A DNA stretch of 37,745 nt from assembly GCA_904391375.1 (NCBI GenBank), contig CAJFMF010000003.1:1-37745 (forward strand). Direction: 5' to 3'. This DNA comes from Candidatus Gallimonas faecavium. GTDB lineage: Bacteria; Bacillota; Clostridia; Christensenellales; Borkfalkiaceae. This document shows positions 1-37,745 of the stretch, one piece after another. Below the pieces are notes generated by a model. The model did no database searches, was not told the DNA's origin, and worked only from the letters and a program-made list of their open reading frames with translations. Each line of letters opens with the position of its first letter. Position 1 is the first letter of the stretch. Made by a program: the position numbers and the translations under genes.

Positions 1-52
1 CCGTCGCGTAGAAATTTTGCGGCGCGAAGGGCAGAGATTTCAAACGCGAAGG

Positions 53-1720
<1,668 letters not shown>

Positions 1721-1767
1721 AGTCTCACCCGTCCGATGGTTGTTCCGAGCGGCGCGCCTGTCGAATG

Positions 1768-1935
1768 GCCGCCGCGTCTGCATTTCCGATAAAGAGTCGT
1801 CGTGTCCGTGTTCCCGATAAAGGATTGCTGCGTCTGCGTTCCCGACAAAGAGTCGCTGTGTCCGCGTTCCCGACAAAGAGTCGCTGTGTCTGCGTTCCCG
1901 ACAAAGAGCCGCCGTGTCTGCGTTCCCGATAAAGG
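1768..1935. repeat. 28-bp minisatellite, six tandem copies, between ilvN and ilvD
   Basis: Six head-to-tail units of exactly 28 bases begin at 1768, 1796, 1824, 1852, 1880 and 1908. Each ends in a well kept core (plus strand, TTCCCGAYAAAGR) and begins with a more variable GYYGYYGYG part. Copies 4 and 5 are nearly identical; the outer copies have drifted. The array fills most of the 229-base ilvN-ilvD gap and would be transcribed with the operon. There are no unique spacers, so it is not a CRISPR array. Because 28 is not a multiple of three, each copy is read in a different frame, so it is unlikely to be coding. Confidence 0.95.
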
Positions 1936-1949
1936 ATTGCGGGAATGTG

Positions 1950-2465
1950 TCAGATGCGTTCTTTGTAGTCTGTCTCGTCCTGAATGGTGGTCTTGCCGCG
2001 GGAGATGCTCGTCACGCCCGTGCGGGCGAGTTCCATGACGCCGTAGGGCATGAGCATGGTGACGAAGCCATCCAGTTTGGTGGGCTTGCCCGTCAGTTCG
2101 AGGATGGTGGCCTCGGGAGAGGCGTCCACGACCTTGGCGCGGAAGATCTGGCAGATCTCCAGCACCTGGGAGCGCGTCGCCGCATCCGTTCGGACCTTGA
2201 TGAGCAGGAGTTCGCGGCTGACGGCGTCCTCTTCGGCGCACATGATCTTTTTCACGTCGATGAGTTTGTCCATCTGCTTCATCATCTGTCCCAGGATGTA
2301 CTCGTCGCCGTTGAGGACGATGGTCATGCGGGAGAGCGCGTCGTTCTCCGTCTTGCACACGGAGAGCGATTCGATGTTGTAGCCGCGCCGCGCAAAGAGC
2401 GCCGCCACGCGGACGAGCACGCCCGATTTGTTGGATACAAGTGCGCTGATCGTGTAACGGTTCAT
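1950..2465 (-). CDS. ilvN: Acetolactate synthase small (regulatory) subunit
   Basis: This is the regulatory subunit of acetohydroxyacid synthase, which binds IlvB and gives feedback inhibition by branched-chain amino acids. The 171-residue protein opens with an ACT domain (MNRYTISALVSNKSGVLVRV, residues 1 to about 75), followed by the usual C-terminal ALS_ss_C half with KPTKLDGF. The start at 2465 is chosen because it gives the family N terminus, overlaps the ilvB stop as ATGA, and follows a GGGAGG ribosome site inside the end of ilvB; an in-frame ATG at 2480 is also possible. Overlap with ilvB implies translational coupling and equal subunit supply. The symbol ilvH would be equally acceptable. 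Confidence 0.95.
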   Translation of the reverse strand: MNRYTISALVSNKSGVLVRVAALFARRGYNIESLSVCKTENDALSRMTIVLNGDEYILGQMMKQMDKLIDVKKIMCAEEDAVSRELLLIKVRTDAATRSQVLEICQIFRAKVVDASPEATILELTGKPTKLDGFVTMLMPYGVMELARTGVTSISRGKTTIQDETDYKERI

Positions 2466-4123
2466 TGCTTTTCCTCCCATTCGGTCATGATGGTGTCATA
2501 CGTCTGTCCCGGCTTGATCATGGGCAGAACGTTCTCGTCATTTCCGATCATGCAGTCCACGACGACGGGGGAAGGCGTCGCAAACGCCTCCCGCAGGACG
2601 GGGACGATGTCCTCCTTTTTTGCAATGCGCAGGCCCTTTGCGCCGAAGCTCTCGGCAAACTTTACATAGTCCGTCTTTTTGCGCACGTCCGTCTGCGAGA
2701 AACGGCGGCCGTAGAAGAGTTTCTGCCACTGCCGCACCATGCCGAGCGCATGGTTGTTCATGAGAAGCACCGTGATGGGCAAGTCCTGCGTGACGGCGGT
2801 GGAGAGCTCGTTGAGGTTCATGTTGAAGCACCCGTCGCCCGTCACAAGAATGACGTGCTTTCCCGTCGCCTTGGCGGCGCCGATGGCGGCGCCCATGCCG
2901 TATCCCATCGTCCCGAGCCCTCCGCTCGTGCAGAAGGTGCGCGGCCGTTCGATGGGGTAGTACTGTGCCGTCCACATCTGATGCTGTCCGACGTCCGTGA
3001 CGACGATGGCGTCCTTCGGCGCGCATTTCGCCGCCTCGATGAGGATGGCATGTCCGAGCTCGGGCGCCTTTTGCGCGGCGCGTTCGGCGGCGCGCAGGGC
3101 CTTTGCCCTTTCGGCGAAGGGACGGTCTTTTTTCGCTTCGAGCATGGGAAGGAGCGTCAGGAGCGCCTCCTTCACGTCGCCGAGAACGGGGTGCGTGACG
3201 GGCACGTTCTTGTTGAGCTCGGCGTTGTCGATGTCGATCTGCACGACGGTCTTTCCCGCGGCGAATTTATCGCGGTTGAGGGCGACGCGGTCGGAAAAAC
3301 GGGTGCCGATCGCCAGAATGCAGTCGCTTTCAAGGCACAGCTTTGCCGCCGTGGACGTGCCGTGCATGCCGATCATGCCCATGAAGAGGGGGTGACTTGC
3401 GGGGAAGGCGCCCAGGCCCATGAGCGTGGACACGACGGGGGCGTCGAGCCGCTCGGCGAGTGCGCGCACCTGTTCCGCCGCCTCGGCGGCAATGGCACCG
3501 CCGCCCGTCAGGATCAAGGGGCGCTCTGCGGCGCCAATCGCCTGTGCCGCCCGTTCCAGATCGCGTGCGGGGACAGGTTTTGCGCTATGCGTGACGGGCG
3601 TTTGCGGAACATAGTCCGCCGTGTCGCTCTGCACGTTTTTGAGAATGTCGATCAGGACGGGGCCCTTTCTGCCCGTGTTGGCGATGAGGAACGCCTCGCG
3701 GACAATGCCCGCAAGGTCTTTCACGTCCTTTACGATATAGTTGTGCTTGGTGATGGGCAGGGTGATGCCGAAGATGTCGATCTCCTGAAAGGAATCCCGC
3801 CCGAGAAGGCTGAGCCCGACGTTCCCCGTGATGGCGACGAGCGGGGCGGAATCCATATATGCCGTCGCAATGCCCGTGACGAGGTTGGTGGCTCCGGGGC
3901 CGCTCGTAGCGATGACGACGCCCGTCTTCCCCGTAACGCGCGCCCAGCCGTCGGCGGCGTGCGCCGCGCCCTGCTCGTGCGAAGTGATGACGTGTTCGAT
4001 CGTACCGTCCCGATAGAGCGCGTCATAGATGTCGAGGACTGTCCCGCCCGGATAGCCGAATACGGTCTTCACACCCTGCTCTTTGAGGCACTCGACAAGG
4101 ATCTCTGCTCCGATACGCTTCAT
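2462..4123 (-). CDS. ilvB: Acetolactate synthase large (catalytic) subunit
   Basis: IlvB is the thiamine-diphosphate enzyme that joins two pyruvates, or pyruvate and 2-ketobutyrate, in the first common step of branched-chain amino-acid synthesis. The 553-residue protein shows the catalytic glutamate in SHEQGAAHAADG (Glu about 50), the SGPGATNLVTG segment of the N-terminal TPP-binding fold, a central domain, and the C-terminal GDGCFNMNLNEL / NNHALGMVRQWQ Mg-TPP motif. A perfect TAAGGAGGT ribosome site precedes ATG 4123. It is first in ilvB-ilvN-ilvD. The promoter lies so close that the leader is only about 27 nt, too short for a T-box or an attenuator with leader peptide. Confidence 0.97.
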   Translation of the reverse strand: MKRIGAEILVECLKEQGVKTVFGYPGGTVLDIYDALYRDGTIEHVITSHEQGAAHAADGWARVTGKTGVVIATSGPGATNLVTGIATAYMDSAPLVAITGNVGLSLLGRDSFQEIDIFGITLPITKHNYIVKDVKDLAGIVREAFLIANTGRKGPVLIDILKNVQSDTADYVPQTPVTHSAKPVPARDLERAAQAIGAAERPLILTGGGAIAAEAAEQVRALAERLDAPVVSTLMGLGAFPASHPLFMGMIGMHGTSTAAKLCLESDCILAIGTRFSDRVALNRDKFAAGKTVVQIDIDNAELNKNVPVTHPVLGDVKEALLTLLPMLEAKKDRPFAERAKALRAAERAAQKAPELGHAILIEAAKCAPKDAIVVTDVGQHQMWTAQYYPIERPRTFCTSGGLGTMGYGMGAAIGAAKATGKHVILVTGDGCFNMNLNELSTAVTQDLPITVLLMNNHALGMVRQWQKLFYGRRFSQTDVRKKTDYVKFAESFGAKGLRIAKKEDIVPVLREAFATPSPVVVDCMIGNDENVLPMIKPGQTYDTIMTEWEEKQ

Positions 4124-4156
4124 AAAGCGACCTCCTTAAAAAGTGTATTGTCTACC

Positions 4157-4185
4157 ATTATACGGGAGAACGGAAATCTTGTCAA
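4157..4185 (-). promoter_or_regulatory. Perfect consensus sigma-A promoter of the ilvBND operon
   Basis: On the minus strand TTGACA (4185-4180) and TATAAT (4162-4157) are separated by exactly 17 bases. Both boxes match consensus at all six positions. Predicted transcription start is near 4150, leaving a leader of about 27 nt. Confidence 0.92.
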
Positions 4186-4224
4186 GCGGATGGCCGCAAC
4201 TTAGGTGTTTTCATAGAAATGAAT

Positions 4225-4236
4225 TGAATATATTCA
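4225..4236. promoter_or_regulatory. 12-bp perfect palindrome in an AT-rich island upstream of the ilv promoter
   Basis: TGAATATATTCA is a perfect palindrome inside an AT-rich patch (4215-4250) that stands out in this GC-rich window. It begins about 40 bases upstream of the ilvB -35 box. It could be a repressor or activator site, or part of a curved upstream element. It resembles an ArgR half-site pair but has a 2-base rather than 4-base centre, so ArgR is only a weak guess. Confidence 0.35.
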
Positions 4237-4286
4237 TAAAATATATTGCCATAATCGAAGGCTTGCATAAATCGGCAAATTCCCCG

Positions 4287-4316
4287 TTCCGCGTTCCGAA
4301 GTTCCGCGTTCCGAAG
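4287..4316. repeat. Exact 15-bp tandem duplication
   Basis: TTCCGCGTTCCGAAG occurs twice back to back (4287-4301 and 4302-4316) with no mismatch, in the gap between the argH terminator and the ilv promoter. No coding function is evident. Confidence 0.9.
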
Positions 4317-4355
4317 CCGCCGTACGGGGCAAAAACGCGCCATGCGGAAAAAGAA

Positions 4356-4388
4356 ACAGGGGGCCGCGCCAACGGCGCGGCCCCCTGT
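4356..4388 (-). terminator. Intrinsic terminator of argH
   Basis: A 15-bp perfect stem (ACAGGGGGCCGCGCC and its complement) with a 3-base loop lies 15 bases after the argH stop. Read on the minus strand it is followed by a T-rich run (TTTCTTTTTC). Confidence 0.93.
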
Positions 4389-4403
4389 CGGGTCAGATCG
4401 GAT

Positions 4404-5777
<1,374 letters not shown>

Positions 5778-5809
5778 AGAGTCACCTTCCTTATCGTGAT
5801 TCGCGTTTT

Positions 5810-5838
5810 ATTGTACAATATTTTCCCGACAAACGCAA
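5810..5838 (-). promoter_or_regulatory. Probable argH promoter
   Basis: On the minus strand TTGCGT (5838-5833) and TACAAT (5815-5810) are 17 bases apart, about 33 bases upstream of the argH start. The -10 box is good and the -35 box moderate. Confidence 0.65.
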
Positions 5839-5879
5839 CTCATTTCCCCCCGCAAACGGGCGCGCGCCGCCCAAATTTC

Positions 5880-5909
5880 TTGACAGGACGGCGGCTTTTG
5901 CGGTACAAT
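5880..5909 (+). promoter_or_regulatory. ruvC promoter, placed to give a leaderless mRNA
   Basis: TTGACA (5880-5885) and TACAAT (5904-5909) are separated by 18 bases. Only six bases (GACAGC) lie between the -10 box and the ruvC ATG at 5916, so the predicted transcription start falls on or next to the A of the start codon. No ribosome-binding sequence can fit. Confidence 0.85.
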
Positions 5910-5915
5910 GACAGC

Positions 5916-6413
5916 ATGATCATTTTAGGGCTGGACCCCGGCATCGGAACGATGGGGTACGGCGTCATCGAAAAGGATGCCCGCGGCAACTGCTCCGCCG
6001 TCGATTACGGCGTCGTCAAAACGCCCGCGGGGGAAAACCTCGCCGTGCGGCTCTGTATCCTCGAAGAGGGCGTCAATGCGCTCTTTGACAAGTTTCACCC
6101 CGAAGAGGCGGCGATGGAGGAACTCTTTTTCTCCAAAAACGTCACCACGGGCATCGCGGTCGCCCATGCGCGCGGCGTCATGCTCCTCACCTGCAACAAG
6201 CGGTGCGGACGCATTTTCGAGTACACGCCCAACCAGATCAAACAGGCGCTGACCGGCTACGGCGGCGCCGACAAGGGCCAGATGCAGCGCGTCGTTGCGG
6301 CGCACCTGCACCTTCCCAAGCCGCCCCGCCCCGACGACGCCGCGGACGCGCTCGGCGTCGCCCTCTGCCACGCTTTCACCAGCCGTTTCGGCGTGCTGTT
6401 CGGCGTCAAATAA
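5916..6413 (+). CDS. ruvC: Holliday junction endodeoxyribonuclease RuvC
   Basis: RuvC is the dimeric Mg-dependent nuclease that cuts Holliday junctions moved by RuvAB. The 165-residue protein has all four acidic residues: Asp7 in GLDPG, Glu68 in AMEELFFSKN, and Asp141 and Asp144 in DDAADALGVAL. The start must be ATG 5916 because the first catalytic Asp is residue 7; the frame is open upstream to 5796 but that stretch spans the promoter and is not RuvC-like. The -10 box ends six bases before the start, which predicts a leaderless transcript. ruvA and ruvB follow after 71 bases in the same direction. Confidence 0.97.
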   Translation: MIILGLDPGIGTMGYGVIEKDARGNCSAVDYGVVKTPAGENLAVRLCILEEGVNALFDKFHPEEAAMEELFFSKNVTTGIAVAHARGVMLLTCNKRCGRIFEYTPNQIKQALTGYGGADKGQMQRVVAAHLHLPKPPRPDDAADALGVALCHAFTSRFGVLFGVK

Positions 6414-6484
6414 CGGGGCAGGATCATTCAGAAGAGAATAGCGCCGCGCGCGGCGGGAGAGGAAACGAGGAGCGGAAGAAGCGT

Positions 6485-7093
6485 ATGATCGGATATTTAA
6501 GAGGAAAAGTGCTGACGTTGCAGCCCGACTATGTGCTGCTCGACGTGAACGGCGTCGGGTATGAGATCATCTGTTCGGGGGCGGCGTTTGCCAATCTCTC
6601 CGGCCTCAAAAAGGGAGAGGAGGGCGAAGTCTATACCTATCTGCAGGTCTCCGAGCAGGGGATTGCGCTCTTCGGGTTTGCCGATCTTCGCGAGAAAGAG
6701 CTCTTCCTGCGGCTGACGTCCGTGCAGGGCGTGGGGGCGAAGCTCGCGATTGCGGCGCTTTCCGCCATGCGGCCTGCCGATCTCACGGAGGCGATCTATA
6801 CTGCGGACGTGAAACGGCTGACGGCGGTCAAGGGACTGGGAAAAAAGACGGCGGAGCGCATCGTGCTCGAACTGCACGGCAAGATCTCTGCGGACGAGAT
6901 CCTCGGGTCGGCGGAAGGCGGCGTGCCTGCTGCGGCCGCGATGCCCAGGTCGCAGGAGGACGGCGATGCCGTTGCCGCACTGATGAACCTCGGGTTCACG
7001 CGGCAGGAGAGTGCGCGTGCCGTCGAGCGTGCCAAGGCATCGGGGGCAAAGACCATCGAAGAGATCATCGGCACGGCGCTGAGGGGGATGTAA
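6485..7093 (+). CDS. ruvA: Holliday junction branch migration protein RuvA
   Basis: RuvA binds four-way junctions as a tetramer and loads the RuvB motor. The 202-residue protein shows the N-terminal OB fold (MIGYLRGKVLTLQPDYVLLD), two helix-hairpin-helix motifs (LTSVQGVGAKLAIAAL and LTAVKGLGKKTAERIV, about residues 75-125), and the C-terminal three-helix domain III (AVAALMNLGFTRQESARAV) that contacts RuvB. A GAGGAG ribosome site precedes ATG 6485. The ruvB ATG follows the ruvA stop directly, so the two are translationally coupled. Confidence 0.97.
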   Translation: MIGYLRGKVLTLQPDYVLLDVNGVGYEIICSGAAFANLSGLKKGEEGEVYTYLQVSEQGIALFGFADLREKELFLRLTSVQGVGAKLAIAALSAMRPADLTEAIYTADVKRLTAVKGLGKKTAERIVLELHGKISADEILGSAEGGVPAAAAMPRSQEDGDAVAALMNLGFTRQESARAVERAKASGAKTIEEIIGTALRGM

Positions 7094-8143
7094 ATGGACG
7101 ATTACGATTACGGCGAAGAGCGCCTTCTTTCGAGTGCGAAGGGAGAATACGACGCAGAGGAGAACATCCTGCGTCCCAAGACGCTTGCCGAGTACGTCGG
7201 GCAGGAAAAAGTCAAGCACAACCTGTCCGTCTTTATGGAGGCGGCCAAGAGCCGCGGCGAGGCGCTCGATCACGTTCTCCTGTACGGCCCGCCCGGCCTG
7301 GGCAAGACGACGCTCGCGCACATCATCGCGAACACGATGGGGACGCAGATCAAGCTGACCAGCGGCCCCGCGATCGAGCGTTCGGGCGATCTTGCGGCCA
7401 TTCTCACCAACCTCAATGCGGGGGACGTCCTGTTCATCGACGAGATCCATCGTCTCAACCACGCCGTGGAGGAGATTTTGTATTCCGCCATGGAGGACTA
7501 TGCCCTCGACATCATCGTCGGGAAGGGGCCTTCGGCGCGCAACATCCGCTTTACGCTCAATCGGTTTACGCTCATCGGGGCCACGACGCGGGCGGGACTG
7601 CTGTCCTCGCCTCTGCGCGATCGGTTCGGCATCATGTGCCGCCTCGATATGTACACGCCCGAGGAGCTCAGGCGCATCGTGACGCGCTCGGCGCGGACGC
7701 TCGGGATCGGCATCGAGGAGGACGGCGCCTATGAGATCGCCCGCCGTTCCCGCGGCACGCCGCGCATCGCCAACCGTCTTTTGAAGCGCGTGCGCGATTT
7801 TGCCGCCGTCGCGGGGAGCGAGGTCGTCACGCGGGAGGATGCGCGCCGTGCGCTCGCCCGCATGGAGATCGACGAACTCGGCCTCGACGAGACGGACAGA
7901 AACCTCCTGCGCGCCCTCATACAGAAGTTCAACGGCGGGCCTGCGGGACTGGACACGCTTGCCGCGACCATCAACGAGGACGTCGCCACCATTGAGGACG
8001 TCTACGAACCCTATCTTCTGCAGCTCGGATTCATTGCGCGTACGCCGCGCGGCCGCGTCTGCCTGAAGGGCGGCTACGAGCACATGGGCGTCAAAATGCC
8101 CGAGGGCGTCCGGCGCCAGCTCTCCGTGTTCGACGATGACTGA
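7094..8143 (+). CDS. ruvB: Holliday junction branch migration DNA helicase RuvB
   Basis: RuvB is the hexameric AAA+ motor that drives branch migration. The 349-residue protein has Walker [13 protein letters not shown] (about 66-77), Walker [10 protein letters not shown] (about 114-122), sensor 1 (LIGATTRAG), the arginine finger region SPLRDRFG, and a C-terminal winged-helix DNA-binding domain ending [13 protein letters not shown]. It starts immediately after the ruvA stop, and its last eight bases overlap the next gene (ATGACTGA), so ruvA, ruvB and the acetyltransferase are tightly coupled. Confidence 0.98.
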
Positions 8144-8906
8144 GACCGGGTACACGCGGGCGGACATCCTGCGCATCGCAGCGGAACAGTCCGCCGTGGA
8201 CAGTTCCTGCCGGGCCTCCGATTTTTTCGGAGCAGAGCACGTGGTCGTCCTCTCCCGCTCCGACGGGGCGGCGCGCAAAGATCTTACACAGCCGTTTGCG
8301 TTCGACCTCACTTCCTACGGCAGGAATGTCGTCGCGTCGGTGCGCCGGGAGCTTGTCCCCGTCGCGCAGGAATATCTGCGCGGGAGGCAGACGCACGCAT
8401 GTTTTGAGACGCCGGCGCTGCACGAACTGGACGGTATGCTCGCGCCCTTCGGACTGCACACCTGCTTTCAGGCGGAATATTTTCTGCCCGATCCCGCGCG
8501 GATGCACATTTTTTCCTGTCCCTATCCGCTGCGCATTCTGGAGAAAGAGGATTTTGCCGCTCTCTATCTGCCGCAGTGGAGCAATGCGCTCTGTGCTGTG
8601 CGCAGGGAATGTGACGTGCTGTGCGTCGGCGCCTGGGACGGCGCGGCGCTCATAGGGCTTGCAGGCTGCTCCGCCGACTGCGAAGAGATGTGGCAGATCG
8701 GCATTGACGTCCTGCCCCAATACCGCGGCCGCGGGGTCGCCGCGGCGCTCGTCTCCCGCCTGGCGCAGGAGACGTTCGCGCGCGGCAAAGTTCCCTTTTA
8801 CTGCGCGGCGTGGTCGAATATCCCCTCCAAGCGCACGGCGCTGCGCTGCGGGTTTTTCCCCGCATGGGTGCAGCTCACGGCAAAGCCGGTTCTACATGAG
8901 GCATAA
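8136..8906 (+). CDS. GNAT-family N-acetyltransferase
   Basis: A 256-residue protein with a C-terminal GNAT fold. The acetyl-CoA-binding motif A is clear: [22 protein letters not shown] (Q-Y-R-G-R-G at about 199-204), followed by motif B-like [17 protein letters not shown]. The N-terminal ~130 residues are not recognisable. It probably acetylates a small molecule or a protein N terminus; the substrate cannot be predicted. It overlaps ruvB by eight bases and ends four bases before the chosen queA start, so it is inserted in the usual ruvB-queA junction as a translationally coupled member of the operon. Confidence 0.85.
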
Positions 8907-8910
8907 AACA

Positions 8911-9939
8911 ATGGAAATTCTCAAGAAGAGTGATTTTTATTACGATCTGCCCGAGGAACTCATCGCACAGACGCCCGCCGAGCCGCGCGATTCTTCGCGG
9001 CTGCTCATCTATCACAGGGACACGAAGCAGATCGAACACAAGATCTTCCGCGACGTCATCGATTACCTGAAGGCGGGGGACGTGCTCGTCGTCAACCGCA
9101 CGCGGGTGCTCCCCGCGCGCATCTATGCGCATACCGAGCACGGCGGCGCGGTGGAGGTGCTCCTGCTCAAGCGCCTCGACCTCACCGACTGGGAAGTGCT
9201 CGTGCGTCCGGGCAGAAAGTGCCGCCCCGGGACACACCTCGTCGTCAACGAGGAACTGTCGCTGGACATTCTTTCGGTCACGGAATCGGGCGAACGCATT
9301 GTCCGTTTTCAGTACAACGGCACGTTCGAGGACATTCTCTCGCGCGTGGGGACCATGCCGCTTCCGCCCTATATCCATGAAAAACTCGCCGACCCCGAGC
9401 GCTATCAGACGGTGTATTCCAAGGAGAAGGGCTCGGCGGCGGCGCCCACGGCAGGCCTGCATTTCACGCCCGAGCTTCTGGAGCGCATCCGCGCAAAGGG
9501 CGTGGAGATCGCCGAAGTGCTCCTCCATGTGGGGCTGGGGACCTTCCGCCCCGTCAAGGAGGAGAACGTCCTCGATCACAAGATGCACTCGGAATACTAC
9601 GAGGTGAGCCCCGAGGCGGCGGACATCGTCAACCGCGCGAAAAAAGAGGGGCGGCGCGTCATCTGCGTCGGCACGACGTCGGTGCGCACGGTGGAGACGG
9701 TCGCCGACGAGAACGGACTGCTTCACCCCTGCAAGGGCAATACGGAGATCTTCATCTATCCGCCCTATCGGTTCAAGTGCGTGGACGCCCTCATCACCAA
9801 TTTTCACCTGCCCGAGAGCACGCTTTTGATGCTCGTGTCGGCGCTCTGCACCCGCGAGGAGATCCTGGAAGTCTATCGGACGGCGGTGCAGGAACGCTAT
9901 CGCTTCTTCTCCTTCGGCGACGCCATGCTCATTCTGTGA
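8911..9939 (+). CDS. queA: S-adenosylmethionine:tRNA ribosyltransferase-isomerase
   Basis: QueA moves the ribosyl part of SAM to 7-aminomethyl-7-deazaguanine in tRNA, making epoxyqueuosine. The 342-residue protein has the family start (LKKSDFYYDLPEELIAQTPAEPRDSSRLL), the NRTRVLPARI segment, the central EKGSAAAPTAGLHFT motif and the C-terminal ITNFHLPESTLLMLVSA signature. ATG 8911 gives the normal N terminus; an in-frame ATG at 8896, overlapping the acetyltransferase stop, would add five residues. A GAGG sequence lies about ten bases upstream of 8911. It sits next to tgt, the enzyme acting earlier in the same tRNA modification. Confidence 0.97.
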   Translation: MEILKKSDFYYDLPEELIAQTPAEPRDSSRLLIYHRDTKQIEHKIFRDVIDYLKAGDVLVVNRTRVLPARIYAHTEHGGAVEVLLLKRLDLTDWEVLVRPGRKCRPGTHLVVNEELSLDILSVTESGERIVRFQYNGTFEDILSRVGTMPLPPYIHEKLADPERYQTVYSKEKGSAAAPTAGLHFTPELLERIRAKGVEIAEVLLHVGLGTFRPVKEENVLDHKMHSEYYEVSPEAADIVNRAKKEGRRVICVGTTSVRTVETVADENGLLHPCKGNTEIFIYPPYRFKCVDALITNFHLPESTLLMLVSALCTREEILEVYRTAVQERYRFFSFGDAMLIL

Positions 9940-9958
9940 GCGCTCTTTCGGGCAATGA

Positions 9959-11203
<1,245 letters not shown>

Positions 11204-11261
11204 ACGGCGGGGACAACGGGTGTAAAATGCCGCCGAATTGGAAAAAATAACCGCAAAACGC

Positions 11262-11290
11262 TTGCCAAACAGGTGCAAAAAGGGTATCAT
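11262..11290 (+). promoter_or_regulatory. yajC promoter
   Basis: TTGCCA (11262-11267) and TATCAT (11285-11290) are 17 bases apart, about 48 bases upstream of the yajC start. It would let yajC be transcribed independently of tgt. Confidence 0.75.
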
Positions 11291-11338
11291 GGAAATAGTC
11301 CCCCGAAGGGAACTTCAAAAATAAGGAGATAACAAACG

Positions 11339-11878
11339 ATGTGGTTTGCAATGCTTGCCGAGGCGGCAGATAATGCGACGAACGCGGGAACGGGTTCCGG
11401 CTCGTCCAACGTGCTTCTCTATGTCTTTGTGGGTGTCATTCTGGTGGTGTTCATCGCCTTCCTCTTCTTCTCGGGAAGAAAGAATAAGGCGCGCCAGCAG
11501 GAGTATGTCGAGCAGATCGAGGCGATCCGTCCGGGCAACAAAGTCAAGACGGCCGGCGGGATCTGCGGCATCGTCGTGGAGGTGTGCGACGACAACACCG
11601 TGATCATCGAGACGGGCAGCGAGAAGTCGGGCAAGTCCTATGTGAAGATGGACAAGGAACTCATCGCGCAGACGGACGCCAAGGGCGCGACGCAGATCGC
11701 CCGCGAAGAGGCGGAAGCCAAGCGCAAGGCGGAAAAAGAGGCGAAGGAAGCGGCAAAGCGCGGCGAAAAGCCCGCGGAAGCCCCTGCTGCGGAAGTTCCC
11801 GCCGAGACCAAACCCGCCGAAACGCCCGCCGAGGACAAACCCGCCGATGCGGAAGAGTCCTCCGAGGACAAGAAATAA
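11339..11878 (+). CDS. yajC: Preprotein translocase subunit YajC
   Basis: YajC is a small single-span membrane protein of the SecDF-YajC part of the Sec translocon. The 179-residue protein has a short outside N terminus, one membrane helix (about 24-46, VLLYVFVGVILVVFIAFLFF), then the conserved cytosolic segment (RPGNKVKTAGGICGIVVEVCDD), and a long acidic/alanine/proline tail with AE/KPAE-like repeats from about residue 120. The tail makes it longer than the usual ~90-110 residues. AAGGAGA precedes ATG 11339. It has its own promoter and a strong terminator after it, and lies in the same cluster as secD/secF. Confidence 0.95.
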   Translation: MWFAMLAEAADNATNAGTGSGSSNVLLYVFVGVILVVFIAFLFFSGRKNKARQQEYVEQIEAIRPGNKVKTAGGICGIVVEVCDDNTVIIETGSEKSGKSYVKMDKELIAQTDAKGATQIAREEAEAKRKAEKEAKEAAKRGEKPAEAPAAEVPAETKPAETPAEDKPADAEESSEDKK

Positions 11879-11899
11879 CGTACGGAATAAAAGCGCATT

Positions 11900-11941
11900 C
11901 CCCCGCATACCGTAGAATATCACGGTGCGGGGGTCTTTTTT
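11900..11941 (+). terminator. Intrinsic terminator after yajC, abutting the next start codon
   Basis: CCCCCGCA-TA-CCGT pairs with ACGGTGCGGGGG (two-base bulge), followed by TCTTTTTT. The T run ends one base before the ATG at 11942. The 3' arm contains GGGGG eight bases before that ATG, which is the only Shine-Dalgarno-like sequence for the downstream gene. Confidence 0.9.
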
Positions 11942-12316
11942 ATGAGCGAATGGGGAAAAGCGGTGCGGGAAGTTGCCCTTTCCGCGGTGGTCTGCGTCAT
12001 CTTTTATCTGATTGCAACGGCGCTCGCCGCCGTGTTCGTGCGCGCCTATGCCCCGGCAGACGGCGCCGTTCTCGCCGTCAACTGGGTCATCAAATGCGCG
12101 GGCGCCTTTCTCTTTCCGCTGCTCTTCGTCCGCCGCGGCCGCGCCGTTTTCAAGGGCATCGCCGCGGGGATCCTCGCCGCCGTTCTTGCTATGCTGCTCT
12201 TCGCCGCCATCGGCGGCGGGTTCCGCATCAATGCCTTCTTCCTCGTCGAATTGCTCGTCTGCGGCGCCCTCGGCGGCCTCGGCGCGCTGGTCGGGACTGC
12301 CCTGCGCAGGGAATAA
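11942..12316 (+). CDS. Small four-helix membrane protein, TIGR04086-like
   Basis: A 124-residue, strongly hydrophobic protein with four predicted membrane helices (about 10-34, 41-63, 69-91, 96-119) and short basic loops. Position directly after yajC and before the SCIFF genes, size and topology fit the TIGR04086 family of clostridial membrane proteins, whose function is unknown; the assignment rests mainly on context. The start ATG follows the T run of the yajC terminator, and its only ribosome-site candidate (GGGGG) lies in the hairpin arm. Expression therefore probably depends on readthrough, and an unfolded or melted hairpin. Confidence 0.75.
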   Translation: MSEWGKAVREVALSAVVCVIFYLIATALAAVFVRAYAPADGAVLAVNWVIKCAGAFLFPLLFVRRGRAVFKGIAAGILAAVLAMLLFAAIGGGFRINAFFLVELLVCGALGGLGALVGTALRRE

Positions 12317-12403
12317 TCCCTTTCGGAAGGAATGTCCCGTCCGAGACGGCCGCGCGGATCGGCGCAAAATTTCGGGAACTTTTGTGATTTTTTTCATTTT
12401 TAC

Positions 12404-12432
12404 TTGCAAAATTCCGTAAAGCGTTGTATAAT
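12404..12432 (+). promoter_or_regulatory. scfA promoter
   Basis: TTGCAA (12404-12409) and TATAAT (12427-12432) are 17 bases apart, with an AT-rich upstream stretch (12381-12403) that could act as an UP element. The scfA start lies 27 bases after the -10 box. Confidence 0.88.
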
Positions 12433-12459
12433 GGAAAAAAAGAAGACAGGAGAAATGAT

Positions 12460-12612
12460 ATGATCCGTACGATTGCAAAACCTCAGGCAAAGAAAGTCAC
12501 GGGCTGCGGGGAATGCAGAAGCACCTGCCAGTCCGCCTGCAAGACGAGCTGCACCGTAGGCAACCAGTCCTGCGAGCGCGTGACGAGAGAAGAGAAGATC
12601 GAGAGAAGATAA
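12460..12612 (+). CDS. scfA: Six-cysteine peptide SCIFF precursor
   Basis: A 50-residue ribosomal peptide precursor of the SCIFF family (six cysteines in forty-five residues). The cysteines are at 16, 19, 23, 27, 31 and 38 in the segment GCGECRSTCQSACKTSC...NQSCE, with a basic N-terminal leader (MIRTIAKPQAKK). It is modified by the radical SAM enzyme ScfB, which in the family makes a Cys-to-Thr thioether bridge; the final role of the peptide is unknown. ATG 12460 has a good AGGAG site seven bases upstream; an in-frame upstream start at 12424 overlaps the promoter and is rejected. A terminator follows, before scfB, which should give much more peptide than enzyme. Confidence 0.96.
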   Translation: MIRTIAKPQAKKVTGCGECRSTCQSACKTSCTVGNQSCERVTREEKIERR

Positions 12613-12632
12613 CAACCGTTTGGTGAAACGGG

Positions 12633-12680
12633 GAGCGGCGCCGGCGGCGCTGCTCTTTGTTTTGCGCTTTTTTTATTTTT
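12633..12680 (+). terminator. Attenuating terminator between scfA and scfB
   Basis: GAGCGGCGCC pairs with GGCGCTGCTC (one G-U pair) across a 3-base loop, followed by a long T-rich stretch that runs right up to the scfB ATG at 12681. It should end most scfA transcripts and let only readthrough reach the maturase gene. Confidence 0.85.
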
Positions 12681-13988
12681 ATGGTACACGTATTTCATTA
12701 TCACGGACATCACTATGTCTACGATACGGGCAGCGGGGCGCTGCACGAGTGCGACGAAAAGACCGCGAAGTATCTCGCGGGCGAGGAGGCCGAGTTCACG
12801 GACGAGGAGCTCAAGGCGACGCTCGCGGACATCGAGGGGCTCAAGGACGCGGGACTGCTCTATGCGGAGGAAGCCAAGGTCGCGCCGGTGAAGTCGCATG
12901 AACTGAAGGCGCTCTGCATTCACATCTGCCACGACTGCAACCTGCGCTGCAAGTACTGTTTTGCGGACGAGGGCGCCTATCACGCCGCGCGCGAGATGAT
13001 GCGTCTCGAGACGGCAAAAAAGGCCATTGATTTTCTCATTGCGAACAGCGGCGCGCGCAAGGTGCTGGAAGTGGACTTCTTCGGCGGCGAGCCGCTCATG
13101 AACCTTGACGTCATCAAGGAGACGGTCGCCTATGCCAAGGAAGAGGCGGCAAAGCGCGGCAAGCGCTTTCTGTTCACGACCACGACCAACGGGCTTTTGC
13201 TCAACGACGACGCCATCGACTTTCTCAACCGCGAGATGGAGAACGTCGTGCTTTCCCTGGACGGAAGAAAGGAAGTGCATGACGCCGTGCGCAAGACAAT
13301 CTCGGGAAAGGGCAGTTTTGACGCGGTCATCGACAAGATCAAGAAGTTCGTCGAGATCCGCGGCGACAAGAACTACTATGTGCGCGGCACGTTCACGGCG
13401 AAGAACCTGGATTTCTCCAAGGACGTGCTCTTCCTCGCCGATCAGGGCTTCCGGTCGCTCTCCGTCGAGCCAGTCGTCACGGACATTCCCGACCTTCAGA
13501 TCAAAGAGGAGCACCTGCCCGTCATCGAGGCGGAGTATGAAAAGCTCTGCGACGAGTACATCCGCCGCGAAGCGGAGGGGAAGGGCTTTTCCTTCTTCCA
13601 CTTCCACATCGATCTCGAGGGCGGCCCCTGCCTGCAAAAGCGCGTCTCGGCGTGCGGTGCGGGGAACGAGTATCTCTCCGTCGTGCCAAACGGCGACATC
13701 TATCCCTGCCACCAGTTCGCGGGCGACGCGAAGTGGCGCATGGGCAATGTCTATGAGGGCGTCATCGATCCGCAGATCCGCAATCTGTTTGCGACGTCCA
13801 GCCTCTTCACGCGCGAGAAATGCGGCGATTGTTTTGCCAAGTTCATCTGCTCGGGCGGATGCAGCGCGAACAACTATCACTACAACGGCGACATCAACAA
13901 ACCCTATGAAATGACCTGCGCCATGATGAAAAAACGCATCGAATGTGCGATGCACGTCCTTGCCGAGCGCAAGTCCCGCGAAAATTAA
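12681..13988 (+). CDS. scfB: Thioether cross-link-forming SCIFF peptide maturase (radical SAM/SPASM)
   Basis: ScfB is the radical SAM enzyme that installs the thioether bridge in ScfA. The 435-residue protein has an N-terminal peptide-binding (RRE-like) region (about 1-75), the radical SAM cluster motif C86-NLR-C90-KY-C93, the FFGGEPLMN motif, and a C-terminal SPASM domain with Cys-rich segments (CGAGNEY...YPCHQFAGD...CGDCFAKFICSGGC...MTC) for two extra Fe-S clusters. ATG 12681 fits the family N terminus but has no Shine-Dalgarno, only a T-rich run; TTG at 12657 is the alternative. A terminator separates it from scfA. Confidence 0.96.
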   Translation: MVHVFHYHGHHYVYDTGSGALHECDEKTAKYLAGEEAEFTDEELKATLADIEGLKDAGLLYAEEAKVAPVKSHELKALCIHICHDCNLRCKYCFADEGAYHAAREMMRLETAKKAIDFLIANSGARKVLEVDFFGGEPLMNLDVIKETVAYAKEEAAKRGKRFLFTTTTNGLLLNDDAIDFLNREMENVVLSLDGRKEVHDAVRKTISGKGSFDAVIDKIKKFVEIRGDKNYYVRGTFTAKNLDFSKDVLFLADQGFRSLSVEPVVTDIPDLQIKEEHLPVIEAEYEKLCDEYIRREAEGKGFSFFHFHIDLEGGPCLQKRVSACGAGNEYLSVVPNGDIYPCHQFAGDAKWRMGNVYEGVIDPQIRNLFATSSLFTREKCGDCFAKFICSGGCSANNYHYNGDINKPYEMTCAMMKKRIECAMHVLAERKSREN

Positions 13989-14019
13989 ACAAAAAATACG
14001 AAAAGCGGCGCGTTTCGGC

Positions 14020-14048
14020 TTGACGGAACGGCCCTTTTTCTATATAAT
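14020..14048 (+). promoter_or_regulatory. secD-secF promoter
   Basis: TTGACG (14020-14025) and TATAAT (14043-14048) are 17 bases apart. The predicted leader to the secD start is about 80 nt. Confidence 0.88.
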
Positions 14049-14136
14049 GAGAGGAGCGAGAATTTTCCGAAAGAGCATTTTGGAATACTTTACGGAAGCG
14101 ATCCGTTGATTCCCGTTCGCAATACAGGAGGAGGCA

Positions 14137-15642
14137 ATGAGCAAGAAAAAATCGGTGGTTCTGTTGGTGATTTACACCCTTCTGATCGCCGCTTTGTGCT
14201 TTATTTGTACCGTTTCGTTTTCCTACGGAACGGACAACTTGTACACGTTCAGCTCCGTCATGCGCATGATGGAGAAGGACGCCGACCTCGGGATCGCATA
14301 CGGCGCAAATGCCGATGCGGGTACCTATCTGGGCGGCGGCTATTCTGCCGTGTACTATCCCGAGGGCGTCATCTCCGCCAAGGAGTTTGACGACAACACC
14401 GACGGCATGAGCGAGGACGAGGCCGCGCAGTACGCTGCGGACTACGTCCGCTATCCCGACGAGAACGGTTCCGTGTATCTGGAAAAAGGCGTTGCCTGCG
14501 ACGACAACGGCGCCGTTCTGGACAGCTTCCGCACGGCATTCGACGCGGCGCTTGCGACGGTCACGGCACGCTATGCCGGACTCAGAGCGGACGGCGCGCG
14601 CGTGGAGTCGGTGGGGGACTACGCCATCGGCGTGTTCCTGCCCGCCATGATGGACGGCGAGTACACGGCGATCAGCGTGTTTGCCTACACGGGCGAGCTC
14701 TCCATCCGCGCCGGTTCGGACGAGGCGTCGGCGACCGACGTCTTCACCATCCGTCCCGGACAGACCATCCGCGACTATGTGAAGAAGATCACGTCGCGCT
14801 CGGCGGGGGATACGGCTTACGTCGAATTCACCTTCACCGACGCCGGCAGAGAGGCCCTCAAGACGGCCACGGCCGGTGCGGCGGATACCGCGGTCACGCT
14901 CTTCTTCAACGTCGGCGAGACCAACGTCATCCAGCTCTCCGTCAGCGAGGTCTATGACCAGAACACTCTCTACATCAGCGGCAGCTACACCGCCGAGACG
15001 GCAAACACCGTCGCGGTGCTCTTCTCCACGGCGCTCGACGGCACCGCGGAAGATCTGACGCTCACGCCCGCCGACGCCTACTTCCATTCGGCGCTCTACG
15101 GCAGCAACACGCTCGTCATGCTCTATATCGCATTCGGCGTGTTCTTCGTGGCAATGATGGCATTCTTCTTCGCGCGCTATCGCCGCCTCGGGTTTGTCCA
15201 TCTCTATACCTATCTTCTGTTCCTGTTCGCCATGATCCTGTGCGGCTGGTCCATCCCGTTCCTCTATCTGAGCGTGGAGACCTTCCTCGCCTTCCTGCTC
15301 ACGTCCGTCCTGCTCTGCTTCTCCAATGCAGTCTCGTTCGAGAGCGCGCGCAAGGAATATGCGCTCGGCAAGACCATGACGTCCTCCGTGAAGACGGGCT
15401 ACAAAAAGTGCTTCTGGAAACTCTTTGACCTGCACATCGTCGTGGCGGTCATCGGGTTCCTCGTGTACGCGATCGCGCTCACCGGCCTGCAGACGGCTGG
15501 ATTCGTCCTCGGCCTGGGCGCCGCATTCTCGGGCATCGCGACCCTCCTCGTCAACCGCTTCGGTTGGGCGGTCATGATGGGTACGTCCAAGAAGCCCGGC
15601 AAGTTCTGCAACTTCAAGCGGGAGGAAGTGGAAGATGAGTAA
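14137..15642 (+). CDS. secD: Divergent SecD-like protein translocase subunit
   Basis: SecD is the half of the SecDF complex that helps pull exported proteins across the membrane using the proton gradient. The 501-residue protein has TM1 (about 8-28), a large extracytoplasmic region with the SecD-like segment VEFTFTDAGREALKTAT (about 229-245), and a five-helix C-terminal bundle from about 325. Its last half aligns by eye with SecD (ARKEYALGKTMTSSVKTGYKKCFWKLFD). However, the proton-path aspartate of the D-x-N motif in TM4 is replaced (C394-F-S-N397). The GLDLxGG start motif and LGxDSI are also absent. GGAGGAGG precedes the start. It overlaps secF by eight bases. Confidence 0.82.
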   Translation: MSKKKSVVLLVIYTLLIAALCFICTVSFSYGTDNLYTFSSVMRMMEKDADLGIAYGANADAGTYLGGGYSAVYYPEGVISAKEFDDNTDGMSEDEAAQYAADYVRYPDENGSVYLEKGVACDDNGAVLDSFRTAFDAALATVTARYAGLRADGARVESVGDYAIGVFLPAMMDGEYTAISVFAYTGELSIRAGSDEASATDVFTIRPGQTIRDYVKKITSRSAGDTAYVEFTFTDAGREALKTATAGAADTAVTLFFNVGETNVIQLSVSEVYDQNTLYISGSYTAETANTVAVLFSTALDGTAEDLTLTPADAYFHSALYGSNTLVMLYIAFGVFFVAMMAFFFARYRRLGFVHLYTYLLFLFAMILCGWSIPFLYLSVETFLAFLLTSVLLCFSNAVSFESARKEYALGKTMTSSVKTGYKKCFWKLFDLHIVVAVIGFLVYAIALTGLQTAGFVLGLGAAFSGIATLLVNRFGWAVMMGTSKKPGKFCNFKREEVEDE

Positions 15643-16672
15643 CAAGCGTTTGAATCTGCTTCCCGTCTGGGCGGCCGTGTCTGCCGTCATCATCCTCGCG
15701 GGAATCGTCCTCATGGCTCTGCTCGGTTTCAACGTGGCGCTCGACCGCCCCGAGAGCAAGGTCTTTGATGTCCACTACAACGTTGTGGTCGACCTCAACG
15801 AAGAGAGCAAGGCGTCCCTGGAGCGCTACTGCGAACAGGCATTCGCCGATGCGGGCATCGTCTATTCCGACGTCGCAACGCTGGACGGCCAGAGCGATCC
15901 CGTCTCTCTCGATCAGGGTTCCTTCTCGCAGACGGGCAATGACTTCCTGCTGCGCTATACCTTCGGCGCCGATGTCTCCGATGCCTCCCTCGCTGCCGCC
16001 AAGACGGCGGTGGAAGCGTCCATCGCGGGCGATGAGGCCTTCCTCCTTCCCGCCGAGACGTACGTCTCCTTCGACACCTATTCGCTTCAGCCCATGAACG
16101 AGTCCGTCTGGAGAGGCGCCGTCGCCGTGGCGGTCGCCGCCATCGTCGCGCTCATCTATGTCGCCATCCGCTTCGGGCTGGGCAGCGCGCTCACCGGCCT
16201 TGTCGCCTGTGTCAACGATGCCTTCCTGACGCTCGCCGTATTCGCCATCGCGCGCATTCCCGTCTACACCTTCGCGCCCATGCTGTATGCCGCCATTGCT
16301 GCCGTCGTCTCGGCGGTGTTCTGGCTCATCCGCTGCATGAAACTGCGCGACGACGCCAAAGAGCCCTCCGCCGGTGCGGTCTCCGCAGAGGAGAGCCTCG
16401 CAGGCGTCTGCAAGGCGACGGACAAGCTCGTCTGGATCGCCGCAGGCGTCACGCTGGCACTCATCGTCGTCTGCGCGCTCTGCACCATGATGACGGGCGC
16501 CGCGGCCGTGTTCGCGGGAGCGCTCGTTCCCGTGGCGGCAGGCCTGTATTCCTCCATGCTGCTCGCACCCGCGCTTCATGTCAAGGTCAAGGCGCACTTC
16601 GACGCGATCAAGCGCAAGCACGCGCGCTACGAGGGCAAGAAGAAGACGGCAAAGGCGAACGCCGAGGACTGA
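15635..16672 (+). CDS. secF: Divergent SecF-like protein translocase subunit
   Basis: A 345-residue partner of the upstream SecD-like protein. TM1 is at about 12-32, then an extracytoplasmic domain (about 40-155), then a C-terminal helix bundle. IAIRF-like (VAIRFGLGSALTGLVACVNDAFLTLA, about 176-201) matches the SecF AHDxxITLG region with His changed to Asn and the Asp kept. The SecF GYSxNDxxVxxDRIRE motif, which carries the second proton-path aspartate, is here AAVVSAVFWLIRCMK (about 222-236) with no acidic residue. The C-terminal tail is basic. Its ATG overlaps the secD stop (ATGAGTAA) and has GGAGGAAG upstream. A terminator follows. Confidence 0.8.
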   Translation: MSNKRLNLLPVWAAVSAVIILAGIVLMALLGFNVALDRPESKVFDVHYNVVVDLNEESKASLERYCEQAFADAGIVYSDVATLDGQSDPVSLDQGSFSQTGNDFLLRYTFGADVSDASLAAAKTAVEASIAGDEAFLLPAETYVSFDTYSLQPMNESVWRGAVAVAVAAIVALIYVAIRFGLGSALTGLVACVNDAFLTLAVFAIARIPVYTFAPMLYAAIAAVVSAVFWLIRCMKLRDDAKEPSAGAVSAEESLAGVCKATDKLVWIAAGVTLALIVVCALCTMMTGAAAVFAGALVPVAAGLYSSMLLAPALHVKVKAHFDAIKRKHARYEGKKKTAKANAED

Positions 16673-16740
16673 TCGGACGATCGCCCGGAACAAAACGTGC
16701 GCATTCCTGAAAACAGGAAAAAATGATATGAGACCTTCGG

Positions 16741-16776
16741 GCGGCGGGAGATATCCCGCCGCTCTTTCTGTGTTTT
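16741..16776 (+). terminator. Intrinsic terminator after secF
   Basis: GCGGCGGGA pairs perfectly with TCCCGCCGC around a 4-base loop (GATA), followed by a T-rich run (TCTTTCTGTGTTTT). It lies about 70 bases after the secF stop. Confidence 0.85.
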
Positions 16777-16800
16777 CGCGCGCAAAGGTGCAAAAATATT

Positions 16801-16830
16801 TTGCAAAAAACGCATATTTTGTGGTATAAT
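16801..16830 (+). promoter_or_regulatory. recJ-rsh promoter
   Basis: TTGCAA (16801-16806) and TATAAT (16825-16830) are 18 bases apart. The recJ start lies 35 bases after the -10 box. It should drive recJ, rsh, the MBL hydrolase and hemZ, which are packed without gaps. Confidence 0.87.
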
Positions 16831-16865
16831 AGAAAAAACACACAATTCGGGAACGATCGGAAGCC

Positions 16866-19163
16866 ATGAAAAAACTCGTGCATGAATTTGAACTTACCCC
16901 CGCGCAGGAAGCGGAGGGGAGGAAGTGCGCCGCAGAGCTGGGGATAACCCTGACGACGGCGCGGATTTTGTATGCGCGCGGCATGGACACGGCGGAGAAG
17001 ATGCGTTCCTTCCTGCACCCGAGCCGAAAGCATTTCCTCTCGCCCTTTCTCATGAAGGGGATGAAGGAGGCGGTTGCGCTTCTGCGGCAGGCGAAAGAGG
17101 AGGAGTGGCGCGTTGCGCTCTTCGGCGACTATGACGCGGACGGGATCGGCGCGCTTGCCGTGCTCTCCCGCGCATTGCGGGTGTTCGGGATCGAACCCTA
17201 TCTCTATGTCCCCGAGCGCAGCGAGGGGTACGGTATGAGCATTGCCGCGCTCGACAAGATTTTCGACGAGTTCATGCCCGATCTCATCGTCACGGTGGAC
17301 TGCGGAATCTCCAACGCGGAGGAAGTCGCCTACGCGCAGGAGCAGGGGGCGTACGTCATCGTGACCGACCACCACGAGCTGCCCGACCGTCTTCCCGACT
17401 GCATTACGATCAACCCCAAATTCGACGACGACTATCCCTATGACAACCTCTGCGGGGCGGGCGTGGCGTTCAAGCTCGCCACGGCGCTGTTGGGCGAGGA
17501 GGCGGAGCAGTTCGTCGACTTTGCGGCGCTCTCCACGGTGGCGGACAGCGTTCCGCTGCTCGGGGAGAACCGCGACATCGTGGCGGAGGGACTTCGGCGC
17601 ATCGAAAAGCACCCGCGGCCCGCATTTTCCGCGCTTTTGGGAAAGACGGGCGAGACGACGGCGCAGACGCTTGCCTTTTCCGTCGCGCCCCGCATCAATG
17701 CCGCGGGCCGGATGGGGGACGCCCACGCCGCGCTCGATCTCTTTACGACGGAAAATCCCGAGGCGATTGCCGCGCTTGCGGAAAAGCTCAATCTGTACAA
17801 TGCGGAGCGCCAGCGCGCCTGTGACGAACTGTATGCGCAGGCCGTGGCACAGGTGCGGCGCGAGGGGGCGTTCGACCCCGTCGTCATGCTCGCCGCGGAC
17901 AACTGGAACGCGGGCTTTGTGGGCATCGTGGCGGCGCGCATCGCCGAGGAGTTCTCCCGTCCCGCGCTGCTGTTTGTCCGCCGCGGCGATATGCTGCGCG
18001 GGAGTGCGCGCAGCGTGGAGGGCGTGAACATTTTCGAGGCGCTCAAGAGCTGTTCGGAGTACATCGAGGAATTCGGCGGACACTCTCAGGCCGCGGGCGT
18101 CAACGTGCGTGCCGATCGGTTTGACGATCTCAAGCGCGCGCTGGGGGAGTACATCGTCCGTCACTACACGCGCGACGACCTCGCCGCAAAGCTCTACGTC
18201 GTGGGCGAAGGGGAGAACCATATGCGCGTCGCGCACGAGCTTGCCATGCTCGAACCCTTCGGCATCGGAAACCGCCGCCCGCTCTTCACGATGGAGATCG
18301 GAGAAGCGGACGCCGGTCCCGTCAAGCCGCTCTCGCCCCATGTCTCGCTGCACGCGGGCGGGCTCGATCTCATGTATTTCAGCGGCGCAAAAGATCTGAA
18401 ATTTCTGCGCAGCGACCTCAGAAAGACCATCGTCTACGAATACAACCTCTCCACCTTCCGCGGGCGGGAGTACCTGAAGGGCTTCGTGCGCGCGGTATTG
18501 CCTGCGGGCGGCCGCGGCGCCGCGCCCGAGATCTTTGAAAACACGCTCCTCGCTCTGCGCGGCGTCCCCGTGCAGGCGGACGCCGCCACGGCGGAACTGG
18601 ACGCCTTTCTCGCAGAGCGGCGCGCCGCCTGTCCGTACGGCCTGTGCGCCGTGTGCTACGACGTCGCCTCGCTCGCCGACTTCCCTTCGCTTGCGGGCCT
18701 GCCCGCCGACGTGTTCCGTCTCTCGGGCGGGAACTGCGAGAACGTGGTGCTCATTGCCCCCGATCCCGGGTGCGATCTTTCGGGCTATCGCGACGTGGTC
18801 TTTCTCGAGACGCCTCCCGCGCTCGCCGTAAAGACGGGCAAGGCGCAGGTGCGCGTCAACGGAGACCTCAGCGGGAAACACGCGCTCCGCGAACTTTCCT
18901 GCGTGCGGGAGGAGATGCTCGCCGTCTTTCAGGCAATGCGCACGCAGGCGGCGCGCGTGACGGGGGAGACCTATGCTGCCGCGGCAAAATCCTGCGACGG
19001 GTTAGGGTTTTCGCTGGAACAATTTGCGTTTGCACTGGCCGTGTTTGAAGAACTCGGCCTGGTATCGTTAAAGGGCGGACGGCTGAACATCGTCCGCGGG
19101 AAAAAGACGGAGCTCTCCGCCTCGCCGCTCTATTGCGCCGTGGAGAAGCTCAAGGAGGAATGA
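16866..19163 (+). CDS. recJ: Single-stranded-DNA-specific exonuclease RecJ
   Basis: RecJ is a 5'-3' exonuclease for single-stranded DNA used in recombination and repair. The 765-residue protein has the DHH phosphoesterase motifs: GDYDADGIGA (about 87-96), VDCGISNAEE (about 144-153) and VTDHHELPD (DHH 168-170), then CGAGVAFKLA, the DHHA1 motif EFGGHSQAAGVNV near residue 400, an OB-fold region, and a long C-terminal extension typical of Bacillota RecJ. The start at 16866 has GGAAG upstream. The next gene starts one base after its stop, with the ribosome site AAGGAGGAA inside recJ. An apt gene, commonly found next, is absent. Confidence 0.96.
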   Translation: MKKLVHEFELTPAQEAEGRKCAAELGITLTTARILYARGMDTAEKMRSFLHPSRKHFLSPFLMKGMKEAVALLRQAKEEEWRVALFGDYDADGIGALAVLSRALRVFGIEPYLYVPERSEGYGMSIAALDKIFDEFMPDLIVTVDCGISNAEEVAYAQEQGAYVIVTDHHELPDRLPDCITINPKFDDDYPYDNLCGAGVAFKLATALLGEEAEQFVDFAALSTVADSVPLLGENRDIVAEGLRRIEKHPRPAFSALLGKTGETTAQTLAFSVAPRINAAGRMGDAHAALDLFTTENPEAIAALAEKLNLYNAERQRACDELYAQAVAQVRREGAFDPVVMLAADNWNAGFVGIVAARIAEEFSRPALLFVRRGDMLRGSARSVEGVNIFEALKSCSEYIEEFGGHSQAAGVNVRADRFDDLKRALGEYIVRHYTRDDLAAKLYVVGEGENHMRVAHELAMLEPFGIGNRRPLFTMEIGEADAGPVKPLSPHVSLHAGGLDLMYFSGAKDLKFLRSDLRKTIVYEYNLSTFRGREYLKGFVRAVLPAGGRGAAPEIFENTLLALRGVPVQADAATAELDAFLAERRAACPYGLCAVCYDVASLADFPSLAGLPADVFRLSGGNCENVVLIAPDPGCDLSGYRDVVFLETPPALAVKTGKAQVRVNGDLSGKHALRELSCVREEMLAVFQAMRTQAARVTGETYAAAAKSCDGLGFSLEQFAFALAVFEELGLVSLKGGRLNIVRGKKTELSASPLYCAVEKLKEE

Positions 19164-19164
19164 G

Positions 19165-21294
19165 ATGGAAGCCATCCTCATGAAGATCTACGAATTTTAC
19201 ACGGGGGACGAGCGGGATATGCTCCTGCACGCCTATGATTTCGCGCGCGAAGCGCATCGGAACCAGAAGCGCGCCTCGGGCGAGCCCTATTTCATTCATC
19301 CCTGTGCCGTGGCGGAGATCCTCATTGACCTCGGGCTGGACGCCGAGACCATCGCGGCGGCTCTGCTGCATGACGTCATCGAGGATACCCCCGTCACCGG
19401 AGAGGACGTCCGGCGCGAATTCGGCGAAAACGTCCTGACGCTCGTCTCGGGCGTCACCAAACTCGACAAGATCGTCTTCAAGTCGCAGGAAGAGGAGGAG
19501 GCCGAGAATTTCCGCAAGATCTTCATTGCGATGGCGAAGGACATCCGCGTCATCATCATCAAACTTGCCGACCGCCTGCACAACATGCGTTCGCTCAACT
19601 TCCTCTCCAAGGAGCGCCAGCAGAAGATGGCGCGCGAGACGCTGGACATCTACGCGCCCATCGCGGGACGGCTGGGTATTTCGCAGGTCAAGTGCGAGCT
19701 GGAAGATTTATGCCTCAAATACCTCGATCCCGCCGCGTTCGAGTACCTCGTCGAGAACATCCATCAGAAGTTGGAGGAGCGCAACCGCTTCGTCGACTTC
19801 GTGGTCGAGGAGATCAACGGCATTCTCGAGGAGAGCCACATCCACGGCGAGGTGTTCGGCCGCCCCAAGCACTTCTATTCCATCTATAAGAAGATGAAGG
19901 ACAAGCACAAGACGCTTGACCAGATCTACGACCTCACCGCCGTGCGCGTCATTGTCGGCACGGTGGACGAGTGCTATGAAGTGTTCGGCAAGATCCACAA
20001 GAAGTGGAAACCCGTCCCGGGGCGCATCAAGGACTACATCGCCACGCCCAAGCCCAACCTCTATCAGTCGCTGCACACGACCGTCGTCACCAACTTCGGC
20101 CAGCCTTTCGAGATCCAGATCCGCACCGAGGAGATGCACCGCACCGCAGAGTACGGTATCGCCGCGCACTGGAAGTACAAGGAGAGCCGCGACGAGGAGA
20201 CGTCGCTGGACGCGCGCATCGCATGGATCCGCGAGGTCATGGATCTGCAGGGCGGGCTCAAGGACTCCAAGGAGTTCATGGAGACGGTCAAGGGCGAGCT
20301 GTACTCGACCGAGCTTCTGGTCTTCACGCCGCAGAGCAAGGTCATCTCCCTGCCCGCAGGCGCGACGCCCGTCGACTTCGCCTATGCCATTCACTCGGAA
20401 GTGGGCAACAAGTGTACGGGCGCCAAGGTCAACGGAAAGATCGTCCCGCTCAATACCACCCTCGAGACGGGCGACGTGGTCGAGATCATCACCTCGCCGA
20501 ACAGCAAAGGCCCGTCCCGCGACTGGCTCAAATTCATAAAATCCTCCTCGGCGCGCGCCAAGATCAAGTCCTTCTACAAAAAGGAGATGAAGGAGGAGAA
20601 CATCCGCCTCGGCAGGAGCATGCTCGAAGAGGCCGCAAAGCGCAGGGGGATGTCCCTCGCCGAACTCGTCACGCCCGACAGCTTCAAAAAGGTATCCGAG
20701 AAACTCTCCTTCGACACGCCCGATGAGATGTACTCCGCCATCGGCTACGGCGCCGTGACCGTCAATCAGGTCATCTTCAAACTGCTCGACTACTTCCGCA
20801 AAGAGGCGCCTTCGCCCGTCATTCCCCAGCCCTTCAAGGCAAAGAACGCAAAGGGGTCGGTCACCATCAACGGCATGACGGGAATGCTCGTCTCCTTTGC
20901 GGGCTGCTGTTCGCCCGTCCCCGGCGACGACATCGTCGGATTCGTCACGCGCGGCAGAGGGGTCGTCATCCACCGCAAGGACTGCCCCAACATGAAAAAC
21001 ATCGACCCCGCCCGCCTGCAGAACGCCGAATGGCTGGTCAAGGAGGGGGAGGCCCGCTTCAAGGCGGCGATCGTCGTCATGGCGGAAGATCAGGGCGCGG
21101 CGCTTGCCGCCATCTCCGGCTCCGTCGCCGAGATGCGCCTCGAGATCACTTCCATCAACGGCCGCTATGACAAGAACGGCTCCGCGATCGTGGACGTCAC
21201 CGTCAGCCTGCTGAGCCGTCAGGACGTGGAAGTGCTCATCGGAAAGATCCGTTCGCACGCAAAGATCCTCGACGTGCATCGTATGGCAAACTGA
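19165..21294 (+). CDS. rsh: Bifunctional (p)ppGpp synthetase/hydrolase (RelA/SpoT homologue)
   Basis: This enzyme makes and degrades the stringent-response alarmone (p)ppGpp. The 709-residue protein has an intact HD hydrolase domain (FIHPCAVAEIL; HD at 69-70 in AALLHDVIEDT; KLADRLHNMR), the synthetase domain (GRPKHFYSIYKKM, YDLTAVRVIV, DYIATPKPNLYQSLHTTV), a TGS domain (LVFTPQSKVISLPAGATPVDFAYAIH), a helical/zinc-finger-like region with SFAGCCSPVPGDDIVGF, and a C-terminal ACT domain. Both active sites look complete, so it should be bifunctional. It begins one base after recJ and ends one base before the next gene. Often named relA in this group. Confidence 0.97.
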   Translation: MEAILMKIYEFYTGDERDMLLHAYDFAREAHRNQKRASGEPYFIHPCAVAEILIDLGLDAETIAAALLHDVIEDTPVTGEDVRREFGENVLTLVSGVTKLDKIVFKSQEEEEAENFRKIFIAMAKDIRVIIIKLADRLHNMRSLNFLSKERQQKMARETLDIYAPIAGRLGISQVKCELEDLCLKYLDPAAFEYLVENIHQKLEERNRFVDFVVEEINGILEESHIHGEVFGRPKHFYSIYKKMKDKHKTLDQIYDLTAVRVIVGTVDECYEVFGKIHKKWKPVPGRIKDYIATPKPNLYQSLHTTVVTNFGQPFEIQIRTEEMHRTAEYGIAAHWKYKESRDEETSLDARIAWIREVMDLQGGLKDSKEFMETVKGELYSTELLVFTPQSKVISLPAGATPVDFAYAIHSEVGNKCTGAKVNGKIVPLNTTLETGDVVEIITSPNSKGPSRDWLKFIKSSSARAKIKSFYKKEMKEENIRLGRSMLEEAAKRRGMSLAELVTPDSFKKVSEKLSFDTPDEMYSAIGYGAVTVNQVIFKLLDYFRKEAPSPVIPQPFKAKNAKGSVTINGMTGMLVSFAGCCSPVPGDDIVGFVTRGRGVVIHRKDCPNMKNIDPARLQNAEWLVKEGEARFKAAIVVMAEDQGAALAAISGSVAEMRLEITSINGRYDKNGSAIVDVTVSLLSRQDVEVLIGKIRSHAKILDVHRMAN

Positions 21295-21295
21295 C

Positions 21296-21901
21296 ATGAC
21301 CGTTTTCAAGATTTATCCCAAGGGATTTGCCGCAAACAGCTATCTTTTGACGGCCGACAACCGAACCGCCGTCGTCATCGATCCCGCTCAGCCGCGCATC
21401 GTCGACGAGGCCCGCGCGCGTGGCCTGGACATCCGCTTTGCCCTGCTCACGCACGGACATTTCGACCACATCGGCGGGTGCGCCGCCGTCCGCGCGGCGG
21501 GGGCGAAGATCGGCTGTCTCGAGGCGGAAAAGCCCCTCGCCCTCGGCAGGGACAACGCGGCGGCGCTGTTCGGCGTCACCGTTCCGCCCTTTGCGATCGA
21601 TTTTACCTTCCGCGACGGCGAGACGCTCTCGCTTTGCGGGATCTCCTTTTCCTTCCTCGCCACGCCGGGACATACGGCGGGCGGGGCGTGCATTTGCGCG
21701 GGCGATCATCTCTTCACGGGGGACACGCTCTTTGCGGGCGACGTGGGCAGGACCGATCTCCCCACGGGCAACGGCGCGCAGCTCACGGCGAGCGTCAAAA
21801 AACTCTACGCGCTCCCGGGCAACTATATCGTCTGCCCCGGGCATGGCGAGGACACGTCGCTCGAATATGAGCGGCACAACAACGGGTGGATCCGATGCTG
21901 A
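21296..21901 (+). CDS. MBL-fold metallo-hydrolase, glyoxalase II-like
   Basis: A 201-residue compact metallo-beta-lactamase-fold enzyme. The two-metal site is complete: H53-x-H55-x-D57-H58 (THGHFDH), H126 (PGHTAGG), D143 (GDTLF) and a last His in PGHGEDT (about 188). The size and the GDTLF...GRTDLP...PGHG.DT pattern match small hydroxyacylglutathione-hydrolase-like proteins found next to hemZ in Clostridia; the true substrate is not known. It starts one base after rsh and its last seven bases overlap hemZ, so it is translated as part of the recJ-rsh-hemZ unit. Confidence 0.92.
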   Translation: MTVFKIYPKGFAANSYLLTADNRTAVVIDPAQPRIVDEARARGLDIRFALLTHGHFDHIGGCAAVRAAGAKIGCLEAEKPLALGRDNAAALFGVTVPPFAIDFTFRDGETLSLCGISFSFLATPGHTAGGACICAGDHLFTGDTLFAGDVGRTDLPTGNGAQLTASVKKLYALPGNYIVCPGHGEDTSLEYERHNNGWIRC

Positions 21902-23277
21902 CGTGCAATCTCAAATATCTCGAACCCGAACTCATGGACGTCGTGCGTCTCTTTGACGGCGCACAGGATATGTGTATCGTCCAACACTCCGACGAACGGG
22001 ACGGCGTGTTTGAAAATACCGTCACCGTCGACGGCGAAACGCGTACATTTTCCGATTCGGACACGGCGGAGGACGAGCTGCGCTTCAAGAGCCTGACAAA
22101 GCGCTATGCCAAACTTGCGCTCTACCGCGTCCTGAAAGAGCGGACGGGCATCTCTCTGCCGTGGGGCGCACTGACGGGCATCCGTCCGACCCGCCTTGCC
22201 TATCAGGAACTGGCTGCGGGCAGACCCTTCGAGCCGCTCTTTGCCCGCATGGACGTCTCCCGTGACAACACGGAGCTCGTCCGCCGCGTCCTGGAGGGAC
22301 AGCGGCCGTACTATGTGCGCGGGGAGGGGAATTGCGATCTGTTTGTCTCTCTTCCGTTCTGTCCCACCAAGTGCGAGTACTGTTCCTTCATCACGGCGCC
22401 CATCGCGGCGACGAGGAAGTATCTTCCCGCCTATCTCGCGGCGCTCAAAGAGGAGCTCGCGGCGGCCGGCCCGCTCATCGGCAATCTCCGTTCCGTCTAT
22501 GTGGGCGGCGGGACGCCCTTTGCCCTCGAGGCGGAGGAACTCGCCGAAGTGCTGGCGGCGATCGCGCCCCTGCGCACCAACGGCTGCGAATATACCGTCG
22601 AGGCGGGGCGGCCCGACACCTTCACCCGCGAAAAACTCGACGTGTGCCGACAGTACGGCGTCACGCGCATCTGCATCAATGCACAGAGTTTTTCGGACGC
22701 CACTCTCGAACGCATCGGCAGAAAGCACACCGCACAGGCGGTGCGCGATGCCTTCGCGCTCGCCGCGCCCTATGGAATGCGCATCAACTGCGACCTCATC
22801 GCGGGGCTTACGGACGAACCGTACGAGGCGTTCTGTCACAGCGTGGACGAGGCGATCGCGCTTGCGCCCGACAACATCACCGTTCACACCCTGTGCCTGA
22901 AAAAAGGCGCCCGTCTCAAGGAAGAGACGCAGCGCCTGGAAGAGGGGAGCCTTGCGGCCATGATCGACTATTCGCGCCGTGCGCTCACCGCGGCGGGCTA
23001 CGAACCGTACTATCTCTATCGCCAGAAATATATGGCGGGTGCGCACGAAAACGTCGGTTGGACCAAGCCCGGCGCGGCGTGCGTGTATAACATCGACGTC
23101 ATGGAGGAGATCGCCGACAACCTCGCCGTGGGTGCGAATGCCGTCTCCAAAAAGCTCTTTGAGGGCGGACGGCGCATCGAGCGTCACGGCAGTCCCAAGG
23201 ATATCCCCACATACCTCGCGAAAGTCGGACAGCTCATCCGCGAGCGCGCGGAGCTGTTCGCGCCGTCGTCCCGTTAA
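21895..23277 (+). CDS. hemZ: HemZ, radical SAM coproporphyrinogen dehydrogenase-like
   Basis: HemZ belongs to the HemN/HemW radical SAM family. The 460-residue protein has an N-terminal extension (about 1-140) with GIRPTRLAYQEL, the cluster motif C156-PTK-C160-EY-C163, then VGGGTPFAL, the ARG(P)DTFTREKLD segment and NAQSFSDATL. The name suggests oxidative decarboxylation of coproporphyrinogen III, but many family members have other roles, so activity is inferred. ATG 21895 is chosen (GGGTGG about six bases before); an in-frame GTG at 21886 would add three residues. It overlaps the MBL gene and ends the operon. Confidence 0.92.
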   Translation: MLTCNLKYLEPELMDVVRLFDGAQDMCIVQHSDERDGVFENTVTVDGETRTFSDSDTAEDELRFKSLTKRYAKLALYRVLKERTGISLPWGALTGIRPTRLAYQELAAGRPFEPLFARMDVSRDNTELVRRVLEGQRPYYVRGEGNCDLFVSLPFCPTKCEYCSFITAPIAATRKYLPAYLAALKEELAAAGPLIGNLRSVYVGGGTPFALEAEELAEVLAAIAPLRTNGCEYTVEAGRPDTFTREKLDVCRQYGVTRICINAQSFSDATLERIGRKHTAQAVRDAFALAAPYGMRINCDLIAGLTDEPYEAFCHSVDEAIALAPDNITVHTLCLKKGARLKEETQRLEEGSLAAMIDYSRRALTAAGYEPYYLYRQKYMAGAHENVGWTKPGAACVYNIDVMEEIADNLAVGANAVSKKLFEGGRRIERHGSPKDIPTYLAKVGQLIRERAELFAPSSR

Positions 23278-23503
23278 AGCACCGTCCGAAAGAGCCGTTT
23301 CGTTATCCGAAGGCGTCGGCCTCCTCGCCGCAATCCAGCAAAATAAAGCCTTTTTCGGTCGGATAGGATATTTGATGACGGCCCGACGTAGGAATCTGCA
23401 TGTGCTGATTTGACAAAGCCTGTCTGAGTTCGGTTGCGGCCGCTGCGGCGGAAGGAGAATGCCGATTGCACTGCTTCGATTGTTCTGCGAAGGAAACTGA
23501 AAA
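23278..23503. other. Intergenic region after hemZ
   Basis: About 226 bases between hemZ and the convergent terminator. I see no gene, RNA or repeat. A TTGACA at about 23412 has no -10 partner. No convincing hemZ terminator appears before the large hairpin at 23504-23549. Confidence 0.5.
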
Positions 23504-23549
23504 ACAAAACGCCGCCCCCGCGCCGATTGGCGCGGGGGCGGCGTTTTGT
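23504..23549. terminator. Large bidirectional terminator between convergent genes
   Basis: A perfect 21-bp stem (arms 23504-23524 and 23529-23549) with a 4-base GATT loop. The arms begin with ACAAAAC and end with GTTTTGT, so both strands have T-rich ends; the minus strand run GTTTTGTTTTTC is the better one. It overlaps the stop codon of the minus-strand gene and closes off hemZ from the other side. Confidence 0.92.
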
Positions 23550-24049
23550 CAGGGTTTTTCTCTGCGCACGGGCGTGCCGCAGTAGGGGCAGAACGCCTTG
23601 TCGCGCGAATAGGAGAAGCGGGCGCCGCAAGCGGGGCAATCGGCGGTCAGCAGTTGTTTCCCGAGTGCCTGATTTTCGTTGAGCAGCAGGGTGTCGCCCT
23701 GGCGGACGAATCCGGTCAGGTATTGTTTCTGAAAGCAGGTATCCAGGTGCGTGCGCACGTCTTTTTCGGAGAGGGAGAGCTGTGCGGCGATCTCTCCGAC
23801 CGTATAGAGGTGCTCTTCGGTGACGGCGCTCACGATGCGGGCGAGCGTCTTTTTGGGGGCATACGCGATGGCCCAGCCGACGGGGGTGCCGTAGAACCCG
23901 ATGCCGAGGAAGGCGATTCCGATTCCCCACACGGCGGGCTGACCGATGCCGAGGCCGACGCCGAGCAGGACGCCGCCGAGCGGGAGACAGAGCGTGAGAA
24001 CAAGGCTGAGAATAAGGCTCTTGCGCAGAGCGCGTTGAATGGCTTGCAT
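23549..24049 (-). CDS. Membrane protein with winged-helix-like segment and C-terminal zinc ribbon
   Basis: A 166-residue protein I cannot assign to a named family. In order: two membrane helices (about 12-34 and 38-62), a helix-turn-helix or winged-helix-like segment (LYTVGEIAAQLSLSEKDVRTHLDTCFQKQYL, about 80-110), and a C-terminal zinc ribbon with paired CPACGA and CPYCGT motifs. The layout suggests a membrane-anchored sensor or regulator. GGAGGATC precedes ATG 24049. It is divergent from the 143-residue gene at 24193, and a dyad lies between their promoters, so it might control that promoter pair; this is inference. Confidence 0.85.
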   Translation of the reverse strand: MQAIQRALRKSLILSLVLTLCLPLGGVLLGVGLGIGQPAVWGIGIAFLGIGFYGTPVGWAIAYAPKKTLARIVSAVTEEHLYTVGEIAAQLSLSEKDVRTHLDTCFQKQYLTGFVRQGDTLLLNENQALGKQLLTADCPACGARFSYSRDKAFCPYCGTPVRREKP

Positions 24050-24079
24050 CCGATCCTCCGAAGAAGGTATTCTGCTTGG

Positions 24080-24108
24080 ATTATACCCTGTTTTCGGCGG
24101 TTTGTCAA
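24080..24108 (-). promoter_or_regulatory. Perfect consensus promoter of the zinc-ribbon membrane gene
   Basis: On the minus strand TTGACA (24108-24103) and TATAAT (24085-24080) are 17 bases apart, all twelve positions matching consensus. Its -35 box faces that of the plus-strand promoter 21 bases away. Confidence 0.92.
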
Positions 24109-24123
24109 CCGAAAGTTTTTCGG
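24109..24123. promoter_or_regulatory. Dyad exactly between two divergent promoters
   Basis: CCGAAA and TTTCGG flank a 3-base centre, forming a 15-bp dyad that directly abuts the minus-strand -35 box (ends 24108) and lies six bases from the plus-strand -35 box (starts 24130). The place is ideal for an operator that controls both promoters at once. Which protein binds is unknown. Confidence 0.5.
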
Positions 24124-24129
24124 CCGCAC

Positions 24130-24158
24130 TTGACAGGCGGGGGCGATCGTGGTATAGT
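24130..24158 (+). promoter_or_regulatory. Promoter of the 143-residue membrane protein gene
   Basis: TTGACA (24130-24135) and TATAGT (24153-24158) are 17 bases apart, 35 bases before the gene start. Confidence 0.88.
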
Positions 24159-24192
24159 AATGTCGAAAAGAGTACTTACTCGGAGGGAACCT

Positions 24193-24624
24193 ATGACAAC
24201 GGAACAAATTGTCCTTCTCGTTCTCGGGATCGCGCTCGTGATCGCGGTTGCGGCGCTTGTGGTCACGGTATGGAAGTACCGTTCCCTGCGAAAACGTGAA
24301 AAAGCACAGAAGACGTATGCGGAGGAGGTCGTCGTCAAGGACGGTGAACGCTACTCTGCCGATCCCAAGATCGCGCGCGACGGGCAGGCGAACGTCTCGC
24401 ACGCCGAAGGGGATTTCGTCCTGGCGGCGGGCAAGACGTACCGCGCCGAAAAGGACGGCGAGCTCCTGCCCGGCCCCTACACCGTGCTCGCCTCGAGCGA
24501 CGCTTCCCATGCCTTCAAAGTGCGCGTCGGCGGGTATGTGCGTAACTTCACGCACGGAGACGTCCTCGTCCTCAAGGACGGCGAGGAGATCTGCGCGGTG
24601 AGCGGCGCCGTCATTCTCCGCTGA
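24193..24624 (+). CDS. Single-span membrane protein of unknown function
   Basis: A 143-residue protein not recognised. It has a short N terminus, one membrane helix (about 6-27, IVLLVLGIALVIAVAALVVTVW), a basic stop-transfer stretch (KYRSLRKREKAQK), and a C-terminal domain rich in beta-strand-like segments (GDFVLAAGKTYRAEKDGELLPGPYTVLASSD..FKVRVGGYVRNF..GDVLVLKDGEEICAVSGAVILR) that looks like a small beta barrel or sandwich. GGAGGG precedes ATG 24193. The frame is open upstream to 24076 but that part crosses the promoter. It is divergent from the zinc-ribbon membrane gene, and the two may form a functional pair. Confidence 0.82.
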   Translation: MTTEQIVLLVLGIALVIAVAALVVTVWKYRSLRKREKAQKTYAEEVVVKDGERYSADPKIARDGQANVSHAEGDFVLAAGKTYRAEKDGELLPGPYTVLASSDASHAFKVRVGGYVRNFTHGDVLVLKDGEEICAVSGAVILR

Positions 24625-24679
24625 CGACATATGCCCTCTGCGCCATGCGCGCGCCCACAAAACAAAGATCGGAACGTTA

Positions 24680-24726
24680 TGCGCCGGCGGACAGATGTCC
24701 GCCGGCGCACATTTTAATTTTTTCCT
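24680..24726 (+). terminator. Intrinsic terminator after the 143-residue gene
   Basis: TGCGCCGGCGGAC pairs perfectly with GTCCGCCGGCGCA around AGAT, followed by CATTTTAATTTTTT. It lies 55 bases after the stop. Confidence 0.9.
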
Positions 24727-25046
24727 CCCTCTTACCCAACAAGACGGATCCCCGACACCGCATCGCTGCGCCGCGTGCGGCAATTTCGGACGGGTGCGGC
24801 GGATTTTCGGCAGGGAAAAGCGGCAGGGGTTAGCGGGGATAAAACGGTGCGCTTTCGGCAGGGAAAAAGCGGTGGATTTTCGGCAGGGAAAAAGCGGTGG
24901 ATTTTCGGCAGAAAAAAGCGTCGGGGTTGGGCCGAAGAGAATGGCGGAGTTTCGGAAGAGGAGAGGTGCGCGGGGGCTGTCGGGACGCGCGGGAGAGGGG
25001 TTTCGGAAAAAATCGGGGGGATTTGTGCAAAGCGGCGCAATTTCCT
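24727..25046. other. Non-coding spacer of over 300 bases before rpsO
   Basis: Together with the terminator and the rpsO promoter this makes a 535-base gap without a supported gene (24625-25159). The middle holds the purine-rich tandem repeats described separately (24799-24920), and degenerate copies seem to trail on to about 25015. Open frames crossing it carry low-complexity Gly/Arg/Lys translations caused by the repeats and lack ribosome sites. Confidence 0.7.
24799..24920. repeat. Purine-rich 24-25-bp tandem repeat array
   Basis: Four clear units (24799-24822, 24847-24871, 24872-24896, 24897-24920) share the core TTTCGGCAGGGAAAAAGCG; a diverged unit fills 24823-24846. The two middle copies at 24847 and 24872 differ at only a few bases. 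Strand composition is strongly purine-skewed. No protein-coding or CRISPR logic is seen. Confidence 0.9.
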
Positions 25047-25075
25047 TTGACAAGTGCGGAAAAAAGTGTTAATAT
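25047..25075 (+). promoter_or_regulatory. rpsO promoter
   Basis: TTGACA (25047-25052) and TAATAT (25070-25075) are 17 bases apart. The leader to the rpsO start is about 77 nt, long enough for a ribosomal-protein-type RNA control element, though I could not recognise a known S15 site. Confidence 0.85.
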
Positions 25076-25159
25076 GGATTCCGACGTACGCGACGAGGAT
25101 GGCTCTCCACCTTCCCCCTGGCGTGCGCGGCAAAAGATTCCATAGGAGGATAAACGCAA

Positions 25160-25414
25160 ATGGATAAGCAGGAGATCATCGCAAAGTTCGCCGCTCATGA
25201 GGGAGACACCGGTTCGCCCGAAGTTCAGATCGCGCTTCTCACCGAGCGCATCAACCACCTCAACGAGCACCTCAAGGAGCACCAGCAGGACAACCATTCG
25301 AGAAGAGGACTTCTCAAGATGGTCGGCCGCCGCAGAGGACTTCTTGACTACCTCAAGGCGAAGGATATCGAGCGCTACAGAGCGGTCATCGCGGCGCTGG
25401 ATCTCAGAAAGTGA
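25160..25414 (+). CDS. rpsO: 30S ribosomal protein S15
   Basis: S15 binds 16S rRNA early in small-subunit assembly. The 84-residue protein matches the family throughout: [33 protein letters not shown] at the start, the [25 protein letters not shown] core, and a short C terminus, slightly shorter than the usual 88-89 residues. TAGGAGGA precedes ATG 25160. It is followed by a terminator and then pnp, the usual rpsO-pnp pair. Confidence 0.98.
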
Positions 25415-25427
25415 GGCTTTGAAAAAG

Positions 25428-25453
25428 GAGCGGCTTTTTGCCGCTCTTTTTTT
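25428..25453 (+). terminator. Terminator or attenuator between rpsO and pnp
   Basis: GAGCGGC and GCCGCTC form a 7-bp stem around TTTTT, followed by seven T. It should end many rpsO transcripts; pnp has no obvious promoter of its own downstream, so readthrough is likely needed. Confidence 0.9.
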
Positions 25454-25458
25454 GGGAC

Positions 25459-25476
25459 TGCGCGCGTGCGCGCGCG
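25459..25476. other. Alternating purine-pyrimidine (GC) tract
   Basis: Eighteen bases of strict pyrimidine-purine alternation, nearly all CG steps, lie just after the rpsO terminator. Such tracts can adopt Z-DNA, and in RNA this one can also fold back on itself. Confidence 0.6.
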
Positions 25477-25550
25477 GTTTTGCATCGCTTCTGTGCCGTC
25501 GGGGTGCAGTGGCAAAGAACGAAAGGCGTTAAAGATAAGGAGATAAAAAA

Positions 25551-27641
25551 ATGAACTACCAGGAATTCAGAATGCCCGTCGGCGGCCGCGAGGTCATCAT
25601 CGAAACGGGCAAGTACACCGAGCAGGCGAACGGTTCGTGCGTCGTTCGCTGCGGAGAGACCGCCGTCATGGTGACGGTTTGCATGTCCAAGACCCCGCGT
25701 GAGGGAATTGATTTCTTCCCCCTGCAGGTCGACTATGAAGAGAAGATGTACGCCGTCGGCAAGATCCCCGGCAGCTTCAAGCGCAGAGAGGGCAGGGCAT
25801 CCGACAAGGCCATTCTCACCGCGCGTCTCATCGACAGACCTCTTCGTCCTCTGTTCCCCAAGGGACTCTTCAACGATGTGGTCGTCGTCGCGACGGCGCT
25901 TTCCGTCGAGCCCGACGTCGCTCCCGAGCCGCTTGCCATGATCGGTTCTTCCGTTGCGCTCTCCATTTCCGACATTCCCTGGGGCGGCCCCACGGGTTCG
26001 GTGGTCGTCGGCCTTGTGGACGGCGAGTATGTCATCAACCCCGATGCCGCACAGCGTGAAAAGAGCACCATTCACCTCAACCTCGCCGGCATGAAGGACG
26101 CCATCCTCATGATCGAGGCGGGCGCGGACGAGGTCTCCAACGACGAGATGGTCGGTGCGATCATGTTCGGTCAGCAGGAGATCTCCAAGATCTGCAAGTT
26201 CATCGAAGAGGTCATCGTCCCCGCCGCGGGCAAGCCCAAGCAGCAGATCGAACTCTATCACATTCCCGAAGAGCTCGATGCCGCCGTGCGTGCCTATGCT
26301 TCCGAGAAGATCGACTGGGCGCTCGATACCTTTGACCGTCAGGAGCGCGAGGCGCGTCAGGATCAGGCGGAAAAGGAGATCCTCGAGCACTTCGCCGAGA
26401 TCTATCCCGACAACGTCCGCGAGCTGAAGGATTCCATCTACTATCTCACCAAGGAGAAGGTACGCGCCAAGATCTTCGACAAGGGCATTCGTCCCGACGG
26501 CAGAGGTCTCAAAGACGTGCGTCCCATCTGGTGCGAGCGCCATGTCCTGCCCCGCGTCCACGGCAGCGCCGTGTTCACCCGCGGCCAGACGCAGACGCTT
26601 GCAACCTGCACGCTGGGCATGCTCGGCGATGCACAGAAGCTCGAAGGCCTGGACGACGAGACCAGCAAGCGCTACATGCACCAGTATAACTTCCCCGGCT
26701 ACTGCACGGGCGAGGCGAAGGCGCTGCGCGGTGCGGGCCGCCGCGAGATCGGCCACGGCGCTCTTGCAGAGCGGGCGCTCATCCCCGTTCTTCCCTCCGA
26801 GGAGGAATTCCCGTACGCCATCCGTGTCGTCAACGACATCATGTCCTCCAACGGCTCGTCCTCGATGGCTTCCGTCTGCGGCTCCACGATGGCGCTGATG
26901 GATGCGGGCGTTCCCATCAAGGCGCCCGTCGCGGGCGTTGCCATGGGCCTTATCAAAAACCAGCAGACGGGCGAATTCCGCGTCATGACGGACATCCAGG
27001 GCCTTGAGGACTTCCTCGGCGATATGGACTTCAAGGTGGCGGGAACCCGGAAGGGCATCACGGCCATTCAGATGGACATCAAGATCAAGGGTATCTCCGA
27101 AGAGATCCTGCACACCGCGATCGAGCAGGCAAACGAAGGCAGAACGTTCATTCTCTCCAAGATGCTTGAATGCGTGCCCGAAGTCTCGCCCGAGCTCTCC
27201 AAGTACGCACCCCGCATCATCTCCTTCAAGATCGATCCCGAGAAGATCGGCGACGTCGTGGGCAAGCAGGGCAAGGTCATCAACTCCATCATTGCCGAGA
27301 CGGGCACCAAGATCGACATCGAGGACGACGGCACCGTCTGCATCGCCTCCTTCGGCGATTCCGAGGCAGCCCTTCGCGCCAAGGCGATCGTCGAGAGCAT
27401 CGTGCGTGAGCCGGAGGTGGGCGATATGTTCATCGGCCGCGTCGTCAGAATCCTCTCCACGATGGGCGCGTTCGTCGAGTTCGCTCCCGGGAAGGACGGC
27501 ATGATCCATATCTCCAAGATGGCCGATCACCGCATCGAAAAGGTGGAGGACGTCCTGTCCGTTGGCGATGTGGTCAAGGTCAAGATCATCAAGATCGGCG
27601 AAAAGGGCATCGATTTCAAACTGCTCGAAAAAATGGCATAA
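25551..27641 (+). CDS. pnp: Polyribonucleotide nucleotidyltransferase (PNPase)
   Basis: PNPase is the phosphorolytic 3'-5' exoribonuclease of mRNA decay. The 696-residue trimeric enzyme has RNase PH domain 1 (with the RNA-gripping loop GSFKRREGR), a helical linker, RNase PH domain 2 (FTRGQTQTLATCTLG, GSTMALMDAGVPIKAPVAGVAMG), a KH domain (IGDVVGKQGKVINSIIAETG, about 565-620) and an S1 domain (VGDMFIGRVVRILSTMGAFVEF). Length is standard. AAGGAGAT precedes ATG 25551. In many bacteria pnp is self-regulated through an RNase III cut in its leader; rnc is also in this window. Confidence 0.98.
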   Translation: MNYQEFRMPVGGREVIIETGKYTEQANGSCVVRCGETAVMVTVCMSKTPREGIDFFPLQVDYEEKMYAVGKIPGSFKRREGRASDKAILTARLIDRPLRPLFPKGLFNDVVVVATALSVEPDVAPEPLAMIGSSVALSISDIPWGGPTGSVVVGLVDGEYVINPDAAQREKSTIHLNLAGMKDAILMIEAGADEVSNDEMVGAIMFGQQEISKICKFIEEVIVPAAGKPKQQIELYHIPEELDAAVRAYASEKIDWALDTFDRQEREARQDQAEKEILEHFAEIYPDNVRELKDSIYYLTKEKVRAKIFDKGIRPDGRGLKDVRPIWCERHVLPRVHGSAVFTRGQTQTLATCTLGMLGDAQKLEGLDDETSKRYMHQYNFPGYCTGEAKALRGAGRREIGHGALAERALIPVLPSEEEFPYAIRVVNDIMSSNGSSSMASVCGSTMALMDAGVPIKAPVAGVAMGLIKNQQTGEFRVMTDIQGLEDFLGDMDFKVAGTRKGITAIQMDIKIKGISEEILHTAIEQANEGRTFILSKMLECVPEVSPELSKYAPRIISFKIDPEKIGDVVGKQGKVINSIIAETGTKIDIEDDGTVCIASFGDSEAALRAKAIVESIVREPEVGDMFIGRVVRILSTMGAFVEFAPGKDGMIHISKMADHRIEKVEDVLSVGDVVKVKIIKIGEKGIDFKLLEKMA

Positions 27642-27667
27642 AACGGCATAAACGGTCGATTGCAAAG

Positions 27668-27691
27668 GCCTCCCTCCGGGGAGGCTTTTTT
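27668..27691 (+). terminator. Intrinsic terminator after pnp
   Basis: GCCTCCC and GGGAGGC form a 7-bp stem closed by a UCCG tetraloop, followed by six T, 26 bases after the pnp stop. Confidence 0.93.
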
Positions 27692-27786
27692 GCTGCAGGG
27701 CCGACTTGTAAAAAAGGACGGAAACTTTTTTTGGGGACGAAAACGTCCCCTTGCAACAAAATCAGCCGTTAATTTTATCGACAGAT

Positions 27787-27815
27787 TTGACAAATTTTAT
27801 GAAAAGTATTATACT
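27787..27815 (+). promoter_or_regulatory. Promoter of the beta-helix surface protein gene
   Basis: TTGACA (27787-27792) and TATACT (27810-27815) are 17 bases apart in an AT-rich stretch, 31 bases before the start codon. Confidence 0.88.
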
Positions 27816-27846
27816 TTGCTGCAAGATAAAAATAAGGAGAGAGCAG

Positions 27847-29281
27847 ATGAAACAGAGTACGACAAGACGTAATTCCCTCTTGCTTTCGGCGCTGGCGGTC
27901 GTGGTGAGCGCAGCACTGCTGGGGGGGGGTACCTATGCGCTGTTTTCGCAGCAAGCAGCAAGAAAGTTACAGCATTGAAGTAAGTACGGGCGACATCAAG
28001 GTCACCGGCGATCTTGCGATTACGAGTGCGTGGTCGCAGGGAGAGAATGCGTCGGAGCGCGAGAACGGTACGGCGCAAGCAGACGGATCGTATGTCGTTG
28101 CGCAGGGCGGTGTGTTCAGCACGGACGGAGCCAAGATCGTGATGAACAACATGTCGCAGGGGGACGGAGCCTCGTATACTCTGTCGCTTGCGAACGAAAG
28201 CACGGTGAATATGCAGTACCGTGTCTATTTACAATCGAAAGAGGACAACGCTCTGACAAAGGCGCTGAAAGTGACGGTTGACGGAACGGAATGCGCGGCC
28301 GGAGCGGGAACGACGTCGCTGGTCGGCTGGACGCAGGTTGAAGCGGGCGCGGCGCTTGGCGACGGAGCGATGGACATTGAAATCGTCTTGCCCTGGGGCA
28401 GCAATGACGCTGCAGGGCAGACGGCGAATCTGTATGTGGTCGTGGAAGCGGTTCAGGCCAATGCCGCTACATATGATTTCGTGACGACGGATAAAACGTC
28501 GGAGATCGCGACGACCGAAAGCGGGGCTGAGGTGTCGTTCGGCTATGGCGCGGCTACGGCGGAGCCTGTCGTTGTGGACGGGCACGGATCTGCAAGCGTC
28601 ACGACCTGGCAGGATCTCTGGGTTCAGGATGATCTTACCATCCGCGGCGTAAATTTCTTGCAGGGGATTACCGTTTCGGTGAATGAAGTCGCGGAGCCGA
28701 TCACGATCACGATCGAAGATTGCACCGTGTACGCCTGCAATCAGGAACTTCTCAGAACGGGATACCAGAGAATCGATAATTCGGGAGACGGACTTTGCCT
28801 GGATATCGAAACAATGGGACAGCCGGTTACGGTTATCGTGAAAAACTGCAAGTTTGTCGGCGAAAACGACAAGACGCTTGATCGCAACGGGTATTCCAAT
28901 CTGGACGATTTGCTTGGTCTGAATAATCGCGGAAGATGGAAGTCCCGCGGCTACGGTTTGTCGCTCGGAGCGGTTTCCGGCAATACAAACGGACTTATCT
29001 CGGCGCAGATCAGCGGATGCACGTTTACGGGAATCCGCGGGAATGCTCTGCAGTTGTATTCCATCGCTTGCCCCGTGACGGTGGAAAACTGCACCTTTGA
29101 AAGCTGGGGCTGCAACCGGCAGACGACCGCAAAAGAAAAATCCGATGCGGCGATCCGCGGCGACATGAAAGAGGGCAGCACGCTCACCTTGTCCGGGAAT
29201 GCCTATCTGTTGGCAGAAGATGCGGGCGAGAACGGAATCAAACAGGTGAATGTGGACAACTATACCGGTCCGGTTGCCTGA
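27847..29281 (+). CDS. SipW-type-signal beta-helix surface protein, frameshifted by a 7-bp duplication
   Basis: Two overlapping frames form one gene. ATG 27847 (AAGGAG upstream) encodes a basic N terminus and signal MKQSTTRRN...LLGGGTYALFS, the SipW-dependent type known from TasA/camelysin-like proteins. Translation then hits a stop at 27976-27978. The rest is in the next frame (from 27935): a TasA/camelysin-like beta domain (ESYSIEVSTGDIKVTGDLAI...), then from about 28600 a parallel beta-helix with repeated rungs (ITIEDCTVYA, VIVKNCKFVG, AQISGCTFTG, VTVENCTFES). Removing one of two tandem GCAGCAA heptamers at the junction gives a continuous 475-residue protein reading ...TYALFSQQESYSIEV. So the gene looks switched off here by a reversible duplication, or is a pseudogene or a sequencing error. 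No SipW peptidase gene is in the window. Codon use is less GC-rich than in neighbours, hinting at different ancestry. Confidence 0.8.
27921..27929 (+). repeat. Run of nine G in the signal-peptide codons
   Basis: Nine G in a row encode the Leu-Gly-Gly-Gly part of the signal peptide. Homopolymers like this slip during replication. Nine G keeps the GGGTYALFS motif in frame with ATG 27847; eight would instead join the start directly to the downstream frame with a changed signal end. Confidence 0.9.
27948..27961 (+). repeat. Tandem heptamer GCAGCAA x2 at the frameshift junction
   Basis: GCAGCAA occurs at 27948-27954 and again at 27955-27961. With one copy (or four) the signal peptide and the beta-helix body are in the same frame; with two or three they are not. 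The repeat sits precisely where the frames must join. Confidence 0.93.
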
Positions 29282-29296
29282 ACGGTGTATGAACGG

Positions 29297-29331
29297 CGCG
29301 CCCCTGCATGGAAGTGCAGGGGCGCGTTTTT
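29297..29331 (+). terminator. Intrinsic terminator after the beta-helix gene
   Basis: CGCGCCCCTGCA pairs perfectly with TGCAGGGGCGCG around TGGAAG, followed by TTTTT, 15 bases after the stop. The stem resembles that of the terminator at 32752-32805. Confidence 0.93.
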
Positions 29332-29358
29332 GTATATTTATGGCGAAAAGTGCGTTTT

Positions 29359-29443
29359 GCGTTCGGCGCAGAATGGGACGGGGAAATAAAAGGCGCGGCG
29401 CGCGTTCGGCGTAAAGCGGGACGGGAAGGGGAAAAGTGCGTGA
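29359..29443. repeat. Degenerate ~43-bp direct repeat upstream of citrate synthase
   Basis: GCGTTCGGCG followed by six variable bases and GGGACGGG occurs at 29359 and at 29402, with similar purine-rich tails. The rest of the 273-base gap shows only the promoter and the preceding terminator. Confidence 0.6.
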
Positions 29444-29480
29444 AAAAACGGCGGAACGTGCCGCACTCTGTGCAGGCGAT

Positions 29481-29509
29481 TTGACAAACGTGACAAAATA
29501 TGGTAAGGT
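29481..29509 (+). promoter_or_regulatory. Citrate synthase promoter
   Basis: TTGACA (29481-29486) and TAAGGT (29504-29509) are 17 bases apart, 45 bases before the start. The -10 box is imperfect. Confidence 0.7.
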
Positions 29510-29554
29510 GGAAACAGTCGCGGGATCGCTTCACGCGGCAAAGGAGGCAAAAAT

Positions 29555-30937
29555 ATGGCTGTCAATGAACGGGAAGACGGCTTTCTCACCAAGGATGAAT
29601 GGATGAAGATCGGCGATCTCACGCGCCAGTGTGCGGATGCGTGCCGCATCGATCCGAAGTACTATGCGCAATACGACGTCAAGAAGGGGCTCAGGGATCT
29701 GGACGGACGCGGCGTTCTTGCGGGGCTGACGGAAATTTCCGAGATCCGCTCCATGAAAGAGGAGGACGGCAAACGCGTTCCCATCGAAGGCGAGCTCTAT
29801 TATCGCGGGTACGACGTCAATGAACTCGTGCGCGGGGCGCTCAAAGACAAGCGCTTCGGCTTTGAAGAGACGACCTATCTTTTGCTGACGGGCAAACTGC
29901 CCAATGTGCGCGAGCTGGCGTCTTTCTGCGCGCTGCTCGGCGAATTTTACACGCTGCCCAAGAACTTCGTGCGCGACATCATCATGAAGTCGCCCTCGTC
30001 GGACATGATGAACACCCTCATGCGGTGCGTGCTCGCGCTCTTCCCGTATGACGCGGACGCCAACAACACGTCGCCCGAAAACGTCATGCGCCAGTGCCTG
30101 CAGCTCATCGCCGAAGTCCCCATCTTCGCGGTCTACTCCTACGCGGCGGCGAGTTTTTACAACAACAACGACTCGCTCGTCATTCACCGTCCGCAGCCCG
30201 CACTCTCCATGGCGGAAAATATCCTCTATATGCTGCGCCAGGACTGCAAATATTCCGAACTCGAAGCGCGCGTCCTCGACATGGCGCTCGTACTCCATGC
30301 CGAACACGGCGGCGGCAACAATTCCTCCTTCACGACGCACGTCGTCACCTCGTCGGGAACGGATACCTATTCGGCGATCGCTGCGGCGCTCGCCTCGCTC
30401 AAAGGCCCCCGCCACGGCGGCGCAAACATCCGCGTCATGCAGATGTTCGACGACATGAAAAAGAACATCGACACGCGCGACGAAAAACAGGTCGCCGAGT
30501 ACCTGACCGCGCTCGTGGACGGAAAGGCGTTCGACGGCGCGGGGCTCATCTACGGCATCGGACACGCCGTGTACAGCATTTCCGATCCGCGCGCTAAGAT
30601 CTTTAAGGAATTTGTGGAAAAGCTCTCCTATGAAAAGGGCCTGCACGAGGAGTACGAACTCTATCGCCGCGTCGAACAGCTCGCGCCCGATATCATCGCC
30701 CGCAAGCGCAAGATCTATAAGGGCGTCTCGGCGAACGTCGATTTTTACAGCGGGTTCGCCTATCGGATGCTGAATATCCCCGTCGAGCTCTATACGCCCA
30801 TCTTCGCCGTCGCGCGCATGGCGGGCTGGAGCGCCCATCGCATGGAGGAGCTCGTCAATGCGGGCAAGATCATTCGCCCCGCCTATGAGAGCGTCGCCAA
30901 GCGCCGCACCTATCTTCCCATGAAAGACCGTAAATGA
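29555..30937 (+). CDS. gltA: Citrate/2-methylcitrate synthase
   Basis: The enzyme condenses oxaloacetate with acetyl-CoA (or propionyl-CoA) and is the entry to the citric-acid cycle and glutamate synthesis. The 460-residue protein carries the family motifs: LHAEHGGGNNSSFTTHVV (His 248/251), GPRHGGAN (His 287), YGIGHAVYSISDPRA with catalytic His 337, and SANVDFYSG with catalytic Asp 396. It is longer than the ~370-residue Gram-positive CitZ type because of an N-terminal ~60-residue extension common in anaerobic Clostridia. AAAGGAGG precedes ATG 29555. It is a single-gene unit; no aconitase or isocitrate dehydrogenase is nearby. Methylcitrate activity cannot be excluded. Confidence 0.93.
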   Translation: MAVNEREDGFLTKDEWMKIGDLTRQCADACRIDPKYYAQYDVKKGLRDLDGRGVLAGLTEISEIRSMKEEDGKRVPIEGELYYRGYDVNELVRGALKDKRFGFEETTYLLLTGKLPNVRELASFCALLGEFYTLPKNFVRDIIMKSPSSDMMNTLMRCVLALFPYDADANNTSPENVMRQCLQLIAEVPIFAVYSYAAASFYNNNDSLVIHRPQPALSMAENILYMLRQDCKYSELEARVLDMALVLHAEHGGGNNSSFTTHVVTSSGTDTYSAIAAALASLKGPRHGGANIRVMQMFDDMKKNIDTRDEKQVAEYLTALVDGKAFDGAGLIYGIGHAVYSISDPRAKIFKEFVEKLSYEKGLHEEYELYRRVEQLAPDIIARKRKIYKGVSANVDFYSGFAYRMLNIPVELYTPIFAVARMAGWSAHRMEELVNAGKIIRPAYESVAKRRTYLPMKDRK

Positions 30938-30946
30938 AACGAACAT

Positions 30947-30986
30947 ACGCAGTCCCGCCGCAAATATTGCGGCGGGACTGCGTTTT
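30947..30986. terminator. Terminator between citrate synthase and the convergent mazF
   Basis: A perfect 17-bp stem (ACGCAGTCCCGCCGCAA and its complement) with a 3-base ATA loop, then TTTT on the plus side. It begins nine bases after the citrate synthase stop and lies 14 bases beyond the minus-strand mazF stop, so it may serve both. Confidence 0.92.
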
Positions 30987-31000
30987 ATGGAGAAGGAGTG

Positions 31001-31387
31001 TCATTCGCGATGGGCTTTGGGATCGTCCGAACGCAGGATGCGCGTATTTTCAAAGCCGAGACTGATGAGGATGGCGCGGTCGACGCGGGACATGGTGGCG
31101 GGCGGAAGCGCGCCGATGCGCGAGAGCAGCCGCCGTTTGTCCAGCGTGCGGATCTGTTCGAGCAGGATGACGGAATCCTTGGCAAGTCCGAAGGCGTGGG
31201 GGAGTTCGATGTGCGTGGGAAGGCGGGCTTTTCCGATCCTGCTCGTCACGGCCGCCGCGATGATGGTGGGGGAATATTTGTTCCCCGTGTCGTTCTGGAC
31301 GATGAGAACGGGGCGCACGCCGCCCTGTTCGCTCCCGACGACGGGGGAGAGATCGGCATAGTAGAGTTCTCCGCGTTTGATGACCAT
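31001..31387 (-). CDS. ndoA: MazF/PemK-family endoribonuclease (EndoA-like)
   Basis: A 128-residue mRNA interferase of the MazF/EndoA family, which cleaves single-stranded RNA at short sequences. The family start [23 protein letters not shown], the [25 protein letters not shown] core and LPTHIELP...[16 protein letters not shown] are all present, so it should be active. Start 31387 has GAGGAA upstream; the frame is open to 31750 but that part lies antisense to the CDF gene. No antitoxin gene precedes it (the upstream neighbour is divergent) or follows it (a terminator does). TATACT at 31426-31421 is a possible -10 box without a clear -35. Confidence 0.93.
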
Positions 31388-31512
31388 AATTTCCTCTTCG
31401 GTGCAGGGGGTTCCGCTATCAGTATATGTAACGGAGCGTCTTCCCGTGCGCCGCAGGGAGATGATGGCCCGATTTTGCGAAAAATATACGCATTTTCTCC
31501 GCACAGCTGTGA

Positions 31513-31541
31513 TTGACAGCGCGAGCGGTTGCCGATATAAT
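31513..31541 (+). promoter_or_regulatory. CDF exporter promoter, placed to give a leaderless mRNA
   Basis: TTGACA (31513-31518) and TATAAT (31536-31541), both perfect, are 17 bases apart. Six bases (GAAAGT) separate the -10 box from ATG 31548, the same geometry as at ruvC. Confidence 0.9.
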
Positions 31542-31547
31542 GAAAGT

Positions 31548-32648
31548 ATGAAAAAATCGTTTTCTGCCGAGACGCTGGCGAGCGTCATCGGCATGATCTG
31601 TAATTTCCTGCTTGCGGCGGCCAAGATCGCCGCGGGCGCACTGACGGGACTGCTGTCCGTGATGGCGGACGGCGTCAACAACCTGAGCGACTGCGGCTCG
31701 AGCGCCGTTGCGCTCGTCTCGTTCCGCGTGGCGCGCAAACCCGCCGACAAGGAACACCCCTACGGACATCGCCGCGTCGAATACATCGCGTCCATGTGCA
31801 TCGCCTTTCTCGTCCTCGTCCTTGCCGTGGAACTGGCGCGCGAATCCTTTGAAAAACTGCTCTCCGGCGCGCAGGATGTCGCCGTATGGTGGGTATATAT
31901 CCTGCTCGGCGTGTCCGTGATCGTCAAGGCGGGGATGTTCGTCGGCTACCGCATCGTCGCGAAAAAGACGGACTGCGATCCTCTGCGGGCGGCGGCGACC
32001 GACTCCGCGTGCGACTGCATCGCAACGTTCGCCGTCCTTGCGGGCGCCCTTGTGACGCAGTTCGCGAATTTCTCCGCCGATGGCTGGGCGGGAATCCTCG
32101 TCGCGATCTTCATCGGCTGGCAGGGGGTAAAACTGCTGCTGGAAGCGGGCTCCAAACTGCTCGGACAGGCGCCCGACGCGGCGCTCGTGGAGAAGCTGCG
32201 CGCCATTCTCCTTGCGGGAGAGGGCATTCTCGGCGTTCACGATCTTCGCGTGTACGGGTACGGCAAAGGCGTGACATTCGCCACCGCGCATGCCGAAATG
32301 GACGCGCGCCTTCCCGCCCTTTCCTCCCATGCCGTGCTCGACGCGCTGGAGAAAAAGGTGTTCGCCGAGACGGGCGTCACGATGACGTTGCACCTCGATC
32401 CCGTCGTCCTCGGAGACGAGGAGGCAAAGGAGCTCGAAAGCCGTCTGCGCGCCGCCGTCGAGGGGACCGTGGAGGGCATCAATATCCACGACTTCCGCCT
32501 GGTGCGCGGGTCGACCAAGAAGGCTGTCTTTGAAGTGGGCATTCCGTTCGCCTGCCCCATGAGCAACGAAGCGGTGCAAAAGACCGTCGAACGCGCCGTG
32601 TGCGTTCTCGGCGACTACGACCCCGTCGTGACGGTGGAACGGGAGTAA
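31548..32648 (+). CDS. Cation diffusion facilitator (CDF) metal exporter, possibly for manganese
   Basis: A 366-residue CDF-family metal/proton antiporter with six membrane helices (first about 10-30) and a C-terminal cytosolic dimer domain. TM2 has N44-x3-D48 (ADGVNNLSD) and TM5 has D152-x3-D156 (TDSACDC), an N-D-D-D site as in manganese-type CDFs, not the H-D-H-D of zinc exporters; [13 protein letters not shown] is the conserved loop. Metal choice is inferred from these residues. A second C-terminal repeat extends it beyond the ~300-residue norm. The start is fixed by TM1; there is no ribosome site because the -10 box ends six bases before the ATG. Confidence 0.93.
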
Positions 32649-32751
32649 CCGATCTTTTCTTTCGGACACGTCCTTTCCGTGCGCGGCCGTCCGCCCGTCG
32701 GGGGCCTGTGCGACGGAAAGGGAAGGGAATAAATTATGTTTCGAGAGCATG

Positions 32752-32805
32752 AAAAACCGCGCGCCCCTGCCTGCGGGCAGGGGCGCGCGGTTTTTGCTTT
32801 TTTTG
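32752..32805 (+). terminator. Intrinsic terminator after the CDF gene
   Basis: A perfect 20-bp stem (arms 32752-32771 and 32776-32795, including A5/T5 ends) with a TGCG loop, then GCTTTTTTT. It lies about 100 bases after the stop; nothing else is seen in that interval. Confidence 0.95.
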
Positions 32806-32824
32806 CAAAAGACGCCTTATCCCC

Positions 32825-32853
32825 TTGTCATTTGCGGGGAAAAATGTTATAAT
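32825..32853 (+). promoter_or_regulatory. plsX-rnc-smc promoter
   Basis: TTGTCA (32825-32830) and TATAAT (32848-32853) are 17 bases apart, 37 bases before the plsX start. Confidence 0.88.
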
Positions 32854-32855
32854 AA

Positions 32856-32880
32856 CCGAAAAGTGTCTTTTTCTTTTCGG
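32856..32880. promoter_or_regulatory. Dyad over the predicted plsX transcription start
   Basis: CCGAAAAG and CTTTTCGG flank nine bases. The left arm covers the expected start of transcription and the right arm abuts the ribosome site (GGAGGG). It could be a DNA operator, or an RNA hairpin partly masking the ribosome site. It does not look like the known FapR site. Confidence 0.4.
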
Positions 32881-32890
32881 AGGGAAAAAT

Positions 32891-33928
32891 ATGCTCAAAA
32901 TTATCGTGGACGCCATGGGCGGGGACAACGCTCCCGCCGAGATCGTCAAGGGCGCCGTCGAGGCGCTCGCCGACCGCGGTGATTTCAAGGTCATTCTTAC
33001 GGGAGACGAATCGCTCATCAAACACGAGCTCGATAAATACACCTACGACGCTGCCCGCGTGGAGATCGTCCACTGCGCACAGGTCATCACCAACGACGAC
33101 GTTCCCACATCTGCCGTGCGCTCCAAGCGCGACAGTTCGCTCGTCGTCGGGCTCAATATCCTGAAAAACGATATCTCCGCGGGCGGGTTTGTCTCGGCGG
33201 GCTCGACGGGCGCCGTCCTGACGGGCGGGGTCATGTTTATCGGACGCATCAAGGGCGTTCTTCGCCCCGCGCTCTGCCCCGGGATCCCCAACGTGCGCGG
33301 CTCGCAGACTCTTCTTTGCGACTGCGGCGCCAATGCGGAGTGCAAGCCTGCCTATCTTGCGCAGTTCGGCGTGATGGCGTCGGCATATGCGCGCGCGGCG
33401 TTCGGCATCCAAGATCCCCGTGTCGGGCTTCTCACCAACGGCACGGAGGAGCACAAGGGCGACCCGCTTCATCAGGAGGCGCATCAGCTGCTCAAGAACA
33501 CGCCCGGCATTCACTTCGTGGGCAACATTGAGGGCCGCGACATCATGTACGGGGACGTGGACGTCGCCGTTTCGGACGGGTTCTCCGGAAACATCGCGTT
33601 AAAGGCGATCGAGGGGTGCGGAAAGACGGTGGGCGAGATGCTCAGAAAGGAGTTCACGTCGTCGCTCGGCTCCAAGATCAGCTATCTCTTTGCGAAAAAG
33701 CCCATCAAGGGCCTGACGCGGGCGCTCGACTATTCCCGATTCGGCGGGTCTGTCTTTCTGGGACTGAAGAAGGTGGTCGTCAAATCGCACGGCTCTTCCA
33801 AGGCGAAGAGCATCAAGCCCTCCGTCTATCAGGCGCTCGACGCCTGCCGCGGCGGGCTCATCGGCATGATGGAAGAGATGCTCGGTGCGGCCGAGCCCGC
33901 TTCCGGGACGGGAGCGGAGAATGCCTGA
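32891..33928 (+). CDS. plsX: Phosphate acyltransferase PlsX
   Basis: PlsX makes acyl-phosphate from acyl-ACP for phosphatidic-acid synthesis at the membrane. The 345-residue protein begins with the family signature MLKIIVDAMGGDNAP and has AGSTGAVLTGG, RPALCPGIPNVRG, NGTEEHKGDPLHQEAHQLL, and DVAVSDGFSGNIALK. GGAGGG precedes ATG 32891. It overlaps rnc by eight bases (ATGCCTGA). In most relatives acpP lies between plsX and rnc; it is absent here. Confidence 0.97.
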   Translation: MLKIIVDAMGGDNAPAEIVKGAVEALADRGDFKVILTGDESLIKHELDKYTYDAARVEIVHCAQVITNDDVPTSAVRSKRDSSLVVGLNILKNDISAGGFVSAGSTGAVLTGGVMFIGRIKGVLRPALCPGIPNVRGSQTLLCDCGANAECKPAYLAQFGVMASAYARAAFGIQDPRVGLLTNGTEEHKGDPLHQEAHQLLKNTPGIHFVGNIEGRDIMYGDVDVAVSDGFSGNIALKAIEGCGKTVGEMLRKEFTSSLGSKISYLFAKKPIKGLTRALDYSRFGGSVFLGLKKVVVKSHGSSKAKSIKPSVYQALDACRGGLIGMMEEMLGAAEPASGTGAENA

Positions 33929-34538
33929 GCGTACGCCGGAAGAGGCGGCGCTCGGCTACACGTTCCGCGACAGGGCGCTGCTGACGGCCTGTTTTACGCA
34001 CGCCTCGGTGACGGGCGCGCGAAACAACGAACGGCTGGAATTTCTCGGCGACGCCGTGCTGGAACTGTATGTGACGGAGATGCTCTTCCGTTCGAGCGAC
34101 GCGGCCGAGGGCGCGCTTACGGAGCGCAGGAAGGACTTCGTCGCGCGGGAAGCGCTTGCCGCATCCGAAGCGCGGCTGGGGCTCATGCGCTATCTGCGCT
34201 ATGCGGGAAACGAGGAAAATCTGCGCGGCAAGACGTCGTCCAATCTCTATGAGGCGGCGGTGGGCGCCATCTATCTGGACGGCGGCTATCGGGCGGCGGC
34301 GGAGTTTCTCGCGCGCACGCTGGTGGCGCGGGACAGGGAAAATTACAAGAGTGCCTTGCAGGAGTTTGTGCAGCTCCGCATTCAGAAGATGCCCGTGTAC
34401 GACACGCGGGAGGATGAGACCGGCTTCGTCAGCGAGGTGTGCGCGATGGGACAGTGCGCGCAGGGCCGCGGGACGACCAAGAAGCTCGCCGAACAGGCGG
34501 CTGCCAAACTTCTATTCGGGAAACTGACAGAGCAATGA
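33921..34538 (+). CDS. rnc: Ribonuclease III
   Basis: RNase III cuts double-stranded RNA in rRNA and mRNA maturation. The 205-residue protein has the signature NERLEFLGDAVLEL (36-49, with catalytic Glu/Asp including D44), the second acidic motif NLYEAAVGAIYLDGG (E111), and a C-terminal double-stranded-RNA-binding domain (YKSALQEFVQLR...GFVSEV...GRGTTKKLAEQAAAKLL). It is slightly short, owing to a brief N terminus. ATG 33921 overlaps the end of plsX; the open frame upstream (33885) lies inside plsX. Its stop overlaps the smc start (ATGA). Confidence 0.96.
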   Translation: MPERTPEEAALGYTFRDRALLTACFTHASVTGARNNERLEFLGDAVLELYVTEMLFRSSDAAEGALTERRKDFVAREALAASEARLGLMRYLRYAGNEENLRGKTSSNLYEAAVGAIYLDGGYRAAAEFLARTLVARDRENYKSALQEFVQLRIQKMPVYDTREDETGFVSEVCAMGQCAQGRGTTKKLAEQAAAKLLFGKLTEQ

Positions 34539-37500
34539 ATTTCAAAGAGATACAACTTGTCGGGTTCAAGTCCTTTGCGGACAAGACGACCATCAAATTC
34601 GAGGACGGCGTGACGTGTATCGTCGGGCCCAACGGCTGCGGCAAGAGCAACGTTGCCGACGCGGTGCGCTGGGTGCTCGGCGAGCAGTCGGCCAAGACGC
34701 TGCGCGGTTCGTCCATGCAGGACGTCATCTTCGGCGGGACGCAGACGCGCCGTCAGCTCTCCTTTTGCGAGGTGACGCTCGTCTTTGACAACGCGAACCG
34801 CATGTTCGACATCGCCTACGACGAAGTCGCCATGACCCGCCGTCTGTACCGTTCGGGCGAGAGCGAATACCTGCTCAACGGGCAGTCCTGCCGTCTCAAA
34901 GACATCGTGGCGCTGCTGCACGGCGTGGGCATCGGCAAAGAGGGGTACTCCATCATCGGACAGGGCAAGGTGGAGCAGATCATGAACGCCAAGCCCGAAG
35001 ACCGCCGCGCCATCTTTGAAGAGGCGACGGGCGTCATGAAGTTCAAGGCGCAGAAGGGCGAGATCGAGCGCAAGCTGGAGAACGCCAAGGACAACCTGAC
35101 GGTATTCGTCCAGCGCATGGACGAGGCGGAAAATCAGCTTCGGCCGCTTGAAAAGCAGGCGGAGACCGCCAAGAAATTCCGCGCCTATTCCGAACAGCTC
35201 AAACATGAAGAGGTCAATGCCTATCTCGCGCGCTATGACAATTTTGCCTATGAGACGGGCAGACAGCGGGAGAAGATCGAAAAGGCGAACGATCGTCTTA
35301 CCTTGGTGGAGGAGCGCCTCAATGCCCTTGACGGGGAGGAGACGGCCGCCCGCGAGGCGATCGCGAAGGCGGACGACGATCTGCGGTCGCTCAACGAAAA
35401 GCTCCGCCTCTTCGAGGTCAGCATGGAGCACAAGACGGGCGAGGCGAAGGTGCTGAGCGAGCGCATTCAGTCGTACAACCGCCAGCTCCGCACGGCCTCG
35501 GACGACGTGGAATATTCGCTGCGGCGCTCTGCCGAGATCGACCGCCTGGAGGCGGCGGGCAAGAAGCGCGCGGGCGAAAACGCCGCGCGTGCGGGCGAGA
35601 TCGAGCGGGGGTGTGCGTCGCTCGAAAAGCAGCTTGCCGAGCTGACGGCGCGCGTTACGGCCTTTGAACGGCTCTCCGACGAAAAACGCGCAAGCGAGCT
35701 CTCGTCGGTGGAAAATCTCGCCGACGTCCGCGCCAATGCGGGAAGTCTTTCCGCGCGGCAGGACGCCGTGGGCGAGCGCATCGGCGAAGTGAACACGGCG
35801 CTCGGGAAGGCGCGCGCGCGACAGGAGGAGTATTCCCGTCAGCTTGCGGCGTGCCGTTCCGAACGCGCGACGTGCGAAAAATTTCTCGACGAAAAACCGG
35901 AGCGCGAGACGGCGCTCCGCGGCAAGATCGCCGCGCTCGAGGGCGCGGGCAAGAAGCTCGCGCAGGACATCGCCGACTGCAATACCTCCGTGCTCAACCT
36001 CCAGAACAATCTGGAGATGTACGTCAACCTGAAAAACCGCTTTGACGGCTACCGTGACTCGGTGCGCAAGCTGCAGCTCAGCGCGCAGAAGGACCCCGAG
36101 ATCGGCAGGCGCATCCGCGGCGCCATCGCCGACATCGTGCATACGGACAAGCAGTACGAAGTCGCCATCGAGACGGCCGTCGGCGGGGCGATGCAGAACC
36201 TCGTCACCGCCACGCAGGAGGACGCGCGCTGGCTCATCGAATACCTCAAGCGCACGAACGGCGGCATCGTCACCTTCCTGCCCGTGGACGCCATGCGCCC
36301 GCGCGGCAACTCGCGCGAGGTTCAGGCGGCGCTGCGGGAAGAGGGCGCCATGGGGCTTGCGGACGAACTGGTGCAGTACGATCCGTACTATGCCAACATC
36401 GTGCGCTACCTGCTCGACAACACCCTCATCTGCGATACCATCGGCAACGCGACGCGCATTGCGCGCAAATACCCGCGTTCCTTCAAACTCGTCACGCTGG
36501 ACGGCGACACCATCGCCTCGTCGGGCGCCATGACGGGCGGCTCCCGCCGCCGCGAGAGCGGAAACCTGCTCGCGGGCGAACGCCGCATCAAGGAGTGCGA
36601 GGAGGGCATCGCGGCGAAGAAGGCCGCGCTGGAAAAATACCGCGCACAGCTCGAAGAGGCAAACGCGCAGCTCGCGGCGGAGCGTTCCGCCTACGAGGCA
36701 TTCCGCCAGAAGGTGCAGGAGGAGGCGGCGAACTTCGCGGCGCTTTCCCAGCGCGCGGCCACGCTTGAAGGCCTGCTTGCGGACGCGGGGCGCGACATCT
36801 CCGAATACGAGGCGCTGCTCGAAAAGCTCAGCCGCACGGCGGACGATCTGAAGAGCGAGGCGCTCTCCGCCGAGGAGAACGAGGAACTCCTCAAAAAGAT
36901 CCGCTCCGAAGCGGCGGCAGACGCCTCCGCGCGCCAGGCGGAGGGGGAGAAGCTCCGCAAAGAGCGCGACGCCCTGCAGGAAAAGCTGGGCGCCCTGCGC
37001 ATCGAGGGCGCATCGCTTGCCTCTGCCCGCGAGTCGGATGCCGAGACCATGCAGCGCCTGCGCGAGGAACGGGATTCCCTGCTTCGCAAGGTGGACGAGA
37101 CGCGCGCGGCCATTGCCGAGACGCAGAAGCGCATCGAACAGCTCAAGCACGAGGAAGAGCGCGCCGCGCTCACCGAGGAGGAACAGGCGACCGTCAACAA
37201 GCTGCGCGAGCGGCTTGCGGGCGTGGAGGAGCAAAAGCGCGGCATTTCCGGGCAGCAGGCGAAGCTCGCCGAGGAAAAGCGCGGGCTTCTGACGCAGCAG
37301 ATGACGCTCTCGGAGGAAAAGCACGCGTGCGAACTGGAGATCTCCCGCGCGGAGGCGAGCCTCGAGAACATGAAACAGCGCATCGACGAGGCATACGGCC
37401 TGACCTATGAGAGCGCGCAGGAACTGCGGGACGAGAATTTCGACATCGCGCAGGCGTCCACGCGCATCAACTCGCTCAAGCGGCAGATCGGCGCGCTGGG

Positions 37501-37745
37501 GGCCATCAACCAGAACGCGGAGGAGGACTACGACAACCTGCTCGCGCGCTATACCGAGATGCAGACGCAGAAAGAAGACCTCGACAAGGGCATTTCCGAC
37601 CTCACGGGCGTTCTCGAACAGCTCAAAGGGGAGATGCAGAAGAAGTTCGACGACGGGTTCAACGAGATCAACGCGAACTTCTCGCAGATCTTCCGCGAAC
37701 TCTTCGGCGGCGGCAAGGCGGAGATGCAGCTCGACTATACCGACT
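34535..37745 (+). CDS. smc: Chromosome partition protein SMC (truncated by window end)
   Basis: SMC is the ATPase core of the bacterial condensin that organises the chromosome with ScpA and ScpB. The first 1070 residues are present: N-terminal ATPase half with Walker A GPNGCGKSN (31-39), Q-loop region GQGKVEQIM, a first long coiled coil (about 170-510), the hinge domain (about 515-660, RIRGAIADIV...AIETAVGGAMQNLV), and the returning coiled coil. The window ends at ELFGGGKAEMQLDYTD, just before the C-terminal LSGGE signature and Walker B. ATG 34535 overlaps the rnc stop. The plsX-rnc-smc order is common in Bacillota. Confidence 0.97.
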   Translation, partial: MNFKEIQLVGFKSFADKTTIKFEDGVTCIVGPNGCGKSNVADAVRWVLGEQSAKTLRGSSMQDVIFGGTQTRRQLSFCEVTLVFDNANRMFDIAYDEVAMTRRLYRSGESEYLLNGQSCRLKDIVALLHGVGIGKEGYSIIGQGKVEQIMNAKPEDRRAIFEEATGVMKFKAQKGEIERKLENAKDNLTVFVQRMDEAENQLRPLEKQAETAKKFRAYSEQLKHEEVNAYLARYDNFAYETGRQREKIEKANDRLTLVEERLNALDGEETAAREAIAKADDDLRSLNEKLRLFEVSMEHKTGEAKVLSERIQSYNRQLRTASDDVEYSLRRSAEIDRLEAAGKKRAGENAARAGEIERGCASLEKQLAELTARVTAFERLSDEKRASELSSVENLADVRANAGSLSARQDAVGERIGEVNTALGKARARQEEYSRQLAACRSERATCEKFLDEKPERETALRGKIAALEGAGKKLAQDIADCNTSVLNLQNNLEMYVNLKNRFDGYRDSVRKLQLSAQKDPEIGRRIRGAIADIVHTDKQYEVAIETAVGGAMQNLVTATQEDARWLIEYLKRTNGGIVTFLPVDAMRPRGNSREVQAALREEGAMGLADELVQYDPYYANIVRYLLDNTLICDTIGNATRIARKYPRSFKLVTLDGDTIASSGAMTGGSRRRESGNLLAGERRIKECEEGIAAKKAALEKYRAQLEEANAQLAAERSAYEAFRQKVQEEAANFAALSQRAATLEGLLADAGRDISEYEALLEKLSRTADDLKSEALSAEENEELLKKIRSEAAADASARQAEGEKLRKERDALQEKLGALRIEGASLASARESDAETMQRLREERDSLLRKVDETRAAIAETQKRIEQLKHEEERAALTEEEQATVNKLRERLAGVEEQKRGISGQQAKLAEEKRGLLTQQMTLSEEKHACELEISRAEASLENMKQRIDEAYGLTYESAQELRDENFDIAQASTRINSLKRQIGALGAINQNAEEDYDNLLARYTEMQTQKEDLDKGISDLTGVLEQLKGEMQKKFDDGFNEINANFSQIFRELFGGGKAEMQLDYTD

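Follow-up and report, generated by a model that had tools for sequence, protein, structure and literature searches.

Does a gene that is broken exactly behind its signal peptide carry a reversible switch, and if so, which element of its sequence would operate it? This question is raised by a gene in the window, the whole stretch of 37,745 nucleotides analysed here; this stretch corresponds to contig C3 of a 1.64 Mb draft genome (120 contigs, 87.7% complete). The neighbours of the gene are pnp on one side and citrate synthase (gltA) on the other, names that were assigned from a reading of the frames. Gallimonas is placed in Clostridia incertae sedis in the NCBI taxonomy. Among the 80 loci kept, the closest named species by citrate synthase was Candidatus Gallimonas gallistercoris (74% identical), and other Clostridia assemblies were up to 92% identical. 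The features of the locus are collected in Table 1.

Table 1. Features of the locus in window coordinates
Feature	Position	Strand	Basis or remark
Sigma-70-type promoter-like site, TTGACA-17-TATACT	27787..27815	+	11/12 matches to consensus, without poly-G; consensus match only (1 found against 1.1 in shuffles)
Shine-Dalgarno sequence AAGGAG	27834..27839	+	Sequence
Start frame: SipW-type signal peptide, 43 aa, TGA end	27847..27978	+	TIGR04088, 21.4 bits (cut-off 19)
G9 run within the signal-peptide codons for Gly-Gly-Gly; candidate contingency tract	27921..27929	+	
GCAGCAA in tandem (2.1 copies) where the start and body frames meet	27948..27962	+	
Body frame: N-terminal domain also present in other SipW-type proteins (~27965-28500), then region with weak beta-helix similarity	27935..29281	+	
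Intrinsic-terminator-like hairpin 3' of the gene	29295..29328	+	

The sequence-only reading had given 27847 and 29281 as the two ends of the gene, and both are correct; the start is an ATG that follows AAGGAG. It had further described a SipW-type signal peptide, a start frame that is out of register with the body frame, and a tandem duplication of GCAGCAA at their junction; all three descriptions were confirmed. The surface or envelope class of the gene is predicted from the SipW-type signal, which scores above the TIGR04088 cut-off. The residues of the start frame end in ...LLGGGTYALFSQQAARKLQH, followed by the stop codon at 27976-27978. The body frame is open from its ATG over 448 amino acids without a second lesion. 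Its beta-helix similarity reached 16.3 bits, below the Pfam cut-off of 25.9. A search of solved structures with the body frame alone returned two aldolases (E ≥ 0.7), which were judged meaningless. Since the start frame still encodes the conserved TYALFS motif on the 3' side of the G9 run, the break in the assembled copy is located at the heptamer and not at the tract.

The frequency of tandem heptamers in the window was compared with a first-order Markov model. Two exact two-copy heptamers were seen where 3.3 were expected, and one of length 15 or more where 1.0 was expected. An array of 2.1 copies is not longer than chance in this window, and with counts at chance level the repeat itself is not unusual. 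Its unusual aspect is its place, exactly between two conserved pieces. This place marks the site of the frame break, but any small tandem duplication would mark its break in the same way. Most simply, the heptamer would be a duplication of 7 bp that puts the gene, as assembled, in the OFF state.

For the N domain of the body frame, relatives were found at identities of 23-44%. Eight of the 103 genomes of the genus, the source genome included, match at E 1e-8 or better, and the genus matches other than the gene itself cover the N domain only, at no more than 44% identity. No orthologue of the window gene was found among the 103 genus genomes and no relative in the GTDB r220 scan. At two related loci where the pnp end is present (L121 and L123), the sequence between pnp and gltA is a different one; at a third (L122), the sequence before gltA differs and the stretch examined contained no pnp match. 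The gene is accessory, as judged from the lack of an orthologue in the 103 genomes and its absence from the pnp-gltA interval of L121 and L123. In the relatives' loci 22 SipW-type signal peptides were identified, none of which has a stop within 14 residues behind the motif; intact relatives therefore exist, and the window copy is interrupted. None of these 22 signals has a G or C run longer than four. A profile built from 12 N domains matched one PDB sequence, 5of1 (spore coat-associated protein N, which we take to be TasA), at E 0.52, and one of the 12 members, not that of the window, matched Peptidase_M73. These two matches are a lead, not proof, towards a TasA/camelysin-like N domain.

Upstream of the heptamer by 18 bases, and 74 bases behind the start codon, lies a run of nine G (G9); no other G run of at least seven occurs in the window. 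The sequence-only reading does not mention this run. A tract of at least eight in a promoter or 5' coding region is one mark of a poly-G phase-variable gene, and the G9 run has both this length and this position. As a candidate contingency element it is likelier than the heptamer. The source genome contains four G9 runs. Three of them lie in the frames of surface-type genes (a class that was read from the sequences): the gene studied here, a paralogue of SipW type on C5 and, on C13, a gene for a membrane-anchored protein. The remaining one is located in the promoter spacer of a lipoprotein gene on C4 (TTGACA-TACAAGGGGGGGGGTA-TATAAT). The run could be a mere codon choice for three glycines: GGG makes up 20% of the Gly codons, which gives GGG-GGG-GGN in about 4% of Gly triplets. 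Across 22 frames examined in the window there are five other Gly triplets, all of which begin with GGC-GGC.

These observations bear on whether the gene simply suffered a plain frameshift, in which a one-off 7-bp tandem duplication made a young pseudogene and the G9 run is coincidental. The chance-level frequency of tandem repeats of heptamer size in the window fits such an event, as does the accessory nature of the gene. Against it, the 448-codon body frame has gathered no second lesion, the promoter-like site, ribosome-binding site and terminator-like hairpin are all in place, and all four G9 runs of the genome lie in or before genes read as envelope genes. We regard this explanation as unlikely.

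The arrangement in front of the lipoprotein gene was searched for across the genus. The pattern TTGACA-N-G8-N-TATAMT, which covers tracts of at least eight, was applied to 103 genomes with the same pattern read backwards as control. Matches were obtained in 67 of the 103 genomes, 192 in sum (at least one site, in G101, was counted twice), and the backwards control gave 0 in all 103. With C in place of G, 10 genomes had 12 matches, again with 0 backwards. These poly-C spacers form a smaller promoter set (L094-L103). In the order, 65 of 396 sampled genomes and 27 of 142 genera had the pattern, with 0 backwards; the 396 include 14 genomes of the window's own genus. The phylum control gave 5 of 398 genomes, the source genome included. 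A sample in the reverse direction began from 33 loci with G9 or longer (the four of the source genome plus, among the matches listed, the first locus of each of 29 other genomes), which yielded 34 tract rows. With one mismatch per box allowed, 15 of the 34 tracts lay in a promoter spacer in G sense and one in C sense, compared with none in the reversed control. Two of the tracts (L042, L062) are at contig ends and may be artefacts.

Spacer and tract lengths were determined for 126 distinct strings among the matches listed. Although the pattern permitted spacers of 9 to 27 bases, the observed lengths were 13 (3 strings), 14 (3), 15 (26), 16 (24), 17 (13), 18 (20), 19 (30), 20 (6) and 21 (1). 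Spacers of 15-19 thus accounted for 113 of these 126 strings versus about 54 expected from the pattern geometry alone, and given the range allowed, this confinement is a result. Tract lengths in the same 126 strings were G8 (27), G9 (74), G10 (23) and G11 (2). For comparison, ordinary promoters were taken that have these boxes but lack a G or C run of seven. In the genus loci, 14 of 22 had a spacer of 17 and 5 of 22 one of 19, and in other Clostridia loci 19 of 27 were at 17. The difference between poly-G and ordinary promoters at 17 gave a Fisher p of ~1e-13, and the dip at 17 inside the 15-19 range a one-sided binomial p of 0.012; related promoters are not independent, so that both values serve as guides. 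Lengths within reach of the optimum, and mostly off it, are the pattern that a spacer-length switch predicts.

Further support for variable tracts is provided by related promoters in different genomes. In two of three aligned promoter pairs the tract length differs. Between G001 and G075 it is G8 versus G9, the tract being the sole gap in the aligned stretch. Between G061 and G080 it is G9 versus G10, with flanks that differ too. In G000 and G004 the tracts are equal, as they are in G015 and G070, a pair that was shown unaligned. Promoter copies within one genome were also considered as length variants. In four of five two-copy sets (G417 and others) the flanks differ widely, and in the fifth (G341) the tracts are equal; for these reasons none was used as variant evidence. 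In such copies inside one genome, the promoter is common and the flanks mostly are not, as if modules had been duplicated or swapped.

Of 38 genes found behind poly-G promoters, 27 have a strongly hydrophobic N terminus, many with a lipobox, compared with a baseline of 64 of 419. This contrast is rough, as the baseline was drawn for the most part from the conserved gene neighbourhood of citrate synthase in other Clostridia, an imperfectly matched set whose composition favours a low figure. The 38 genes include four from other genera of the family (L105-L108) and some mutual orthologues; two further promoters had no gene. Poly-G promoters also stand before ABC transporter ATPases, by reading, rather than lipoproteins (L067, L068, L072, L083, L107).

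A second position of poly-G tracts, the one seen in the window gene, was searched for with the pattern GGAG-ATG-66 to 96 bases-G8. It gave 61 matches versus 37 backwards, a modest excess in which many rows were unlike genes. From the 61, 15 with a signal-peptide-like start frame were picked by eye: 13 from other loci, the G076 gene and the window gene. The 15 genes compared comprise 12 of those 13 (G033 gave no row), the G076 gene, the window gene and a gene of G022, whose tract sits further in; 14 of the 15 thus stem from the by-eye pick. In nine of the 15 the sequence continues in register and in six it is out of register, a ratio of limited weight given the selection by eye. In all six out-of-register genes, translation in the other frame would meet no stop for at least 398 codons, counted from the tract. 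Five of the nine in-register and four of the six out-of-register genes run off the stretch examined. The closest parallel to the window gene is found in G076, where the signal peptide ends directly in a G10 tract and the body is out of register. Relatives of the split G022 gene occur in three other genomes among the 103. At the loci examined, that of G076 has the signal-peptide tract, that of G061 has none, and that of G080 has a G10 run further upstream, outside a TTGACA/TATAMT spacer.

Taken together, these data suggest that the window gene belongs to a repertoire of envelope genes that is phase-varied throughout the genus by slippage of poly-G tracts, with the heptamer as a separate duplication; we give this reading a probability of about 0.58. 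Points against it are the location of the break at the heptamer, the possible codon choice behind the G9 run, the lack of longer G or C runs in the 22 relatives' signals, the modest excess and by-eye pick of the signal-peptide tracts, the equal tracts of G000 and G004, and a baseline that leans low. We further consider it probable that a multi-gene poly-G phasome extends, among uncultured gut Clostridia, across the whole genus and parts of the order. The genes behind its promoters would encode lipoproteins, further envelope proteins and in some cases ABC transporters, with spacers that are within two slips of 17 and mostly off it, which would leave most cells OFF and few ON, and genes with signal-peptide tracts such as the window gene would form a second arm. 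The locus itself would be a single-gene accessory unit that encodes an exported surface protein, predicted to consist of a SipW-type signal peptide, possibly a TasA/camelysin-like N domain and a beta-helix-like rest. The tracts would slip during replication. In a spacer, slippage would shift the -35 box relative to the -10 box, and the tract length would tune or stop transcription. In codons at the end of a signal peptide, the length would set the reading frame, and the G9 of the window gene would represent this second arrangement. Each cell lineage could in this manner display its own mix of envelope proteins. The heptamer duplication would be an additional event that need not be reversible at a useful rate. 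The two frames, the repeat, the tract and the statistics across the genus are direct observations; slippage in living cells, its effect on expression and the role of the window gene's own tract are what we infer from sequence.

The poly-G runs of the genus might instead be a fixed promoter element, e.g. a regulator site or a G-quadruplex, and not a slippage switch. This alternative concerns the genus-wide claim and is compatible with a plain frameshift at the window gene. A fixed element would account for the preference for G over C in the spacer (67 versus 10 of the 103 genomes), for the tract abutting the -10 box in 28 of the 126 strings among the matches listed, and for several multi-copy sets with a single length, such as the 18 nearly identical promoters of G002, all G8 with a spacer of 15. 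It does not sit well with tracts that range from 8, the search minimum, to 11 and spacers from 13 to 21 among the matches listed, or with near-identical promoters that differ in the tract. In addition, genes with signal peptides carry tracts in their coding frames, some in register and some not. On balance, a fixed element seems improbable, and slippage remains the preferred explanation for the tracts.

An assembly artefact or a mixture of strains was also considered, in which the genotype that prevails in the source population would lack the duplication. The draft assembly is fragmented, and another SipW-type gene in it, the paralogue on C5, has 31 N exactly behind the signal peptide, so that such regions may assemble badly here. 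In contrast, the frames of the flanking pnp and citrate synthase genes are intact, and a 7-bp duplication is not typical of short-read error. An origin of the duplication in assembly or strain mixture is quite unlikely. The 31 N (C5:35117-35147, or L022:9118-9148) stand exactly where the paralogue's signal peptide meets its N domain, a place homologous to that of the break in the window gene.

The sequence-only reading had proposed that gain or loss of GCAGCAA turns the protein on and off. A heptamer has a length that is no multiple of three and this one lies exactly between the two frames, but with only 2.1 copies at chance level, a single tandem heptamer in the 22 signals from relatives (different in sequence and in an unbroken frame) and no orthologue with other copy numbers in the 103 genus genomes or GTDB r220, such a switch is very unlikely. 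That single case is TTGCGCT in a signal of L006; another L006 signal has a five-base tandem, AGCAA, around its FSQQ, also in an unbroken frame. None of the 22 SipW-type signal peptides in the relatives' loci shows heptamer switching. Known heptanucleotide and short-tandem-repeat contingency loci share with GCAGCAA a unit not divisible by three and a position at a frame junction. Their arrays are longer, and two copies are few for a slippage array. The heptamer was therefore rejected as the main switch element in view of the chance-level count and the relatives' unbroken frames. The wider proposal, a reversible ON/OFF of an exported surface protein, is still plausible, and the lineage seems equipped for it, with the evidence favouring the poly-G tracts as its basis.

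The nearest parallels known are the poly-G switches of Bifidobacterium, Campylobacter and Neisseria. Bifidobacterium belongs to a phylum unrelated to that of the window. In a study on the sortase-dependent pili of Bifidobacterium breve and its relatives, an intragenic G-tract acts as a switch whose slippage was measured, and the authors mention G-tracts in promoter spacers of UCC2003 (PMC9187656). The likeness to the window gene lies in a gut commensal with poly-G in a surface gene and two frames that are joined or kept apart by tract length; the genes are different, and slippage was measured there, whereas here it is deduced from sequence. The spacer arrangement described here is spread over 67 of 103 genus genomes and 27 of 142 sampled genera of the order, in comparison with the B. 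breve system. Poly-G phase variation is described for Campylobacter and Neisseria (PMC8355987, PMC3786947, PMC5320596). The common feature is a hypermutable homopolymer in a promoter or coding region; those organisms are pathogens with known switching, whereas the bacteria studied here are uncultured Clostridia known from sequence alone. In porA and opc the tracts lie in the spacer. In their survey, Orsi et al. proposed homopolymers near the 5' end of genes as switches, and found poly-G and poly-C to be generally underrepresented in 99 genomes, with no 5'-end bias (PMC2831843). The tracts described here resemble those candidate switches in kind and place; the survey's figures for poly-G and poly-C mark the difference.

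In the open-access PubMed Central literature, no report of poly-G or spacer phase variation in this lineage was found among the matches listed. For reversible short duplications, one pneumococcal paper came up, which does not enter into the argument. A 2025 review names the restriction of multi-locus phase variation to pathogens as an unanswered question (PMC11868660). A poly-G repertoire in uncultured gut bacteria, if true, would be part of the answer. The poly-G promoters also offer many natural promoters with spacers that differ by single bases. In addition, they carry a warning: tract length may cause genes in these assemblies to be annotated as broken at the signal peptide.

At several contig ends, a poly-G promoter lies no more than tens of bases away (G417:C25:26-55, the end of G134:C2, the start of G134:C4, G341:C51:32-61, G088:C95:49-78 and the end of G071:C11). 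The window itself also contains tandem repeats of longer units. At 1776-1934, a 28-base unit is present in 5.7 copies upstream of a minus-strand ilvD-like gene, and at 24853-24920 a 25-base unit is present in 2.8 copies (95% match) before an rpsO-like gene; both gene names were assigned by reading.
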